This document shows, piece after piece, positions 1-64,000 of a stretch of DNA of 64,000 nt. Each line of letters opens with the position of its first letter. Position 1 is the stretch's first letter. The notes below the pieces were generated by a model that saw nothing but the letters and a program-made list of their open reading frames with translations, did no database searches and was not told the origin of the DNA. Location of the stretch: assembly GCF_900607235.1 (NCBI RefSeq), contig NZ_LR027848.1, positions 1,167,241 to 1,231,240 on the forward strand, in the 5' to 3' direction. The position numbers and the translations under genes are program-made. The stretch comes from Olivibacter jilunii (GTDB taxonomy: Bacteria; Bacteroidota; Bacteroidia; Sphingobacteriales; Sphingobacteriaceae).

Positions 1-95
1 AATACTGGCCGATTAATCTCGACTTTGCACGGGATCGGCTTGTTGTATACTTCAGCCCCGAACAGAACTCGCTCTTTCGCCCGCCTAGAGTGTAA
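1..95 (+). CDS. 3' end of an unidentified CDS (partial)
   Basis: The frame starting at base 3 is open from the window edge to a TAA at 93-95. It encodes about 30 residues ending in FRPPRV, with a protein-like composition. The start lies outside the window. The stop is about 100 bp before the efflux pump start on the same strand, so it may be the first gene of that metal-resistance operon or an unrelated upstream gene. I do not recognise the family. The other two forward frames look less protein-like. Confidence 0.45.
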   Translation, partial: YWPINLDFARDRLVVYFSPEQNSLFRPPRV

Positions 96-115
96 ATACA
101 TTTAATCATGACATG

Positions 116-131
116 CAGGGAATGTTCCCTG
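116..131. promoter_or_regulatory. perfect dyad upstream of the metal efflux operon
   Basis: CAGGGAATGTTCCCTG has perfect 7-base arms around a central TG. It lies about 60 bp upstream of the likely pump start at 193. The 2-base centre is too short for an RNA hairpin, so a protein-binding operator is the more natural reading. That it binds a metal-responsive regulator is inference from position only; no regulator gene is visible beside it. Confidence 0.35.
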
Positions 132-192
132 TAAAAGCGCTGTCCGCCGTAAGGGGGCCGGTATGTGTTTTCATGTATTTACTTCAAATTCC

Positions 193-3100
193 ATGTTAAA
201 TAAAATCATTCAGTTTTCAGTTAAAAATAAACTGGCAATTGGTATATTCATGTTGCTGTGGGTAGTTTATGGCGGCTACCAGATCACCCAACTACCCATC
301 GATGCCGTTCCGGATATAACCAACAACCAGGTCCAGATTATTACCACAGCCCCGTCCCTTGGTGCAGAGGACGTAGAACGATTAATTACATTTCCGATAG
401 AACTAGCAATCAGTAACGTTCCGGGCATACAGGAGAGCAGGAGTATGTCCCGATTCGGACTTTCCCTTATCACGATTGTGTTTGACGAAGGTACCGATGT
501 TTACTGGGCGCGCCAGCAGGTTACTGAAAGGCTTTCGCAGGTAGAAATCAACGAAAATGCCAATGTTCCGTCCCTTGCGCCGGTAACTACCGGTTTGGGC
601 GAAATATATCAGTATGTGTTAAAACCCAAAAAAGGGTATGAAGATAAATTCACCTTGGCTGACCTCCGCTCTACACAGGATTGGCTCGTAAGAAGGCAGC
701 TATTGGGTACACCCGGCGTAGCTGATGTCTCTACCTTCGGAGGTGAACTTAAGCAATATGAAGTTTCGGTAAACCCGGCAAGGCTCAAGGCACTCAACCT
801 AACTATAAGCGATATCTTTACCGCTCTGAGCAGAAACAACCAAAATACCGGGGGTGCCTATATTGAAAAGGGCCCCTCCGTTCTATATATTCGGAGCATT
901 GGCCTTACCAAATCAATTGAAGACATCAATAAAATCGTAGTAAAGAGTAATGGCGGGCAGCCCATACTCATCAGCCATGTAGCCGAAGTCCGTTTGGGTT
1001 CAGCTATACGTTATGGAGCATTAACCATGGCTGGTTTAGGGGAAGTAACCGGCGGCATTGTGATGATGCTCAAAGGCGGAAACTCTTCCGAAATTATCAA
1101 CAACGTTAAGCAACGGATCGCTGAGATACAGAAAACCCTTCCTGAGGGATTAGCGATCGAACCTTTCCTTGACCGCACCAAGATGGTTAACAACGCTATC
1201 GGCACCGTAGAGCACAACTTGCTTGAGGGTGCATTGATCGTCGTGCTCGTGCTGGTACTCTTTTTAGGGAATCTACGGGCGGGATTAATTGTAGCTTCTG
1301 TTATTCCCTTATCCATGCTCTTTGCCATAACCATGATGAATACCTTCGGTGTAAGTGGCAATTTGATGAGCTTGGGGGCCTTGGATTTTGGACTCATTGT
1401 AGACGGTGCCGTCATTATCGTTGAGGCAATTCTGCACCATCTTCATTTTTCTAAAAAATATAACGATGTCACTAGTATTTCGCAGGAGGAGATGAACCGC
1501 GAAGTAACCAAGTCCGCATCACGCATGATGAATGCGGCCGTCTTCGGTCAGATCATTATCCTGATTGTATATTTACCAATTCTTTCCCTTACGGGGATAG
1601 AGGGAAAAATGTTCAAGCCAATGGCTCAGACCGTGGCATTTGCCATTCTGGGAGCCTTTATCCTTTCGCTCACCTACGTGCCGATGGTAAGTTCGCTGTT
1701 CATCAGTAAAAAGATAACACATAAGCCGAATCTGTCCGACCGTATCATGACACGGATAGAAAATGGGTACCGGCAAATGTTGGAGAAGGCTTTATCGATC
1801 CGTCGGTCGCTGGTCATGTTCGCGTTTATATTGTTCGGTGTGTCTGTGTTTATGTTCATGCGCATGGGCGGCGAGTTTATACCCCAACTTGAAGAGGGCG
1901 ATTTTGCCGTCGAAACCAGGTTATTGGTGGGCACCAACCTCAGTACCACCATTAATGCCATTGACCGTATCGCCGAAACGTTGCAAGCGCAATATCCCGA
2001 AGTTGAGAAAGTGGTGTCGAGAATCGGCAGCGCCGAAATCCCGACCGATCCTATGCCTATTGAGGGGGGAGACATGATTGTTGTGCTGAAGCCGAAATCA
2101 GAATGGACCAGCGCGGAAACTTTTCCGGAGCTTGCCAGTAAAATGGCTGCGACTGCACAGGAAGTTATGCCTGGTGTAACCACCGGCTTCCAGTATCCCG
2201 TTCAGATGCGGTTCAATGAGCTCATGACCGGCGCAAAACAAGACGTTGTTTGTAAAATCTTCGGTGAGGACCTCGAGAAACTAGCGACCTATGCCGATCA
2301 GCTGGGCGCCATTGCAAGAACGGTGGATGGAACAGCCGATCTTTATGTTGAAAAAGTGACCGGTATGCCTCAGATCGTCATTGATTTCAACCGTAGTGAG
2401 ATCGCTAAATACGGCATGGATATCGAAAGCCTAAACCGTACCATCAACGCAGCCTTTGCCGGTGCCGAGGCTGGAAAGGTTTACGAAGGTGAAAAAAGCT
2501 TTGATCTGGTGGTAAGAGTTAGCAGCGAGGGGAGAAAAAGCATAGAAGATGTCCGTAACCTGCCCGTATCTACCCCTATGGGGGTTCAGGTACCGCTCTA
2601 TCAGGTGGCCGACATACAGGAGATCGAAGGGCCAAATCAGATACAACGCGAAAATGCGCGCAGGCGGATTATTGTGGGCTTCAATGTACGGGGACGTGAC
2701 GTACAAACCATTGTTGAAGAACTCCAGCAGAAGATTGACGCTAAAATGAAGTTAGATGCAGGTTATAGTATAACCTACGGGGGGGCTTTTGAAAATTTGC
2801 AACAGGCTAAGAGCAGGTTGAGCATCGCTGTCCCGGTTGCGCTTTTACTCATTTTTGTAATGCTATATTTTGCGTTTTCGTCCTTTAAAGAGGGCGCACT
2901 GATCTATACTGCCATACCATTGTCAGCCATCGGCGGAGTATTTGCCCTAACCTTAAGAGGCATGCCCTTCAGCATTTCTGCCGGTGTCGGATTTATTGCC
3001 CTCTTCGGCGTAGCGGTGCTGAATGGGATCGTGCTGATTTCCGAATTTAACCGAATAAAAAAAGAAGGCGTAATAAGCGATCCGAAGCAGCTCGTGATGA

Positions 3101-4551
3101 CCGGAACCCGTAACAGGTTACGTCCGGTACTGATGACAGCGGCGGTAGCTTCGCTCGGTTTCCTACCCATGGCACTCAGCAATGGCGCCGGGGCGGAAGT
3201 ACAGCGGCCTTTGGCCACGGTGGTGATCGGAGGGCTTATAACAGCCACCCTGTTAACATTATTTGTCCTGCCTTCACTGTATCTGCTCTTTAACAGAACC
3301 GCTAAGCTCAACATGAATAAAAGTTTAAGTGCGATCATTGTATTTATGTTCCTTGCTTATCCGGCTACCGCACAGGAGCAGCCGGTAAAAATAAGCCTTG
3401 ACAGCGCGTTGAAGATGGCAATACGGAATAATAGGCAATTGCAGAGTACACGCATGGAACAACAAGCAGTTGAAGAACTGCAGCACAGCGGGTTCGATCT
3501 GCCTAAGACGCAATTGTCCGGCGATTACGGGAAATTTAACAGCATACACAATGACAATAGGATCGGCGTGAGCCAATCTTTCAACTTTCCCACCGTATAT
3601 ACTAATCAGAAAAAGATGCTGCAGGCAAACTTCGAAGCCTCACGTGCACAGACTAGGTTGAGCGAGCAGGAGCTTAAAGCCAGTGTCAGGTTTGCATTTT
3701 TCGATTACGCTGTAATGAATAAGCGGAAACAGCTGCTGCTCTATGCAGATAGTATCTACCGATTATTCGAGGCCAAATCACTGAAGCGTTTTGAGAGCGG
3801 CGAGGCCAATATCCTGGAAAAAACGGCAGCGCAATCCCACAGGCAGCAAATTACCAATCAGCTGAATATGCTTGAAAAAGACCTTGCTATTGTGAACAAA
3901 CAGTTTAATCTGTATTTACAGGATAGTATGATGTACGTTCCCGATCTCGCGCAGTCGAAAGTTGCTCAATCATTAATAGATGATTCCGTTGTGACCGATG
4001 AGCTTCCGGCGGCCGCGCTGGCCAGACATGCGGAAGAAGCTGCCCGCAGCCGGTGGCGGGTAGAGCGTGCCCGCCTTCTTCCCGATCTCACAATAGGTTA
4101 CAACAACCAGAGTCTGCAAGGAGTTCAGAATGTGAACGGGCAGGATGTTCTTTTCAGCGGTAGGGATCGCTTCAATTATTTCAGCGCGGGAGTAAGCATT
4201 CCATTGTTCTTCAAAGCGCAATCGTCTAAAGTAGCGGCAGCGAAGCTGCAATGGCAGAGTCAAATAAAAAAAGCCGATCAAGTTCAATTGCAATTACATG
4301 CTGAAATTATGAACGCCCGCGCTCAGGTGCAGAAATTTGAGGAGAGTCTCGCATATTACGAAAATCAAGGACTTAGCAATGCAGATTTGATCATTGCTAC
4401 GGCAGACCAACAGTTTCAGGGTGGAGAAATCGATTACCTACAGTGGGTTATCTTGGTAGATCAGGCTATCACCATCAGAAACGAATACATCAATATGCTC
4501 GGCAGTTATAACCAGGCCGTTATCCAATTACAAAAATTAAACGATCAATAA
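193..4551 (+). CDS. CusA/CzcA-type heavy-metal RND efflux pump fused to a TolC-like outer membrane factor
   Basis: This inner-membrane proton/metal antiporter exports metal cations together with the adaptor encoded next. An upstream ATG at 163 is in frame, but the family N-terminus (MLNKIIQFSVKN) starts at 193, which I prefer. About 1,040 residues are RND: periplasmic loops, twelve membrane segments and the heavy-metal-RND TM4 signature with both Asp and the Glu (ALDFGLIVDGAVIIVEA, around residues 397-412). A second in-frame ATG at 3313 opens a new signal peptide (MNKSLSAIIVFMFLAYPATA). About 390 residues of outer-membrane-efflux (CzcC/TolC) coiled-coil domain follow. Such fusions are known in Bacteroidota. 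The next gene starts 6 bp after the stop, so this is an operon. The metal cannot be read from the sequence; Cu/Ag or Zn/Co/Cd are possible. Confidence 0.9.
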   Translation: MLNKIIQFSVKNKLAIGIFMLLWVVYGGYQITQLPIDAVPDITNNQVQIITTAPSLGAEDVERLITFPIELAISNVPGIQESRSMSRFGLSLITIVFDEGTDVYWARQQVTERLSQVEINENANVPSLAPVTTGLGEIYQYVLKPKKGYEDKFTLADLRSTQDWLVRRQLLGTPGVADVSTFGGELKQYEVSVNPARLKALNLTISDIFTALSRNNQNTGGAYIEKGPSVLYIRSIGLTKSIEDINKIVVKSNGGQPILISHVAEVRLGSAIRYGALTMAGLGEVTGGIVMMLKGGNSSEIINNVKQRIAEIQKTLPEGLAIEPFLDRTKMVNNAIGTVEHNLLEGALIVVLVLVLFLGNLRAGLIVASVIPLSMLFAITMMNTFGVSGNLMSLGALDFGLIVDGAVIIVEAILHHLHFSKKYNDVTSISQEEMNREVTKSASRMMNAAVFGQIIILIVYLPILSLTGIEGKMFKPMAQTVAFAILGAFILSLTYVPMVSSLFISKKITHKPNLSDRIMTRIENGYRQMLEKALSIRRSLVMFAFILFGVSVFMFMRMGGEFIPQLEEGDFAVETRLLVGTNLSTTINAIDRIAETLQAQYPEVEKVVSRIGSAEIPTDPMPIEGGDMIVVLKPKSEWTSAETFPELASKMAATAQEVMPGVTTGFQYPVQMRFNELMTGAKQDVVCKIFGEDLEKLATYADQLGAIARTVDGTADLYVEKVTGMPQIVIDFNRSEIAKYGMDIESLNRTINAAFAGAEAGKVYEGEKSFDLVVRVSSEGRKSIEDVRNLPVSTPMGVQVPLYQVADIQEIEGPNQIQRENARRRIIVGFNVRGRDVQTIVEELQQKIDAKMKLDAGYSITYGGAFENLQQAKSRLSIAVPVALLLIFVMLYFAFSSFKEGALIYTAIPLSAIGGVFALTLRGMPFSISAGVGFIALFGVAVLNGIVLISEFNRIKKEGVISDPKQLVMTGTRNRLRPVLMTAAVASLGFLPMALSNGAGAEVQRPLATVVIGGLITATLLTLFVLPSLYLLFNRTAKLNMNKSLSAIIVFMFLAYPATAQEQPVKISLDSALKMAIRNNRQLQSTRMEQQAVEELQHSGFDLPKTQLSGDYGKFNSIHNDNRIGVSQSFNFPTVYTNQKKMLQANFEASRAQTRLSEQELKASVRFAFFDYAVMNKRKQLLLYADSIYRLFEAKSLKRFESGEANILEKTAAQSHRQQITNQLNMLEKDLAIVNKQFNLYLQDSMMYVPDLAQSKVAQSLIDDSVVTDELPAAALARHAEEAARSRWRVERARLLPDLTIGYNNQSLQGVQNVNGQDVLFSGRDRFNYFSAGVSIPLFFKAQSSKVAAAKLQWQSQIKKADQVQLQLHAEIMNARAQVQKFEESLAYYENQGLSNADLIIATADQQFQGGEIDYLQWVILVDQAITIRNEYINMLGSYNQAVIQLQKLNDQ

Positions 4552-4557
4552 TTTAAA

Positions 4558-5709
4558 ATGAAAGCATTTATATACAGTTGCATCTGCCTTTGGTTTCTGG
4601 CGGCATGCAGCAATCAAAATAAGCAAGAGACGGAATCGACTAGCCAAAAAGACAGTACGATCAGTCCTATTACTGAAACTGTACGACTCACTTCGCAGCA
4701 GCTAAAAAGCGTCGGCATCGAAGTCGGCAACCCTGAGTCGGGCAGCGTAAGTGGCAAGCTTACACTGCAAGGAGCAGTAGAGGTGCCGCCCCAGAATATT
4801 ATTAGCCTGAGCTTTCCTATGGGAGGGTATCTGAAATCCACAGCGATGTTACCCGGAACACATGTGAGCAAGGGACAAGTGTTGGCCATCATGGAAGATA
4901 TGCAGTTTATTCAATTACAGCAAGATTACCTAACGGCGAAGACCGACTTTGAGTTGGCAGAAAAGGAGTTTATTCGTCAACGTGAACTTAATAGCAGTAA
5001 AGCAAGCAGCGATAAAGTCTTCCAGCAGGCAAATGCCCAAATGGAACGCCAAAGAATTTTAATGAATGCGTTGGGTGAAAAACTAAAGCTGATCGGTATC
5101 AATATCAATAACCTGAACGCATCCAATATATCTAAAAGTGTAGCGGTATTATCGCCCATCAATGGTTTTGTGTCCAAAGTAAACGTAACGGTCGGCAAAT
5201 ATACTGCTCCAACCGATGTACTATTTGAGCTGGTAGATCCGCGTGATATCCATTTGGTATTAAACGTATTTGAGAAAGATTTGGCGAGCGTGGCTGTTGG
5301 CGAGCAAGTAGCCGCCTATTCCAATAGTGAACCGGATCGAAGATTTGATGCCGAAGTCATCCTGATCAATAAAACACTTGATGCCAATCGCATGGCAGAG
5401 GTACACTGCCATTTCAAAAAATATGACACCTCGCTTGTGCCCGGCATGTTCATGAATGCCGAAGTTTCAATCAAGGATATGCCGGCACTTACCGTACCGG
5501 AGGATGCGGTTGTCAGGTGGGAGAACAAACATTATGTATTTGTGGCCCAAAACACCGGAGAATTCCGGATGGTGGAGGTAAAGCCAGGAATGCTGAATGA
5601 TAAACACCGGCAAATAGAGAGTAATGAGATTACGTCGGCATCTAAGGTAGTGCTCAAAAACGCATATACATTACTTATGAAAATCAAGAATACAGAAGAA
5701 GAAGGTTGA
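4558..5709 (+). CDS. CusB/CzcB-type periplasmic adaptor (membrane fusion) lipoprotein
   Basis: This adaptor links the RND pump to the outer-membrane channel. It starts with a lipoprotein signal (MKAFIYSCICLWFLAACS; lipobox LAAC, lipidated Cys near residue 17). Then come a barrel-sandwich segment (GTHVSKGQVLAIMED), a short alpha-hairpin (about residues 115-175), the second lipoyl half (SPINGFVSKVNVTVGKY) and a beta-barrel plus membrane-proximal region ending near residue 370. At 383 residues it has the usual family length. It starts 6 bp after the pump gene, and the pair makes a complete tripartite system because the TolC part is fused to the pump. No His-rich metal-binding N-terminus is seen. 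Confidence 0.88.
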   Translation: MKAFIYSCICLWFLAACSNQNKQETESTSQKDSTISPITETVRLTSQQLKSVGIEVGNPESGSVSGKLTLQGAVEVPPQNIISLSFPMGGYLKSTAMLPGTHVSKGQVLAIMEDMQFIQLQQDYLTAKTDFELAEKEFIRQRELNSSKASSDKVFQQANAQMERQRILMNALGEKLKLIGININNLNASNISKSVAVLSPINGFVSKVNVTVGKYTAPTDVLFELVDPRDIHLVLNVFEKDLASVAVGEQVAAYSNSEPDRRFDAEVILINKTLDANRMAEVHCHFKKYDTSLVPGMFMNAEVSIKDMPALTVPEDAVVRWENKHYVFVAQNTGEFRMVEVKPGMLNDKHRQIESNEITSASKVVLKNAYTLLMKIKNTEEEG

Positions 5710-5798
5710 TATCCAGAGGTATTCCTGCGTGAGCAAGCAAATAATTTTCGGCAATTGACCAATATGAGGCCTACCCAATTTAAAGCGCAACGTATATT

Positions 5799-6401
5799 TC
5801 AAAAGAGTGCTTTAATACCATTCCAAAAAGATTGAGGATGAGTTACAGCAAAGTATATTATTTTCAATACTCCTGGCGCAAGTTCCAAGGCTGGAATAAA
5901 TAAAATAACAAGTAAATAAGAAATCGCTTTTTGATTCTCAGAACGCATGGGTTTTATGTTTGATACAGTTTTCCAGACCGGCGTTAGTTGATTTTTATAA
6001 TAAAACAATAAAAGGCCGATATAACACAAATAGCCAGTTAATCGGAAGGCAAATGCAAGTTTGAGACCGTAAGGCATAATCGTCAGATCAATAATCAAAA
6101 TGTTCAGAACAATAGGGGCGAGCATCAGTGCCCCTATGATCATCGTTCTGTTATACAATAACATCAGAGAGGCTATAATTTGAGAGACGCCTATAAATAT
6201 TTTGAAAGGCTGATGATCAAACAAGTACCAGGCAATTTTAAACAGGCTCAGATCCTTGATAGGTGTAGCCAGTTCTTTTTCGGTCAAATTACCGAACTGT
6301 CCGCCAGACAATTTTCCCGTTCCGTATGAAATAAAAATAAGCGCTAGTAAAATACGGATTGATAAGATAATGAGATCCGATATTCGTCTTTTTTGAATCA
6401 T
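5799..6401 (-). CDS. DoxX-like integral membrane protein
   Basis: This 200-residue membrane protein has about five hydrophobic helices. The first carries the DoxX/DoxD-type motif LALIFISYGTGKLSGGQF near residues 14-31, followed by a GVSQIIASLMLL helix. Members are poorly defined; many sit with redox or stress genes. It is convergent with the efflux operon and is followed on the same strand, further upstream, by secreted-protein genes. The family call is from the N-terminal helix and topology. A precise function is not known. Confidence 0.65.
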   Translation of the reverse strand: MIQKRRISDLIILSIRILLALIFISYGTGKLSGGQFGNLTEKELATPIKDLSLFKIAWYLFDHQPFKIFIGVSQIIASLMLLYNRTMIIGALMLAPIVLNILIIDLTIMPYGLKLAFAFRLTGYLCYIGLLLFYYKNQLTPVWKTVSNIKPMRSENQKAISYLLVILFIPALELAPGVLKIIYFAVTHPQSFWNGIKALF

Positions 6402-6556
6402 AAGTATTAGGGTTATAAGTCATTTTGGAGTATTTCCTTAAAGATGCAATTTTTAGTCAAATTTCATAATTGGAGTACTAAATTTCTTGTTTTATGATGT
6501 TCGAGGCCTACTCCTTTTATTTAAATAAATTTAAGGATTAACACTTCAAAAATTCA

Positions 6557-7045
6557 CTATTCAGCTTTCCAAAAGATGTCCTGCCATTTTTGGATAGACA
6601 TCTTTTTAAGTTCATCATCCGGAAATTCAGCTTCTATCATAGCGAACCAATCGTTGCTTTCTTGCATCAGCATCAGTATTGTGGTATTCATGCTCGAGAA
6701 CTGATAAAGCCGACGATTTTTACCTCCCTGTTCTTCCTGTTTGATGAGCATTAACTTGCTGTCCGGATTATAATTCTTAAGGTTTTTCTCAATACCGTCA
6801 GCTACGCCATTCATGTTCATTAATTTACTGCTCGTTTGGGTAATGATGATTTCGAAGGGTTTGGAGTTGTCTTTGGTGTCTACGGCATCGTAATAAGTTA
6901 TTAAAAAGCCTTCCTCATCTTCTTTCCTGATATGGAACTGATAGACGTCTGAAAGGGTGGTGTCTAACTGAAGAGATTGAGCATAAGCAGTAGAAAAATT
7001 GATAGACATTAGCGAAAGCAAGATGATAAATTTATAAAAGGACAT
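6557..7045 (-). CDS. hypothetical secreted protein
   Basis: A signal peptide is clear (MSFYKFIILLSLMSINFSTAYAQS). For that reason I start at the internal ATG at 7045 rather than the in-frame ATG at 7057 (MGTE). The mature part is about 137 residues, mixed alpha/beta, with no cysteines or catalytic motif that I can identify. It probably goes to the periplasm. It is followed downstream by the DoxX-like gene with a 155-bp gap, so co-transcription is uncertain. I do not recognise the family. Confidence 0.6.
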   Translation of the reverse strand: MSFYKFIILLSLMSINFSTAYAQSLQLDTTLSDVYQFHIRKEDEEGFLITYYDAVDTKDNSKPFEIIITQTSSKLMNMNGVADGIEKNLKNYNPDSKLMLIKQEEQGGKNRRLYQFSSMNTTILMLMQESNDWFAMIEAEFPDDELKKMSIQKWQDIFWKAE

Positions 7046-7179
7046 TTCAGTTCCCATAGTTGTTTTTAATAATCTCCATTACTATTCTCCCTGGACTTTG
7101 AAGAATGATGGCGCTTGAAGTACAAAAATAGTTTCATCAGCACAAAGATCATATACCAGATTTCAGGGATATCGCCTCT

Positions 7180-8064
7180 TTATCGTGCATCCAGCCAATG
7201 AAGAATGTTCAAAAGAAACTGGGCGTTCTGCCTTGCATCGGGATGATTCATACCTCGTTTTTCACTTTTGATCCCCCTTAAGAGCGCGTAAAACGGACCC
7301 GCATCAGCAATCAGACATACCCGTCCACGCCCACATTGTAGAATAGCACTGTTTACTAAACCTTTACCTGATATTTTGGACCCATCAGACGCAAGCGATA
7401 CTTCGTAGTCTTCGCCCAACGACGAAACAATAATGGCGTCCGGTGGCGGAACAAATCCCGTTCCTACCCAAAAGCGGATGCTGTCTATTGCAAAACCGGC
7501 TGCATCGGTGACCGGATTGCCCGTGAGATTGCCTCTGTTACGAGAGAAGATTTCAGGCTGGCCATCCTTACGCTGTGCAAAACCATTGATGAGGGCAAAG
7601 CCAAAGCGGGCAGCCAGCTTACCGGCGGACCCGGCAGCAGGCATCTGGTCGGTGATAAGGAAAAGCGAGCCGCCGCGCTGCACCCAATCGTACAAAGTTT
7701 CCACTTCTTCGTCGGCATAGGCACTTGCTACCTGGGCACCCCAATTGTCCAGGTCGTGCAATGCATTGGCGGTCACAAACACGCGGACACCCGTTAAGGT
7801 TTCTGCAGTAATGGTTTGGCTGCTGGCTTCCAATCGGTAACCATCCGCTTCCAATACCTGGGCAAATGCAGCATACTGTCCCTTTAACGTGAAGGGGTTG
7901 TTGTGCCCCTCATCATAGAGAACAAGGGGGCCCTTCCCGTTTTTATATCGGGGGCGTTCCGTTTCAAACCGAAAAACCGGATCAGCAACACTTTGGGCAG
8001 ATAGGTAGGTGAATGGCATGAGCAGCCAGATCAGGAGAATTGATTTGAATATCCGATTATTCAT
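7180..8064 (-). CDS. secreted DUF4350/GATase-like protein
   Basis: After a signal peptide (MNNRIFKSILLIWLLMPFTYLSAQS) comes a flavodoxin/GATase-like alpha/beta domain: VLYDEGHNNPF near residue 48, ALHDLDNWG near 105, SLFLITDQMPAAGSA near 133, and a C-terminal GRVCLIADAGPF segment. This is the layout of DUF4350-type proteins, which lack a proven enzymatic role. The ATG at 8064 overlaps the TGA of the upstream gene as ATGA, so the two are translationally coupled; this makes 8064 preferable to the more distal in-frame ATG at 8082. It is likely periplasmic. Confidence 0.6.
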   Translation of the reverse strand: MNNRIFKSILLIWLLMPFTYLSAQSVADPVFRFETERPRYKNGKGPLVLYDEGHNNPFTLKGQYAAFAQVLEADGYRLEASSQTITAETLTGVRVFVTANALHDLDNWGAQVASAYADEEVETLYDWVQRGGSLFLITDQMPAAGSAGKLAARFGFALINGFAQRKDGQPEIFSRNRGNLTGNPVTDAAGFAIDSIRFWVGTGFVPPPDAIIVSSLGEDYEVSLASDGSKISGKGLVNSAILQCGRGRVCLIADAGPFYALLRGIKSEKRGMNHPDARQNAQFLLNILHWLDAR

Positions 8065-8738
8065 TGTTCTATCCTTTCCCAACGATCTGATTCAAAACAG
8101 ATAAGTTCTTTGACGGTACCATTCGAGACAATGAATGTCAGCGGAAAGGACAATTCCGCATTAAGGAAATCCGTAGGGGTGAAAGCTTCAAACACGATGG
8201 TTTTGTTATCCCATAGTTGCTCTATCGCAAGTTTATTGCCCTGCTTTGTTACGTTGATTTCCATATTGCTGTCTCGTTGGAGTCGATATTGCCCCAAAAG
8301 CGGTGTAAGTTGGTCTGCGGTAAGCGAAACATATTGCGTAGGATTGAAGGAAACTTTTTCCAGCGTTAGCCGGTCAAGGATCTTGGCCTTATCAATTTTT
8401 CCATCAGTGCCTGCGATAAATGCAATCTGGTAGGCTTCATCACGCGACTGGAAGGTGAGCGATCCGGTGCGCTGTAGCGGATAAATCCGTCCATCCCATG
8501 TCTGCTGGGCTACGAATTGGCCGTCCTGATCAAAAAACCGAATGTACGCAGCTCGGTTTGGAAAGCGGAAATACCCCGATACGTCATCCAAGGATACGCT
8601 ATCGCTTTGAAGCGGTCTCATTTCATGGAATACACTTCCTTTTTGCGGATTCACGGTGTAGCTGCTAAGCATAACTAGTCCCGCGGCTACAAGTGTGCAG
8701 GCCTTTAGCGATCGATACTTTACTGTTTTTACATTCAT
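8061..8738 (-). CDS. exported protein with two lipocalin-like/DUF3471-like repeats
   Basis: The N-terminus is a signal or anchor (SLKACTLVAAGLVMLSSYTVN). Two similar beta-rich modules follow: one around residues 50-110 (DDVSGYFRFPNRAAYIRF) and one around 135-220 (TPLLGQYRLQRDSNMEINV). Both have the GxYxxxxxxxxxV pattern seen at the C-terminus of some serine hydrolases (DUF3471-like). There is no hydrolase domain here, so it may be a stand-alone binding protein. It is the first gene of a two-gene unit with the DUF4350-like gene (4-bp overlap). Function is not known. Confidence 0.55.
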   Translation of the reverse strand: MNVKTVKYRSLKACTLVAAGLVMLSSYTVNPQKGSVFHEMRPLQSDSVSLDDVSGYFRFPNRAAYIRFFDQDGQFVAQQTWDGRIYPLQRTGSLTFQSRDEAYQIAFIAGTDGKIDKAKILDRLTLEKVSFNPTQYVSLTADQLTPLLGQYRLQRDSNMEINVTKQGNKLAIEQLWDNKTIVFEAFTPTDFLNAELSFPLTFIVSNGTVKELICFESDRWERIEQ

Positions 8739-9043
8739 ATCATTTTTTTGTTTTAATGATGCAATAATCAGTATAAGATTGGTAAAGGTCGTTCGGCTGG
8801 ATACAGATGAACAAATTCACGGTGATAACTAGCATAAGTTTGCCTCTAAAACAGACTGCGGCTTGCCGTATTGTAAGCTTCTGCCTAGTTGACATGTTTC
8901 AATATATCTGATTCATCACTACCTCTTTAGGGATGATTAAGCTTTCATTTGATGGTTTGGTCTTGGATGTAGGTTTTCTGTTATCTTATTGCATGTTGAT
9001 CATTTTAAGATTTTGAATTGCAGAAGGAATAATTTAGTTTAGC
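8739..9043. other. intergenic stretch, no gene seen
   Basis: About 300 bp between a minus-strand gene and a plus-strand pseudogene. I see no convincing coding frame, RNA or repeat. A TAAGTTTG at 8835-8842 matches the Bacteroidota -7 consensus but has no clear -33 partner. Confidence 0.4.
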
Positions 9044-9386
9044 TTGAAAAAAAACACATTTACTATTTTTTCTATTTGGTTTACCGTTAGGCGTTTTGGC
9101 CCAAGTTGACACAATTAGATTACATAATGGAAAAACTATTGAAGGTAAGGCCTTGAAAAATTCAGACGACCAGATTACATTCACGTATGAAAATGAGACA
9201 GCTGATTAAGTTATCGAAAAATACGCCGTTGTAAGTATCACATATGGTCAGAGTGGTAGGAATGAGGATATTAGCAGTGCTATTCAAGTGAATGGCAAAG
9301 GAGACCGGGAAAAGGATACTAATTATACAGGCCTTGGTGGTAAAGGTTTTGGAAATATTCAGGCCGTTAAGAAAGGCGTTTCATAG
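9044..9386 (+). pseudogene. broken gene for a small exported protein
   Basis: Reading from 9048 gives KKTHLLFFLFGLPLGVLAQ, a signal peptide, then about 100 residues (VDTIRLHNGKTIEGKAL, later VSITYGQSGRNED). Three lesions are visible. The initiator is TTG at 9044. A run of eight A puts that TTG out of frame with the signal peptide. An in-frame TAA interrupts the protein at 9207-9209, before a final TAG at 9384. A one-base gain in the A-run plus a nonsense mutation explains it. The protein family is not known to me. Confidence 0.6.
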
Positions 9387-9543
9387 AGCTATCAATAAGG
9401 CCTTATTCCAATTTTTCTTTAAGCCATTTGTCTATATTATTAGGAACATTGGCTCTCATAGCTATTTCGTTACAGTTATCACCGGAGAAGTACGAAGCAA
9501 TTGAGTTATTGTGCACCTACCGGTTATTTCTTATATTTAAACG

Positions 9544-10437
9544 ATGCATAGAGAGATTGAAATTTTTTATGATCAATATGTTCATAGATCTTATCCCGAT
9601 GAGCAATTCTTTTTAGGGCATTTCGATGTTCTTCATTGGGAAGATCTTAAAAAAGATTTATCTGCCTGCGAACGATTGCAGCGCAAGCCGTTTTATAAGA
9701 TTGCCCTGCTCAATGGTACGGCCAAATACCATTCTAATAATGTAGAAGTTCCTATCTCTGGTTATACAATCGTTTTTACGGAGCCTATGACACGATCTAG
9801 CTTTTCGACCGATGATGAAAACTTCGTTGGTGACTATTGTGTGTGCAGCGGAAGCTTTCTCAGGGGAACAGCCAAGCTGAACCTCTCTAATTGGCCTGTC
9901 TTTAAAGATCGAGAGATTTACACCCAACCATTAAGCAAAGAGCAATACCTGTTTTTGTCCCAAATAATGTTGGAGATAGAACAGGAGAAAGATTCAGATT
10001 ATTTCTTTAAAGAACAACTGATCCGCAACCGTGTGTTTGATATCATCCATTACATACAGAAATCAATTAAAAGCAATAATTTTCCTTCTCTTTATATGGA
10101 GGATACGCTTGACGAACGCTTCCTCAAACTGGTCGAAAACACCTTTTTAGACATCAGCCTGCAAAAGCCATTAATGGGTAAGACACCAGCCTATTTTGCT
10201 GGTTTGCTCAACACAACTGTCGATCACCTGAATCAAACGCTTAAAAAGATAACGGGGAAAACAACTCGTGACATCCTTCATGAACGTATTATTGAAGAAG
10301 CCAATATACTTTTAAAGCATACAAACTACTCTGTAAAAGAGATTGCTTGGTGTTTAAATTTTCAGGAAACACCCCATTTTGTGAACTTTTATAAGAAACT
10401 TACCAAAACGACTCCACTTGTTTATCGAACGACCTAG
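9544..10437 (+). CDS. AraC-family transcriptional regulator
   Basis: This 297-residue regulator has an N-terminal cupin-like sensing region (residues about 15-180) and a C-terminal double helix-turn-helix. The second HTH reads YSVKEIAWCLNFQETPHFVN, followed by KKLTKTTPL, the standard AraC C-terminus. It lies directly upstream of, and on the same strand as, the NmrA-like reductase gene, with a promoter in the 100-bp gap. It may control that gene, but that is inferred from position only. The ATG at 9544 is the first in frame and gives a complete domain. Confidence 0.8.
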   Translation: MHREIEIFYDQYVHRSYPDEQFFLGHFDVLHWEDLKKDLSACERLQRKPFYKIALLNGTAKYHSNNVEVPISGYTIVFTEPMTRSSFSTDDENFVGDYCVCSGSFLRGTAKLNLSNWPVFKDREIYTQPLSKEQYLFLSQIMLEIEQEKDSDYFFKEQLIRNRVFDIIHYIQKSIKSNNFPSLYMEDTLDERFLKLVENTFLDISLQKPLMGKTPAYFAGLLNTTVDHLNQTLKKITGKTTRDILHERIIEEANILLKHTNYSVKEIAWCLNFQETPHFVNFYKKLTKTTPLVYRTT

Positions 10438-10491
10438 GATTTTTGCAGTTATTAACAGTTTTCTTGCACCTTAATACCTTTTTTATCGGGA

Positions 10492-10499
10492 TAACTTTG
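10492..10499 (+). promoter_or_regulatory. Bacteroidota-type -7 box (TAACTTTG)
   Basis: TAACTTTG matches TAnnTTTG and lies 37 bp before the reductase ATG. The best -33 element is TTG about 25 bp upstream, slightly longer than usual. The start of transcription would be near 10505. Confidence 0.45.
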
Positions 10500-10536
10500 C
10501 GTCAGAAATAATTCTCAATACGTAAATAGATCAAAG

Positions 10537-11448
10537 ATGAAAAATTCATTCTTAGTAATCGGAACGGGCGAAGTTGGCCTATCCATGTTGCAGGCCTTAC
10601 ATGATTATCAAGATGTATACCAACTGGATCTGACCGTTGCCGCATTGGTACGGCCCTCTGGAGCGGTCATTCAAGATTTCAAACAACATACACAATTCCG
10701 AAATGTAAAATTGGAGGCCGTAGACCTCCTTACGAGTGAGGTGACGGAATTGGCAGAGGTTTTTGGTCGTTATGATACCATAATCTGCTGCAGTGGTTTT
10801 TCAATCGGAAAAGGTATGCAGATAAAAATTACCGAAGCTGTGCTACAAGCCGGTGTCAGGCGTTACGTGCCCTGGCAATTTGGAGCGGATTATGATCAGA
10901 TCGGGAGAGGAAGCGCACAGCCGGTTTTTGACGAGCAGCTTGACGTCAGGGACCTTCTGCGAGCCCAAGACCGAACACAATGGGTAATTGTATCTACCGG
11001 CATGATCACTAGTTTCTTGTTTCGCGAAGATTTCGGGGTCATCAGCCTTGAAAACAAGGTCGTCCACGCACTGGGAGATTGGAACCATTCATTGACCCTA
11101 ACCTGTTGCGAGGATATTGGAAAACTAACCATTGAGGTACTATTTCATCAACCGGAAATTGTAAATGAAGTTGTATTTGTTTCGGGTGAAACGGCAACCT
11201 TTACACAAATTGCCGAAGAGGTAGAAGCCGTCTTCAATACCACTTTTGAGCGTATTCTTTGGAGCAAGGCGCACCTGTCCTCAGCTTTAGAACAAAGACC
11301 AGATGATATTTTTAATAAATATCGTATGGTATTCACGCATCCTGGAGTAACCTGGCCGATGGAAAAGACATTTAATTATCAATGGAGGATACCCACAATT
11401 GGTATCCGAGAATGGGTGAAGACAAATATACTTACTTTGCAAAGTTAA
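10537..11448 (+). CDS. NmrA-like/isoflavone-reductase-like NAD(P)-binding protein
   Basis: A Rossmann-type dinucleotide site opens the protein (FLVIGTGEVGLSML, residues 5-18). It continues with YDTIICCSGF near residue 79 and VRRYVPWQFGADYD near 106, the arrangement of aromatic-alcohol/isoflavone reductase-like members of the atypical SDR group. The substrate is not predictable; some relatives are redox sensors, not enzymes. At 303 residues the length is typical. It has its own promoter and ends at a bidirectional hairpin terminator. Confidence 0.72.
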   Translation: MKNSFLVIGTGEVGLSMLQALHDYQDVYQLDLTVAALVRPSGAVIQDFKQHTQFRNVKLEAVDLLTSEVTELAEVFGRYDTIICCSGFSIGKGMQIKITEAVLQAGVRRYVPWQFGADYDQIGRGSAQPVFDEQLDVRDLLRAQDRTQWVIVSTGMITSFLFREDFGVISLENKVVHALGDWNHSLTLTCCEDIGKLTIEVLFHQPEIVNEVVFVSGETATFTQIAEEVEAVFNTTFERILWSKAHLSSALEQRPDDIFNKYRMVFTHPGVTWPMEKTFNYQWRIPTIGIREWVKTNILTLQS

Positions 11449-11467
11449 CTCAAACTTGTATGAGTCG

Positions 11468-11505
11468 ATCAAGCGAAGACCGAATGAAATTCCCCTTCGC
11501 TTGAT
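11468..11505. terminator. hairpin terminator between convergent genes
   Basis: ATCAAGCGAAG and CTTCGCTTGAT form a perfect 11-bp stem around a 16-base loop, followed by GTTTCTC. It sits 20 bp after the reductase stop and about 100 bp from the convergent membrane-protein gene, so it may serve both strands. Confidence 0.65.
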
Positions 11506-11606
11506 GTTTCTCAATTTTCGGTCGACAAGAATAGACTATAAATTCATCTAATCGTGCTACTAAATAAAGCACTTGTTTTAAAGTTTTGTCAATAAAAAAT
11601 TCAGGC

Positions 11607-12095
11607 TTACACCACTTTATTTATGCTCTTTTGCTTCCTGAATTGCAAAACAGAACCGATCACAAACAGCACAAAAAGGATGAGCAGAGTTTTTCCGATT
11701 AATGGGTCTTGCGGTCCATTGGCCAACGGATGACCTATCGGGATACGGTTAAAAGTTTCATTAACCGTTGGAATCAGGGACAGGAAAAAGCTGAACGTAA
11801 GAAAAAAATTCTCAATAAAACGCGATCGATTGTTTCCCGATCTTTTTGCGTAAAGATAGTACGCCACCGAAATCAATATAACAATTAACAGTGCAAGAAT
11901 ATGCCCCGGATTGACGCCTTTAACACTGGATAGTCCTAAAGCTGTTAACGATGTAACTAAGGTGAAATAAAAATAGATCTTGCCACTCAATTGGCTGAGA
12001 TCTATCTTACCTCTTCTTATTAAAGATACAATGGCGGCAATAATAGCTGCTACACCTATAACCGTATGAAAAATACCTAAATGTGATAGTCCCAT
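11607..12095 (-). CDS. small integral membrane protein, unknown function
   Basis: About 162 residues with five predicted helices: HTVIGVAAIIAAIVSLI, the IYFYFTLVTSLTALGL segment, HILALLIVILISVAYYLY, FFLTFSFFLSLIP and a final LLILFVLFVIGSVL. I start at MGLSHLGIFH (ATG 12095) because it leads straight into the first helix; an ATG at 12119 is also in frame. A loop with ETFNRIPIGHPLANGPQDP separates the last two helices. It resembles DUF2306-like membrane proteins in topology, but I cannot assign it. Its neighbour upstream is an AraC regulator. Confidence 0.6.
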   Translation of the reverse strand: MGLSHLGIFHTVIGVAAIIAAIVSLIRRGKIDLSQLSGKIYFYFTLVTSLTALGLSSVKGVNPGHILALLIVILISVAYYLYAKRSGNNRSRFIENFFLTFSFFLSLIPTVNETFNRIPIGHPLANGPQDPLIGKTLLILFVLFVIGSVLQFRKQKSINKVV

Positions 12096-12249
12096 GAGTT
12101 TAATTTTAAAATTTAACAATTATTAATAGTGCAAAATTACACGGTCCGAAACCGGATGAATTTGTAGATTAGGCCAATTATTTGACAATTTGGTTCAAAA
12201 ATCGAGGTAAGCTTTTAGGCTGGAATGGGGTGTTACAGCCGTATCTTAC

Positions 12250-13101
12250 TCAACCTTCTTTTATTTTTAGGCGGAAATTTGAGGGGGAAACGTTATACCT
12301 GTCGTGAAAACTTTTCGTGAAGTTTGCCAAGTCATTGAATCCACAATCAAACGCAATGTCTGTAATCCGTTCATTAGAAACCGAAAGCAATTCGGCAGCC
12401 CGTTCCAATCGTTTCGTTCGGATATAATTGGCAGGCGAATCGTCGTATAATTTTTTAAATTCCCTTTTAAACGAAGAAACGCTCAAATTGGCTTTTTGCG
12501 CCAGATCCTCTACACCGACTTGTTCAAATAGATTGGCTTCTATAATCTGCTTGAAGGTATAGGTTGCCGGCGAGAAAAGTTGCGATAGGATGACTTGTAT
12601 CGTTTCCGCATCTTGCGTTTGCGATAATAAAAGTATGATTTCCTTTAGCTTCAAAACCAAAATTTCATCATTGACCAACGATGGATTTTCAAAATAAAAG
12701 AGCAATCCTTCAATATATTTATGAATCAAAAAGTCGTTGTTGATTGCCTTTCTGGACTGATTAGTTACCCGATTAGCTGGCTTAAAGATTAGTGGGATTT
12801 CTTTATCGTAAACTTTTTTCAGTATATCCGGATGGAAAGTGACAATAACGATCTCACCTTCGCTATCCGAACCGGTATCATGTATCTGTTTGCCCGAGTT
12901 GATGCAGTTAAGCAACAAGGAGTGATGGGTAGGTATCTTCAACTGATCGTCTGCTGATTGGTATTCCATCTCACCTTTCAGCATATATAAGAAGCAAGCC
13001 TGCTCGGCCACGGGGAAGGCAAACTCAAAAGGTGGTTTTAAGTCCACTTTTTGGATAAATGTCTTCCCGAATAAGTCGAATTTTTTGTAATCAGTAACCA
13101 C
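12250..13101 (-). CDS. AraC-family transcriptional regulator
   Basis: A 283-residue protein with an N-terminal cupin-like domain (about residues 15-130) and a textbook C-terminal AraC HTH pair: LSVSSFKREFKKLYDDSPANY near residue 208 and ITDIAFDCGFNDLANFTKSF near 245. It lies upstream of the small membrane-protein gene on the same strand. An imperfect inverted repeat (CCCATTCAACA, 22-base gap, TGTTGAACGGG) sits 76-119 bp before its start and could be an operator. Confidence 0.82.
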   Translation of the reverse strand: MVTDYKKFDLFGKTFIQKVDLKPPFEFAFPVAEQACFLYMLKGEMEYQSADDQLKIPTHHSLLLNCINSGKQIHDTGSDSEGEIVIVTFHPDILKKVYDKEIPLIFKPANRVTNQSRKAINNDFLIHKYIEGLLFYFENPSLVNDEILVLKLKEIILLLSQTQDAETIQVILSQLFSPATYTFKQIIEANLFEQVGVEDLAQKANLSVSSFKREFKKLYDDSPANYIRTKRLERAAELLSVSNERITDIAFDCGFNDLANFTKSFHDRYNVSPSNFRLKIKEG

Positions 13102-13374
13102 TCTTAGATAATCCTTTAAATATCAGGTAACTTAACTAATATGACTTCGATAGCCTATGAGATTAAACAAAGCATGCCCATTCAACACCAAATCAAAGAT
13201 AGATAAAAATGTTGAACGGGACATTGCTTGCTAGTATGTAAAAACCTATTGGTTTTACCCGATTACTATGAAACCAGTAGTGCTTCTGAAGTTATAGGTA
13301 CTATCAAAACTTTTGAAATTAAGCAGTTTTGTTCCGCTTCTGGTATCCCGTACGATTCAGACCAAAATCGCACA

Positions 13375-14343
13375 TTATGGGATGCGTAAACGCTCAAAAA
13401 AATCCCATAGCAAATCGTTTGCATCTATCGCAGCGGATGGCGGTGCAGCACCGGGCCGTACCTGCTCGCCTCCCGGCCATGAGTGGCCGCCGTCCGCGGT
13501 GACATAGTGCATGATAAGCGGCGAGCCGGTTTCATCCACCCACTGCATCTGTGTGTATCGGTCGTTATCAACAACCACCTGGGCGTTCGGCAGGCAACCG
13601 TTCCGTTTCGCCCATACGTTCAGTACCGAATCAACCGGTGCGAAATGGTACCCCAGCGAGTTTGTGCCGCCTTCATAGGGGACAATCTCATCCAGCACGG
13701 AGTGCAGGTGGATGATAGGCAGCGGACGCGATTGTTCGGCCGGAGGGTCGAACACCATCGTGCAGCTCACGGGCGCTATGGCGGCAATCTTTTCAGGAAT
13801 CTCCGCAGCCAGCCGGTAGGCGAGCATTCCGCCGTTGGACATGCCGGTCACATAGATGCGTTTGGCATCGATGCGGTATGTCTCGATCAATCTGTCGATG
13901 AGCTCGCTGATGAACTCCACGTCGTCCACATGCTCGCGCATCGCAAAATCGCAGCACGATCCGGCATTCCACGTACGTATGCCGAGACGGCCATCGCTCC
14001 TGACGCCGTTGGGATAAACGGCTACGAATCCCGCTTCGTCGGCTTTCTCAGAGAGATGGTAGTGACGGTCAAACTGTACTGCACTGCCTCCTGTGCCATG
14101 CAGCCCGATGACCAGTGGAAACAGGGTATCGCCTTCTTCATATTGGGGCGGCAGGTGCACATTGAACGTGCGTGCACGGCCGCCTACTGTCAGGGTATCC
14201 CAGTCGACAAGGCGCTCCCAATCCATCCAATCTCCCCATGGGTAACGGGGAGCTGGATCGGGCGCTTCGTCAGCACATCCACCAAACAAAAAAAATGGCA
14301 GCACTATCAGTAGCGCTAAACGGATATATCTCTTCGCGTTCAT
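13375..14343 (-). CDS. PHB-depolymerase/feruloyl-esterase-like lipoprotein (alpha/beta hydrolase)
   Basis: This is a secreted, lipid-anchored serine esterase of the LpqC/PHB-depolymerase group. The lipobox is LFGGC (Cys23). An oxyanion-type HGTGG follows at 82-86, the nucleophile elbow GMSNGG (Ser169), an Asp in LHSVLDEIVP (Asp218) and the catalytic His in GGHSWPGG near 294. The ligand may be a short-chain polyester or a feruloyl ester; this cannot be told apart here. Its ATG overlaps the stop of the gene upstream (ATGA), so it is coupled to the small exported protein. The GC content is higher than that of its neighbours. Confidence 0.82.
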   Translation of the reverse strand: MNAKRYIRLALLIVLPFFLFGGCADEAPDPAPRYPWGDWMDWERLVDWDTLTVGGRARTFNVHLPPQYEEGDTLFPLVIGLHGTGGSAVQFDRHYHLSEKADEAGFVAVYPNGVRSDGRLGIRTWNAGSCCDFAMREHVDDVEFISELIDRLIETYRIDAKRIYVTGMSNGGMLAYRLAAEIPEKIAAIAPVSCTMVFDPPAEQSRPLPIIHLHSVLDEIVPYEGGTNSLGYHFAPVDSVLNVWAKRNGCLPNAQVVVDNDRYTQMQWVDETGSPLIMHYVTADGGHSWPGGEQVRPGAAPPSAAIDANDLLWDFFERLRIP

Positions 14344-14714
14344 GATTTTTTGCGACTTTTTAATTCACTCCTCATCTCTTTCTGCATCGCCTTGTAGCGT
14401 TTGTACTGATTCCCGTCGAGCACCTGCTTCATTTGCTCATCGCGCGTTTCGCTAAGCGTTCGATACATTTTGAACTTCGACAATTTGGAACCGTTCGATG
14501 CCTTGAGCCCGGCCAGTCCTTCGAAGTATGTGGCATTGATTGATTTCACCTGCTCCTGCTGTTGGTCCGATAGATTCAATTCGGCCCGGTATTGCTCCAT
14601 CTTAGCCAACAGTTCTTCCTTCTGCTCATTGGTGAGCTTCGATTGTGCGAATGCACCGGTGGTAAGGCCACTGACGACCAATATTAACACCCATTTTAAG
14701 ACGTTCTTTTTCAT
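14340..14714 (-). CDS. small exported helical protein (Spy/LTXXQ-like)
   Basis: A signal peptide (MKKNVLKWVLILVVSGLTTGAFAQS) is followed by about 100 residues of charged, Gln/Lys/Glu-rich helix with LSDQQQEQVKSINATYFEGL and a repeated MxxVLxxxQYKRYKAMQ pattern. This resembles periplasmic Spy/CpxP-like helical proteins of Bacteroidota, but the homology is only by pattern. It overlaps the esterase gene by 4 bp and is the first gene of that unit. Confidence 0.6.
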   Translation of the reverse strand: MKKNVLKWVLILVVSGLTTGAFAQSKLTNEQKEELLAKMEQYRAELNLSDQQQEQVKSINATYFEGLAGLKASNGSKLSKFKMYRTLSETRDEQMKQVLDGNQYKRYKAMQKEMRSELKSRKKS

Positions 14715-14871
14715 ATGATATTACTATTTATTGATGCAAAGCTCGAAGGAATCGAAACATGTTTAATATAAAATGATGATGAAACGGACAGATTGCCCAA
14801 TGAGAGGGAACTGTGTCCGTAGCAAATCACCGGCCGCTTCTATCCTGTAAGATGACTCTTGCATGCTATGA

Positions 14872-15168
14872 TTAAGGTTTGTAAATGACAGTCTTCCTTC
14901 GGACGACCGTTGTTGACGACAGCGGCTGAACAGGGAAGGGAGCTACTATTACCGGCTTTGGCGTTATAATCACCGGAGCCGGCGCTACCACTACCGGCCT
15001 TGGGGTTACGATCACACGGGGCAACGGCCTTACCACGGTCATTCTTGCCGGCGGAAGCGGAGCTACAACCACCCGGCGCACCGGCCGTCTTACTACAACA
15101 ACCTGTGCATTTACTTCGGAGACGATGGTACCCAGTACCAGTGTCAAGGGGATAATTAGTTTCTTCAT
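14872..15168 (-). CDS. Val/Pro-rich low-complexity exported protein
   Basis: From ATG 15168 the product is about 98 residues: signal peptide MKKLIIPLTLVLGTIVSEVNAQ, then repeats of VVVxPxP and RPVRRVVV type (RVIVTPRPVVVAPAPVII). There are no cysteines and no fold that I can name. The in-frame region further upstream is not signal-like, so I do not use the earlier start at 15276. Such repeats suggest an extended surface or cell-wall-associated chain. It diverges from the histidine kinase gene. Confidence 0.55.
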   Translation of the reverse strand: MKKLIIPLTLVLGTIVSEVNAQVVVVRRPVRRVVVAPLPPARMTVVRPLPRVIVTPRPVVVAPAPVIITPKPVIVAPFPVQPLSSTTVVRRKTVIYKP

Positions 15169-15359
15169 GATATTCATATTTCTGTTATGGTTGTTTCGAC
15201 ATTGCGGACCCGAGGAAGTAGACCACTTTGGTATGAAACGGCCACATATCGAGATGAACAGGTCATTACCGAACATAGGATTAGCCTCACAGCTTTCCGT
15301 TCATCGGCCTTTTTGTCCGTTTGATTATCACGGGTAAACCTTCCTGTCTGCCAAAACAG

Positions 15360-15367
15360 TACCTTTG
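15360..15367 (+). promoter_or_regulatory. possible -7 box (TACCTTTG) just before the kinase start
   Basis: TACCTTTG fits TAnnTTTG and ends only 4 bp before the ATG at 15372. If used, transcription would begin at or next to the start codon, giving a leaderless mRNA. No good -33 element is visible at the right spacing. Confidence 0.3.
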
Positions 15368-15371
15368 TACC

Positions 15372-16373
15372 ATGAAGCGACTATACCCCCTCACCGGGTC
15401 TATTATTTCTCTGTTTATTGCACTCCTAGGCTACGTGCTGCGCAGCTACCGGGAAGAAACAGCTTCCTCATTGCTCACTTTTGCCGGTTCTTTTGTTAAC
15501 GTATTCCTGAGTTGGCTAGTGATACAAAGTGTCATACAGCTAGATAAGCCACGGTGGCACGGGTGGAAAGCCGCTATTGCCATTGCAGCATGCATGTGTA
15601 TTTCGTTAGTTGTTTTTTATAGCATTCAGGATATCGGTGAAATCCGCGGACGGGTAGCAGCACTACCACGAGGCATGCGCGTCGTATATTTTTTACTCCT
15701 GATGCGGGGGATGGTATTAGGCGGGTTCCTGTATTATATCGTCTACTTGTTACGAATGGCGGAAGTGACCCAACGGTCTAGGTTAGAAAACGAACGGCTG
15801 AAAAAAGAAAACCTGCAAGCGCGGCTCAGTCTCTTGCAGGAACAGGTGAGTCCACATTTCCTGTTCAACTCGTTGGGCACACTTCAAAGTATGATCAATG
15901 AACGCGCACCGCGCCAATTTATCCAACGCCTCGCTGACGTATACCGCTACCTGCTGAATAACCGCATGGCCGATCTTGTATACCTCCGTGCAGAGCTTGA
16001 TTTCGCCCGGTCCTACCTATATATCCTTCAGGAACGGTTTGAGCACGCTTTGTTCGTAGATATCGACATCACTGAGCAATTCCTCGGCATGAAACTACCG
16101 CCCATGACCTTGCAAGTGCTCATCGAAAACGCTGTCAAGCACAATGTCGCCGATGTCGAAGTACCCCTGCACCTGCAAATCAACGCCACGGATACCAACC
16201 GGCTTACCGTCAGCAACTCCCTGCAACCGAAACCTACACAGGGAGACAGCCTGGGCACCGGATTGGACAACATCCGCGAGCGCTACCGCCTGCTAGCTGG
16301 TCAAGAAATCGAGGTGTTGAAAACCGCTCACGCATTCACCGTATCCGTTCCTCTGTTAAATGACCCGCTATGA
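15372..16373 (+). CDS. LytS-like sensor histidine kinase (His_kinase family)
   Basis: About 333 residues. Four hydrophobic segments lie in the first 130 residues. A short coiled coil follows (SRLENERLKKENLQARLSL), then the His_kinase phosphoacceptor box QVSPHFLFNSLGT (His162) and an ATPase with VLIENAVKHN and GTGLDNIRERY. I start at MKRLYPLTGS (15372); the frame extends further up but without a plausible start. It overlaps the response-regulator gene by 4 bp (ATGA), so they form a coupled two-component pair. The signal sensed is unknown. Confidence 0.85.
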   Translation: MKRLYPLTGSIISLFIALLGYVLRSYREETASSLLTFAGSFVNVFLSWLVIQSVIQLDKPRWHGWKAAIAIAACMCISLVVFYSIQDIGEIRGRVAALPRGMRVVYFLLLMRGMVLGGFLYYIVYLLRMAEVTQRSRLENERLKKENLQARLSLLQEQVSPHFLFNSLGTLQSMINERAPRQFIQRLADVYRYLLNNRMADLVYLRAELDFARSYLYILQERFEHALFVDIDITEQFLGMKLPPMTLQVLIENAVKHNVADVEVPLHLQINATDTNRLTVSNSLQPKPTQGDSLGTGLDNIRERYRLLAGQEIEVLKTAHAFTVSVPLLNDPL

Positions 16374-17137
16374 ACATCCTGATCATCGAAGACGAAACTA
16401 AAACGGCCAAGGCCTTGAAAGCAATGATAGAGCGACTCGGTGACGATTTGCATGTCACAGGCATCGTCCCATCCGTAAAAGCTGCTATCCAATGGCTGGG
16501 TAATCAGTCTACACCGGAACTCATCCTTTCGGATATCCAACTTTCCGATGGATTGAGCTTCGAGATCTTCCGCACCGTCCAGCCTCCCTGTCCGGTTATT
16601 TTCTGTACCGCCTACGATCAATACGCCATACAGGCCTTCGAGGCCAATGGTATCGACTATTTGCTAAAGCCCATCGATGAAGATAAACTAGCCAGGGGCC
16701 TACGCAAATATGAGCAGATGCGGCAGTTGATGGGGGGCCGAGTGCAGACTATCCCGCCCGGATTGGAAACCCTCCTTAAACAACTGGTGCATCCTGCCTA
16801 CAAGTCTAGTCTACTGGTCTTCAAAAACGAGAAAATCATTCCCATATCCACCAAAGACATCGCATTTGTCTACTCGGTTGGAGGCATTGTACATGCCTAT
16901 ACCCAAAGAGGCGAAACGTACCTGATCCAAGAAGTGTTGGACGAGCTGGAGTCTATACTGGACCCGTCTCTGTTTTTTCGTGCCAATCGGCAATTTATCA
17001 TCAACCGTGCCGCCGTCCAGATGGCCGAGCACTTCTTTAATCGAAGGCTCATCGTCAAGTTGAGTGTCGAAACTCCTGAACGGATAGTTGTAAGCAAGGT
17101 AAAAGCCTCAGATCTACTCGCTTGGCTGGCCTCGTAG
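16370..17137 (+). CDS. LytTR-family response regulator
   Basis: Receiver domain at residues 1-120: acidic pocket IIEDE (Glu7/Asp8), phosphorylated Asp55 in LILSDIQLSDG, Thr in FCTAYDQYA, and Lys in YLLKPIDEDKL. The C-terminal LytTR DNA-binding domain spans about 145-255 (KIIPISTKDIAFVYS; FFRANRQFIINRAAV). It starts inside the stop of the kinase gene and is its partner. LytTR targets are usually direct repeats near promoters; I did not find an obvious one here. Confidence 0.88.
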   Translation: MNILIIEDETKTAKALKAMIERLGDDLHVTGIVPSVKAAIQWLGNQSTPELILSDIQLSDGLSFEIFRTVQPPCPVIFCTAYDQYAIQAFEANGIDYLLKPIDEDKLARGLRKYEQMRQLMGGRVQTIPPGLETLLKQLVHPAYKSSLLVFKNEKIIPISTKDIAFVYSVGGIVHAYTQRGETYLIQEVLDELESILDPSLFFRANRQFIINRAAVQMAEHFFNRRLIVKLSVETPERIVVSKVKASDLLAWLAS

Positions 17138-17392
17138 TTAAATTGCAGTATCCAAGCAGACCTAGTCATTATTGACAAGGTAAAATTGCATTACAAAAAA
17201 GAGATGCATTTTGCGAAACAACCCAATTATTTGGTGATTCGGTTCAAAGCACAAAGCATTATTGTTGAGTGATCCGGTTAAGGATCTGAAGTAATTCAGT
17301 TGGTTTGGAGAATTATGAAATCAACCGATGTCCTTCAATCAGAGGGACACCGGGGGATCAGGGCGGCATAAAGCCTGAGGAGGGTAAGACGT

Positions 17393-18256
17393 TTAAGCTA
17401 AAAGCTCCCTAAGACCATAGGCTTCCATGGTCTTATTAAATTCGATCTGCGTGCCTTCATTGATGGCACTGATAAACTGTCCTGTGGTTGGGTCGACCAC
17501 TGTCCTTACCGGTCGTTCACCTTTCGGCATGCCGATCAGTTTAACTACGGCGTCGGCGATGTACTGCGGATCCGGCTTATGCGTCTCAAAAAGCTGGCCG
17601 ATAGCTGCGAAGATCTTTCCTGGATATTCTTCAAGCGCTCTATACCCTTCGGCGACAGCGGTATCGGCACCTGTCTGCACTTTTGAACCCATTTCAGTGG
17701 GAAAGCCACCCGGTTCAAGAATGACCGCATCAACGCCTAACGGCCTGAGCTCATAATAAAGACCCTCGCACAGCCCTTCCAGACCGAACTTCGAGGCGCA
17801 GTACATGGTGAAGAACGGGAAGCTGACCCGGCCAAAACCGCTAGTCACGTTGATGATCAGACCCTCTGAACGCTCACGCATTCCGGGCAGAGCGAGCTTC
17901 ATCAGTCGCCATGGACCGATAACGTTAATGTCCAGCATACGCTGTAGATCGGCAGCTGTGGAGGTTTCACCCACGCCGAACATGCTTGCACCTGCATTGT
18001 TCACCAGAACATCAACCTTTCCTTCTATGGCAATGATGCTGTCGAAAGCTTTTTTGACACTCGCTTCATCGGTTACCTCCAGGTCTACCACGGTAATGTT
18101 CTCCACCTGGGACAGGGCCTGTGCCTGTGCTGCATTTTTGCTTGCTGTATCTCTCATGGTGGCATAGACCTTATGCCCCAGAGCTGCGGCACTTTGAGCG
18201 GTCAGCCAGCCGAACCCGCTGTTGGTCCCTGTGATCAGTACGACTTTTTTACTCAT
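17393..18256 (-). CDS. short-chain dehydrogenase/reductase (SDR)
   Basis: A classical SDR of 287 residues. It has the cofactor loop VLITGTNSGFGWLTA (residues 6-20), NNAG in VLVNNAGASMFG, catalytic Ser in NVTSGFG, and YxxxK as MYCASKFGLEGL. The Rossmann loop TMRD after the second strand suggests NADP. The substrate is unknown. A copy of the TTTACCATATGGTAAA-type palindrome lies 55 bp before its start, shared with the next gene, a Crp/Fnr regulator, which probably controls it. Confidence 0.85.
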   Translation of the reverse strand: MSKKVVLITGTNSGFGWLTAQSAAALGHKVYATMRDTASKNAAQAQALSQVENITVVDLEVTDEASVKKAFDSIIAIEGKVDVLVNNAGASMFGVGETSTAADLQRMLDINVIGPWRLMKLALPGMRERSEGLIINVTSGFGRVSFPFFTMYCASKFGLEGLCEGLYYELRPLGVDAVILEPGGFPTEMGSKVQTGADTAVAEGYRALEEYPGKIFAAIGQLFETHKPDPQYIADAVVKLIGMPKGERPVRTVVDPTTGQFISAINEGTQIEFNKTMEAYGLRELLA

Positions 18257-18310
18257 TTTTATTAACGCTTAGATATCGATACAAATATTGGGATCTGGCG
18301 TTCAAAACTG

Positions 18311-18326
18311 TTTATCATATGGTAAA
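18311..18326. promoter_or_regulatory. operator copy 1: TTTATCATATGGTAAA
   Basis: This 16-base palindrome has one mismatched pair. It lies upstream of the SDR start and just beyond the stop of the Crp/Fnr gene. It differs by one base from the perfect copy at 18937. Confidence 0.65.
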
Positions 18327-18333
18327 AAATGAG

Positions 18334-18903
18334 CTAACGCAGATTTTTTCTGATCCTGCTAAGCGATTGCTGCGTGACGCCGACATAAGAAGCAACGTAG
18401 GCCAGCGGTATGCGGGTGACCAGAGCGGGAAAGCTTTCCAGGAATGACAGATAACGCTCCGTAGCGTCGTTGGAGACCATCGGACTGCGTCTCGACAGCG
18501 ATTCGTTCAAGCATTTTTTGACCATTTTGGTCTCTATGTTGCTCCAGGTTATGATCGTCGCCAGCAGATAATCCCAGTCCTCCTTCGTGAACACGAGCAG
18601 TTTGCAATCGGTGACGGTCTGTATATATTCAGCCGAAATGATCTGCGCCTCGAACCTCGGAAAATCGGTAATGAACTGGCCCTCGCCGACAAAATAGTGG
18701 GTGACCTCCTGACCTTTGTTATCGTAGTAGCAGAACCGCAGGACGCCTTCCAAAATGTAGCCAATCTGCTTCGGCACTTTACCGGCTTCGGAAAAGTAGG
18801 TCTCTTTGGGAAATTCGACGAGTTTGGCTTTGCTGGTGACCATTTCCGCCTGCTGTTCATTCAGGGTATCGAATTGCTGTAAATAATCAAGGAGTTCTTT
18901 CAT
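18334..18903 (-). CDS. Crp/Fnr-family transcriptional regulator A
   Basis: A 189-residue cyclic-nucleotide-binding-fold regulator. The N-terminal beta roll has KLVEFPKETYFSEAGKVP and YILEGVLRFCYYDNKGQEV; the C-terminal HTH is IPLAYVASYVGVTQQSLSRI. The ligand is unknown; no FeS cysteines of the Fnr type are seen. A perfect palindrome lies 34 bp before its start and another copy before the SDR gene downstream, so it probably controls itself and the SDR gene. Its paralogue at 23200 has a third copy. Confidence 0.85.
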   Translation of the reverse strand: MKELLDYLQQFDTLNEQQAEMVTSKAKLVEFPKETYFSEAGKVPKQIGYILEGVLRFCYYDNKGQEVTHYFVGEGQFITDFPRFEAQIISAEYIQTVTDCKLLVFTKEDWDYLLATIITWSNIETKMVKKCLNESLSRRSPMVSNDATERYLSFLESFPALVTRIPLAYVASYVGVTQQSLSRIRKNLR

Positions 18904-18936
18904 GTACTAAAGATCATAATAATTTCACAGGAAGTA

Positions 18937-18952
18937 TTTACCATATGGTAAA
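18937..18952. promoter_or_regulatory. operator copy 2: perfect palindrome TTTACCATATGGTAAA
   Basis: A 16-base perfect palindrome, 34 bp upstream of the Crp/Fnr gene A start, probably overlapping its promoter. It matches the other copies at 18311 and 23087. Confidence 0.7.
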
Positions 18953-19187
18953 AAAATGACGACGCTAAGGGGCTCAGGCGAGTATTACCTTGCCCGGCCA
19001 GCCGGATAATCCGTCGTTCATTCTGCAGGAACCGGGGCCTTCACTCGCAGAACCATTCAGACACCCAATAGGGATACACAAAACAGCGATCTGGTTATTC
19101 CGTTCCAAATACGACGCATTTAAATTTGCGTGGTACGGGGCAGAATATACCAGACATTATTATTAAACATCAAAATTAAATAAGATC

Positions 19188-19382
19188 ATGAAAAACACGC
19201 CTGCTAAGGAAAAACCGGGAAACAGAAAAGAATTTATCAAAGTGGCGCCAAATGTGCGTCTCCACGTGACAGACCTCGGCGAAGGGAAACCGCGGGTGTT
19301 GATATGCAGTCACGCAGTCGCTCATCACCCTAAAAGACCCGCAGCATTGCAGAACCAAAAACGGAGCATAACGGTTCGATGA
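19188..19382 (+). pseudogene. N-terminal fragment of an alpha/beta hydrolase
   Basis: The first 43 residues (FIKVAPNVRLHVTDLGEGKP, then VLICSH) match the N-terminus of non-haem chloroperoxidase-type alpha/beta hydrolases, which continue into the HGW oxyanion motif. Here the frame leaves the family at about residue 43 and stops after 64 residues. No nucleophile, Asp or His follows. I read it as a truncated remnant with its own start, next to two isochorismatase genes. Confidence 0.6.
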
Positions 19383-19643
19383 GCGCAGCCCGGTTGACAG
19401 AATCGGAAACGTCGACATAAATCTACGACTTTTAAAGGCCTATGTCATCTTTTCACGCTAGCCGAAACAAGTAGATTTGTGGCAACGACCGGGAAAAGCG
19501 ACATACGTGAAAACGAACAAATTTACTATCCGGCAGCGGACCATCGCCCGTAGTTCACTGACTGGCCATTACAGGCCGGAAACACCCAGGTCTATGCAAT
19601 CTATGAGAATAGCTATTGATAAATAACCATATACTATCAGATC

Positions 19644-20300
19644 ATGTCAAACATTCAAAAAAAGGGCCTTGACGCCCTGTTACGGCCGGAAGACAGTATC
19701 CTTGTACTGATCGATCACCAGCCTTTTCAGTTCACCAACCTGAACAGCCACGACCCTGCGGTCATCATCAACAATGTGACCGGCCTTTCCAAAGCGGCTA
19801 AAGTGTTCAAGGTACCTACCATCCTGACCACCGTGATCGAGGAGCGCGGAGGATTGATCATCAAACAGCTGCAGGAGCTTTTTCCTGATCAGAAACCGAT
19901 CAACCGTACCTTCATCAATACCTGGCAGGATCCCGCTGTTACCGATATCGTTGCCGCAAGCGGCCGTAAACAGCTGATCATCGCAGGTCTTTGGACGGAG
20001 GTCTGCGTGGCGATGCCGGCGATCCAGGCGGTGGCCGAAGGCTATGATGTTTTCGTCGTTACCGATGCCTGCGGCGCTGTTTCAAAGGAAGCGCATGATA
20101 TGGCGATACGCCGTATGGTGCAGCATGGCATCACGCCAATTAACTGGATGGCGGTCGCTTCAGAATGGCAACGTGACTGGGCACGTACAGAGACCGCAGG
20201 ACAACTGGCCAGTGTGCTGTTCGAGAATGGCGGTGCCAGCGGAGTGGCATTAGCATGGGAGCTGCAGTTACTGGCTACACCGGTGCCGGCAGAGAAATAG
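19644..20300 (+). CDS. YcaC-like isochorismatase-family hydrolase (copy 1)
   Basis: A 218-residue cysteine hydrolase fold. Asp24 lies in LVLIDHQP, a TTVIEERGG loop is near 62-70, and the nucleophile Cys121 is in LWTEVCVAMPAIQA. The C-terminal segment has the YcaC-type WQRDWAR. Substrates of YcaC-like enzymes are not defined. A second member lies at 21316, and a strong hairpin follows the stop. The start is the first ATG of the frame. Confidence 0.82.
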   Translation: MSNIQKKGLDALLRPEDSILVLIDHQPFQFTNLNSHDPAVIINNVTGLSKAAKVFKVPTILTTVIEERGGLIIKQLQELFPDQKPINRTFINTWQDPAVTDIVAASGRKQLIIAGLWTEVCVAMPAIQAVAEGYDVFVVTDACGAVSKEAHDMAIRRMVQHGITPINWMAVASEWQRDWARTETAGQLASVLFENGGASGVALAWELQLLATPVPAEK

Positions 20301-20309
20301 CCGCCGTGC

Positions 20310-20340
20310 AGCGGCATGCCGGACCGAACGGCATGCCGCT
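20310..20340 (+). terminator. 12-bp-stem hairpin after isochorismatase 1
   Basis: AGCGGCATGCCG, a 7-base loop and CGGCATGCCGCT form a perfect 12-bp stem, 10 bp after the stop. The following TACTTCT is only a weak U-tract, so it may attenuate, or protect the transcript end, and not stop all transcription. Confidence 0.55.
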
Positions 20341-20377
20341 TACTTCTAATTCGTTTAACATTCAACACTTACTGATC

Positions 20378-20778
20378 ATGCGCTATGAACTATCCCGGAT
20401 CATGGAAGAAAACCTCGATCAGGTCTGGAACGAAAAGGACCCGGCAGCCAGGCTGAAAGCCATTAAAAAGATATACAGCGAGTCAGCGATACTACATCAC
20501 GTAGAGGACCAGGTGACCGGCTTTGACGCCATCAATGAAAGCGTTTCCACAACACAAAAGGTACTGCCTTCCAATTTCGTGTTCACTAAACAGAGCCCCG
20601 TTATCATCAATAGCGGGATCGGCAGGCTGGTTTGGGGCGTGGGCCCGGCGGGGCAGCAGCCCGTCGCCACGGGGATGGACATTGTTCAATTCCATGATGG
20701 CAAGATCGTGGCACTGTTCAATTCCATGATAGCAAGATCGCGGCACTTTACGTGTTGCTGGACAGCGGTCCGAAATAA
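20378..20778 (+). pseudogene. SnoaL/NTF2-like protein gene broken by a 32-bp duplication
   Basis: From ATG 20378 (MRYELSRIMEENLDQVWNEK) the product is a typical NTF2/SnoaL fold: ESAILHHVEDQVTGFDAI and GMDIVQFHDGKI. The C-terminus QFHDGKIVAL is then repeated as QFHDSKIAALYVLLDS in another frame, because a 32-bp segment is duplicated. Translation runs instead to a stop at 20807-20809 with an unrelated tail. The intact family end would be the TAA at 20776-20778. The gene follows isochorismatase 1 and was probably in its operon. Confidence 0.65.
20687..20750 (+). repeat. 32-bp imperfect tandem duplication
   Basis: Copies at 20687-20718 and 20719-20750 begin CAATTCCATGAT and differ at a few positions (GGCAAGATCGTGG against AGCAAGATCGCGG). 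Thirty-two is not a multiple of three, so the duplication shifts the frame of the NTF2-like gene. The differences between copies suggest it is not brand new. Confidence 0.7.
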
Positions 20779-21315
20779 AATAGCATTGGACAGCCATCGC
20801 AGACAGTAACATTAATCAATAGAACGGAGAACCTTATCTCGTCCGCCACGGCGAGAAGCAACAGTTGTATTTTAAGGAAGATCAGATCAGAATCTGGGAT
20901 AACCATGTTTGACCTTATCGAAGGCCATATCGTCTACATCAAAAGTCCTTTCATCCAGGTGATTTCTTGAACTAGTTAAATGGACAGGAATTTTCAGATC
21001 GCCAATTTTGTGTCAGACCCGGCGTCGATCGGAAGATATGGAGGATCGATCGTCTATGGCGCTCAAAGCTACCGGAGCATCGCGCCCGCAGCCTTGCCGG
21101 TCATACCGGAATGGTCGCCCTTCATCAATGATATCATCGATGCACACCGGGACGGTTTTTTATGAGTTATCAGGCACAATTCAAGTTTTAAGAAATATGA
21201 AAAATATGAAGAACGATCTGGCCGGGCCGGCTTTCTTTAACAATGCAAACAGCGGAAAAACCGCAGCGATCACAGAACTGAACAAATATTTATTAACCAT
21301 TTAATTATTCATACC
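20779..21315 (+). other. decayed stretch with broken reading frames
   Basis: About 540 bp between the broken NTF2-like gene and isochorismatase 2. Short coding-like segments occur in several frames: a segment at 20832-20912 (RHGEKQQLYFKEDQ), another ending at 20968, and a 61-codon frame at 20980-21165. None is a complete known protein. I take this as remnants of one or more former genes and see nothing functional. Confidence 0.4.
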
Positions 21316-21948
21316 ATGAGCAGTATTACACCCATCCGCGATCCGAAGAACGATCATCTGATTACACCTGAAAATTCAGCATTGATCCTGATCGACTACC
21401 AACCCCTTCAGGTCAATTCCGTAAGGTCGATGGACCATGAACAATTGGTCAAAAACATCGTCACCGTGACGAAACTTGCAAAAGGATTCAATCTGCCGAT
21501 TATCCTGACCACAGTTAATGTGGAAAGCGGCATTAACAAACCGACGGTGAAGCACCTTAAAGAGATCTTACCCGACGTGCAGGAGATCGACCGCACGACG
21601 GTCAATTCCTGGGAGGACAAGGAATTTCAGGAAGCTGTAAAATCCCTCGGCAAAAAGAAGCTCGTTATTTGCGCATTATGGACGGAGGTTTGTCTGTGCT
21701 TTCCGGCGCTGGATCTTCTTAAAGAAGGTTATGAGGTGTACACCATTGTCGATGCGATAGGCGGAACCTCGACTATTGCGCACGAGGTTGCCCTGCGCCG
21801 GATGGAGCAGGCGGGCGTTCAATTATCTTCCGTTACCCAGTTTGGCTGTGAACTGCAAAGAGACTGGAACCGCCTAGAGACCAAGCAGGTGTTTTTCGAT
21901 AATTTAATGGAGAACGGCTCCTTTTTTGTGGAAACACTTCGCTGGTAG
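21316..21948 (+). CDS. YcaC-like isochorismatase-family hydrolase (copy 2)
   Basis: A 210-residue paralogue of the enzyme at 19644. Asp27 lies in ILIDYQP, the loop TTVNVESG is near 65-72, the nucleophile Cys126 is in LWTEVCLCFPALD, and the tail has LQRDWNRLET. The two copies are clearly divergent and not a recent duplication. It ends at a strong intrinsic terminator and is followed by an AraC regulator on the same strand. Confidence 0.82.
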   Translation: MSSITPIRDPKNDHLITPENSALILIDYQPLQVNSVRSMDHEQLVKNIVTVTKLAKGFNLPIILTTVNVESGINKPTVKHLKEILPDVQEIDRTTVNSWEDKEFQEAVKSLGKKKLVICALWTEVCLCFPALDLLKEGYEVYTIVDAIGGTSTIAHEVALRRMEQAGVQLSSVTQFGCELQRDWNRLETKQVFFDNLMENGSFFVETLRW

Positions 21949-21968
21949 AACCTGCGACAAAAACCTTT

Positions 21969-21999
21969 CAGACCAGGTCCGCGGGCCTGGTCTGCTTTT
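21969..21999 (+). terminator. intrinsic terminator after isochorismatase 2
   Basis: CAGACCAGG, an 8-base loop and CCTGGTCTG form a 9-bp stem, followed by CTTTT. It is about 20 bp after the stop, so it separates the isochorismatase from the AraC gene. Confidence 0.75.
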
Positions 22000-22007
22000 G
22001 ATATGCA

Positions 22008-22021
22008 CGTCTGATCAGACG
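22008..22021. promoter_or_regulatory. perfect palindrome CGTCTGATCAGACG
   Basis: A 14-base perfect palindrome, 21 bp upstream of the AraC gene start. It has no loop, so it is more likely a protein-binding site than an RNA hairpin. Autoregulation by the AraC product is possible, although AraC sites are usually direct repeats. Confidence 0.4.
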
Positions 22022-22042
22022 ACAAATGATAGGGGGGCCTAA

Positions 22043-22981
22043 ATGAAAATCATCAGTACCATATCCGACAAACATCGCCTGCTGTCCTTACCTGATCCGC
22101 TTCACCCTTTGATCAGCGTCGTTCGGATAGCGGATGTCCGTGCGGCGGCCGATTCAGTCTTGGAACGTTTTTCCTTGAATTTTTACTGCATCGCTTTGAA
22201 AAGGAATGTTAAAAGTAAAATGCAGTATGGTCAGCAGCAATACGATCACGATAAAGGGATACTGACCTTCCTGGCGCCCAAAAAAATCCTTTCGCTGGAC
22301 GGTCCGCCGGTTTACGAGGTTGGTGAAGATGCTGGTTACGCGCTATTTTTTCACCAGGATTTCCTATATAGCTTCCCGTTGGCTACCAAGATCAAAAACT
22401 ACGGATTCTTCTCCTACGTATCCAGTGAAGCGCTTCACCTTTCGGAAAAGGAAGAGAAGTACATCGCAGAGATTTTTTTAAAGATCGAAGAGGAGTATCA
22501 GCATCTGGATGAACACTCACAGGAGGTCATCATCGCACAAATAGAATTGCTGCTGAGTTACAGCAACCGGTTTTATGAGCGACAGTTCGTCACACGTAAA
22601 ACGGTCAATCATGCCGTGATCACTAAGTTAGACCTAATCATGAATAATTACTTCGACAAAAAGCTCGCCTTAAAATCCGGTATACCCACAGTCGAGTATA
22701 TAGCTGCCTGCCTTAACCTTTCGCCGCATTATTTCAGCGATCTGCTCCGGTCGATAACCGGTCAGGGGGCACAGTATCATATACAGGAGAAGCTGATTGA
22801 CAGAGCCAAAGAGTATCTGTCCGTCACGGATCTGACGGTCTCGGAGATCGCTTACCAGCTAGGGTTCAAACACCCGCAGTCGCTCAATAAGTTATTCAAG
22901 AGGAAAACCAGCACATCACCATTAGAATTCCGAAGGAACTTAAATTTAACACCGAATTTGTTTTTGCACGGGCAAACGTGA
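22043..22981 (+). CDS. AraC-family transcriptional regulator
   Basis: A 312-residue regulator with an N-terminal sensing region (LSLDGPPVYEVGEDAGYALF near residue 80) and a C-terminal AraC HTH pair. The motifs VEYIAACLNLSPHYFSDLLR and VSEIAYQLGFKHPQSLNKLF are seen, followed by KRKTSTSPLEFR. It lies just downstream of isochorismatase 2 behind a terminator, so it is probably transcribed on its own. Its targets may include the isochorismatases; that is inference. Confidence 0.82.
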   Translation: MKIISTISDKHRLLSLPDPLHPLISVVRIADVRAAADSVLERFSLNFYCIALKRNVKSKMQYGQQQYDHDKGILTFLAPKKILSLDGPPVYEVGEDAGYALFFHQDFLYSFPLATKIKNYGFFSYVSSEALHLSEKEEKYIAEIFLKIEEEYQHLDEHSQEVIIAQIELLLSYSNRFYERQFVTRKTVNHAVITKLDLIMNNYFDKKLALKSGIPTVEYIAACLNLSPHYFSDLLRSITGQGAQYHIQEKLIDRAKEYLSVTDLTVSEIAYQLGFKHPQSLNKLFKRKTSTSPLEFRRNLNLTPNLFLHGQT

Positions 22982-23086
22982 AGGACCTTGATCAGCTACC
23001 CGTCCTGAAAGAGCGACCGGCCATATTAACTGCCTCTATCCTGCAACGGCAGTGTTTCCCGAAAAAAAAGCCGGTCAATTTCATTT

Positions 23087-23102
23087 TTTACCATATGGTA
23101 AG
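23087..23102. promoter_or_regulatory. operator copy 3: TTTACCATATGGTAAG
   Basis: One base off the perfect palindrome at 18937. It lies 98 bp upstream of the Crp/Fnr gene B start, in the only intergenic space before it. Confidence 0.65.
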
Positions 23103-23199
23103 CAGATTAAAATAATAGTTTACAAGATTTGTAAGGCCATTCCCAATTTCTGAACAATGGGTAAAAATTGTAAGACTTAACATATTCAATCCGATCGCG

Positions 23200-23793
23200 A
23201 TGTTCGAAAATATACTTCTTAATGTCAGCAGGTACATCACATTGACGGATGATGAAAAAGAAACTTTCACCAGCTTATTAGAGCGAAAAATGGTTCCGCG
23301 CAAGACCGTTCTGTTGCGAGCCGGCGATATATGTCAATTCGAGGGTTACATCGTTAAAGGATGTGCAAGAATCTACCACGTAGATTTTAATGGCTGTGAA
23401 ATCATTCTCTCTTTTGCGGTTGAGGATTGGTGGATAAGTGACATCGCTTCGTTTCATGAGCGAAAGCCGTCAACGTTTTTCATCGAAGCGCTTGAAAAGA
23501 CAGAGCTTCTGATGCTTAGTCGCCGGAGCAAGGAAAGGCTCCTTCATGAGATACCGAAATTCGAGCATGTTTTCCGGATGCTTGTTCAGCGAAATCTATG
23601 TACGATCCAGAACAGGCTGGTAAGTGCAATCGGTAAGTCGGCGATGGAACGATATGTTGAATTCGTTACCCTGCATCCAACTGTTCCGTCGCGAGTTCCG
23701 CAATATCACATTGCATCCTACATAGGTGTCTCGCCTGAGTTTATCAGTATCATCAGAAGACGGCTGGCATCTAAAACAGACCCAACCCCTTAA
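23200..23793 (+). CDS. Crp/Fnr-family transcriptional regulator B
   Basis: A 197-residue cNMP-fold regulator: beta roll with PRKTVLLRAGDICQFEGYIV and CARIYHVDFNGCEI, a dimerisation helix, and a C-terminal HTH (HIASYIGVSPEFISIIRRR). It is a paralogue of regulator A (18334), and both have the same palindrome upstream, so they may cross-regulate. No ligand can be predicted. The ATG at 23200 gives the complete fold. Confidence 0.82.
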   Translation: MFENILLNVSRYITLTDDEKETFTSLLERKMVPRKTVLLRAGDICQFEGYIVKGCARIYHVDFNGCEIILSFAVEDWWISDIASFHERKPSTFFIEALEKTELLMLSRRSKERLLHEIPKFEHVFRMLVQRNLCTIQNRLVSAIGKSAMERYVEFVTLHPTVPSRVPQYHIASYIGVSPEFISIIRRRLASKTDPTP

Positions 23794-23882
23794 ACCGGAT
23801 ACTGTTGTATCATCCTTGGCTATGAACGTTCCTTCCGGATTTTTAAAGGACTTGCCCATTGATCAATTATTAACATACAGTA

Positions 23883-24836
23883 ATGACACGCATTCAACTA
23901 AGCTATTTGTCGATCATACTATCGATAACATATTTCGGGACACGGGCGAGCGCGCAGGTCTTTGAAAAAACACCTGTGCTGCATGGCGACTCGGTCGTTT
24001 TTCCCATCACGCTTATAAACGGCTACCCGTTCATCTCAGGAGCGGTAAACGGTGTAAGTGGCAAGTTTATGTTCGATACAGGCTACAGAACGTCCATATC
24101 GTTAAATGATAACCTTATCGATCTTCCCAACAAAAAAACGAAGAGCACCGGTATCACCGGCAGCGGGCATGGTTTCAAGATCAATACGAACGACACCGTT
24201 AGGGAAATCAGATTCACGAACGGTGTTATCTATCGAAATCTTGAGAATATCAGCAGCGGAAACTATGATTTCCTACAGAATTATATCACACCTGATTGCC
24301 TGGGCTACATAGGCCATGATTTCTTTACCGGCTATCTGTTTAAGCTAGACTATATCCACAGAAAGGTCACCTTCTATAAAAGCTCTGCTGAACGTAACCA
24401 ATGCAAGGATTTTTTGAAGGGCGAACAAGTATTGGCTGTTATCAATTTTGAGAACAGAAAGTTGCCGAATCACCCGATGGTCAGACTATCGATAGACGGG
24501 ATCAATGTTTTAGGGGCATTTGACACAGGCCAGAACGGCTTGTTGCAATTGGATGAACCATCCGGTAAGATATTGAAAGGCCGCGGTTCCGTTCAAATTT
24601 CCGGTACTGACAGTGGCGGCGATACAATATTGACCATAAAGAATGTGATCATCGACGGAAAATATAAATTCACATTAAAAGGTGTAGAACTCTCTTCTCT
24701 GAAAGGCACGCAGGTTATCAGAAGAGAGCTGGCAATAACCGAACCGAACCTGATGAATTTAGGGTATCGCTTCTTATCGCAATTTAAAACGGTATGGGAT
24801 TACGCCAATTCCAAGATTTACTTACTGGAATACTGA
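23883..24836 (+). CDS. secreted retropepsin-like aspartyl protease
   Basis: After a signal peptide (ending ...TRASAQ near residue 25) there are two DTG aspartyl-protease motifs: FMFDTGYRTS (Asp65) and GAFDTGQNGL (Asp near 214). These give a two-lobed, pepsin-like architecture on one chain of 317 residues. Hydrophobic strands between them fit the family. The protein is likely periplasmic; its substrate is unknown. It is on the same strand as Crp/Fnr gene B with a 90-bp gap. Confidence 0.72.
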   Translation: MTRIQLSYLSIILSITYFGTRASAQVFEKTPVLHGDSVVFPITLINGYPFISGAVNGVSGKFMFDTGYRTSISLNDNLIDLPNKKTKSTGITGSGHGFKINTNDTVREIRFTNGVIYRNLENISSGNYDFLQNYITPDCLGYIGHDFFTGYLFKLDYIHRKVTFYKSSAERNQCKDFLKGEQVLAVINFENRKLPNHPMVRLSIDGINVLGAFDTGQNGLLQLDEPSGKILKGRGSVQISGTDSGGDTILTIKNVIIDGKYKFTLKGVELSSLKGTQVIRRELAITEPNLMNLGYRFLSQFKTVWDYANSKIYLLEY

Positions 24837-24977
24837 AATAGATCAGTCGACCTATCGTAAGTAGTTGAGAAAAGATAGAGCACAAATTGGAATATTAAAG
24901 AACGGAATTGACAGTCAGGTGTTTTCCCCGCAGGTGCTTTGGTAACATTGTTGACCGAACAGTTAGCACTAAAAGTT

Positions 24978-24985
24978 TAACTTTG
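24978..24985 (+). promoter_or_regulatory. Bacteroidota-type -7 box (TAACTTTG)
   Basis: TAACTTTG lies 29 bp upstream of the nucleosidase ATG (25014). A TTG at 24951 sits 24 bp before it as a possible -33 element. Confidence 0.5.
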
Positions 24986-25013
24986 TAGGATATTAATCCA
25001 TTAAAAAGAATTG

Positions 25014-25646
25014 ATGATTACCATTAACCCCAAATATGCTTTTCCTGTTGAGGACGTACTGTTTACGTTCGCACTGGCATCTGAAGCAGCCGATGTATTT
25101 ACGGATTACAAGCACCTGATATGCGGAATTGGCAAAGTAAATGCGGCTTATAACCTGATGAAAGCCATACAGCAGGAAAAACCGAAATTGATTGTCAATT
25201 TAGGTTCTGCCGGAAGCAACCATTACAAAAAAGGCGACATCGTCTGCTGCACCAAATTCATACAACGGGATATGGACGTTAGAGGATTGGGCTATGAGCA
25301 GTACGAAACGCCCTTATCGGGATTGCCTCCAATCCTTGAATACGGTTTGCAGATGGACGGACTACCCGAAGCCGTTTGCGGAACGGGAGATAATTTTGAA
25401 ATGGCACATTCCACTACTATTTATAATGTGGTGGATATGGAAGCCTACGCATTGGCTCTTGTGGCAATGAAAGAAAATATCCCTTTCCTCAGCCTCAAAT
25501 ACATATCGGACGGAGCAGACGGCAATGCGGCAGAAGACTGGACAGTACAGGTACACAAAGCTGCACTGGCATTTGGCAAAATACTAAAGCTGGGCAAACA
25601 GGATATTCCGGTAACATATAATGAGCAATATGGAAGAATTACATAA
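25014..25646 (+). CDS. MTA/SAH nucleosidase-like phosphorylase-fold protein
   Basis: A 210-residue nucleoside-phosphorylase fold protein with VNLGSAGSNHYKKGDIV near residue 60, the acidic VDMEAYALA near 140 (the Met-Glu pair that contacts the nucleoside ribose) and SDGAD near 164 (general acid Asp). It is shorter than typical MtnN. I use ATG 25014 and not the TTG at 25011. The next gene, a methyltransferase, starts 26 bp before its stop. A nucleosidase that recycles the by-product S-adenosylhomocysteine or methylthioadenosine next to a SAM enzyme makes functional sense. Confidence 0.72.
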   Translation: MITINPKYAFPVEDVLFTFALASEAADVFTDYKHLICGIGKVNAAYNLMKAIQQEKPKLIVNLGSAGSNHYKKGDIVCCTKFIQRDMDVRGLGYEQYETPLSGLPPILEYGLQMDGLPEAVCGTGDNFEMAHSTTIYNVVDMEAYALALVAMKENIPFLSLKYISDGADGNAAEDWTVQVHKAALAFGKILKLGKQDIPVTYNEQYGRIT

Positions 25647-26250
25647 AAAACAGCATTGGGAAACGATTTATGAAACCAAAAGCGCCGAACAGGTAAGCTG
25701 GACACAGGAAGTACCGAAAACTTCACTGGATTTTATTCATTCGTTCGGCGTAGATAAAACGGCTCGCATTATTGATATTGGTGGTGGCGACAGCAAATTG
25801 GTGGATCACCTGCTAGACAACGGTTGTGAAAATATAACCGTTTTAGATATTTCAGCCAAAGCATTGGACAGAGCCAAAGCCCGCTTAGGCAACAAAGCCG
25901 AAAAAGTAAATTGGATAGTCAGCGACATTACCGAGTTTGAGCCGGAAACGGCTTTTGATATTTGGCACGACAGGGCAACATTTCATTTTCTGACAACCAA
26001 AGAACAGGTAGCAAAGTACCTCGATATTGCAAGGCAGCGCGTAAGCGGCTATATGACCATTGGTACGTTTTCAACAAACGGACCAACAAAGTGTAGTGGA
26101 CTGGATATACAGCAGTACGACGAGCAAACTTTGACAGCAGAACTCGAAAATGGTTTTGATAAATTAAAGTGCATTACGGAAGACCATACTACGCCATTCA
26201 ATACCAAGCAGAATTTTTTGTTCTGCAGCTTTAAACGACAAGTGAATTAA
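25621..26250 (+). CDS. class I SAM-dependent methyltransferase
   Basis: A 209-residue Rossmann methyltransferase. Motif I is IIDIGGGDSKLVDHLL (residues about 50-65), the acidic second strand is ITVLDISAKAL, and motif IV is DIWHDRATFHFL. WxQ near the N-terminus (SWTQEVPK) is as seen in TehB-like or thiopurine-type small-molecule methyltransferases. The substrate is unknown. It overlaps the nucleosidase gene by 26 bp. Confidence 0.8.
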   Translation: MSNMEELHKKQHWETIYETKSAEQVSWTQEVPKTSLDFIHSFGVDKTARIIDIGGGDSKLVDHLLDNGCENITVLDISAKALDRAKARLGNKAEKVNWIVSDITEFEPETAFDIWHDRATFHFLTTKEQVAKYLDIARQRVSGYMTIGTFSTNGPTKCSGLDIQQYDEQTLTAELENGFDKLKCITEDHTTPFNTKQNFLFCSFKRQVN

Positions 26251-26305
26251 ATCAGAACTATTCGATGTCCTATCTTGCAAAAGTTCGATCTGCTCATCTA
26301 CAGTT

Positions 26306-26398
26306 TTAACCATCATAACGATACACCCCGTTTAATGTGCCAAACCAAATACTTCCATCGTTCGCTTCCAGAATGCCAAAAATCATCTCGTCATTTGA
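26306..26398 (-). pseudogene. fragment of a two-component-regulator propeller protein
   Basis: On the minus strand the frame reads EMIFGILEANDGSIWFGTLN followed by GVYRYDG and then TAA. DGSIWFGTxxGVYRYDG is the standard repeat of sensor propellers found in hybrid two-component proteins. Only one repeat is left. It abuts the plus-strand AlbA/HATPase fragment at 26398/26399, so two unrelated gene pieces were joined here. Confidence 0.5.
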
Positions 26399-26812
26399 CT
26401 TTTTCGAATAGTCAATCTAGCTGAGAATGCCGGATACGGATTTGATAAAATGGAAGAAGGCTGGAAACATTATACCGATACCGCTCCAATTTTTGAACAA
26501 GGTACCAATTTTACAAAAGTGGAATTTTGGTTGTCTGCAAAAGAGATTCAAGGTGGTCAAACTGGTGGTCAAACTGGTGGTCAAACTGGTGGTCAAACTG
26601 GTGGTAATATTGATGTATTAACTGATAGGCAAAGAGAAGCTTTGACTTTAATAAAGGCAAAAAGATCAATCGGCCGAAAAGAGTTAAGTGCAATTTTGAA
26701 CATAAACGAATCCGCCGTACAGAAAATATTAAATGTTTTAAAAAGCAAAGGATATATTCAAAGAGGAGGAAGAGCAACTTTTGGAGGGTATTGGGAGATT
26801 TTAAAAGAATGA
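26399..26812 (+). pseudogene. C-terminal fragment of an AlbA/HATPase_c_4-type transcriptional regulator
   Basis: After a TGA at 26396 the frame is open: NLAENAGYGFDKMEEGWKHY is the end of the RecG-like HATPase_c_4 region. Next come a Gly-Gly-Gln-Thr repeat linker and a winged HTH (LTDRQREALTLIKAKRSIGR, later NESAVQKILNVLKSKGYI). The N-terminal AlbA_2 domain and most of the ATPase region are gone. An ATG at 26450 could make a 120-residue DNA-binding piece, but it is most likely a remnant. A relative with a different repeat linker lies at 37902. Confidence 0.65.
26552..26605 (+). repeat. 12-bp tandem repeat (GGTGGTCAAACT) x4.5
   Basis: Four and a half exact copies encode Gly-Gly-Gln-Thr units in the linker of the HATPase/AlbA fragment. 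The repeat keeps the frame. Compare the Ser-Asn-Gln-Ala repeat in the relative at 38394. Confidence 0.9.
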
Positions 26813-26908
26813 ACATATAAGCATATGTACCTTATCTAACACCAGGATAAATTTTGGAGGTTTATTTTGTCAAGGTTATTGGTTGCAAATCTTACCGTGT
26901 CACGCTTA

Positions 26909-27619
26909 TCAGTTTTGTTGCTTAAAGCCAAAGTATGTGAAGAAACGTTGAGTCCCGTTCCAGCAGCAATCGCTATCTACATATTCCTTTTTTAAGGAGC
27001 CGTATGTCATGGTATACGTTTCCGTAAAAGTGCAGAAACCTTGGTCAGGAAGCAGGGGAAGTTCACATTCAAACTTGGTTAAGTACTCAATATCTTCCTT
27101 GTTGAGCTTGCGTTCTTCCTTGCCATATTGTAAAAAGTATGCCCCCTCATTCCGGCTTAGCAGTACCGAATCTTTACCCGCATTAAAACATCCTTGTAGG
27201 TTGAAGACAAATTTTATAGTTTCAGTATCTTTTAGTTTAGCGATCCAGCTTTCATCAAGATGTTTACGATAGTCGGTTGAGTCAAGAAAAAGCGTTGTGT
27301 TCTTTCTTTGTGAATTTTCCGCCGATACCGATTTCTCTACCACGTTGCCCAGTACATTTTTAAACTTAAAATTATATTGAGCCGCGTTTGGATACACCAG
27401 TAAGGTGTCACGCTGATTGTTCTGCGGGAGCCATACGGTTAACAACGAATCGTTTCTAAAGATCGTCACCGAGTCGAGAGAAAGATATGGACTGCCGTAG
27501 GCACTGTCAAGAAGGCCCACATCCACCACGAGTTCCGAATCCAGCTTCTTTTGCAGACCGCCGCAGGCAACTAGGGTAAACATCAAAATGGATAGAATAC
27601 GAACTAACATTAATAACAT
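26909..27619 (-). CDS. hypothetical lipoprotein
   Basis: From ATG 27619 the protein begins MLLMLVRILSILMFTLVACGG, a lipoprotein signal with lipobox LVAC. An earlier in-frame ATG at 27697 would place charged residues before the signal, so I reject it. The mature part of about 215 residues is beta-rich, with several cysteines near the C-terminus (KFECELPLLPDQGFCTFTET; DSDCCWNGTQ). No family is recognised. It is likely anchored in the periplasm or at the surface. Confidence 0.55.
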   Translation of the reverse strand: MLLMLVRILSILMFTLVACGGLQKKLDSELVVDVGLLDSAYGSPYLSLDSVTIFRNDSLLTVWLPQNNQRDTLLVYPNAAQYNFKFKNVLGNVVEKSVSAENSQRKNTTLFLDSTDYRKHLDESWIAKLKDTETIKFVFNLQGCFNAGKDSVLLSRNEGAYFLQYGKEERKLNKEDIEYLTKFECELPLLPDQGFCTFTETYTMTYGSLKKEYVDSDCCWNGTQRFFTYFGFKQQN

Positions 27620-27761
27620 TTTATAGAAGGATGAAAAAGAATGAACTTTTCCATATGCATCAACAATATTTTCAAGAACCAGTTGATATGCTTTCAAAGT
27701 TCTTTTGCAAACTTAAGGATGTTGATAGTAAATGCTCACTACTTTCTCGATAATAGAAACG

Positions 27762-28343
27762 CTAGCTAAGTGACCTAGGTCTATATTTTAGTAGAACAAT
27801 ACCCGTGTCATATTTCTTAAGGTCGATCAACTCCAGGTTGATGTATCCATCACCGGTAGGGAATAAAGGCCTACCACCACCTAAAGCAACTGGACAAAGT
27901 TGTAGATGATACTCATCGATAAGCCCACACTTCATTAAAGACTGTGCAAGGGTTATACTGCCCCAAATGACCATATTTTTTCCCGGTAAAGCCTTTAGTT
28001 TTGCGATTTCCTCAACAGCATCACCATTAACAACTTTTGCATTTTCCCATTTACCCCAGTTAGCTTCATTAAGTGTGTTAGAAAATACGAGTTTCGGCGT
28101 CCTATTTAAACTTTGCGCAATTGGCTCTTTTTCCGAATCAGCGGTAGGCCAGAAATCAACAAACATTTCATAAGTTATCCTACCAAGCAGTATCGTGTCA
28201 ATATTGTCCATAAATTTCACCTGGTCAAGGTCGGAGTATTTGTATGCTTCGTTATTGATATCCGTGAAGAAAGTGAGCTGGCCGTCCTTATCAGCAACAT
28301 AGCCTTCAAGAGAAATCCACTCCTGTAAAATGATTTTTCGCAT
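27762..28343 (-). CDS. dihydrofolate-reductase-fold protein (RibD C-terminal/YyaP-like)
   Basis: A 193-residue protein with the DHFR/RibD-C fold of the YyaP group. It has an EWISLEGYVAD start, ILLGRITYEMF near residue 50, NMVIWGSITLAQSLMK near 120, and DEYHLQLCPVALGGGRPLF near 140. Such proteins bind NADPH and probably a pterin or flavin-like molecule; the reaction is not known. It stands alone between an unknown lipoprotein gene and a TlpA-like gene. Confidence 0.75.
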   Translation of the reverse strand: MRKIILQEWISLEGYVADKDGQLTFFTDINNEAYKYSDLDQVKFMDNIDTILLGRITYEMFVDFWPTADSEKEPIAQSLNRTPKLVFSNTLNEANWGKWENAKVVNGDAVEEIAKLKALPGKNMVIWGSITLAQSLMKCGLIDEYHLQLCPVALGGGRPLFPTGDGYINLELIDLKKYDTGIVLLKYRPRSLS

Positions 28344-28541
28344 AGTTATGAATTTAAAATATCGTGCTTACTGATTGCAAAAATAAGTAGTACCCAGAAG
28401 TTCTTATAAGTGTAAATCTGTCAATTCAGCGGTGTACTTGCGACATACAAAGCATACGTATTTTATCAATAAATTCTTTTGTGTCTTAACAATCGTGCAT
28501 CATGTTTATCAACACCTAAAGCCCTAATTGTCGTTTATTTG

Positions 28542-29669
28542 CTAATCCGATAGCGTGAGGGTACTCAGTTTTCGGTTCAGCTCATCACCGCGTAAATTCC
28601 TGCCGATAATTTTTCCTTCAGGATCAAGCAAAAAGTTATCAGGTACCGACCTTACCAGCAGTTTTTTTGCAAGAGGGCTATTAAATAAACCCGTTAGTTC
28701 CGAAACATGCGTCCATGGCAATCCATCATCGTTGATTGCCTTTACCCAATTGTCGCGTTTATCATCAAACGAAACGGCCAAAATCTCGAATCCGCTCGGT
28801 TTATAGGTATTGTAACTTTTAACCAAATTGGGGTTTTCGCGCCTGCACGGCACGCACCAACTGGCCCAAAATTCGACAAGTACATATTTACCCTTATAGT
28901 CGGAAAGACTGATTGTGTTACCTGCGGTATCCGCCAAAGTAAAGTCGGTTAACTGTTCACCCAATTGCACCGATCGTTGTTTGCTAAGAAGCTCTTGTAT
29001 ACGTTTACCCCTTTTTGTCGATCTGATCTCGGGTGTTAGTTGATCGAATAACCGTTGGCTACGAGCATAAAAAGAAGGTTCATGATGTACATAGCCGGCT
29101 AGCAAACTGGCTGCATAATGTGTATTGGGATGGTCTTCAATAAATTGGAAATTTAGCGCATCACGTTCTCTGGTCAATGAATCGAAAGCACGTTTATCTT
29201 CTGCTGTATAATTATCCGATCTGATTTTTTTTCGCAAGGAAGCTATTTGTTTATTGAGCGGTTTTTGTTCATGATCTAGCTCATCCTCTAAGCGTTGCGT
29301 TTCTGAGTTTCGGACAATTTGTTTACGGAAGCCTCGAAGCCCTTTAAAATAAGTTTCTTTATCCGGTTCCACCCAGAAAGAATAGCACAACCAATTACCC
29401 AGCACATCCTTATCATAAACGTTATCTACAGAAAGCGATACAGATGTTGGTTCACTTATATGGCCGCTTAAAATGAAATGTCCTTTTTTATCCAGCTCAA
29501 TGGTGTCGTAGCGGAGACCATCGGCGGAATAGTAATTCACATAATAAGACGCATGTGGAACTGTATCGATCGAGCCGATAACTTTAAATGGTTTGGCATC
29601 CTGTGCACTGATAGTTCCGACGTTAACGAACACAGCGAAAGTTAATAGAATCAAAAGACAATGTTTCAT
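28542..29669 (-). CDS. TlpA-like thioredoxin-domain protein with DUF4369-like N-terminus
   Basis: A secreted thiol-disulfide oxidoreductase of 375 residues. It has a signal peptide (ending ...VGTISAQD), a beta-sandwich DUF4369-like domain (residues about 25-115: KGHFILSGHISEP), a charged helical linker (about 120-210), and a thioredoxin domain (about 235-375) with the CxxC active site WASWCVPCRREN and the cis-Pro region RSVPDNFLLDPEG. This domain order is typical for Bacteroidota redox proteins, often in polysaccharide or starvation contexts. No partner gene lies beside it. Confidence 0.85.
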   Translation of the reverse strand: MKHCLLILLTFAVFVNVGTISAQDAKPFKVIGSIDTVPHASYYVNYYSADGLRYDTIELDKKGHFILSGHISEPTSVSLSVDNVYDKDVLGNWLCYSFWVEPDKETYFKGLRGFRKQIVRNSETQRLEDELDHEQKPLNKQIASLRKKIRSDNYTAEDKRAFDSLTRERDALNFQFIEDHPNTHYAASLLAGYVHHEPSFYARSQRLFDQLTPEIRSTKRGKRIQELLSKQRSVQLGEQLTDFTLADTAGNTISLSDYKGKYVLVEFWASWCVPCRRENPNLVKSYNTYKPSGFEILAVSFDDKRDNWVKAINDDGLPWTHVSELTGLFNSPLAKKLLVRSVPDNFLLDPEGKIIGRNLRGDELNRKLSTLTLSD

Positions 29670-29894
29670 GTATCGTTTTTTTAGCGCATCCAGTTGGAGA
29701 ATAGATCCCGTGATGACTTCTATAGTTGGTTTATAAAAATCGATAAATTTTCAGCGTGCAATTGCATCCAGTGGTCAGTCAATGCTAATATAATTAAATT
29801 TGTTGAAAGTTTAAAATACGGCGATTTTCAACTTCTCATACTGCAGGTATATTCTTAATTGCAATGAACTAGGTTTGTTTTCTTAAAGATGGGT

Positions 29895-30566
29895 TTATTC
29901 AAATACGGAATTTTTTCCGAAAGACCTCAATAGAAGGCGTTTTATCGATATAATATGTTGGCGGTCTTCCTCGGGAGGGCACTCCTTTTGTAGGTCTTCC
30001 GGTGCAAAATAGCTTAGCTTCTTGCTGTCCGTTTTAGTTACCAGCCTGACATTATAGCTGTGGGATTCCATATTCCGACCCTTGTACTCTTCAATCGTGT
30101 TGCCATCCTTATCTTTCGTTACTTTTGGTTTAATGGGACATCCTGTACCCAATATTGCATTATCTTTTAATTGCCACGGGTGGTGTTGCATCAATGCACT
30201 CCATAGCTTTTTACCTTTCTTTTCACTTATTGGATGCACTTCAAAGAAGGGGCCGACTACACTGCCGCGACGACTGTATTTCGTTCTGGAAATATAGTCG
30301 GCTAATGACCTTGGCACACCCTCGTAACTAGAGATTTCGCGCATGGCGTAGCGATAGGAGAATAGGCTTATTGTATCACCCTTCTTGCTGATGATCAATA
30401 TATTTTCCGGTGCAGTGTTAAACGGAATCGAACCGGTAAAGATTATTGTACTGTCGGCATGTAGCCTAAAGATGCTATCCAATTCGTTGATCCGGTCATT
30501 GGCTTTAGCAATATGCGTTTGGCATATAAGTGTAGCAAATATCGAAAAAAGTAATATCCGTATCAT
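29895..30566 (-). CDS. unknown exported protein, paralogue 1
   Basis: From ATG 30566 (MIRILLFSIFATLICQTHIAKA, signal peptide) the mature part of about 200 residues shares its whole length with the protein at 40937: DSTIIFTGSIPFNTAPENI, KKGDT, VGPFFEVHPI, GCP and a C-terminal LLLRSFGKNSVF. The shared GCP and SFGK/AFGK motifs suggest a conserved unnamed family. I start at 30566, since the upstream in-frame part from 30638 has no signal-like order. Function is not known. Confidence 0.55.
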   Translation of the reverse strand: MIRILLFSIFATLICQTHIAKANDRINELDSIFRLHADSTIIFTGSIPFNTAPENILIISKKGDTISLFSYRYAMREISSYEGVPRSLADYISRTKYSRRGSVVGPFFEVHPISEKKGKKLWSALMQHHPWQLKDNAILGTGCPIKPKVTKDKDGNTIEEYKGRNMESHSYNVRLVTKTDSKKLSYFAPEDLQKECPPEEDRQHIISIKRLLLRSFGKNSVFE

Positions 30567-30855
30567 ATTCTTAATCGTTTCCTGTTGGATGTATATAGAA
30601 AACAAATTCCATAAAAAGACGCATTGTAGACCGCTCACTAAAAGGCATTAACTTTTGGAGAAGCGGCTAACCAAGAGCTGCTTTTGCCAAGTAATTTTTA
30701 AAAGATTCAACATTGCGTAGGCTGCAAGGAGCCCTGTCAGAATATGGCTTTCGGAATATTACACTCCTATGAAGGCTATTGTCGAGCAGGACGTCTCCCC
30801 TGGTAAATTCTCCTAAAAGCAACTCAAAAATAAAGATTAAAAGGTTGTTAATGAA

Positions 30856-31344
30856 GTGTTAAAGACCTATCGGATCGATCTGCTGCCCGATAAGGCTATT
30901 CCGGCAGATTTCATGTCGAGCGTTGCTTATCGCGGAAAAAGGATGGCCTATACAAACACAAATAGTAAAGTGATTTATTCAGTTGCCGATTTCTTTAAAT
31001 CGGGGAAAACGGTTGTTTTTCGATTGATAAGCCATTTAGACAGACCATTGTTTGTTTACTATGGCACCTCGAAAAGGCTATTCTCTTTGTCGGATTACAC
31101 TTCAGATAATGCTACTCACCTGCTCCCGGTTATCGAACAGGGAATCCATGCTGTTGATTCAGAGAGGCGATTTATATCTTCCATAAACGCTAAAACACTA
31201 TTTCAAATAAAGTCATATATGGATAATGAACCAAGTTGGTATCGATTCCTTCCTAGTTCTTTAAAGGCGTTTTACAAAATCAATGATCATGCACAAAATC
31301 CGGTGTTAAGCCTGTTGTCATTTAAAGAGAAAACAGGATTTTAG
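30856..31344 (+). CDS. hypothetical protein, perhaps incomplete
   Basis: The frame runs from a GTG at 30856 (or from the stop at about 30840) to a TAG. It encodes 162 residues with FFKSGKTVVFRLISHLDRPL and FYKINDHAQNP. There is no signal peptide or good start, and no family is recognised. It could be the C-terminal part of a longer lost gene. No other long frame competes with it. It lies between two unknown genes. Confidence 0.35.
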   Translation: MLKTYRIDLLPDKAIPADFMSSVAYRGKRMAYTNTNSKVIYSVADFFKSGKTVVFRLISHLDRPLFVYYGTSKRLFSLSDYTSDNATHLLPVIEQGIHAVDSERRFISSINAKTLFQIKSYMDNEPSWYRFLPSSLKAFYKINDHAQNPVLSLLSFKEKTGF

Positions 31345-31399
31345 CAATTAAATTACTTATCATATTTTTTTATCTTTAACCTGATTAAATGCTAAAGTT

Positions 31400-31693
31400 A
31401 TGAAAAAGTGATTTTTAACACTCGCCATTGCAACAGGCTGCTCGTCTATCTGCATGTCTCAAGAACGTCCAAGTGATTCTTCGGTACAGATATCGGCCGC
31501 TAAGGTTGTGGTTCATGCCGATTATCCAGAAGATGGTGCGCCTAATTATTGCGTGAAACCTGCCAATCGTCACGATGCTTCCGGAATTGTGACAACGTAT
31601 GACGAAAAGGCTAAATACGTGATACTTGAAGGAGAAAAGAAGGGCGAGGAAATAGAAGTAACTTTTTCAAAAAATTCTGAGCAGGACAAATAA
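31400..31693 (+). pseudogene. small exported protein gene with a stop at codon 4
   Basis: The signal peptide frame starts with ATG AAA AAG at 31400, then TGA (31409-31411), then FLTLAIATGCSSICMSQERP and 70 more residues to a TAA-terminated end. The part after the stop looks like a signal peptide core and a mature domain (DASGIVTTYDEKAKYVILEG). Read without the nonsense codon it is a complete 97-residue lipoprotein-like product. An internal ATG at 31454 would lose the signal. Sequencing error or a young inactivation could explain it. Confidence 0.55.
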
Positions 31694-31806
31694 AATTCGC
31701 ATTGCCTGTTGATAGTTTTAGGTATAGAACTGAAAAAAGTGCACCAGGCATAACCTAACCTGATCGCAGGTTTAGTAATATTAAATCGATGTTGAATGCT
31801 TGAACG

Positions 31807-32199
31807 ATGGAAACAAAAGATTTTATAGAGAAAATGATCGAAGACATGTCCGAAGCTATGAAGCGGCTTTTGAAAATGGACTTTAATGCAGAAGGTGAAG
31901 CATTTATCCACGAGTTTGAGCAATGGGCGCGACACAATGCTGAAGCAAACAATAACTTATTAGTATACCTGAAAGAACAAGGTAATAATGCTGTAAAAGA
32001 CACCTTGTTAACTACAGATCTGATACTTGTATTTTACCGAGCGTCTCTGGCTTATCAAAATAAATCCGATAGTCAGAAATCAAACTATTATCGTGAATTA
32101 GCAGCTAGCTTAGAAAACAAGCCAAGAACCATCTCATTCAATAATCATGAAATATTAGGCCAGATAGACGGATTAAAAAATGCCTTACATACTAAATGA
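31807..32199 (+). CDS. hypothetical helical protein
   Basis: A 130-residue, mostly helical, charged protein (METKDFIEKMIEDMSEAMKR to LGQIDGLKNALHTK) with no signal peptide, so cytoplasmic. No motifs are recognised. The ATG at 31807 is the only in-frame start near the beginning. The gene is isolated by about 110 bp from the broken gene upstream. Confidence 0.45.
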   Translation: METKDFIEKMIEDMSEAMKRLLKMDFNAEGEAFIHEFEQWARHNAEANNNLLVYLKEQGNNAVKDTLLTTDLILVFYRASLAYQNKSDSQKSNYYRELAASLENKPRTISFNNHEILGQIDGLKNALHTK

Positions 32200-32797
32200 A
32201 GCGAGAAACTTCTTTGGAGAATAACTAAGGTAGACCCCTGCTGGAGAAAGAAAGATGTGAATGTCTTCGAACGTATTGAGTATAGCCAATCACCTAAATA
32301 CAAACAATATTCCACGATACACCTACATTACATTCAAGATTCAGCTAAATAACTATTTTGATGTACTTTACCATATCCCCAAAACAAAATCCTCCACAGA
32401 AATTAATTGAGTGGGTGAATCGGTTTGCATTTGCACCAAGCGAAGGGTCATTCGAAGCCATATTCCATTACCTATTTGTTATCGCATTCTTCAAATGGAT
32501 AGCCTTGTGAATAGTGTGCTGAACCCTAAACATCTGATCGTTATTAGGCCACGATCTCTAAGTTGTTGAATTGTCGCTCAATAGAAAAGGCGCCTATTTA
32601 AGGTACATTCAATCATGGTTGGTTTAAGTGTTTAACAGTATAAAAGCAAAAGACACGCCCTGGGACGTTGTTCTTAAGGGTAGCATGACCGTGTACTGTT
32701 AATGCAAAAATAAAAAGAATTTATTAAGGCAGCCAAGGATATCACCAACAAAGCCCTTTGTATCAACACCTAAATCTCTAATTGTCGGACAGTCATA
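32200..32797. other. intergenic stretch with no gene seen
   Basis: About 600 bp with stops in all frames and no clear protein-like segment, RNA or repeat. It probably holds decayed sequence. Confidence 0.4.
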
Positions 32798-33340
32798 TCA
32801 ATAAATATGATCTATCAACAGGCATTCGTAGTAAGTGGCGTAATCATTATAGCGTAAATTTGCTGCAACGCCCGGTACGCGTGTATGATACAAGTCCATT
32901 GGAAAAGGTTCATATTCCGGATAAATCTCTTTTATGAGTTCACTGACCTGATTAATGATGTCCCGCTCTTCTTGGGACTGTATGCCACTAAGTGTGTTTA
33001 AACGGGTAATTTCGGATAGCAGGTAGACGGAAAAAAGATTCGTTATACCACTAATGATAAATACACAGGCTTCAAGTTTCCTGGGACCGATTCGCTGCGG
33101 AAGGTAAAACTCTGCTACATAACTTAAATCTACCTTTAGCTCCAGGACATTGACCTCCAATATCGATGCTACCTTTTCTTTAAGGCGATCAAATCTGACC
33201 ATATCATTGCGACACTGCTCGACTTTTTCCCAATAATTTTTAGATTGTTCCGTTTTGTCATAATTCAGATCGCTGCGGGGTATCTCCACCGCATAATAGC
33301 GGTATATGATTTTCTGATATTCTTCGTTATGCATTAACAT
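32798..33340 (-). CDS. hypothetical protein
   Basis: A 180-residue cytoplasmic protein, mostly helical at the N-terminus (NYDKTEQSKNYWEKVEQCRN), with a central KLEACVFIISGITNLFSVYL region and an acidic C-terminus. No family is recognised. It lies next to tRNA-like remnants and the direct-repeat copy at 33588, so it may be at the edge of an acquired segment. Confidence 0.45.
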   Translation of the reverse strand: MLMHNEEYQKIIYRYYAVEIPRSDLNYDKTEQSKNYWEKVEQCRNDMVRFDRLKEKVASILEVNVLELKVDLSYVAEFYLPQRIGPRKLEACVFIISGITNLFSVYLLSEITRLNTLSGIQSQEERDIINQVSELIKEIYPEYEPFPMDLYHTRVPGVAANLRYNDYATYYECLLIDHIY

Positions 33341-33499
33341 GGAGATTCAAATCAATTATTCTATACAATTTTTGTTATCAAGCAAATATTGAAAGTAAAT
33401 CGTATTCAGTATTACAAATAAGCTAGCGGTAAGAGCAAAAGATACTAAGTCTGAAAAAAATGCAATCGCAATAGTACACTTATTGCCGTTTTTTGTCTG

Positions 33500-33587
33500 T
33501 ACCCCGGAAGGGATTCGAACCCCTGACCCACGGTTTAAATAACCGTGATCGTACCTAGGGCGGGAATCGAACTTGCGGCTTATGTGG
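33500..33587 (-). pseudogene. two tandem tRNA-like 3'-half remnants
   Basis: Read on the minus strand, one piece has an anticodon-arm-like CACGGTTATTTAAACCGTG, then a perfect T-arm GGGGTTCGAATCCC and the acceptor-like TTCCGGGGTA. A second piece just before it has GCAAGTTCGATTCCCGC, a poorer T-arm, ending in CCCTAGGTA. D-arms and 5' acceptor strands are missing, so neither is a working tRNA. Such remnants often mark integration sites. Confidence 0.45.
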
Positions 33588-33646
33588 GCACAAGAGCACT
33601 CCACAGCTAAATTTAAAAATAAATCTGAATTTTCCGAAAAGAAAAA
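33588..33646. repeat. imperfect direct repeat, copy A
   Basis: It starts GCACAAGAGCACTC, then a similar CACAGCTAAATTTAAAA, and ends TTCCGAAAAGAAAA. Copy B at 40828-40872 shares the beginning and the end with small differences and a shorter middle. It lies directly beside the tRNA-like remnants. Confidence 0.55.
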
Positions 33647-33649
33647 TCC

Positions 33650-34663
33650 TTATTCAGTACTATTATATCCCTTTAACGCTTCTTTCAATCTATCTGCAAT
33701 TTTCTTTTTAAAGGATTCAGGTTCCAAAACTGATACACGTTCTCCATAAGACAGGATAACGCTTTCCAGCTCATAATTAGGTATAACCTCAATTGAGATA
33801 ACTAAATCGCCTTGTGATCGGGAGATAATCTTTTGCGATCCATGTAGTGGCTTTGATTCAACATAAGGAGCTGCCTTTGCATTAAATCTTAGCTTAATTT
33901 TCTGTAAGGTTTCTCCCTCTATTAACGAGACGCCGATGATGTCGTCAAAGTAATCTTTGAAATCGAAATTATGATTTTCAACATAGGAAACATGATGCGG
34001 CGTCAAGTCCAAAATTCTATCTAGAGCAACAATCGTTATTTTTTTTAGATAATCGTTCAAACCAAATAAGAACCATCGGTTATTATACTGCTTAAGATAA
34101 TAAGGATGTATTATATATTGCCGAGGTTCAGGACTGTTAAAGGGGTGGTAAGTGATGCAAAGAGGTTGGCGATTTAAAATAAAGTGAAATAGCTGACCAA
34201 TATATTCAGCTCCGCGTAGGTATTCATTATTGTCAAAGCCTATAATGTCCGGTTTGCCTTTTTCGAGCGTTTGTTCCAATTTGGCACTTAATTCAGAAAT
34301 CCAACTGAATTCAGGCAATCCCTGGATACGTGAGAAAGTTCCTATGGCAGCTTGTAGCTGATCCCGCTCATTTTTGTTTAACGGCTGTTTATAAATTGTG
34401 AATCCCTTTTCTCCGTAGCGATAGAAAGATTTCCCATTCTTTTTATAGACTTCAATGGGAGCATTCCATCCCTCTGCACTCCGCATATGTTTAAGATCAT
34501 CTCGCAGAGTTCTAATGCTAATGCCTTTACTTCCTGGAAAAATATCTTCCAATGCCAAGTTACATGCATTCAGCAAATCGTCAAATGAATATTGTTTAAA
34601 AGAATTGGATAGACATTTATCCAATATGTTATAACGGATCAATGCATGTTTATTATCGGCCAT
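33650..34663 (-). CDS. WYL-domain transcriptional regulator
   Basis: A 337-residue protein with an N-terminal winged HTH (residues about 1-75; ISIRTLRDDLKHMR is the recognition-helix region) and a WYL domain (about 145-230; YHPFNSPEPRQYIIHPYYLK and NNRWFLFGL) plus a WCX-like C-terminus. WYL regulators commonly guard defence islands. It is divergent from the Panacea toxin-antitoxin pair, from which about 190 bp separate it, and so may control that pair. Targets are inferred. Confidence 0.8.
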   Translation of the reverse strand: MADNKHALIRYNILDKCLSNSFKQYSFDDLLNACNLALEDIFPGSKGISIRTLRDDLKHMRSAEGWNAPIEVYKKNGKSFYRYGEKGFTIYKQPLNKNERDQLQAAIGTFSRIQGLPEFSWISELSAKLEQTLEKGKPDIIGFDNNEYLRGAEYIGQLFHFILNRQPLCITYHPFNSPEPRQYIIHPYYLKQYNNRWFLFGLNDYLKKITIVALDRILDLTPHHVSYVENHNFDFKDYFDDIIGVSLIEGETLQKIKLRFNAKAAPYVESKPLHGSQKIISRSQGDLVISIEVIPNYELESVILSYGERVSVLEPESFKKKIADRLKEALKGYNSTE

Positions 34664-34793
34664 GTTGAGAAATCGATATCGTAAAGATAGTAAATTTTCT
34701 TACTGTGCAGATACATTGCACAATAGATGCTAATCTTTGTATCGTAAATAAAAAACATATGGATAAGCGTAATATCCCTCATGACATACCTAG

Positions 34794-34824
34794 TTGGAAT
34801 ATCACAAACTTGCCGTTATCTTTG
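34794..34824 (+). promoter_or_regulatory. Bacteroidota promoter for the Panacea pair
   Basis: TTGG at 34794-34797, a 19-base spacer and TATCTTTG at 34817-34824 match the -33/-7 consensus (TTG / TAnnTTTG) with good spacing. The predicted transcription start near 34829 makes the ATG at 34858 the probable start of the antitoxin and not the in-frame ATG at 34759. Confidence 0.6.
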
Positions 34825-34857
34825 TTACACACTAGGTTGTCTCAAAAACAAAAACGT

Positions 34858-35463
34858 ATGGAACTTACATTAGCACAAGAAAAAGCTTTGAATGCATTGG
34901 TTTATTTCGCTGAGCGTATAAAGCCACTATATCTTACCAAAGCGATTAAGCTTCTCTATATGGCCGATGAGCAAGCTATACGTGATACAGGCGTCCCGAT
35001 CACTTGGTTAGACTATAAGGCATGGCGGTTCGGGCCGGTTCCCGAAGATGTTTACAACAAAGTTAAGCAGGTTGATAACCTCCAAAAGCTAGATGCAGGT
35101 GATGGTGTATTATATAGCTTAAAAGTCTCCGATGCGCCCGCAGATTTACCGGAAGGACTTGTCTTAAATCCGATTCGACCATTTAATGATGATGAGTTCT
35201 CCGATTACGAGATTGAAATTTTACAGAAAGTCATCGATAGATATGGTAAATTAACCAGTGAGCAACTGGTAGATATACTTCATCAGGAAGGTACGCTTTG
35301 GCACCGTGTTGTGCAAGCTAATAATCTCAAACAACAATTTGAGCTGAAGAGTAACCGTTCCGATTACATAATAGAATTTACCGATCTACTAGATACTGAT
35401 TATAAAAAAGCTGCTTTTGAAGTAGCCTATCAGTCTCACTTAATGCAACAAAACCTAATGTAG
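34858..35463 (+). CDS. Panacea (DUF4065/SocA-like) antitoxin
   Basis: From ATG 34858 (MELTLAQEKALNALVYF) the 201-residue protein carries the Panacea domain at about residues 8-125: LTKAIKLLYMADEQAIRDTG, then AWRFGPVPEDVYNKV, and a second helical part. Panacea is a promiscuous antitoxin module that neutralises many toxins. The upstream in-frame extension to 34705 is not supported because the promoter lies inside it. The partner gene starts 3 bp after the stop. Confidence 0.78.
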   Translation: MELTLAQEKALNALVYFAERIKPLYLTKAIKLLYMADEQAIRDTGVPITWLDYKAWRFGPVPEDVYNKVKQVDNLQKLDAGDGVLYSLKVSDAPADLPEGLVLNPIRPFNDDEFSDYEIEILQKVIDRYGKLTSEQLVDILHQEGTLWHRVVQANNLKQQFELKSNRSDYIIEFTDLLDTDYKKAAFEVAYQSHLMQQNLM

Positions 35464-35466
35464 CTA

Positions 35467-35931
35467 ATGGATATACTTAAACCGGGGAATATACTACATA
35501 TTAAAGATTACGAATTCGAAAACGGGGGAGAGCCAAGAGACAAATATTTAATAGTCATTGATGTGTCGGAAGAGAAATCTCTTCTTTTAAGAGTACTTAC
35601 TACATCAAGAATCCATGTTCCAGAACATAAGATGATGCACGGTTGCCGAAAAGAACCTGAAAACGGGTTGCACTATTTTATGTTCGAGAAAGCACGATGC
35701 ATAGGAACGCATGAAGGCAATGACTTCTTTTTCGTAAAACATACCTTTCTGCTCTTCCGTAATAATATTAAAGCCGTAGAGCTCGAGGCTTTTATCAGGA
35801 AGTACGTCAATATTGCGCGCTGTGTTTGTACTATAGAAGAACAAGAGTTCAAACGGATTAAAAAGTGTATACGGCAGAATAGCGATATGGCGGATCGCTC
35901 TGCAAAAAGAAGCTTTCCGCATTTATTTTAG
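35467..35931 (+). CDS. predicted toxin of the Panacea pair
   Basis: A 154-residue protein starting 3 bp after the antitoxin stop. The N-terminus KPGNILHIKDYEF and DKYLIVIDVSEEKS are like PemK/MazF-type beta-barrel toxins, but the similarity is by pattern only. There is no signal peptide or membrane segment. Tight coupling to a Panacea antitoxin makes a toxin role likely. The mode of action is not known. Confidence 0.6.
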   Translation: MDILKPGNILHIKDYEFENGGEPRDKYLIVIDVSEEKSLLLRVLTTSRIHVPEHKMMHGCRKEPENGLHYFMFEKARCIGTHEGNDFFFVKHTFLLFRNNIKAVELEAFIRKYVNIARCVCTIEEQEFKRIKKCIRQNSDMADRSAKRSFPHLF

Positions 35932-35954
35932 TGGTTAAACCTAAAAAACAAATT

Positions 35955-36131
35955 ATGAAGTCATTACCTAAAGAATACCAGCTTTTAAAGGAGCTGAGTA
36001 GACAGAAAGATATATATTTCGCAACAGCGGTCAAACGAGATCGATACCGTTTAACAGATATTTATGATTATATTAAAAAAAGGAGCCCTTTTTGTCTCTT
36101 TTCCCTGAAGAGAAGTTTTTTAGTCAATTAA
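35955..36131 (+). CDS. small hypothetical protein after the toxin
   Basis: A 58-codon frame from ATG 35955 (MKSLPKEYQLLKELSRQKDI), basic and helical, ending in KRSFLVN. A GTG start at 35931 overlapping the toxin stop is possible. It could be a third gene of the toxin-antitoxin operon or a remnant. I do not recognise it. Confidence 0.3.
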   Translation: MKSLPKEYQLLKELSRQKDIYFATAVKRDRYRLTDIYDYIKKRSPFCLFSLKRSFLVN

Positions 36132-36317
36132 ACCTCTAGGAGCAACAGATCTTCACGGCGATTAGCCGCTAGAGTACCTCTTCAATCAGCGTGCTATTTT
36201 GCTGTCATTTCGATGCAAAAAAAACAATTGGAAAATCGGCGGCTCGCTTTGATTCGGTTTTCCGGATCATAAGCCACTGTTAGAAAAGAAACTAATTAAT
36301 CGCCAATACAATTATCT

Positions 36318-37348
36318 ATGCAAGTATTCCCGTTAGCAAAATATCTACTCCTTATCGTTAGTTTGCTGAGTGGTTTATATTCACAGGCACAGCAGCATAC
36401 GTTGCTAGATCGTATTATACGGCAAACCCAAGAAGGCTCGGTATATCGCAAACGACTATTATGGGATACCCTGAAACCTCAGATATATGCTGCCTATAAT
36501 ACGGCCGGAACGGATACATTAGTTGCGTTACGCGCTGCAGTAGGTTTAATGCTCGATAAACTTGATGATAATCATTCCTTTATACTTTATAAAGGAAAGT
36601 ATATTGGACGGACGGGACGACGCAACACAATGGATCAGCTTAACCAGCAAACCAAAAACGCACTGAAAAAGCAGCTGGGCAGCCCGGTGCATACAGCAAA
36701 ACTAGCCAACGGTATCGCATATATTAGTGTCCCCGGTATGCCTGCCGGTGCGAAGGACGGTCCCGACAAAGCGCACATCTTAGGGCAAAAGCTGCGCGAT
36801 TCGCTTTGTTCCTTGGATCTCTCGCATTTAAAGGGTATCATTGTTGATTTACGTCTTAATACCGGCGGAATATGTACCCGATGATAGGTGGCTTGGGCCC
36901 CCTATTAGGGGATGGAAATGCAGGATCCTTTGTACGTGATGGGAAAATTTTAAGTACCTGGAGTATTAAGCGGAGTAACGTTTACTTAGGACGGAGAGCT
37001 TTCACTACGATAAATAACAATTGCAAGCCAAATAGGAAGTTGAAGATCGCTGTTTTGATAGGACCCGTTACAAGCAGCGCCGGTGAAGCAACCGCTATTT
37101 CATTCATCGGAAAGAAGAATGTAAAGTCGTTCGGAGAGCCGACTTCCGGCTTGATTACCGCCAATCAAATGATGGCCCTAGCGGCAGATGTTTATTACTA
37201 CCTATCTGTTTCAACCGAGGCCGATCGGAATGGAAAAGAATATACAAAACCAATTCAGCCCGACGAGCTTGTTATGGATGGTGACAATTTTGAAAATTTA
37301 CATGCAGATCAAAAAGTTATTGCAGCATTAAAGTGGCTGGAAAATTAA
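36318..37348 (+). pseudogene. S41-family secreted peptidase gene with a one-base frameshift
   Basis: The first frame (36318-36884) has a signal peptide and the S41 N-terminal half with KLDDNHSFILYKG and ISVPGMPAG. It reaches VDLRLNTGG and then runs into a stop. The second frame takes over at 36872 with MYPMIGGLGPLLGDGNAGSF, and includes the active-site SSAGEAT and the FGEPTSG loop. Insertion of one A near 36870 (GGCGGA-A-ATATG) would rejoin them as GG-N-MYPM. Translation otherwise ends early, without the catalytic Ser. It may be a sequencing error or a recent inactivation. Confidence 0.75.
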
Positions 37349-37375
37349 CGAAGAAATATGTTATTCATGCATTCA

Positions 37376-37394
37376 GCTGTTTAGCGTAAACAGC
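37376..37394. terminator. hairpin between convergent genes
   Basis: GCTGTTTA, loop GCG and TAAACAGC make a perfect 8-bp stem. It lies between the S41 pseudogene and the GyrI-like gene, which converge, so it may act on both. Confidence 0.5.
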
Positions 37395-37413
37395 CTTAAT
37401 TCCATGACCGATT

Positions 37414-37863
37414 CTACTCCTTTACTGAAAGATAAATATCAATCTCAGCATTTTCCCAGTTATGGCTTCTTTCATCGTAAACCTCAAAATCAAAGCCGAA
37501 TTTCCGGTTGATATCTGAATTCCAAATCTTTTTCCAAGCCTCGGTAATGCAGCCTGTCATCTGGCCTTTGGCCATTTCTTTGTGATAGGTCTGTTCTGGA
37601 ATGATCAATTCATCCAGATTTTCCGGAACTTGAGTGTCATTTGCTACTTTGCAACCTATAAAATAGGAAAACAGTCCTTTTTCATTACTTTCATAGTCAA
37701 AGTAAACTGCATAAATAGCATCTGAAACTTTGCCAGGAATCTGATCTGCAATTTTTTTAACTTCAAATTTCTGCCATAGCTCGCCGCAATCTTTTCCCGA
37801 TTGTTCGTTTTCATTTTTAGTCTTTCCTGGTAATTGGAGCCCTACGAGTTTAAATGATTTCAT
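37414..37863 (-). CDS. GyrI-like/AraC effector-binding-domain protein
   Basis: A 149-residue stand-alone GyrI-like domain: VGLQLPGKTKN at the start, LWQKFEVKKIADQIPGK, YAVYFDYESNEKGLFSYFIG and the C-terminal FGFDFEVYDERS with IDIYLSVKE. This fold binds small molecules (SOUL/GyrI superfamily). It has no DNA-binding domain, so it may sequester or process a ligand. It is convergent with the S41 remnant and about 40 bp from the start of the AlbA remnant gene. Confidence 0.72.
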   Translation of the reverse strand: MKSFKLVGLQLPGKTKNENEQSGKDCGELWQKFEVKKIADQIPGKVSDAIYAVYFDYESNEKGLFSYFIGCKVANDTQVPENLDELIIPEQTYHKEMAKGQMTGCITEAWKKIWNSDINRKFGFDFEVYDERSHNWENAEIDIYLSVKE

Positions 37864-37901
37864 TTAATAATTCTTTGTGATTCGATAGACAAATATAATC
37901 A

Positions 37902-38690
37902 ATGCTACTTTTATGGGCCCATTCCCCCTCTCCATTTGTGGAAAAGCGCCGTTTAGTTTTTGATCAATTCATTTCGGTTACCATATATCACAAGAGCTAT
38001 GAAATCGGGAATCCGATCGAGGTACAGGTATGGCCAGATAAAATCGAAATATTAAGTTTTCCGGGGCCAATTCCACCCGTGGATGTTCAAATACTGAATC
38101 ACCAAAGGCGGATAGTTGCCCGGGATTACCGAAATCGCCGTATCGGTGATTTTTTAAAAGAATTGGATCTTACTGAAGGACGAGGTACAGGTTTTCCGAC
38201 CATATACCGCACTATGAATAAAAATGGTTCTCCTGATCCTATTTTTGAAACCGATGGCCAGAGCACCCATTTCCTGACTATTCTGCCAGCTCGTCAAGAA
38301 AAAAATGACCAAGCTATTAACCAAGCTGGTGTCGGAGTTAAAGATTTGGTATTTAAAGAATTAGGTGATGTTGTAGCTTTTTTCAAATTACCGAGTAACC
38401 AAGCTAGTAACCAAGCTAGTAACCAAGTTCAAGAGATAATCAATAGAACGGTACATGATAAAGTTGTCCCTATTTTAGGAACTGCTATGCAGTGGATTTC
38501 TAGCAGAGATTTGCTTACTCAAATAGGTCTTAGTGTACAATCCAAGAATAAAAACCGTTACCTAACTCCACTGCTTAAAATAGGCTGGCTTCAACTGGAA
38601 TATCCTGAAAATCAAGCCCACCCTAATCAGCGGTATAAGATTACTGACGCTGGAAATAGGTATTTGGAGTTTGTGAAGTCGATAGGTTAG
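37902..38690 (+). CDS. N-terminally truncated HATPase_c_4/winged-HTH regulator
   Basis: The conserved part starts near residue 28: YHKSYEIGNPIEVQVWPDKI then EILSFPGPIPPV, the HATPase_c_4 region that follows AlbA_2 in RecG-like regulators, and later LTEGRGTGFPTIYRTMNKNG. A Ser-Asn-Gln-Ala linker and a winged HTH (LLTQIGLSVQSKNKNRYLTP) end it. The AlbA_2 domain is missing, and the first 27 residues do not fit the family, so it is probably a remnant although its frame is open for 262 codons. It is a relative of the fragment at 26399. Confidence 0.6.
   Translation: MLLLWAHSPSPFVEKRRLVFDQFISVTIYHKSYEIGNPIEVQVWPDKIEILSFPGPIPPVDVQILNHQRRIVARDYRNRRIGDFLKELDLTEGRGTGFPTIYRTMNKNGSPDPIFETDGQSTHFLTILPARQEKNDQAINQAGVGVKDLVFKELGDVVAFFKLPSNQASNQASNQVQEIINRTVHDKVVPILGTAMQWISSRDLLTQIGLSVQSKNKNRYLTPLLKIGWLQLEYPENQAHPNQRYKITDAGNRYLEFVKSIG
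38394..38429 (+). repeat. 12-bp tandem repeat (AGTAACCAAGCT) x3
   Basis: Three copies, the last ending TT, encode Ser-Asn-Gln-Ala units in the linker of the regulator. This is the same position as the Gly-Gly-Gln-Thr repeat at 26552 in the relative, but with a different unit. Confidence 0.85.
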
Positions 38691-39076
38691 CTAATAAAGC
38701 CAACAATGAGGTATAAAGTTCGCTGATCTATATATTTTGATGGCCGAAAAGAAACCGAAACGGAATTTCTGCTGCTGTGACTTTAATAACTTCGGATTGA
38801 TGAGCAATCGAAATATGAAAGATATCCGGTTCGCTCAAAATATCAGACTGATTAGGATATAAGAGAAGTACGCTGTTAAAGTCTACCTACGGTTTTAATA
38901 GCTTTGATTCCTTTTAGAAAAAGAAAGTACTGGCTTAAGTTTAGGTAAATACTACCTCTATCTATCGGCTGTATAAGCGCTTTGCTGATTATCATCAGTT
39001 TTTTCTCAAATAAACTTGGACAACCGAGACGTGCGAAAGTGGTTCATAAAGTTGTTCTGTTAACTATCTTTTGAGC
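38691..39076. other. intergenic stretch with no gene seen
   Basis: About 390 bp with no convincing reading frame, RNA structure or repeat. Confidence 0.4.
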
Positions 39077-39352
39077 TCACGGTTTGTGATCTCCATCCAC
39101 ATTAATTTTCTTGAATTGCCCCGGCGGCCTGAACTCCCAGTGATTGTGTTTATCGGCAACGATATAAACATGTTCATATGATGAAATTACATTTAATGGA
39201 TGTGCACGATCGAAATAGAAACTTTTGACATCAGCCTCGTTAAAATAGTGATTAAAGTAATATACCTTATTGCGATCTCTCGCAAAAAAGAAATATTCAG
39301 GACCATCTATCACGTTGAACGTTTTGCTGTATTTGTTGTCGTGAAAGGTTAT
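39077..39352 (-). pseudogene. C-terminal remnant of a DKNYY-type repeat protein
   Basis: The minus-strand frame has RITFHDNKYSKTFNVIDGPE then RDRNKVYYFNHYFNEADVKS, VISSYEHVYIVADKHNHWEF and the end at 39077. DxNxVYY and ADKNHxWEF patterns are typical of DKNYY repeat proteins, often surface proteins. Upstream (39353-39541) the frame is open but not protein-like, and it runs into the Fic operator region and gene. Only the C-terminus is left. Confidence 0.5.
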
Positions 39353-39362
39353 TCGCGACAAA

Positions 39363-39395
39363 TTTATGTCGCAAAAATTGATTTTGCGACATAAA
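39363..39395. promoter_or_regulatory. strong inverted-repeat operator before the Fic gene
   Basis: TTTATGTCGCAAAA, a 5-base spacer and TTTTGCGACATAAA form a perfect 14-base inverted repeat. Half-site-like GTCG or CGAC sequences flank it on both sides (TTCGCGACAAAT before; TTGTCGTAAAAC after). It lies 38-70 bp before the Fic start, so it could control expression of the Fic gene, whose own N-terminus has a winged HTH. Confidence 0.65.
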
Positions 39396-39432
39396 ACAAT
39401 TATTATTGTCGTAAAACTGTGGCGAATACTTG

Positions 39433-40797
39433 ATGAATGCAACGGAACAATTAGACATAATCGTACAATCATTAGATGAAAATGGGCTATCCATCGATCA
39501 ATTAATGGACAGGCTCCCTTTTCAAATTGAAAGGCGGACATTGCAACGACGATTAAAAAAGTTAGCGGACGATCATTTGATAATGATCACTGGGGGCTCG
39601 AGATCAACCAAGTATTTTCCCACCATTACCGAGGTACAAATACACAATGAAGACCGTTCCTCAAAACCAAAAGATGATATTCCGTTATCTATTGAAGGAA
39701 AAGATGTTTTAGCCCTAGTTACACGATCTGAGACAAAAAGAAAGCCAGTTGGGTATCAAACGGAATTTTTAGCCAACTACCGTCCTAATTTGGATAGTTA
39801 CCTGACAAATGCAGAAAAAGAACATTTGGCACTGATCGGAAAAACACAGGGAGCTGCACAAGCAGCGGGAACTTATGCAAAGCAGATACTTGGTAGACTA
39901 TTAATCGATCTATCGTGGAATTCCAGTCGTTTAGAGGGCAATACCTATTCTCTGCTGGATACCGAGATATTGATCCATGGTGGCAGACCTGCCGAGAATA
40001 AGTCTGCTAAAGAAACCCAAATGATATTGAATCACAAAGATGCGATTGAGTTTTTAGTTGAGGGAGCAGATGATGTGAGTTTCAATCGCTATACCATTTT
40101 AAATCTTCATGCTCTGCTCTCCAACAACCTGCTGTCCAATCCCGCGGCTTCAGGTAGATTAAGGGAGTTTGGTGTTGGTATAACAAATTCGGTGTTTACC
40201 CCCTTGGAAATACCCCAACTCATTTCTGAATTTTTTGATTTAATTTTAGAAAAAGCAAGGCAGATAAAAAATCCGTTTGAACAGTCATTATTTGTCTTAA
40301 TACATTTGCCTTACCTTCAACCGTTTGATGACGTAAATAAGCGGGTTTCGCGTTTAGCTGCAAACATCCCATTAAACAGCAACAACCTTGCGCCACTATC
40401 CTTTGTCGATGTACCGGAAGAATATTATGTTCGAGGAATGCTAGGCATCTATGAATTGAATAGAATTGAATTATTCAAAGATGTTTTCATTTGGGCGTAT
40501 GAGCGATCCGCAATGCGCTATGCTGCCATTAAACAGTCGCTTGGAGAACCTGACCCATTTCGCTTAAAATATCGAGAAGAGATGAGAGTTATTATCTCCA
40601 ACATCGTTCGTAATGGAATAGGAAAAGAAGGGGCAGCGCTTTTCGTAAAAAAGGAGGCGGAAAAAATCCCAGAAAATGATCGCAACAAATTCATCGAAGC
40701 AATTGAAACGGAGATTTTAGCTTTGCATGAAGGTAATTTTGCACGTTTTCGGATATCGCCTTCAGAATTTAAATATTGGAAAAGTAATTGGAATTGA
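39433..40797 (+). CDS. Fic-family protein with N-terminal HTH and variant active site
   Basis: About 454 residues. An N-terminal winged HTH lies at residues about 5-70 (IDQLMDRLPFQIERRTLQRR). The class II inhibitory motif is SSRLEGN (164-170). The Fic core motif reads LQPFDDVNKRVSRL near 295-308. The canonical catalytic His of HPFxxGNGR is Gln here (about Gln296); the FDDVNKR rest is intact. I believe this variant recurs in a Fic subfamily, so it may have altered activity and not be dead. A DUF-like helical tail of about 90 residues follows. Start: ATG 39433 after TTG 39430. The operator upstream suggests autoregulation. Confidence 0.75.
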   Translation: MNATEQLDIIVQSLDENGLSIDQLMDRLPFQIERRTLQRRLKKLADDHLIMITGGSRSTKYFPTITEVQIHNEDRSSKPKDDIPLSIEGKDVLALVTRSETKRKPVGYQTEFLANYRPNLDSYLTNAEKEHLALIGKTQGAAQAAGTYAKQILGRLLIDLSWNSSRLEGNTYSLLDTEILIHGGRPAENKSAKETQMILNHKDAIEFLVEGADDVSFNRYTILNLHALLSNNLLSNPAASGRLREFGVGITNSVFTPLEIPQLISEFFDLILEKARQIKNPFEQSLFVLIHLPYLQPFDDVNKRVSRLAANIPLNSNNLAPLSFVDVPEEYYVRGMLGIYELNRIELFKDVFIWAYERSAMRYAAIKQSLGEPDPFRLKYREEMRVIISNIVRNGIGKEGAALFVKKEAEKIPENDRNKFIEAIETEILALHEGNFARFRISPSEFKYWKSNWN

Positions 40798-40827
40798 TAC
40801 TTAATCACCCTCGTAAGGATTAGGCGA

Positions 40828-40872
40828 GCACAAGAGCACTCGACAACCAAGTTTAAAATTCCGAAAAGAAAA
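40828..40872. repeat. imperfect direct repeat, copy B
   Basis: GCACAAGAGCACTC, then GACAACCAAGTTTAAAA, ending TTCCGAAAAGAAAA. It matches copy A at 33588-33646, with the middle 14 bases shorter. The two copies bracket the segment from the WYL regulator to the Fic gene, about 7.2 kb. Confidence 0.55.
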
Positions 40873-40936
40873 GGATTTTCTAGAAGCAGGGGACATTGGA
40901 AAATCAACAATTTTAAACAATCTCCGATCCCTTTAC

Positions 40937-41656
40937 CTATTTAAAATAATCAACCACGGGATATTCACGATAGGAGCGACGATCCGTATTTGTCCAGAAT
41001 ACCGATTTTTTTCCAAAAGCCTTTAGTAGTAATTCCTTAACCTTAATGGCTTGTTTACGCCCATCTTTTCCGGGGCATCCTTTTTCCAGCACTTCGGGAG
41101 CGTAATACCGTAAGCGTTTGGTACCATTTTTTGTTAACAGATCGAAGAAATAGGTGTGTAAATCATGCTGGCCTAATCGCTCTTCCGTTACCGTATTTCC
41201 CTTTTCGTCTGTTGTTACCTTCTTTATAGGTGGGCAGCCAGAGCCATAGATATTATCATCAGCCATTTTCCACGGATCCAGTTTCATCAACTGTTTCCAG
41301 ATCTTTAGTCCATCCTTAAGGGGCATTTGATGTACGGAAAAAAAAGGCCCGAATTTAGAGACGTTTCGGGGAAATTGCTTGTTACGAATAAAGTCACCAA
41401 GCGAATCAGGTAGGGCTTCATATCTAGGAAGATCATTGTGATCGTAATGATAAGTGAAAAAGCTTACCGTATCCCCCTTTTTGCTTACAATAAATACATT
41501 TTTTGGCTCTGCTGAAAAGGGAACGGATCCGCTGAAGATCAAGGTGCTGTCCGCATAACGAGTAAATACTTTTTCAACCTCATCTGCGTGATGTTTAGTG
41601 GCCAAAGTTGTTAATGGTAGTAAAAGTGATAATATTAGTATATATAAGACTCGCAT
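40937..41656 (-). CDS. unknown exported protein, paralogue 2
   Basis: From ATG 41656 (MRVLYILILSLLLPLTTLAT, signal peptide) it aligns along its length with the protein at 29895: DSTLIFSGSVPFSAEPKNVF, KKGDTVSF, FGPFFSVHQM, GCPPIKKVTTDEKGNTV and LLLKAFGKKSVF. The pair defines a small unnamed family with conserved GCP and [KR]xFGK motifs. I start at 41656, not at the in-frame ATG at 41686. Function not known. It converges with the Fic gene. Confidence 0.55.
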   Translation of the reverse strand: MRVLYILILSLLLPLTTLATKHHADEVEKVFTRYADSTLIFSGSVPFSAEPKNVFIVSKKGDTVSFFTYHYDHNDLPRYEALPDSLGDFIRNKQFPRNVSKFGPFFSVHQMPLKDGLKIWKQLMKLDPWKMADDNIYGSGCPPIKKVTTDEKGNTVTEERLGQHDLHTYFFDLLTKNGTKRLRYYAPEVLEKGCPGKDGRKQAIKVKELLLKAFGKKSVFWTNTDRRSYREYPVVDYFK

Positions 41657-41899
41657 GCTTTTAGTAATAGATGAATTACTGAACATTTTTCCATAATGTC
41701 AAGCACTGCGAGAAGAGGAAAAATAAAACAGCCACTTAATTACAGAACGATGTTCCGCTGTTTGGTTTGTCCTTACCTCCCATATAGTTTGACGATTTTT
41801 CTTCCATGCCCCGTCTGAAATGGTATATTTTAAGAATGGCGGAAATAGGAATATAAGTATTCGGGTCTAATTCTCGGTTACCCATAACAGGTGTGTGAA

Positions 41900-42150
41900 T
41901 TGTCAGGAACGCTGGATATCGTGATCAAAAAATTCAGATTGGCTATTTTCATTGATGGCGAGTTCTGGCACGGTTACAACAGGGAGAAAAATAAACATCC
42001 GACGAAAAGCAATAAAGCTCTCTGAATAACCAAGATAGATCACAATATGTAGCTAAACCATATTAAAAAAGAACGACTACATGCCATGGGTTACACGGAA
42101 TGAAGGAGTTGAAAAAGAACTTATCGAAGTTGGTCAATCAGGTAATGTAG
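41900..42150 (+). pseudogene. decayed vsr-type endonuclease gene
   Basis: The frame gives LSGTLDIVIKKFRLAIFIDG then EFWHGYN, and later KIDHNM, LHAMGYT and KNLSKLVNQVM. This matches the Vsr at 56388 (LPGKPDIVIKKYKLAIFIDG; EFWHGKD; MGYTV; NQVM), but at least two stops and a frameshift interrupt it. It lies downstream of, and convergent with, the HpaII-type restriction-modification pair, the usual genome setting for vsr genes. Confidence 0.75.
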
Positions 42151-42201
42151 TATGCAAAGAAGCAAAAAGAAACCGAATACCTTTTACAATTGATTCCCCT
42201 T

Positions 42202-43353
42202 TTAAGTGAACCTTACTTGAAGATTAATCTTATAATACAGTTTATTTTGCTCCTCATAAAGCCAACCATAGTAATATTTCTTTCCATTGCTTTTTGGAAA
42301 TCCGGGATTTAATTCATCTTCTCCGGTAGAGGCCTGTTCAAACATTGTGTTGTTAAGAAGATAATTACTAAAAAGATTGAAGTCGTAAACATGGAAACAA
42401 ACTATGTCGCCATCATTTTTTGCAATTATGACACCGCCAAATGAATCATATTCGCCTATCCAGGGAGTTTCTGCCGTCATACCCATAGCAGATTCGATTA
42501 AGAATCGTTTTATTTTACTTTCGTAAAATTTTTGGCCTGAGGTTTCACCTCCATAAAATTCCATGGGATCGTTGGCCTCTAAGAGTTCTGTGACTTTTTT
42601 TATCGATGGTTCCCTAAAAAACCATCGATAGTACAAGGCCCAAGCCATTACTTCTGGAAGATCTCCATCAACTATTTTTAGATTTTTCCAAAGTTTACGG
42701 GACTGAATATCTTTGAATTTTAAACGACATCCCATTCTATGGAGCTCATTAAGCCGATAAGTCAACCTAGATGTTTTGTTTGGTGATTTATAGGTGTTTT
42801 TGTTAAAATCAGTAAGGTCGCAATTTGATTTGTTTTCAACCTCATATATGAAATTATTACCTAATCCTGTATTGAACAACGTGGAATCATTTCCCAGCAG
42901 AGATTTTATACTAAATCCAAGGTCAGTTTCTTTAGCAAGACGGTGATCATAAATTCTTAATTTTATATCAGCTTTAGTGGATGAATCTGCCTTAAGTTTG
43001 GTGATCAGAAGATCTCTGTCCAATGATTCACCGATTGGATTTATAGGAAAGGTTTTCCCTTTTCCAGTTTTTATGCCTTTTAATATCTCTTTCGAAATAG
43101 TTGTAAACTCGTCTATTGATACAGTGGCAACATGCTCGGCGGCTGAATTGATTACTTTATAAATCGTAATGTCATCAGCCCTACGGAAATCGAGGCGATA
43201 ATTCCGTTCGTCTTTATACGCGGTGACTATTTCATAGACATTGTCTGGATCCCTGTTAAGGGAAAAATCGGATTGAAAAAGCTTTCCATCAGCAATAACC
43301 TTTATCAATACATACAATTCGCTCCATTCTCCTTTATTTCCAACTAATGGCAT
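42202..43353 (-). CDS. HpaII-family type II restriction endonuclease
   Basis: A 383-residue enzyme of the HpaII family (CCGG cutters). The start NKGEWSELYVLIKVIADGKL is the family N-terminus. LGFSIKSLLGNDSTLFNTGL (near 155) is the conserved central block, and YESKIKRFLIESAMGMTAET and FHVYDFNLFSNYLLNNTMFE with KINLQVRF follow. The SIK and ESK residues are candidates for the metal-binding active site. It lies 9 bp after the methyltransferase stop, so R and M are co-transcribed. CCGG specificity is inferred from the family. Confidence 0.82.
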   Translation of the reverse strand: MPLVGNKGEWSELYVLIKVIADGKLFQSDFSLNRDPDNVYEIVTAYKDERNYRLDFRRADDITIYKVINSAAEHVATVSIDEFTTISKEILKGIKTGKGKTFPINPIGESLDRDLLITKLKADSSTKADIKLRIYDHRLAKETDLGFSIKSLLGNDSTLFNTGLGNNFIYEVENKSNCDLTDFNKNTYKSPNKTSRLTYRLNELHRMGCRLKFKDIQSRKLWKNLKIVDGDLPEVMAWALYYRWFFREPSIKKVTELLEANDPMEFYGGETSGQKFYESKIKRFLIESAMGMTAETPWIGEYDSFGGVIIAKNDGDIVCFHVYDFNLFSNYLLNNTMFEQASTGEDELNPGFPKSNGKKYYYGWLYEEQNKLYYKINLQVRFT

Positions 43354-43362
43354 AATACACTT

Positions 43363-44601
43363 TTAATTAGGTTGTTGCAGATTCAACTTTGCTAACAATT
43401 TTTCGGCCGTAGCTTGGATGGCTGGTACGGCAACCGAGTTTCCGAATTGTTTATAGGCTTGGACGTCCGATACACAGATCCTGTACGTGTCTGGGAAACC
43501 TTGCAGACGGGCCCACTCACGGGGAGTCATTTTCCGTATTCCTTCACGGTTTACTTCCCCTTTTATTTTGGTAACAGGGGTAAAGTTGCTAAGCCGTTCA
43601 TCAATTATCAGATTTCGCTCTCTGCCCATACCGCCACATACAACGGCATTAGCAATACTATCATTTGGTATTATCTCAAATCCGAATCCATTGCCTTTGC
43701 TTTCGTGTCTCGCTTTATGTTCTTTTAGCGTTTTTAAGTATTGAGTTGATAAGTAGTATTTTACTGAGACCTCCTCCTTTTCAAGGATGTCTTCGATAGC
43801 GACCGGTTGATCCAACGGTTCAGGATATTCAAACTGATCAATTCCCAAATCTTTATGATAGCCAATAATGAAAATACGTTCTCTATTCTGAGGCACTCCG
43901 AAATCTTTTGCGTTGATAATCTGTGGATCTGGTACAAAATAGTTTAGATCGTCTCTCAATACGTTTAATATCGTATTTAACGTTCTTCCTTTGTCATGGT
44001 TTCTAAGTCCCTTTACATTTTCCAAGAAAAAGGCTTTAGGCTGATGACGCCTAATAATTTCAGCGACATCAAAAAAAAGTGTTCCACGTGTATCTTCAAA
44101 TCCACCTCTTTTTCCGGCAATGGAAAATGCCTGACAAGGGAACCCGGCACAAAGAACATCGAAACGTTTTGGGATGAAGCCTTTGGTTGACTCTTTCGTG
44201 ATATCACCAAAAGGCACTTCTCCAAAATTAAATTCATAAGTCCTTTTTGCGCTTTCGTCCCACTCGCTAGTAAAGACGCATTTACCCCCCAGATTTTGAA
44301 ATGCCAACCGAAACCCACCAATACCTGCGAAGAGGTCTATAAAGGTAAATTTCGGTTTGTCAGGGGCAGGGAAAGGTATGTCCCATTTTATCGGAACTAA
44401 TTTCTTTAACGGTACAGCTTGGATCTTTTCGTTTCCCTGTTGGATTTCCTGATAGTATGAAATGGCCCGTTCCGCATAATCGATTGTATCTTCCAACGCG
44501 AAGTTCTGCAAATAATGGGTTAGGATAGCTACATTTTCCGCAGATCCGTTCATCTTTTCGATATTAAGATGTTTCCTAAAGTCCGAATAATTGACTTTCA
44601 T
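43363..44601 (-). CDS. DNA (cytosine-5) methyltransferase of the HpaII-type pair
   Basis: A 412-residue C5 methyltransferase with FTFIDLFAGIGGFRLAF (motif I, about 86-101), AGFPCQAFSIAG (motif IV, catalytic Cys156), FFLENVKGL (motif VI), QNRERIFIIGY (motif VIII) and QFGNSVAVPAI (motif X). An N-terminal extension of about 80 residues precedes motif I. It protects host DNA against the R gene that follows 9 bp later. The cognate site is probably CCGG. Decayed vsr and HNH copies lie on either side of the pair. Confidence 0.9.
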   Translation of the reverse strand: MKVNYSDFRKHLNIEKMNGSAENVAILTHYLQNFALEDTIDYAERAISYYQEIQQGNEKIQAVPLKKLVPIKWDIPFPAPDKPKFTFIDLFAGIGGFRLAFQNLGGKCVFTSEWDESAKRTYEFNFGEVPFGDITKESTKGFIPKRFDVLCAGFPCQAFSIAGKRGGFEDTRGTLFFDVAEIIRRHQPKAFFLENVKGLRNHDKGRTLNTILNVLRDDLNYFVPDPQIINAKDFGVPQNRERIFIIGYHKDLGIDQFEYPEPLDQPVAIEDILEKEEVSVKYYLSTQYLKTLKEHKARHESKGNGFGFEIIPNDSIANAVVCGGMGRERNLIIDERLSNFTPVTKIKGEVNREGIRKMTPREWARLQGFPDTYRICVSDVQAYKQFGNSVAVPAIQATAEKLLAKLNLQQPN

Positions 44602-44797
44602 AAGTATTTCGATGATAACCGTTCAAATAGGTGAAAATATTAAAAGTACAAATATGCTAAAAAAATTAGTTTATTTGAAAAGAAAACGCTTTTCCTCAGG
44701 ATAAAAGTAAAAAGATTCTCTCTGTGATAGGATCTTTGTGGAAACATTGGAACAATGTTGAAAAAATAGTTGGAAAATCAATATTCCGTGCAAAGAG

Positions 44798-45060
44798 CAG
44801 GCTTAATCAATTTACCCCGGGATATCAGGCACGTTTGGATCAAAATGGAACAATAGTTTATGCGTAAGCAGATTGTCTGTTTCCACGAGCCTACTTTTTA
44901 TCAACGACTTGGTGCGTCTATGGTGATCCCCCCGATCTCTTTAATTTGCCTTACCGCATCTTACATTAAGTCTTGTTGACCAAATGACACATTGAAGTAG
45001 TTCACCGTATACCACGCGTTTGCAATCATGCTAGCCAAGAGCTGGTGCTTGTTCAACTCG
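44798..45060 (-). pseudogene. decayed copy of the HNH endonuclease gene at 55245
   Basis: The DNA is clearly similar to two blocks of the HNH gene: 44798-44840 matches around 55670-55715, and 44840-45060 matches around 55928-56140. The piece between them (about 215 bp) is missing and the part with the HNH motif is gone. Many substitutions and stops are present. It lies next to the methyltransferase, as a mirror of the arrangement at 55-57 kb. Confidence 0.7.
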
Positions 45061-45222
45061 GCAGTAGGTTTTTACAATAGAAGGGGCTAGAAAATTGAGA
45101 CATAACAACTTTAAGTATATTTTCTGTTTATACTTGGTCGCCATAACTTTAATAGTCTTTATCAAATGGCGGTTCTAACCAAAGAACAACATCTGGTGTA
45201 TATTTTAGAGAGAATGTGACTT

Positions 45223-45666
45223 CTACGTTCCTTTCAAGAATATTTTTACCTTCTTATTTTGTATAGCATTAAGTTTTTCTTTATACCGTTCTGCTGACGG
45301 GTTCTTAGCTTTTAATTGTTTCAACGTACTTTTGGTTACGAATATGGTGTCATATTTTATTTGATTCCGCCAAGGTAAACTTGCTCCTCTTTCCTTCTTA
45401 AATCCATTTGTTGCAACATTGGTTAGGGTGCCGCTGTCAATTAGAAGAATTTCTTTTATTTCTTTATTGTTGAAAACCGAGTTGAAATCTGTAAAAGCAG
45501 TTCCTTGCCTAATTTTTAAAGAGTCTAATGCGTTTTTATCCTTGTAGCCAATAAAATCTTTATCTACGATCCAAAAATAAGGGGCGCATGAGGCAACGGT
45601 TATGCTCGCGAATAGCGCTAATAGTAACCTGCACGAGCCAGCATGTTTGAATTTTTTATTTTTCAT
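45223..45666 (-). CDS. hypothetical lipoprotein
   Basis: A 147-residue protein with a lipoprotein signal (CRLLLALFASITVASC, lipobox VASC) and a charged mature part (IKEILLIDSGTLTNVATNGF, later QIKYDTIFVTKSTLKQLKAK). There is no known domain. It may be an inner- or outer-membrane-anchored protein. It is separated from the neighbouring LuxR gene by 180 bp. Confidence 0.55.
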   Translation of the reverse strand: MKNKKFKHAGSCRLLLALFASITVASCAPYFWIVDKDFIGYKDKNALDSLKIRQGTAFTDFNSVFNNKEIKEILLIDSGTLTNVATNGFKKERGASLPWRNQIKYDTIFVTKSTLKQLKAKNPSAERYKEKLNAIQNKKVKIFLKGT

Positions 45667-45844
45667 TCTTCTTGTAAAGTATCCTAAAATACAAATTATG
45701 GCATATTATCTCTCCCTTTTTCCATATAAACTGAAAAGAGACTAATGGGGGTGGCCATCATTTTGCTGGCATCAGCAAAATGAAGCACCCTGCATTACAT
45801 GATAAAGTTTTCCTGGCAAACCAAATAACATCCGAAGCTGAATA

Positions 45845-46561
45845 TTAAACCAAGCCAAAAGAAACGGCAAAGCGGATCAGTTCGGCCAAGCTCTTTATGT
45901 TCAGTTTGCGAATAATGTTCTTCCGGTGGTTGTTTACCGTGTGGATAGATATGAAAAGCAAATCCGAGATATAGTAACTGCTTTTTCCCTCCGCAATGAG
46001 GGCGATGATCTCCTTCTCGCGTTTACTTAGGGCATTGAACAGGTGAAAATGCTTCATGCAATAAGTACTCTGATCTGCCAAATAGTGGCAGCGGTTAGAA
46101 GCCTGTATCAAGCCGTCTGCAGGTAAAGACAAATGGAGCAACAGCCCTGCTTCTGCATTGAGGGTGCGTGTTGTGGTAAGATACCATTCATAGCGGCCTT
46201 TTGTTCCTGTTTTTACCCGTTGGTAAAAAGAAAATAAGCTTTTCGGATCTCCGAGTTGCAGGTAATTTACCAGCTGTTTGCGTAAAATCGAAATCTCTTC
46301 GTGCGGAAAAAATTGCTTAAAATATTCCGGCCCCATCAGTTTAAGCTCTTCCGATGAGTGGCGCAGCCTGTCGGCTCCGTATCGGTTCATATAAATATTT
46401 GTTAGGCTCTTGATGTTCTGTAACATTACACTGCCCGGCAAGTAATCACCAACCTCTTCCAACTTCAGTTTTCCTGCTTGCACTTCATTTACTAGCGCAT
46501 ACAACGGGGCTTGTATATGTTGCCCAATGTAGCGTGCGGGGATAGACTTTAGCGTGGCCAT
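45845..46561 (-). CDS. LuxR-family regulator with an N-terminal PAS-like domain
   Basis: From ATG 46561 (MATLKSIPARYIGQHIQAPL) the 238-residue protein has a PAS-like sensing region (residues about 30-150; GSVMLQNIKSLTNIYMNRYG is its start) and a GerE/LuxR HTH (about 175-238: LSKREKEIIALIAEGKSSYY, then IHTVNNHRKNIIRKLNIKS). It is divergent from the seven-gene cluster at 46844 and the gap of about 280 bp must hold both promoters, so control of the cluster is a reasonable inference. No partner kinase is seen. Confidence 0.78.
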   Translation of the reverse strand: MATLKSIPARYIGQHIQAPLYALVNEVQAGKLKLEEVGDYLPGSVMLQNIKSLTNIYMNRYGADRLRHSSEELKLMGPEYFKQFFPHEEISILRKQLVNYLQLGDPKSLFSFYQRVKTGTKGRYEWYLTTTRTLNAEAGLLLHLSLPADGLIQASNRCHYLADQSTYCMKHFHLFNALSKREKEIIALIAEGKSSYYISDLLFISIHTVNNHRKNIIRKLNIKSLAELIRFAVSFGLV

Positions 46562-46843
46562 AGTGCGCGGTTTTAGATTGTTAACTTGTTGATTGTTAGC
46601 TATAAATATAAGTGTATAAATAAAAAGAAACAATACACAATTTTATAAAAATATAGCTTTTATTAGCATCTATGCGTTGGGGGTAACAATATTTGTACTT
46701 TACAAATGAACGAAGTGATAAACAATAAATGGCTACCAATAGCTATTTGAGAACATTAAATAAAGCAGGAGCTTTAATCAAGATTCAACCACTTATAAGT
46801 AAATACAACTAATCAGTATCAAAAGCAAAAACAACCGTCAAAA

Positions 46844-48025
46844 ATGAATTTAGACGATTATCTCAACGAAAACCTCGGCGCAACGAACACTCCATCCAAT
46901 TTATGGAGTACCCCTAAATTCAATGCAGTTACCGATATATTCGGAGGTATCGAAAATGTAGGCCCTATCATGGCAACTACCACTTGGCAAACCTTATTAG
47001 AATCACCCGATCTTAATCGCCGGCTTTATCCCAACGCCCTGAAACATGCTTCCTATCAGCCAGCGCTAAATCACCAACTGGAAAAATACTTGCTTTGTTT
47101 AGGTAATGGACAATATTGCCTTCTGGTGTTCGACCCTACAATGACTACGGATGACCCTATATACATTGATGCCTCTAAAGGCAATACCAAACAATCTATC
47201 CGATCAGGCTATGGTATCTGGAAATCAAAAATCGCGAGTACCGTAAATCATATGTATCTCCGCAATATGAATAACTTATATGGTTTCGGTAATCACAATC
47301 AGTCACTGGATAAATTCTCATATCCGTTTCAATCCATTTATAACCAAAACACGCTTGATTTGCTGGAATCCGATCTATTTGAATACAGCATCGATCAGAT
47401 CGAATGGCCAATCATCGTATGCAAGCCACCCGAAAGGATTCTTTCCTGTTATCATCCGGATGAATCGCATGGTGTTGCGGTAAACAGCGATGGTTCATAC
47501 AATTCATTGGCAGGCATTTACACACAGGATGTAAGTGGCGATTACGGTGCAACCGTTTGCTTGCATTGCTTCCCCAATTCGTATGTCGAAATAGGGAAAA
47601 CCCAAGTTATCATACACGGCTTGCAAGGCATTGTGAAATCGGTCAACAATATTACAGACAGTTGTTTTGTGAAATTAGATTTAAATGAAAGCCAGATCAC
47701 CCAGTACAAACCTTACAAGGGTCCCTTATTGGGTGTAACACCGCGCGAATTCGAAAGTTGCTTCTTTTATAACCGAGATGGCAAAAAGATAAAAAGCGAA
47801 GTGATCGGCTGGTCGCCAGACATCTTGAATTATGAACCCTACAATCAAGTCAAGGTACTTACCTCCCCACATACAAATCCAGGGGATTCAGGGACCGCGC
47901 TGATCGATAATAACGGAAACGTTTTAGGTTTCGCTTTTTATCGTACTGGCCTAGATGCTCTTAAACAGTTTTCTGCATGGATTTGGGCTGCGTCCGTATT
48001 CAAATCGCACAATTTAATCTCTTAA
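46844..48025 (+). CDS. trypsin-fold serine protease, first gene of the seven-gene cluster
   Basis: A 393-residue protein with no signal peptide. The C-terminal half (about 205-390) has a chymotrypsin-like triad arrangement: His241 in ATVCLHCFPN, Asp272 in NITDSCFVKLD and Ser349 in HTNPGDSGTALID. GDSG is the classic motif. The N-terminal 200 residues are unlike any family I know. Being cytoplasmic, the protease may act on another cluster product or a host target. Gene 2 starts 10 bp later. Divergent LuxR-type regulator upstream. Confidence 0.7.
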   Translation: MNLDDYLNENLGATNTPSNLWSTPKFNAVTDIFGGIENVGPIMATTTWQTLLESPDLNRRLYPNALKHASYQPALNHQLEKYLLCLGNGQYCLLVFDPTMTTDDPIYIDASKGNTKQSIRSGYGIWKSKIASTVNHMYLRNMNNLYGFGNHNQSLDKFSYPFQSIYNQNTLDLLESDLFEYSIDQIEWPIIVCKPPERILSCYHPDESHGVAVNSDGSYNSLAGIYTQDVSGDYGATVCLHCFPNSYVEIGKTQVIIHGLQGIVKSVNNITDSCFVKLDLNESQITQYKPYKGPLLGVTPREFESCFFYNRDGKKIKSEVIGWSPDILNYEPYNQVKVLTSPHTNPGDSGTALIDNNGNVLGFAFYRTGLDALKQFSAWIWAASVFKSHNLIS

Positions 48026-48035
48026 TAACAAACAT

Positions 48036-49019
48036 ATGGGATGGTTTAATGACATATTCAGCAAAGACGCCGAAAACTGGCTCTTCAGAAAACTAGCTGC
48101 CACGCAAACACCTGAAATGCGGCAGCATACCATTATAGAAGCAGACGGAGGATACCTCAGTATACGATTGAAATCCATGCGCATTGTGAAGACCAGAAGC
48201 GGCTTCAATAAATTTTACCCTACCGTTCACAGTCACCTTGAACTGAGTTATATTGGCAGCGGCACTGCAAAATTTAATGTCGTCACAACACCGACCAATT
48301 TGGTAGAGCTAGACGGAAAAAATGTCGATAAGGTTATCAACGTAAATCGTACCTTGCTAGATTCGGTACCCTACCGTGGCGGGAATGTGAAGCTGGAAAT
48401 AGGTCTGTTCTCAATACAGGAAGATAATCTGGCATCGCCATTCATTACGTTGCTTACCAAGATGTCAAAGTTAGGAGGCGTTTCATTTATAAGTGCAGCT
48501 TTACCCTATGTAGAACCCTTGGAAGAAGGGATTAAACTGTTAACCGGGAGCGATGTGAAACAAAAATTAGAAATAGGAGTCTGTACGGAACTTAACGAGA
48601 TCAGCACGGGCTTATTTGTAGTAATGCGAGCTAACGATAATGATGTCGACGTATCCAAGCTAAGTATCAAGGGTGATGAGTTTGCACTTATAGACCGTTC
48701 TGGAAAACCCGTAAAAGACTATCCTTATATGGTTTTTGAAATCGCTGCGAGCGATAAACGGACCGATTTCTTTAAAATACCTGATATAGCCAGCGCTTAC
48801 AATGATTTACGAAAAGCTGTGCAAACGAACGACTTTGAAAAAGTAAAAGAAGCAAAGAACTTCTTCCGGGTTATTTTATTAACAAGCCCTGATCTCTTGA
48901 CTAAAGACGCCCAAAACATCTTTAACCAGGTTGATAAAGAAGTCAACGAAATTATGAATACCACGCAAGTTAACCTCGCGCCAAGAGAATTAATGCCGCT
49001 AAATCGAGTAAAGTTATAA
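48036..49019 (+). CDS. unnamed RGGN-family protein, member 1
   Basis: A 327-residue cytoplasmic protein without known domain name. Beta-rich at the start, it has the RGGN motif in VPYRGGNVKLEIGLFSIQED (about 112-131), followed by a predicted hydrophobic helix block, a second beta region (TGLFVVMRANDNDVDVSKL) and a helical C-terminus. It aligns along its length with gene 7 (53485), so the cluster holds two members of one family. A structural or substrate-binding role is possible. Confidence 0.65.
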   Translation: MGWFNDIFSKDAENWLFRKLAATQTPEMRQHTIIEADGGYLSIRLKSMRIVKTRSGFNKFYPTVHSHLELSYIGSGTAKFNVVTTPTNLVELDGKNVDKVINVNRTLLDSVPYRGGNVKLEIGLFSIQEDNLASPFITLLTKMSKLGGVSFISAALPYVEPLEEGIKLLTGSDVKQKLEIGVCTELNEISTGLFVVMRANDNDVDVSKLSIKGDEFALIDRSGKPVKDYPYMVFEIAASDKRTDFFKIPDIASAYNDLRKAVQTNDFEKVKEAKNFFRVILLTSPDLLTKDAQNIFNQVDKEVNEIMNTTQVNLAPRELMPLNRVKL

Positions 49020-49045
49020 GTAAATTTTTTACGCGCTAACCACTA

Positions 49046-50668
49046 ATGATAGCAAAGAAATTATCATCCGAATCAAAGGCCTCTGCAACTGAAGTGCCTT
49101 CGATTAAGCTCTTTACCATTGGCGATAGTATTTCGCAGGGCTTTATGTCTATGGCCGCTGCCAGAACCGATCTAAGCTATTCCAGTATTGTTGCTAGAGA
49201 GATGGATTGGATCAGCGATCATCCATTTTGGGATAAAGGCGGGCATCCGCTTAATCTTGAATTGTTCTTTAGAAAACTAACGAAACGTATAGGTCATGAA
49301 TGGGATACTTGGAATCCTTTCGAATTAATTAAATTGGTGGATGGCGCTATGGACATTCTTGATAGCGTAGAGGATTTTTACGAGCGTGGAGAAGGTATCT
49401 ACGATTCTGACTATGTACCTGTCAAAAACGGAAATGACATCCTTCATCAAGACTTTTTCCACAATGTAGCTGTCAGAGGGTTTAATGTTGCCGATGCTTG
49501 GACTGTTAGTGCGGATTTGGCCAAACGGATGATCGATAAAGATAAAGACTCATTTATTGATAACAGGCTTGGTGGGCCGTCGGCAAGTTTTTTCAGAACC
49601 GCGGCCAGGGTACTCAGTAGGCTACCACAAACTAAGCCGCAATATAATACTTATACGGCAATTGATTGGCTGGAACATCATACCAAACATAATGGAGGGG
49701 TAGAAAATGTATTTCTATGGCTGGGGTCAAACAATGCATTGGCTACCGTGCTTGATATGAAGATCAGTCAGTCTCCCGGAAACTTGCCGCCATTACCTAG
49801 AGTGAGTACCGCCTTGAATGATAAAGAACGATCGCATTTATACGCACTTTACGAAAATTATTATAATAAGTACAATCTCTGGCATATTAACGATTTTTTA
49901 AACGACTATCAGCTTTTGCTCGATTACGTGGATAAAGCGTTGATTAATTCCCCAGTAGATACCAAGGTGTTCTTAGGTACCATACCTTATGTTACAATTG
50001 CTCCGATTGCCCGAGGGATGGGAAAAGAGTTTGAAATTAATGGACGAAGATACTTTGAATATTACACTTATTTTCCTTTCGATGACGAGCGGCTCGCTGA
50101 CCATCCTAAACTGCCAGTTTTGCGCCTTAGCGAAGTTCTTTTCATTGAGGAAACAATAGCTGGCTATAATAGAGTTATAAAAGAACTTGTTGCTGCAAGA
50201 AATAAAGACCTTAAGAAAAGCAGGTACTACATTGTTGATATAGCCACTTCTTTTGAACAAATGGCCTTTCGCAGAAATCACGGTGTACCAGCTTACACTT
50301 TTCCTGATTACATTAACAACAGATATCCAAAACCAGATACACGCTTTTATGAACGTCATCAAAATCAAGGTAGTAAAGGCGGATTGTTTTCATTGGATGG
50401 TGTCCATCCAACAGCTATAGGACAAGGTCTATTGGCTTATGAATTTATGTGTGCTATGTTAGGGGCAGGTATTAAAATGGAAACAGTGCAGCAAAAGATT
50501 ATTAAAAATAATGTCGAATCCTTTGTAGCAGTGCCAAAAATCAACTGGGAACGAATCTATAATGATGATCTGCTATACTCCCATCCGCTGCCGCTTGCAA
50601 TGGAAATCTTTAAGCACGATCGGTTGAAAAAATTTGTGATAGAGTCTGCTCACTATTTTAAGAGATGA
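49046..50668 (+). CDS. SGNH/GDSL-type hydrolase
   Basis: A 540-residue esterase-fold protein, no signal peptide. Block I is FTIGDSISQGFM (Ser28), block III is FLWLGSNNALA near 225 (Asn), and block V is SLDGVHPTAIGQG (Asp451 and His454). A large insert of about 200 residues lies between blocks I and III and another between III and V. The family includes lipases, esterases and peptidoglycan or sugar O-acetyl hydrolases; the substrate is not predictable. It lies 26 bp after gene 2, in the same operon. Confidence 0.75.
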   Translation: MIAKKLSSESKASATEVPSIKLFTIGDSISQGFMSMAAARTDLSYSSIVAREMDWISDHPFWDKGGHPLNLELFFRKLTKRIGHEWDTWNPFELIKLVDGAMDILDSVEDFYERGEGIYDSDYVPVKNGNDILHQDFFHNVAVRGFNVADAWTVSADLAKRMIDKDKDSFIDNRLGGPSASFFRTAARVLSRLPQTKPQYNTYTAIDWLEHHTKHNGGVENVFLWLGSNNALATVLDMKISQSPGNLPPLPRVSTALNDKERSHLYALYENYYNKYNLWHINDFLNDYQLLLDYVDKALINSPVDTKVFLGTIPYVTIAPIARGMGKEFEINGRRYFEYYTYFPFDDERLADHPKLPVLRLSEVLFIEETIAGYNRVIKELVAARNKDLKKSRYYIVDIATSFEQMAFRRNHGVPAYTFPDYINNRYPKPDTRFYERHQNQGSKGGLFSLDGVHPTAIGQGLLAYEFMCAMLGAGIKMETVQQKIIKNNVESFVAVPKINWERIYNDDLLYSHPLPLAMEIFKHDRLKKFVIESAHYFKR

Positions 50669-50776
50669 GAGACGTTGTATCTAGCTAATTTATAATGAGA
50701 TAGTTTTTTGAAAATTTTAATTAGAATTATCGGATTGATTTTCTGATTAATTCAAGCAATAAAATGGTATCTAACT

Positions 50777-51211
50777 ATGTTACACGAAGAGTTATTAAAA
50801 GAGGAATATTTACATCTTCAAAAAATTGTAGAAGAGTTCGATGGTAAGACTATAACTATAAAGGCGTGGAGCGTAACAGGGAGCCTAGTTGCAATTGGAA
50901 CGGGTTTTTCGAATAATGTACATTTTGGCAATGCTTTGTTCCTCATTGGCGCATTATCTTCATTTTTGTTTTGGATCGTTGAAGCGAATTGGAAAGCGTA
51001 TCAATTAAGTTACTATCAAAGGATAACAAGAATCGAAACACATTTTCGCGGAGGCGATTATACATCAGCCTTTCAAATATCTTGTACATGGGCAGAAAGT
51101 TGGCACAATGAGTTTAAAAAAAGGAGAATCGAAATTATGTTTTGGCCGGGTGTTATGCTTCCCCATGCCGTGATAGTTGTCGGAGGGATAATTTTGTTTT
51201 TTGTTATTTAA
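50777..51211 (+). CDS. small membrane protein of the cluster
   Basis: A 144-residue protein. A charged N-terminal helix (LLKEEYLHLQKIVEEFDGKT) is followed by two adjoining membrane segments (about 32-75), a cytoplasmic or periplasmic middle part (AYQLSYYQRITRIETHF) and a final hydrophobic segment (HAVIVVGGIILFFVI). The architecture recalls small two- to three-helix effector proteins of defence systems, but I cannot name a family. It may be the membrane-acting part of the system; that is speculation. Confidence 0.6.
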   Translation: MLHEELLKEEYLHLQKIVEEFDGKTITIKAWSVTGSLVAIGTGFSNNVHFGNALFLIGALSSFLFWIVEANWKAYQLSYYQRITRIETHFRGGDYTSAFQISCTWAESWHNEFKKRRIEIMFWPGVMLPHAVIVVGGIILFFVI

Positions 51212-51465
51212 GGAGGAATAGTTAAATGTCTTCACCCTGTAACGTTGATTCTGAACCTAACGATGCAAATAATTGATGTTTATAAGGTACGAGATTAAGG
51301 GATAAAGATCTTGCGTTTCGAAAGTATATAACGGGGTGGTGAGATTGAATGAATTGTGATTAGAAAAGAACAATATAGCTAGCAATAGTCATTTGATGAA
51401 CACAAATTAATTGTCAAATTTGGTGAGATAAGTCGTAATAATTTTGTACCAAATAAACTGGAATT

Positions 51466-52047
51466 ATGATAGTACCACCAGAAAAACCACGATTATCGGC
51501 AAGAGACCTAAAGCTGATGATAGAACCATATAATATCGACCGTAATATATACCCTCTAGTAATTGTAGGGATTAGGGGGTATTACTTGCGTAGTATGGGT
51601 GATCCGAACAAAAATGACCGCGGAATATACGATGATGCTATATTTGTGGACTCACCAAACGTCACTGCATCCTTCAATGCAAATACAGACCCAAGTAAAA
51701 TAAGGAAAGGCGTTGGATATAATAAAGGTAAAGGAATGGCAATGTTGAAACGTGGGGCATGGAAGTCTTATCAGTTCGGAAAACACAAAAGCTATCAGGC
51801 ACTTATTCAAACAGGAGGCAACGTAACCGTTGTCCGTGATGGGAGTCCAGATTATGAAGATACAGGTTTTTTCGGAATAAATATTCATAAAGGTAGTTAT
51901 AGTTCTACCTCTAGTGAAGGCTGCCAGACGATCTATCCGAATCAATGGGACGGTTTTATTTCGCTAGTGAAAAGTGAAGCGATAAGATGTTTTGGAGAAG
52001 AAAACAAAAATTTGATAATCCCATATGTTTTGGTAGAGAGTAAATAA
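51466..52047 (+). CDS. L,D-transpeptidase-like (YkuD-like) protein
   Basis: A 193-residue protein, no signal peptide. The C-terminal half has the pattern FFGINIHKGSYSSTSSEGCQ (His141, Cys153), close to the HxG-Sx(G)C active site of YkuD/L,D-transpeptidases, with ATG 51466 as start. The N-terminal part (PLVIVGIRGYYLRSMGDPNK) is seen in phage- or conflict-associated relatives. Ser/Gly around the Cys fit, but the usual Arg after Cys is Gln. A peptidoglycan-directed role is inferred. A gap of 254 bp separates it from the membrane protein gene. Confidence 0.5.
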   Translation: MIVPPEKPRLSARDLKLMIEPYNIDRNIYPLVIVGIRGYYLRSMGDPNKNDRGIYDDAIFVDSPNVTASFNANTDPSKIRKGVGYNKGKGMAMLKRGAWKSYQFGKHKSYQALIQTGGNVTVVRDGSPDYEDTGFFGINIHKGSYSSTSSEGCQTIYPNQWDGFISLVKSEAIRCFGEENKNLIIPYVLVESK

Positions 52048-52125
52048 AAGCGGATATATTTTCACATATAATAATTATTGACGAACTAAACCGCAGAAAT
52101 GTAGTCTTTCATTAGGTAAGTTATA

Positions 52126-53421
52126 ATGAACATAGGAATAATGTTGCCTGGATTAGGCGAAGCTTTTGATGGTATCTCCGCCCGGAATTATGCAAAGCGG
52201 TTGGCGAAGGAATATGATCTCAACACCGATCCTGAAATAAAATATTTTGTCAAAGAAGAGAAATTTGAGTACACAACCGATTCAACTACTCACTGTCTAT
52301 CTATCTTTTCTCAGAAAAATGGAAAAGAAATATTAGAGTATATATTGTATGATTTCGGCTATAGTTCTGTTCTGTGTGGAGAGTTTAAGAAGAAGAATGT
52401 GCTTCAGCAAAGCTTTTTTTTATTCTTTATAATATTATCAAAAATTTCAATAGTAATAAAGAGACTTTTTAAAGCTTCTGGTTCTGGGTTCCGGTCACAG
52501 CGGTTGCGCTTTTTTTCTTTCTATACATTTACAATTCTATTAATTTTAGCTACTGGAGGAATCCTCCTCATTCCAGCTACGTTGATACTGATAGAAGAGG
52601 TTCTGGAACTGCAATCGTCTTTCTTTATTACCGCTCCTTTTTATGTTTTCATGAAAGGGATTTTACTAGCCATAGCCTCTGTTGTTTTGGCTGCAATAGC
52701 AATCGTTCCCAGTGTAAAAGAAAAAATCAGCTCGTTGTCGACGGAATTCGCTTGCGCCCATTATTACCTCGCTTTTGGAGAGCGAAGGCAGGCATTAATG
52801 GGGCAATTAAACTCATTATTGCAATTTATCGCTGAAGTTCAAGGTAATAAAGAACCAATTAGTGTTCAATTTCATTGCTACAGTTTTGGCAGTATCATCG
52901 GAATGGATTTCTTATTCCCATATGGGGACAAGCCAGCAAAGCAGACTTTAGATCTTGTTGATGGAATTTTTACAATCGGATGCCCCTTTGAATATATTTC
53001 GGCCTACTATCCAAATTACTTTGACGAGCGGTATACAAATACAGGAAATTCGATAACGTGGTTTAATATTTTTTGTTCTGTTGATGCTTTATCGTCTAAT
53101 TTCAGGAATGATAATTTAGATGAACCACCGTCTTTTAGCTATTCGAATGGAGTCCCAATGCCTATAAATAAGAAATACGAGTTAGCCAATATCAAAAACG
53201 CTAATATATTTAACTTTTTGGCGCTTTATCCACTGAGAGCTCACCAATTTTATTGGTCAAAAGATTTAATGGGTACTAGTTGCATTAACATCGTTTTTGA
53301 TGTGTTACAAGAACGCGGGTGGGCAACTCAAAACAACGTATCGATTGAAAGTGAAATGAAAATAGAAGACGGGTTACGTTTGCCTAATAATAGCACGTCT
53401 ATTTCAGGAAGCATTGAATAA
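52126..53421 (+). CDS. membrane-embedded alpha/beta hydrolase (lipase-like)
   Basis: A 431-residue protein. It starts with a hydrolase-like strand (MNIGIMLPGLGEAFDGIS), has two or more membrane segments at about 132-160 and 168-198, then a lipase-like half with the nucleophile elbow HCYSFGSIIG (Ser253; GxSxG variant with Cys-Tyr in front), Asp320 in FCSVDALS and His373 in LRAHQFYW. Order and spacing fit a Ser-Asp-His triad. A role on phospholipid or a lipid signal is possible. It is on the same strand with 78 bp before and 63 bp after. Confidence 0.6.
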   Translation: MNIGIMLPGLGEAFDGISARNYAKRLAKEYDLNTDPEIKYFVKEEKFEYTTDSTTHCLSIFSQKNGKEILEYILYDFGYSSVLCGEFKKKNVLQQSFFLFFIILSKISIVIKRLFKASGSGFRSQRLRFFSFYTFTILLILATGGILLIPATLILIEEVLELQSSFFITAPFYVFMKGILLAIASVVLAAIAIVPSVKEKISSLSTEFACAHYYLAFGERRQALMGQLNSLLQFIAEVQGNKEPISVQFHCYSFGSIIGMDFLFPYGDKPAKQTLDLVDGIFTIGCPFEYISAYYPNYFDERYTNTGNSITWFNIFCSVDALSSNFRNDNLDEPPSFSYSNGVPMPINKKYELANIKNANIFNFLALYPLRAHQFYWSKDLMGTSCINIVFDVLQERGWATQNNVSIESEMKIEDGLRLPNNSTSISGSIE

Positions 53422-53484
53422 TCGCTGGTATTATAATATAATAAACTTTAATGAATCTGATCTCGCAAACTAAAACGACTTACT

Positions 53485-54738
53485 ATGGCTACAGAAGCAG
53501 GAAAAGGTGAAAATAAAGTATATGTTAAAATACCTGAGAGTAACGACAAAGCAAAGCTCACTGTTCGAAATCACTATATTGGGGTAGACGCGGTCGCTTG
53601 GTATGTTAATAAAGAGAACAATTGGTTTTCAAACAAAATGGCTTCAGGGACGCTTGAAATTAAGCTTTCCAGTGGACTTGAAAATTATAGTGTGGCACTT
53701 GGGACATTTGAATTCAAGGGTGGTAGCAAAATTGCGCCTATCTTTGAGCAAGCTGTAATTCCAGATAGAAATTTTAGAGGCGGAAACATTACGCTTCGCG
53801 CGCAGCTTTCTGCTGTTAAAAAGGATACCGCATTGGCTGGGATCTTAAAAAGTGCAGCTAAGGCTACGTTGGGTGTTGCTGCCGGAATGGTGTCAACAGC
53901 TTCCGCAGTTACCGGACCTTCGAAATTTGTCGCTGCTGCTGGAGAGGATATAATCTCTGGCGTGAAGAATGTGCTTTCTGCTACTGGAGCCAAGCGGGAG
54001 CCGCTATTTGACTTTAGTGGGCTAGAATATAGTATTCGTCCAGAGGATATTGTAGGTCCAGAAGTATACATTTTATTTCACAGAGGGAAGGTGTTAAATA
54101 CAAATCAGCTACAAATAAAAAAAGAGGAAAACATCTACTTGCCGTTTTATAATAATGTATTGTTAGACGACGGAGTTTGGTTATTGGTTAGAATTCGCAG
54201 AAGCGATGAATATACCGGTGTAAGAGAATGGCACGAACTTGCTAGACAATTTCGAACAAAAATAAGCAATAAAGTAAACGATTTTTTTTTCGGTTTGGCT
54301 GATAAATCAAAAGCCCTTTCAGAGTTTCAGCCCACAGCGTCAGGAGAGGCTACGTTAATGGATGAATACATCAAGCTACGAAGTCTAATTAACTACGATG
54401 GCGTAATCACTGAAAGAGAGGCTAATTTTCATGTTATGTATTTATTGACAATAGTTCATGCCGCTAAAGTTGCGATTTCAAATGATAAAAAGGAATTGTA
54501 TGAGGCTGAGATTGAAAAATTTAATAACGCTGTATTGTCTTCAATTGTTCCTGAGACCCGCTTGCTAACAAGTTATAAGGAAGAAATAAACAATCTTCTC
54601 TCTTTGCGGGCAGGAACAATTAGTAGTGATACTCCATTCAAAAGAGTAGCAAGCATGTCCCTAAACGATGTGTTTTCTTCTACAAAGTATATGAAGAACC
54701 TTGTTTCCGAATATAACGATCAAAGAGTTATGGGTTAA
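53485..54738 (+). CDS. unnamed RGGN-family protein, member 2
   Basis: A 417-residue paralogue of gene 2. It has the same order: beta-rich start (NKVYVKIPESNDKAKLTVRN), the RGGN motif in DRNFRGGNITLRAQLSAVKK (about 92-111), an Ala-rich helix block (about 120-165), a second beta region (GPEVYILFHRGKVLNTNQLQ, DDGVWLLVRIRRSDEYTG) and a longer helical C-terminus (about 260-417). It closes the seven-gene cluster. No known domain name applies. It could be a partner of member 1 in a complex. Confidence 0.65.
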   Translation: MATEAGKGENKVYVKIPESNDKAKLTVRNHYIGVDAVAWYVNKENNWFSNKMASGTLEIKLSSGLENYSVALGTFEFKGGSKIAPIFEQAVIPDRNFRGGNITLRAQLSAVKKDTALAGILKSAAKATLGVAAGMVSTASAVTGPSKFVAAAGEDIISGVKNVLSATGAKREPLFDFSGLEYSIRPEDIVGPEVYILFHRGKVLNTNQLQIKKEENIYLPFYNNVLLDDGVWLLVRIRRSDEYTGVREWHELARQFRTKISNKVNDFFFGLADKSKALSEFQPTASGEATLMDEYIKLRSLINYDGVITEREANFHVMYLLTIVHAAKVAISNDKKELYEAEIEKFNNAVLSSIVPETRLLTSYKEEINNLLSLRAGTISSDTPFKRVASMSLNDVFSSTKYMKNLVSEYNDQRVMG

Positions 54739-54846
54739 AAATAATTGTTCTCTAAATAATATAGTGTAAATTTCTGTTCTGGATTTATGCTATGATCTAA
54801 GAATCGATGCTGAATCGTTGCCATGTTTTGTACATGGGAAGATTCT

Positions 54847-55164
54847 TCATTTTAACTTGATTGTATCTCTGAACGTTAAATACGCTAATGGCATAAACGA
54901 AGTAGCATATAGCATTCCCATTAGTAGAGAAACAGGCAAACTAAAGCCCTTATGAATACCAACTAGAACAAGTAAGCCCCCCGTAAAAATTGTCAAAGCT
55001 AGCACAATAATACATAAACCTATTCGAAACCGGGTGAATGGTTTCGAATCTATTACAGTAAGGATTATTTTGGCGATTTCTAAGGCAGTATCTCGATCTT
55101 TGTAAATTGTAATAATAGCGGATAAAAGTCCTGCTAGGGCTGCTAAAGTCATTAAAAAGTTCAT
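54847..55164 (-). CDS. small membrane protein
   Basis: A 105-residue protein with three hydrophobic helices (FLMTLAALAGLLSAIITIY; IGLCIIVLALTIFTGGLLVLV; VSLLMGMLYATSFMPLAYL). It is convergent with the seven-gene cluster. No family is recognised. It may belong to the cluster or the HNH unit, or stand alone. Confidence 0.5.
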   Translation of the reverse strand: MNFLMTLAALAGLLSAIITIYKDRDTALEIAKIILTVIDSKPFTRFRIGLCIIVLALTIFTGGLLVLVGIHKGFSLPVSLLMGMLYATSFMPLAYLTFRDTIKLK

Positions 55165-55244
55165 AATGAAAGAATTTATTGGTTATACAAGTTAACGAAT
55201 ATAATATTATACACTAACATTTTGGTCGTAGAAGTTATTTTTTT

Positions 55245-56279
55245 CTACAAAAACTCAAATCCATTATTAGCAGCAATGGTAACCAAAGGATTGATTACAT
55301 CATAAAATTTTTCTTTCGATAATCCCTCTCGCCAATCCGTGCCGATATAAAAGTAATCTTCCAGGAGTTTTTCGTTTGGTTTTGCTTGGATGTAAGTGTT
55401 AATGGCTAGTTCTTGCAGTGCATAGAAAGCTTCAAAATGTTTGTCTAGTATCGGTAGCTTATTGCTTTTACTGATGTTGAAGCTGTTATCACAGGGGATA
55501 AGGTTCCATATCTGATCATGAGAAACAAAGCTGTAGGGTATAAAATGCTCTACATGGTATTGTTTTTTATGGAGTATCTTGCCTGTATAGATACAATTGA
55601 TCGGACCGTTTATATCGATAACAAAATCCCAGAACTTACGTTGTTTAAGTAGTGAACCACGAAGGGCGGGCTTAATCAGTTTACCTGGGATATCTGGCAC
55701 GTTTGGATTACGTGCCTGTAGAAAAAGTGTCAGGTTCCAATATACGTAATCCTTTACAATACGGAGATGTTGACCCAGGTATTCAAACCACTCGTCTTGT
55801 ATCACAATGCGGTCTTTGTGTAGATGGTACATGGGTTTATTAAAACCTTCTTGCGAATATTGATAGATGGCATTCCTATCGCTTTTAGGATACCAAGGGC
55901 TAAGGAACCAATGCGGAACCTGCTTATCAAAATGGAACAATAGTTTACGGGTAAGACGATTGCCTGTTTCCACGAGCCTGCTTTTAATCAACGACTTTGG
56001 TGCGTCTATGGTAATGCCCTCGATCTCTTTAATTTGCCTTACCGCATCTTGAATTAAGTCTTGTTGACCAAATGACACATTGAAGTAGTTCACCGTATAC
56101 CATGCATTTGCAATCATACTAGCAAATAACTCGTGCTTGTCCAATTCTTTCCGCCCATCCTGAACTCCATCCAATATGGCTAAAAGCCAATAGAATTTGT
56201 ATGTGGTGGATGTATTGTTAAAACATGCTGCCAGACGATGAACAGGAACAGCGTTGTTTAATGGAAACGTATGTGTCAT
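55245..56279 (-). CDS. HNH endonuclease
   Basis: A 344-residue HNH nuclease with CIYTGKILHKKQYHVEHFIP (His242, Glu244, His245) and IWNLIPCDNSFN (Asn259 and Asn265) and KSNKLP after it. The N-terminal 220 residues are helical and of unknown fold. A decayed duplicate with an internal deletion lies at 44798-45060. It is divergent from the vsr gene (about 110 bp apart). A role in restriction of modified DNA is inferred from context. Confidence 0.75.
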   Translation of the reverse strand: MTHTFPLNNAVPVHRLAACFNNTSTTYKFYWLLAILDGVQDGRKELDKHELFASMIANAWYTVNYFNVSFGQQDLIQDAVRQIKEIEGITIDAPKSLIKSRLVETGNRLTRKLLFHFDKQVPHWFLSPWYPKSDRNAIYQYSQEGFNKPMYHLHKDRIVIQDEWFEYLGQHLRIVKDYVYWNLTLFLQARNPNVPDIPGKLIKPALRGSLLKQRKFWDFVIDINGPINCIYTGKILHKKQYHVEHFIPYSFVSHDQIWNLIPCDNSFNISKSNKLPILDKHFEAFYALQELAINTYIQAKPNEKLLEDYFYIGTDWREGLSKEKFYDVINPLVTIAANNGFEFL

Positions 56280-56387
56280 TTAAGCAAAAATAGGAATAAT
56301 AAGCAACGACGGCTTCAATTCCTTTAGTTTTGGATAATTGATCCCAGAGCGAAACCAATTATTAAGTTTTGCTGTTACCTTTGTATT

Positions 56388-56912
56388 ATGGCAAACCATC
56401 CCGCAGGCGAAGAACCCATTAAAGTACCGCGTTTCGAGGAGGCTGCTGGCTTCTATACTACCAAGCAGCGGAGCAAGATCATGTCCAAGATAAAAGGCAA
56501 GCATTCAAAACCCGAGTTGATTCTTAGGAAAGCGCTATGGGCAAAAAATCTGCGTTTTAGATTGCATGATAAAACATTGCCAGGCAAGCCTGATATTGTC
56601 ATAAAAAAATACAAGCTAGCCATCTTTATTGATGGTGAGTTTTGGCATGGCAAGGATTGGGAGAAAACGAAGCCGAGAATAAAGTCTAACCGTAGTTTTT
56701 GGATCCCAAAAATTGAACGCAACATGCAAAAGGATAGGTTATACAATGAGCGGTTAAATACTATGGGATATACCGTGTTTCGTTTCTGGTCAAATGAGAT
56801 ATTTAGTCGTACAGATCTGGTGGTAAACCAAGTAATGCTTTATATAGAGTCAGCTAAAGAAATTAAGATCCCCTCATTCGACTGTGCGCATATGATTAAA
56901 GACCATTTGTGA
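56388..56912 (+). CDS. vsr: very short patch repair (Vsr) endonuclease
   Basis: A 174-residue Vsr. It begins with YTTKQRSKIMSKIKGKHSKP (the standard start), LPGKPDIVIKKYKLAIFIDG (Asp69 metal ligand and Asp82), EFWHGKDW (His87) and MGYTVFRFWSNE. It nicks DNA at T:G mismatches that arise from 5-methylcytosine deamination and so limits the mutagenic effect of a C5 methyltransferase. It lies upstream of the three-gene HaeIII-type unit and is the intact relative of the pseudogene at 41900. Confidence 0.85.
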   Translation: MANHPAGEEPIKVPRFEEAAGFYTTKQRSKIMSKIKGKHSKPELILRKALWAKNLRFRLHDKTLPGKPDIVIKKYKLAIFIDGEFWHGKDWEKTKPRIKSNRSFWIPKIERNMQKDRLYNERLNTMGYTVFRFWSNEIFSRTDLVVNQVMLYIESAKEIKIPSFDCAHMIKDHL

Positions 56913-57067
56913 CTACTAGTTAAGGTCTAGTGGCAGAGCTCGTGTAGAAACGAATCAGAGCGAGCAGAGTGCACAGGTCAGATAGCAGAATAATGTTTCA
57001 CGACTGGCTTCCTTAGTTGTTAAAGGTCAACTGATTTTCTATATTTACAACAAAAAAATAGAAAAGA

Positions 57068-58171
57068 ATGCAGCAAAACAGAAAAGAAGCGATTGAGTAC
57101 GTCCCAGTAGATCAATTGTTCTTTGATCCTGAAAATCCTAGACTGCCACGAACGGTAAATGGATCTGATGAGCAGGAAGTTATTAACTGGATGCTTGAAA
57201 ACGAAAATGTTATTGAGTTGATGGCTTCAATCGCAGAAAAAGGATTTTTTCCTGCAGAGCCGCTACTAGTGGAGAATAGAGTTCAAGGAGGTTATAATGT
57301 TATTGAAGGTAATAGGCGTCTGACTGCAGTAAAGTTGTTGTTGCGACCCGAGCTTGCTAAAATTAGAAAAAATTCAATTAGCGAAATAATTGCAGAGGGA
57401 AAGTATGTAGATAGCCTTCTAGAATTACCTGTCATTAAGTTTGTAAGTTCTAATGATATACAACTTTATCTAGGCTATAGACATATAACAGGAGTTCAAC
57501 CCTGGGATTCGCTGGCTAAGGCACGCTATCTTAAAAAGTTAAAAGAAAGCTTAGACGAAGAAAATCAGTCGGCACTTTATAAGAGCTTGGCAAAGATAAT
57601 CGGAAGTCGAGTTGACCACGTGAAGCTATTGTTGGCCGGACTAGCTGTCTATGAGAAAATAGAAGACTCTGGATTTTATCAAATAGACGGGCTTAATGAG
57701 AAAAATATAAAGTTCGGCGTCTTGTATACAGCGATCAACAATGGAAATATTGCAGATTTTATTGGAGTAAATCTGGATGACGAAAACCCAACTCAAGATA
57801 TTAAGGAGGATGAGTTAAAAGAGTTGGCAACTTGGATGTTCCAAAAAACACAAGATGGATTTACGAGGTTAGGAGAATCACGTAATTTGCGTCAACTAAA
57901 CAAGATCGTAAATAACGAAAAAGCGTTAACTGCGTTCCGAAGGGGAAGAACTTTATCCGACGCGGTATTACTGACAGATGAACCAATAGAAATCTTTCGA
58001 ATAAGTATTAAAGAGTCTCTTACTAGTTTAGAAACTGCGAGAGACTATGTTCACTATCTTAGTCATCCGAGTTCTTCCTATGAAGAGATACTTAGAGAAA
58101 TAAGGCTTATAAGTAAGAGTATATCTTCCGTATTGAAAGACAAGTTGACAGAAGAAGATGATGATTTTTAA
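57068..58171 (+). CDS. ParB-like nuclease-domain protein in a restriction-modification operon
   Basis: A 367-residue protein with a ParB/Srx-type N-terminal domain (residues about 10-130: EYVPVDQLFFDPENPRLPRT, MASIAEKGFFPAEPLLVENR and the GxRR-type VIEGNRRLTAVKLL). A helical DNA-binding-like part and a C-terminal helical region follow. There is no separate parS-like gene. The next gene starts 2 bp after its stop, and the C5 methyltransferase follows. An RM-linked ParB protein may help to locate or bind DNA sites. Function is inferred. Confidence 0.7.
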   Translation: MQQNRKEAIEYVPVDQLFFDPENPRLPRTVNGSDEQEVINWMLENENVIELMASIAEKGFFPAEPLLVENRVQGGYNVIEGNRRLTAVKLLLRPELAKIRKNSISEIIAEGKYVDSLLELPVIKFVSSNDIQLYLGYRHITGVQPWDSLAKARYLKKLKESLDEENQSALYKSLAKIIGSRVDHVKLLLAGLAVYEKIEDSGFYQIDGLNEKNIKFGVLYTAINNGNIADFIGVNLDDENPTQDIKEDELKELATWMFQKTQDGFTRLGESRNLRQLNKIVNNEKALTAFRRGRTLSDAVLLTDEPIEIFRISIKESLTSLETARDYVHYLSHPSSSYEEILREIRLISKSISSVLKDKLTEEDDDF

Positions 58172-58173
58172 CG

Positions 58174-59151
58174 ATGGGAACAAAAAAAAGTAATATTTAT
58201 TTTCCGAATTTCCAAAAAAAAGATAATCACCATTGGGCTGATTATTTAGAGCTTCTATGTGTTTTTAATATTGATAAAATGTTGTCACAGAATGATTTTA
58301 TCGATCGATTATCAAATAGAAGGGACAGAGAGGATACGGATGACTTTAAAAAACACCGAGCTGCGATAGAAATTAATCAAAATAATAGTATTCTTGCTGA
58401 AGACGTCTATAGTTTGATAGCTTATAGAGTAGAAGTGTTTAAGGGATACTATCCATTTTATTTAAGTGATGATAATAAAGTAATCTATTTCAAAGAGGAT
58501 ATTTCAGATAGATCTAAAATCTATATTCTTATGCTGTTTTGCTCTTGTTTAGGGGCATTTTCTAAATATAATTCGATTTTTACGAGTAGTTTTGAACAAC
58601 TCAGCTTATTAGTTTTAAAAGCAGTTTTGCCAGCCGGGGCCGAAGTTCATCTCTTTGGAAGTAGCAATATCGAGTCTGTAGGTGAGGAATCAAAAAAAAA
58701 TGAATTGTTTTGGGAAAAACTAACTACTTTAGCGGAGCATTTAAGAGAGCAAGTATTGATTAAAAGAGAAGACCTGTCTGAAAAGAACCGGGGGGATGGA
58801 GGATTAGACATATACGGATTAAGCCGATTAGGAGATAAAAATAAACATTTTCCTATTTACTTTTGTCAATGTGCATGCACTCCTGAATGGGTAAATAAGC
58901 AACATTCGTCTAAATTTGATTCGTGGAATGAATTTATTACCTTGTCGACATATCCCCTAAATGTGGTCTTTATTCCCTATTCATTTAGAAGAGCAAATGG
59001 CAACTGGCATGAAGAATACAAGATAAAAAAAAGTGTTGTTTTCGACAGACAAAGGATGCTACATCATTTACATGAAGAAATCGAATTGAAAAAATTTGAT
59101 TCATTTGATATAATTGCTGAAATTCTTGCAACTAAAGAGTCGGTGGTATAA
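58174..59151 (+). CDS. candidate restriction endonuclease
   Basis: A 325-residue protein between the ParB-like gene and the methyltransferase, 2 bp after and 9 bp before them. The best motif is RGDGGLDIYGLS (about 208-219), followed 13-15 residues later by HFPIYFCQCACTPEW, which resembles a PD-(D/E)xK core with the lysine replaced (DGGLDI ... QCAC) as in Mrr-like endonucleases. The N-terminal 200 residues are helical. I do not recognise a named restriction family. The position in the operon is the main support. Confidence 0.55.
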   Translation: MGTKKSNIYFPNFQKKDNHHWADYLELLCVFNIDKMLSQNDFIDRLSNRRDREDTDDFKKHRAAIEINQNNSILAEDVYSLIAYRVEVFKGYYPFYLSDDNKVIYFKEDISDRSKIYILMLFCSCLGAFSKYNSIFTSSFEQLSLLVLKAVLPAGAEVHLFGSSNIESVGEESKKNELFWEKLTTLAEHLREQVLIKREDLSEKNRGDGGLDIYGLSRLGDKNKHFPIYFCQCACTPEWVNKQHSSKFDSWNEFITLSTYPLNVVFIPYSFRRANGNWHEEYKIKKSVVFDRQRMLHHLHEEIELKKFDSFDIIAEILATKESVV

Positions 59152-59160
59152 TTAATTGAT

Positions 59161-60201
59161 ATGAATATTATATCCTTATTTTCTGGATGCGGGGGAATGG
59201 ACTTGGGCTTCGAAAGAGCTGGGTTTGAAGTTATTTGGGCCAATGATAATGCATCAAGTGTTTGGGAGACTTATGAGAGAAATTTTCCTGAAACAACGTT
59301 AGATAAGAGAAGCCTTTCCAAGATAGCTACTCGAGAAATACCAGACAATATTATGGGAATTATTGGCGGACCTCCATGCCAATCTTGGAGTGTTGCCGGT
59401 AAAGGAAGGGGCTTTGAAGATAAAAGAGGAAGACTTTTTTTTGATTTTATAAGGATAATACATGATAAGAAGCCGCTTTTTTTTGTAGCGGAGAATGTTG
59501 AAGGGCTTTTGTCTAAACGCAATCTGTTTGCATATAGAAATATCCTAAATTTATTGAATAACGCTGGAGATGGTTATGAAGTATCTGTACAAGTGTTAAA
59601 TGCAAATGACTATGGAGTTGCGCAAAACAGAAAAAGAGTTTTTTTTGTAGGATATGCAAAAGAGATGGGAAAGAAGTATTGCTTTCCGATGCCGAAATTA
59701 GAAAAGCCCGTCGTAAAAGATGCGATTTACGATTTGCGAGGGGAGATAGGCGCTTCAAATATTATAATACCAGAGGGCTTAAAGTCTGTACCAAATCATG
59801 AATTTTGGCAAGGAGGATATTCGTATATATTTATGTCCCGTAATCGCGTATTGTGTTGGGATGAGCCCTCGTTTACGATACAGGCGAGTGGTAGACAGAC
59901 ATCGCTACATCCAGATTCTCCACCGATGGAGAAAATCGGTAAAGATGTTCGGCGATTTGTGTCTGGAAAGGAATATATGTATAGGCGTCTTACTGTCAGA
60001 GAGTGCGCTAGGTTACAGTCATTTCCGGATGAATTCGTATTTAGGTATGGGAATCTAAATAGCGGGTATAAAATGGTAGGCAATTCCGTTCCAGTCAATT
60101 TAGCCTTCAGCCTTGCTGAAGTCATAGCTAATGACATTAAACAGTATATGAAGGGGAGCGATATTAATAATAAACGCTTTTTGGCGTCAGAAATTGCATA
60201 G
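59161..60201 (+). CDS. DNA (cytosine-5) methyltransferase, HaeIII-type
   Basis: A 346-residue enzyme: MNIISLFSGCGGMDLGF (motif I), GGPPCQSWSVAG (motif IV, Cys73), FFVAENVEGLL (motif VI), QNRKRVFFVGYA (motif VIII) and YKMVGNSVPVNLA (motif X). The target-recognition region IFMSRNRVLCWDEP and FTIQASGRQTSLHPDSPP is close to that of M.HaeIII, so the site is probably GGCC. It is the M gene of the operon with the ParB-like and candidate R genes. Confidence 0.88.
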   Translation: MNIISLFSGCGGMDLGFERAGFEVIWANDNASSVWETYERNFPETTLDKRSLSKIATREIPDNIMGIIGGPPCQSWSVAGKGRGFEDKRGRLFFDFIRIIHDKKPLFFVAENVEGLLSKRNLFAYRNILNLLNNAGDGYEVSVQVLNANDYGVAQNRKRVFFVGYAKEMGKKYCFPMPKLEKPVVKDAIYDLRGEIGASNIIIPEGLKSVPNHEFWQGGYSYIFMSRNRVLCWDEPSFTIQASGRQTSLHPDSPPMEKIGKDVRRFVSGKEYMYRRLTVRECARLQSFPDEFVFRYGNLNSGYKMVGNSVPVNLAFSLAEVIANDIKQYMKGSDINNKRFLASEIA

Positions 60202-60311
60202 AAGGGAAAATCAAATCTTCGAACACGTTGATATATAGTGCTGCCTGGTATATCAGCTTCAGCTAAGGTCTCGAAAGGAGAATTTCTGTTTCCAAGTTTA
60301 AATTACAAGTA

Positions 60312-60660
60312 AACGCATCTACCTCATGCTGATCCTCTGGGAAGTTATACACCTCTACGATCTTGCCATTGTCTATTTTCCACAATAAACAAGACATGTT
60401 ATCTAGATTAGTTTCACCATCTAAATTGCTCCAGTTGCGGTGGCAGTCGATCACATACTATCGCTTACCCCATTACAATAGGAGAGGCCTGGAATGCGGC
60501 TTTGCTTAGCTGTCCAAGGTATTCCACTACAGCCGGTATGCCGACCTTAGTTCCTGCTAGCGGATGCTTGCCCGGAATGTGCCATTTGATGTATTCTGCT
60601 AGTACATTGGCGAGCTGGTTGTCTCAATGCAGGCATCGATGCAGAGAAGCTCGTGTATCG
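60312..60660 (-). pseudogene. decayed copy of the NTF2-like gene at 63133
   Basis: The sequence is very similar to 63140-63490 on the same strand, with substitutions, small gaps and stops that break the reading frame into pieces. The intact piece (60312-60454) gives CHRNWSNLDGETNLDNMSCL and VEVYNFPEDQHEVDAF. With the intact gene it forms two direct copies on either side of the Septu-like pair. Confidence 0.75.
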
Positions 60661-60724
60661 TAGATGATTTGTATTAAAATTTGGGAGTACCAATATATGT
60701 GAATGGCCCATAACTAAATTTTAT

Positions 60725-61327
60725 TTAATTTTTATAGGTTACAATTTCAGAGATAAGTTTACGTTCCTCATCGGAAACTAAAGGACTCAATCTATCGAAC
60801 ATGAGCGTTCTGGCTCTGATAGTTGTTGACTCAAAATCGTCCCATTTAAAAAAGTCAATGGTATTTCTTCCAAGTTCAGTGGACTGCGTTCTATCAAATA
60901 CCACCTTATCCTCGTCTATAAATTTGATTTCGTCATCAGGATTATTGAAAAAGGGATGCACGATTAAAAAGGTGCAATCTTTGTAGTATTGTTGTAAATT
61001 TAAAACAGTTGCTTTTTGACCTTTTCTGGCGGTTGAATTGCAAGAGCTACAAGAATAGTATAAGTTGACAGTTACAAAGGTAAAGCGAGGATAAAGTGCT
61101 TTATGAGCAAAGTGGTCAATTTCATGTCCTAAACCAAATAAATAGCGTTCGCAGTAAGCACACTTACCTCTTTGGTTGTACGATAATTTCTTCGAAATTT
61201 CGTTTTTAACCCTTTTACTAATTGTCGACCAGGAATTAACCGTTAGCGATCCTTTTTTTTTGGTGAGTGAATTAATAGTTTTTTTACTTGCTTTAGAAAG
61301 CGACACTCTGGTAACAATATTAAGCAT
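60725..61327 (-). CDS. HNH endonuclease subunit of a Septu-like system (PtuB-like)
   Basis: A 200-residue HNH nuclease with zinc-binding Cys pairs: RGKCAYCERYLFGLGHEIDHF (Cys56, Cys59, Asp71-His72) and NLYYSCSSCNSTARKGQK (Asn88, Cys93, Cys96), then a C-terminal helical part. It overlaps the ATPase gene by 8 bp and is its effector partner; PtuAB pairs are known anti-phage systems. Confidence 0.8.
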   Translation of the reverse strand: MLNIVTRVSLSKASKKTINSLTKKKGSLTVNSWSTISKRVKNEISKKLSYNQRGKCAYCERYLFGLGHEIDHFAHKALYPRFTFVTVNLYYSCSSCNSTARKGQKATVLNLQQYYKDCTFLIVHPFFNNPDDEIKFIDEDKVVFDRTQSTELGRNTIDFFKWDDFESTTIRARTLMFDRLSPLVSDEERKLISEIVTYKN

Positions 61328-62924
61328 CTTTTTCAGAAATATATTTTTGTGTTTTTTCGATTATTATCTTCAAAGGGTCTTCCTCACTGAGCTGGACACT
61401 TTCAAGTTTTTTCAATATGGCGACTAATGTTTCATAATCATTTGAGCCGTTATTAATCATTGCTGTAAGTTTAACTAGATCGTACTCTAAATAACTGTTC
61501 CTCGTACTTCGAACATTGAAAACTTTATATAGCACCTCTTCGGCAGACCAGCCAAATGTGTTCTCTCCTTCTAACAGCCTTGCTTTAATCGTCTTCTCTT
61601 TATTTCCTTTTCTTTTCAGGGCGGTGATGGATGAACTTTGCCCCTCTAAATCTGAAACTAAAAAATGCGAATGGGTAGTAAGAACAAAATGACAATTTGA
61701 AAGGTTCGAAAACGCTTTCTTTAAAAAGGAGATATATTGCATTTGCCAATTCGGATGTAAACTTATCTCTGGTTCATCAATTAAGATAAGGCTGTTATTA
61801 TCGATCCTTGAAAAGATGTTTACTATTGAAAGAAGGAGACTTGACTCGCCTGAACTTATTTCTGTGGTTGTAAATTCATTGCCAGCCTTTTTTATTTTGA
61901 TACCGTCTAGGCCTAGAATATCTAACCTTTCAAGGTGTTGAATAGATCTAATTTCTTCAGAGGACGTGTTGACGTTTAGAAAATCAACTATGAATGCTTT
62001 TGTTGATGAATTTGGTTTTTTCTTTAGTTTTTCGTCACTATTGATAATGCCCTCTAGGTAATCGATAATTTTGCGTATCTCCGTTTCTTTCCCTTTGAAA
62101 TTGTTGTCGTAGTAGGATTTGCTCCAAGGCGGATTATTCTCCTTTCGCGCAGAGAATTTAAAATCCTCTTCCCACCAACGTTCATAAAACTTGATAAAGT
62201 TCGAGACAGTTAGTGAGTTAGAAAAAAATAAACTATTATACCTTGTTGTATATTGAACTTTAAAAGTTTCTTCGAAATCTAAGAAATTAAGCAATTGTTT
62301 TAGATTATTAACAAAGGAATCGTTTGTGATAGATGCACTAAACAGGTTGCCTATGGTTTTCCGTTGTGCAGCCCGGGTGCTTGTTGAGCCACTACCGCTA
62401 CGGAGTCCTAAATACTGATAAAACTCATCGGGTTGACTATCTTTAAATGTGAATCTGTCGTTATAAATTAACGATACTGCTAAAACTTTGCTCGGAAGTT
62501 TTAGATCTTTTAAATCTATATCGAAGGGCGTTTTATTTTTTTCAAAGGGGATATCATCTTCAAAATAATCAAAATTAAAAGGTCTGTCTTTGAAAAATCT
62601 ATGGTTCCTTGTAACATTTGTTTTGTTCACAGCAATAAGCCTGTAAGTTGCGATTTCAAAGCTGCTTCCGTCTACGTGGTATCTCAATATAAATGAGTAC
62701 GCTATCCTAACAACGCTTGTACCTGTAGCCTTGTATTCTTCGAACTGACGAAATATCTCCGCTATCTCGCGCAAAATATAACTCTTTCCAGTTCCATTCG
62801 GTCCTATTATAACGGAAGTATATGGTTTAGAAGCATTATTTAACTCCGATAGTTCTAAAAGTGGTACATCAATGTCACCGAGCTGAGGATGTCCAATAAA
62901 TTTTATTCGTTCTAATCTAAACAT
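61320..62924 (-). CDS. AAA/ABC-type ATPase of a Septu-like system (PtuA-like)
   Basis: A 534-residue OLD/Rad50-like ATPase: Walker A IIGPNGTGKSYIL (about 40-50), a long helical insert, the ABC signature region ISSGESSLLLSIV (about 355-367), Walker B LILIDEPEISLHPNW (about 378-392) and a D-loop/His region LTTHSHF. It overlaps the HNH gene by 8 bp, which is the PtuA-PtuB arrangement of Septu. The PtuA complex holds PtuB inactive until infection in known systems. Confidence 0.8.
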   Translation of the reverse strand: MFRLERIKFIGHPQLGDIDVPLLELSELNNASKPYTSVIIGPNGTGKSYILREIAEIFRQFEEYKATGTSVVRIAYSFILRYHVDGSSFEIATYRLIAVNKTNVTRNHRFFKDRPFNFDYFEDDIPFEKNKTPFDIDLKDLKLPSKVLAVSLIYNDRFTFKDSQPDEFYQYLGLRSGSGSTSTRAAQRKTIGNLFSASITNDSFVNNLKQLLNFLDFEETFKVQYTTRYNSLFFSNSLTVSNFIKFYERWWEEDFKFSARKENNPPWSKSYYDNNFKGKETEIRKIIDYLEGIINSDEKLKKKPNSSTKAFIVDFLNVNTSSEEIRSIQHLERLDILGLDGIKIKKAGNEFTTTEISSGESSLLLSIVNIFSRIDNNSLILIDEPEISLHPNWQMQYISFLKKAFSNLSNCHFVLTTHSHFLVSDLEGQSSSITALKRKGNKEKTIKARLLEGENTFGWSAEEVLYKVFNVRSTRNSYLEYDLVKLTAMINNGSNDYETLVAILKKLESVQLSEEDPLKIIIEKTQKYISEKDA

Positions 62925-63014
62925 TCAATAATCATGGTTTTTTTTACCCCCAATGTACGATTTGTGGCAATTCGAGCAAATTAGCATAAGGTCTTCTAAA
63001 GTTTGTTTTTGTTT
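62925..63014 (-). pseudogene. C-terminal remnant of an HNH-type protein
   Basis: On the minus strand the frame is open from 63014 to a TGA at 62925-62927, reading KQKQTLEDLMLICSNCHKSY then IGGKKNHDY. The TLEDLMLICSNCH pattern is the C-terminal end of many HNH nucleases. The stop abuts the PtuA-like ATG at 62924. Upstream the frame is broken, so this is likely a remnant. Confidence 0.35.
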
Positions 63015-63132
63015 CTATTGTTAGTTCGACTAACGGAGTATAGCGCTATTAATGTGCGCATTTCCGCGAAACCGAGGTTAGAAGATTTAGTGCCATTAGC
63101 GTTGTTTGTATTATCTATTACCCATAAACCTC

Positions 63133-63519
63133 CTAAAAAAATGCATCTACCTTATGCTGGTCTTCTGGAAAGTTGTAAACCTCTACGATTTTACCATTGT
63201 CTATTTTCCGCAATAGGCACGACATATTATCTAGATTGATTTCACCTTCTAAATTGCTCCAGTTGCGGTGGCAGTCGATCACATATTGATCAGTTACACC
63301 CATTACAATAGGAGAGGCTTGGAATGCGGCTTTGCTTAGCTGCCCAAGGTATTCTACTACAGCTGGTATGCCGACTTTGGTTCCTGCTAGCGGACGCTTG
63401 CCCGGAATGTGCCATTTGATGTCTTCTGCTAGTACATTGCCGAGTTGATCGGTTTCATTGCTGGCATAGATGCGGAAAAATTCGTGTATTAGTGCTACGT
63501 TCGGATGATTTGTGTCCAT
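63133..63519 (-). CDS. SnoaL/NTF2-like protein
   Basis: A 128-residue NTF2-fold protein: NVALIHEFFRIYASNETDQL, EDIKWHIPGKRPLAGTKVG and a C-terminal IDNGKIVEVYNFPEDQHKVD. The pocket residues cannot be assigned to a reaction; many members are limonene-epoxide-hydrolase or polyketide-cyclase-like. The start ATG 63519 gives the usual family length. A decayed copy lies at 60312-60660, on the other side of the Septu-like genes. Confidence 0.78.
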   Translation of the reverse strand: MDTNHPNVALIHEFFRIYASNETDQLGNVLAEDIKWHIPGKRPLAGTKVGIPAVVEYLGQLSKAAFQASPIVMGVTDQYVIDCHRNWSNLEGEINLDNMSCLLRKIDNGKIVEVYNFPEDQHKVDAFF

Positions 63520-63549
63520 ATTATCAGATTTATATATTAGTCGTTTTCA

Positions 63550-64000
63550 TTATTTACTCTGTGCTCCTTTTATTTCATATCCGATCGTTTTCTTTTGCAC
63601 AGATGGTGTTGTTTCAATTTTTTCTTGAAGGCGATCTATGTAAGAAAATATAAGGTCAATATTTTTATTCTGACTCTCCTGTGTGCGGCTTTGTTTTTCC
63701 AACTCATTTTTGATATACTCGATCTCTAGCCGTAGGTCCGTATTGTCAGCTAATGCTTGTCTAAGCTTGGTAAATACTCTTATGATTTGGATATTTACTT
63801 GTATAGCCAGTTTACTGTTTAATACGCTTGAGAGCATAGCAACGCCCTGCTCAGTAAAAACATGGGGAAGATATTTACTGTGGGCGCCTCTTGTCTTTAA
63901 GGTCACAAATTGTGACCTTAAAGATTCATATTCTTTTAGTGATAGTTCAAACATGAAATCCTCAGGAAACCTGTCGATATTACGACGAACCGCCTGATTT
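63550..64000 (-). CDS. ORF6N-domain protein (partial, 5' end outside window)
   Basis: The minus-strand frame is open to the window edge: NIDRFPEDFMFELSLKEYE, then FVTLKTRGAHSKYLPHVFTE and QGVAMLSSVLNSKLAIQVNI, the ORF6N (KilA-N-like) DNA-binding domain. It is followed by a coiled coil and a C-terminal tail. An internal ATG at 63954 is not the true start because the family sequence continues past it. The N-terminal part of the domain is cut off. Such genes are common in phages and mobile elements. Confidence 0.78.
   Translation of the reverse strand, partial: NQAVRRNIDRFPEDFMFELSLKEYESLRSQFVTLKTRGAHSKYLPHVFTEQGVAMLSSVLNSKLAIQVNIQIIRVFTKLRQALADNTDLRLEIEYIKNELEKQSRTQESQNKNIDLIFSYIDRLQEKIETTPSVQKKTIGYEIKGAQSK

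What the first reader, a model, noticed from the sequence alone, without database searches (positions are those of the whole stretch)
57068..60201. ParB-domain protein + candidate nuclease + HaeIII-type methyltransferase in one operon
Gaps are 2 and 9 bp. The methyltransferase has an M.HaeIII-like recognition region, but the partner nuclease (58174) does not look like HaeIII or another named restriction enzyme. It has a DGGLDI ... QCAC pattern that could be a variant PD-(D/E)xK core. A ParB-type protein as third subunit is unusual for a type II system.
Basis: partly seen in the sequence, partly recalled or inferred. Interest (0 to 1): 0.72.

Follow-up and report, generated by a model that had tools for sequence, protein, structure and literature searches.

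The report
ParB-plus-nuclease restriction module, swappable modification partners
Three neighbouring genes look like a bacterial anti-virus system that marks its own DNA and attacks unmarked DNA; its cutting half, a chromosome-partition-type protein plus a nuclease, also turns up beside other, chemically different kinds of DNA marking, so it may be a plug-in restriction unit.

Summary
In detail: ParB-like 57068-58171, protein X 58174-59151 and an M.HaeIII-like C5 methyltransferase 59161-60201 lie on the + strand with gaps of 2 and 9 bp. X matches no named family. Its model (pLDDT 91) is a winged-helix domain plus a PD-(D/E)XK nuclease domain; the best matches to the latter include MspJI, N.BspD6I, AspBHI and FokI. 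Of 109 aligned X proteins, 109 keep D212 and Q232, 108 keep K242. The ParB protein has a ParB N-domain and HTH (Z 10 to KorB/Noc).

ParB and X travel together: 174 of 177 ParB relatives have X directly downstream. Their modification partner varies: a C5 methyltransferase within 2.6 kb (126 of 177), phosphorothioation genes (17 of 177; 13 as dndC-dndD-dndE-ParB-X), neither (34 of 177), or, in divergent relatives, a D12 adenine methyltransferase. Near-identical methyltransferases sit beside ParB-X pairs that share only 24% identity in X.

Most likely this is a restriction-modification system whose restriction half is a ParB-type switch plus nuclease. That ParB reads the mark is inferred. My paper searches found no description. 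The nearest tested relative is PD-lambda-5.

The parts
57068..58171 (+). ParB-like protein, 367 aa: ParB/Srx-type NTP-binding fold (about residues 8-145), ParB-type helix-turn-helix region (about 148-200), helical C-terminal part
   Evidence: (phrog_3694 E 2.8e-100), model pLDDT 94.8, VIA Z 10.3 to KorB 8qa9, 10.2 ParB 7bnk, 10.0 Noc 7nfu; invariant E64, E80, G81, N82, R84, H139, G142, W146, K151 in 108 aligned sequences
58174..59151 (+). Protein X, 325 aa: winged-helix-like domain (about residues 10-108) plus PD-(D/E)XK nuclease domain (about 109-304); candidate catalytic residues D212, Q232, K242
59161..60201 (+). C5-cytosine DNA methyltransferase, 346 aa, M.HaeIII-like (GGCC specificity predicted by homology)
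56388..56912 (+). Vsr-type mismatch endonuclease, 174 aa, 155 bp upstream of ParB; probable accessory that repairs deaminated 5-methylcytosine (role recalled for the family)
   Evidence: Pfam Vsr E 5.9e-33, TIGR00632 138.6 bits over a cut-off of 97.85; Vsr relatives in 6 of 178 loci, one fused to the methyltransferase (L009)

Best explanation
The three genes form a restriction-modification system. The methyltransferase marks host DNA (probably GGCC, by homology to M.HaeIII). ParB and X together are the restriction module: X is a winged-helix PD-(D/E)XK nuclease and ParB is a nucleotide-dependent DNA-binding switch that decides where or when X cuts, so that DNA lacking the mark is attacked. Supported here by sequence and model: the nuclease fold with conserved D/Q/K candidates, the ParB fold with HTH, tight co-inheritance of ParB and X, adjacency to a DNA-modification enzyme in most relatives, and exchange of ParB-X as one unit. 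Inferred: that X cleaves DNA, that ParB binds and hydrolyses a nucleotide, that ParB is the mark sensor (by analogy to the ParB-like domains of SspE and DndI), and that the marked site is GGCC.
For: ParB directly followed by X in 174 of 177 ParB hits. From the X side, ParB adjacent in 9 of 12, and a methyltransferase beside all of those 9 (5 C5, 4 D12, one D12 with an ORF between). Loci with C5 methyltransferase within 2.6 kb 126 of 177, dnd genes 17 of 177; 13 loci with contiguous dndC-dndD-dndE-ParB-X on one strand, dndE-ParB gaps -32 to +14 bp; DndC over its cut-off (L030, L047), DndD over its cut-off in 2 of 3 scanned, DndE PF08870. Identity of ParB and X correlates at r 0.94 across 6,465 locus pairs, X against methyltransferase at 0.43. 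X: pLDDT 91.3, nuclease matches, catalytic columns. ParB.
Against: No biochemical or phage data. 34 of 177 have neither a nearby C5 methyltransferase nor dnd genes; some are contig ends, but the genomes of L026 and L043 have no PF00145 and no DndE match (D12 not searched there), so ParB-X can exist without either. VIA Z values for X are 7.5 or less, in the range the tool calls middling; Foldseek's best E is 0.04. GGCC is only mildly under-represented in 400 kb of the host genome (observed/expected 0.85, fourth lowest of 16 palindromes). Seen from DndE, 0 of 9 sampled genomes carry ParB-X downstream, so the dnd pairing is a minority arrangement.
Confidence: 0.78

Rival explanations
1. Ordinary type II system: X alone is a sequence-specific restriction enzyme cutting unmethylated GGCC, and ParB is a regulator or delivery factor rather than part of the cutting machine.
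For: Three-gene operon with an M.HaeIII-like methyltransferase; X has its own DNA-binding winged helix and nuclease domain. No pair of loci had X >=65% identical with a methyltransferase <60% identical, as expected if specificity is shared.
Against: ParB is retained in nearly every locus and is better conserved than X; the pair also sits beside phosphorothioation genes, where a GGCC-type enzyme makes no sense without changed specificity; a mere regulator would be expected to be lost or replaced more often.
Confidence: 0.25
2. Restriction plus abortive infection: X is held silent by ParB or the modification enzyme and is released to kill the cell when modification is blocked or phage is sensed, as suggested by the PD-lambda-5 authors ('RM+Abi') for the related system.
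For: ParB N-domain is related to PD-Lambda-5_A (E 1.4e-24); locus L179 carries PD-Lambda-5_A and a PD-Lambda-5_B-type methyltransferase around a ParB-X pair; wording from PMC9519451 (passages seen).
Against: X is a DNase-type fold like restriction enzymes rather than a known RNase or membrane effector; no induction data.
Confidence: 0.2
3. Type IV-like system: X, whose nearest solved relative MspJI cuts modified DNA, attacks DNA bearing foreign modifications.
For: Profile and structure matches to MspJI and AspBHI; 2 of 109 members weakly match PADLOC mREase_II (best E 1.2e-4); ParB-X without detected C5 or DndE in the genomes of L026 and L043.
Against: A methyltransferase or dnd operon beside most pairs would mark the host for self-attack; the SRA-like reading domain of MspJI (recalled) is replaced by a winged helix.
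Confidence: 0.12
4. The ParB gene is an unrelated partition gene that happens to lie beside an R-M pair.
For: ParB genes are common on mobile DNA (recalled).
Against: 174 of 177 and 9 of 12 adjacency; ParB and X identities correlate at r 0.94.
Confidence: 0.02

Closest known systems
PD-lambda-5 (PADLOC PD-Lambda-5_A/B; PMC9519451)
   Same: N-terminal ParB-type domain (window ParB to PD-Lambda-5_A E 1.4e-24), adjacent DNA methyltransferase, found in prophages; in L179 and L184 the methyltransferase beside ParB-X itself matches PD-Lambda-5_B (E 1.1e-110 and 2.2e-43).
   Different: PD-Lambda-5_A carries a C-terminal region instead of a separate X; the X profile finds nothing in two PD-lambda-5-like loci. 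The window's methyltransferase is C5, not D12.
SspE and DndI (ParB-like DUF262 NTPase fused to HNH nuclease, phosphorothioate-sensing)
   Same: ParB-like nucleotide domain coupled to a nuclease beside a DNA-modification operon; SspE 7drr appears among the structural matches of the window ParB (Z 4.0). DndI mechanism from passages of PMC11662687.
   Different: Two separate proteins; nuclease is PD-(D/E)XK, not HNH; ParB here has a ParB-type HTH region; partner marks include base methylation.
DndBCDE-FGH, PbeABCD and other Dnd-linked restriction modules
   Same: 13 relatives place ParB-X directly after dndCDE, the slot used by other nucleases (the slot idea from passages of PMC10853773).
   Different: None of the ParB mentions seen in PMC10853773 is ParB-X; all concern DndB or the ParB superfamily in general. 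Its supplements were not readable.
HaeIII type II R-M system
   Same: Methyltransferase, E 9e-117 to M.HaeIII.
   Different: X has no HaeIII-type restriction enzyme match and there is a ParB partner.
MspJI family (Mrr-like, modification-dependent)
   Same: Best profile and structural match to the nuclease core; D334/Q355 align with D212/Q232.
   Different: MspJI's K357 position is A/G/T in nearly all X proteins; K242 instead. N-terminal domain differs.

Membership tests
PD-(D/E)XK nuclease superfamily | Core fold shared with restriction endonucleases | tested here: met
   Model pLDDT 91.3, pTM 0.90; residues 109-304 match MspJI Z 7.5, N.BspD6I 7.3-7.5, AspBHI 6.7, FokI 6.7, EcoT38I 6.7. Z is below 8 and Foldseek E is 0.04, so the fit is good but not beyond doubt.
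PD-(D/E)XK nuclease superfamily | Catalytic D and (D/E/Q)xK motif | tested here: inconclusive
   D212 and Q232 in 109/109; the canonical lysine position (234) is A, G, T or F; a lysine at 242 in 108/109 could substitute. Geometry of the site could not be measured, no coordinates were available.
ParB-CTPase-fold proteins | ParB N-domain with Box II (GxRR-type) motif | tested here: met
   VIA Z 10.3-9.4 to KorB, ParB, Noc; EGNRR with E80, G81, N82, R84 invariant in 108.
ParB-CTPase-fold proteins | CTP (or other NTP) binding and hydrolysis | not testable with these tools
   Needs protein; canonical ENxxR Box III (recalled) is replaced by a conserved YRHITG segment.
HaeIII-type type II R-M | M.HaeIII-type methyltransferase | tested here: met
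   1dct E 9e-117.
HaeIII-type type II R-M | R.HaeIII-type restriction enzyme as partner | tested here: not met
   Pfam scan of X at E<=1 lists no restriction-enzyme family; NCBIfam none.
PD-lambda-5 | PD-Lambda-5_A over its full length | tested here: not met
   Window ParB matches only the N-terminal ~165 residues of 440-500-position models.
PD-lambda-5 | D12 methyltransferase (PD-Lambda-5_B) | tested here: not met
   Window methyltransferase is C5; met only in divergent relatives such as L179 and L184.
MspJI family | Mrr-like catalytic core with QxK | tested here: inconclusive
   Profile E 0.13 on the core; Q conserved, K displaced.
Phosphorothioate-based restriction (Dnd) | dnd modification genes at the locus | tested here: not met
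   No DndE match in the window's genome (G000); met in 17 of 177 relatives' loci.

The most novel reading that the evidence does not exclude
ParB-X is a modification-agnostic restriction cassette: one ParB-type switch plus nuclease that has been coupled in evolution to 5-methylcytosine, N6-methyladenine and phosphorothioate. This would imply that self-recognition does not rest on a reader for one chemistry, but on a general step, for example a ParB clamp that loads or slides only on unprotected DNA, or direct contact with the modification enzyme.
Probability: 0.35. Interest if true: 0.86.

Novelty: new variant of a known kind. Interest (0 to 1): 0.72.

Why it matters
Restriction halves are usually tied to one modification chemistry. 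A compact pair beside three of them would be a natural experiment for how self DNA is recognised, and would join ParB biology (DNA clamps driven by nucleotides) to restriction. Versions sit in P2-like prophages: a Wphi-type locus in 103 and a second type in 36 of 5,426 complete E. coli genomes (at least 80% of the query covered), E. coli W among them, so it can be tested in laboratory strains. It also gives a predicted function to phrog_3694 and phrog_3984, both 'unknown function'.

Tried and rejected
A viral-contig search with X alone gave no relative; the ParB alignment worked. Family libraries gave no name for X: over 109 members, Pfam hits were scattered (CapR in 5, Mrr_cat in 1 at E 0.019), PADLOC gave mREase_II in 2 and LmuA in 2. 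The 'partition gene by accident' reading was rejected on co-occurrence. GGCC avoidance was inconclusive. I asked whether the PT clade of X carries PT-specific residues: it has D208E in 13/16, R272I in 12/16, W278F in 14/16, D291E in 14/16, but that clade is one branch, so shared descent explains it equally. The tree needs 1 change between C5 and dnd when rows with neither are left out (23 rows dropped), 18 when they are kept as a state; against all other rows the dnd label needs 5. Whether X equals the HARE-HTH-REase proteins mentioned in PMC10853773 was checked only by Pfam (no such row among the 17 families listed). Papers: searches; passages only were seen of PMC10853773, PMC11662687, PMC12839542, PMC12704722, PMC9122126, PMC9519451, PMC10952713 and PMC12003011; the rest as search listings. 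Supplements could not be read, REBASE and preprints are not held, so 'not described' is limited to this.

Rows dropped: 165 of the 174 X proteins were kept as full length on the + strand, thinned to 119 at 75% identity; of the 110 of these from L007-L166, two (L028, L048 second copy) were left out of the X alignment and three (L147, L118, L048 second copy) out of the ParB alignment by my choice when listing them.
Full report
Observation. A Vsr gene lies 155 bp upstream. The genome holds one X and four C5 methyltransferase genes including this one (five matches, two of them pieces of one gene).

What the proteins are. The methyltransferase is closest, among solved structures, to M.HaeIII (E 9e-117, residues 1-323), with its recognition region aligned without large gaps; GGCC is therefore predicted, not shown. 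X has no named family. A profile of 109 X proteins finds only MspJI's catalytic core in the PDB, weakly (E 0.13). The model of X is confident (pLDDT 91.3, pTM 0.90). Its first ~108 residues resemble winged-helix domains (E2F-DP Z 6.8, Brr2 6.6) and residues ~109-304 resemble restriction endonucleases (MspJI 7.5, N.BspD6I 7.3-7.5, AspBHI 6.7, FokI 6.7, EcoT38I 6.7, R.BspD6I2 6.6). These Z values are middling, but the top nuclease rows are nearly all restriction enzymes and the sequence profile independently lands on the same core. In the alignment to MspJI its D334 and Q355 (roles recalled) fall on D212 and Q232, while its K357 falls on A234. D212 and Q232 occur in 109 of 109 aligned sequences and K242 in 108 of 109. 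The exception, Terrimonas L014, also lost C233; its nearest C5 methyltransferase is 4.1 kb away. The ParB protein is a ParB/Srx-fold N-domain followed by a ParB-type HTH: KorB Z 10.3, ParB 10.2, Noc 10.0, aligned from residue 4-9 to about 280-294, with the EGNRR motif nearly unchanged.

Who travels with whom. Loci were fetched by ParB similarity (80 from genomes, 80 from viral contigs, each a capped best-80 list) and by X similarity. Of 177 ParB hits in 178 loci, 174 have X directly downstream. The three without are L097 (contig ends 17 bp on), the second ParB of L170 (a PD-Lambda-5_A protein) and L077. A C5 methyltransferase lies within 2.6 kb in 126, dnd genes within 6 kb in 17 (16 with two or more dnd genes, one with dndC alone), neither in 34. 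Starting from X, 10 of 395 genomes of the window's phylum have 12 matches; ParB is adjacent in 9, and all 9 have a methyltransferase alongside, 5 C5 and 4 D12 (for G317 only the C-terminal part of the methyltransferase is in the fetched piece, in G207:C52 X is broken by a stop, in G215 an ORF lies between).

Phosphorothioation partner. In 13 loci the order is dndC-dndD-dndE-ParB-X on one strand; in a fourteenth (L046) the contig starts inside dndD. NCBIfam puts L030 DndC (423.9 bits, cut-off 290.4) and L031 and L071 DndD over their cut-offs; L030 DndD falls just short (235.4 against 245.85) and the fused DndE proteins of L031 and L068 fall below theirs, while Pfam DndE is clear in L030 and L071. 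IscS/DndA-like cysteine desulfurases follow X in L049 and L063. Hosts include Flavobacteriia, Cytophagales, Bacteroidales and one gammaproteobacterium (record titles). Seen from the other side, 0 of 9 genomes with DndE in the 395 sampled have ParB-X downstream, so this is one of several modules found at that position.

Adenine partner. In divergent relatives L179, L184 and L185 a D12-class methyltransferase (PF02086) directly precedes ParB-X, and in L182 it lies 0.9 kb upstream. In L179 the order is PD-Lambda-5_B-type methyltransferase, ParB, X, then convergent PD-Lambda-5_A: two ParB-type modules around one methyltransferase.

Exchange as a cassette. Over 6,465 pairs of C5 loci, ParB and X identities correlate at r 0.94, but ParB or X with the methyltransferase only at 0.36 and 0.43. 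E. coli phages 12474II (L004) and Wphi (L005) share a 97.8% identical methyltransferase and 93.9% identical DNA from there on, yet their ParB are 31.9% and X 24.0% identical, the homology starting at the X/methyltransferase border. No pair had X at least 65% identical with a methyltransferase under 60%. Many pairs are close kin, so these numbers are descriptive.

Mechanism. Shown or strongly supported: nuclease-type X, ParB-type partner, co-inheritance, adjacency to modification genes. Inferred: ParB is a nucleotide switch that couples mark status to cleavage by X, as the ParB-like domain does in DndI, where phosphorothioate stimulates the ATPase and releases the enzyme from self DNA (PMC11662687, passages). 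The conserved HTH of ParB and the more variable winged helix of X leave open which one reads the site.

Against this reading: 34 of 177 without a C5 or dnd partner nearby; the genomes of L026 and L043 without PF00145 or DndE matches (D12 not searched); mild GGCC avoidance only (0.85); and no experiment. The viral and genome lists are capped and biased to relatives of this ParB.

Known or new. PD-lambda-5 is the nearest tested defence system and shares the ParB domain and, in one clade, the methyltransferase; SspE/DndI share the logic. In nine paper searches I saw no description of ParB-X as a restriction module; supplements, preprints and REBASE were not available.

Noticed in passing
window 42202-44601 (-): A separate classical-looking type II pair: C5 methyltransferase 43363-44601 and, 9 bp downstream, a protein matching a PADLOC type II restriction enzyme model (E 1.1e-58).
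   Followed up: partly
window 60725-62924 (-): Septu-type pair: PtuA 61320-62924 (E 8.9e-113) and PtuB 60725-61327 (E 1.9e-28).
   Followed up: no
window about 60311-60658 and 63139-63489: An 87.7% identical direct duplication of 351 columns flanks the Septu pair; the far copy is an intact 128-aa ORF, the near copy a 63-aa remnant, suggesting insertion by duplication of a boundary gene.
   Followed up: partly
window 55245-56279 (-): A 344-aa protein with an HNH_4 domain (Cas9-type HNH, E 8.2e-12) next to the Vsr gene.
   Followed up: no
L009:9137-10555: One ORF matches both the C5 methyltransferase (412.6 bits) and Vsr (126.2 bits): an apparent methyltransferase-Vsr fusion beside ParB-X.
   Followed up: partly
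L179:2472-6907: D12 methyltransferase, ParB, X, then convergent PD-Lambda-5_A: two ParB-type effectors sharing one methyltransferase.
   Followed up: partly
L003:2833-7672: A gut phage-like contig with two convergent ParB-X pairs and no methyltransferase in the fetched stretch.
   Followed up: no
L029:5278-6996: A GmrSD-type gene (PF03235 and PF07510) overlaps the start of ParB-X, with dndC 4 kb downstream of X.
   Followed up: no
L014:8058-9119: The one X of 109 that lacks K242; it also lost C233, and no C5 methyltransferase lies within 2.6 kb.
   Followed up: no
L071, L068, L031: DndE fused to a HerA/FtsK-like ATPase directly upstream of ParB-X.
   Followed up: no
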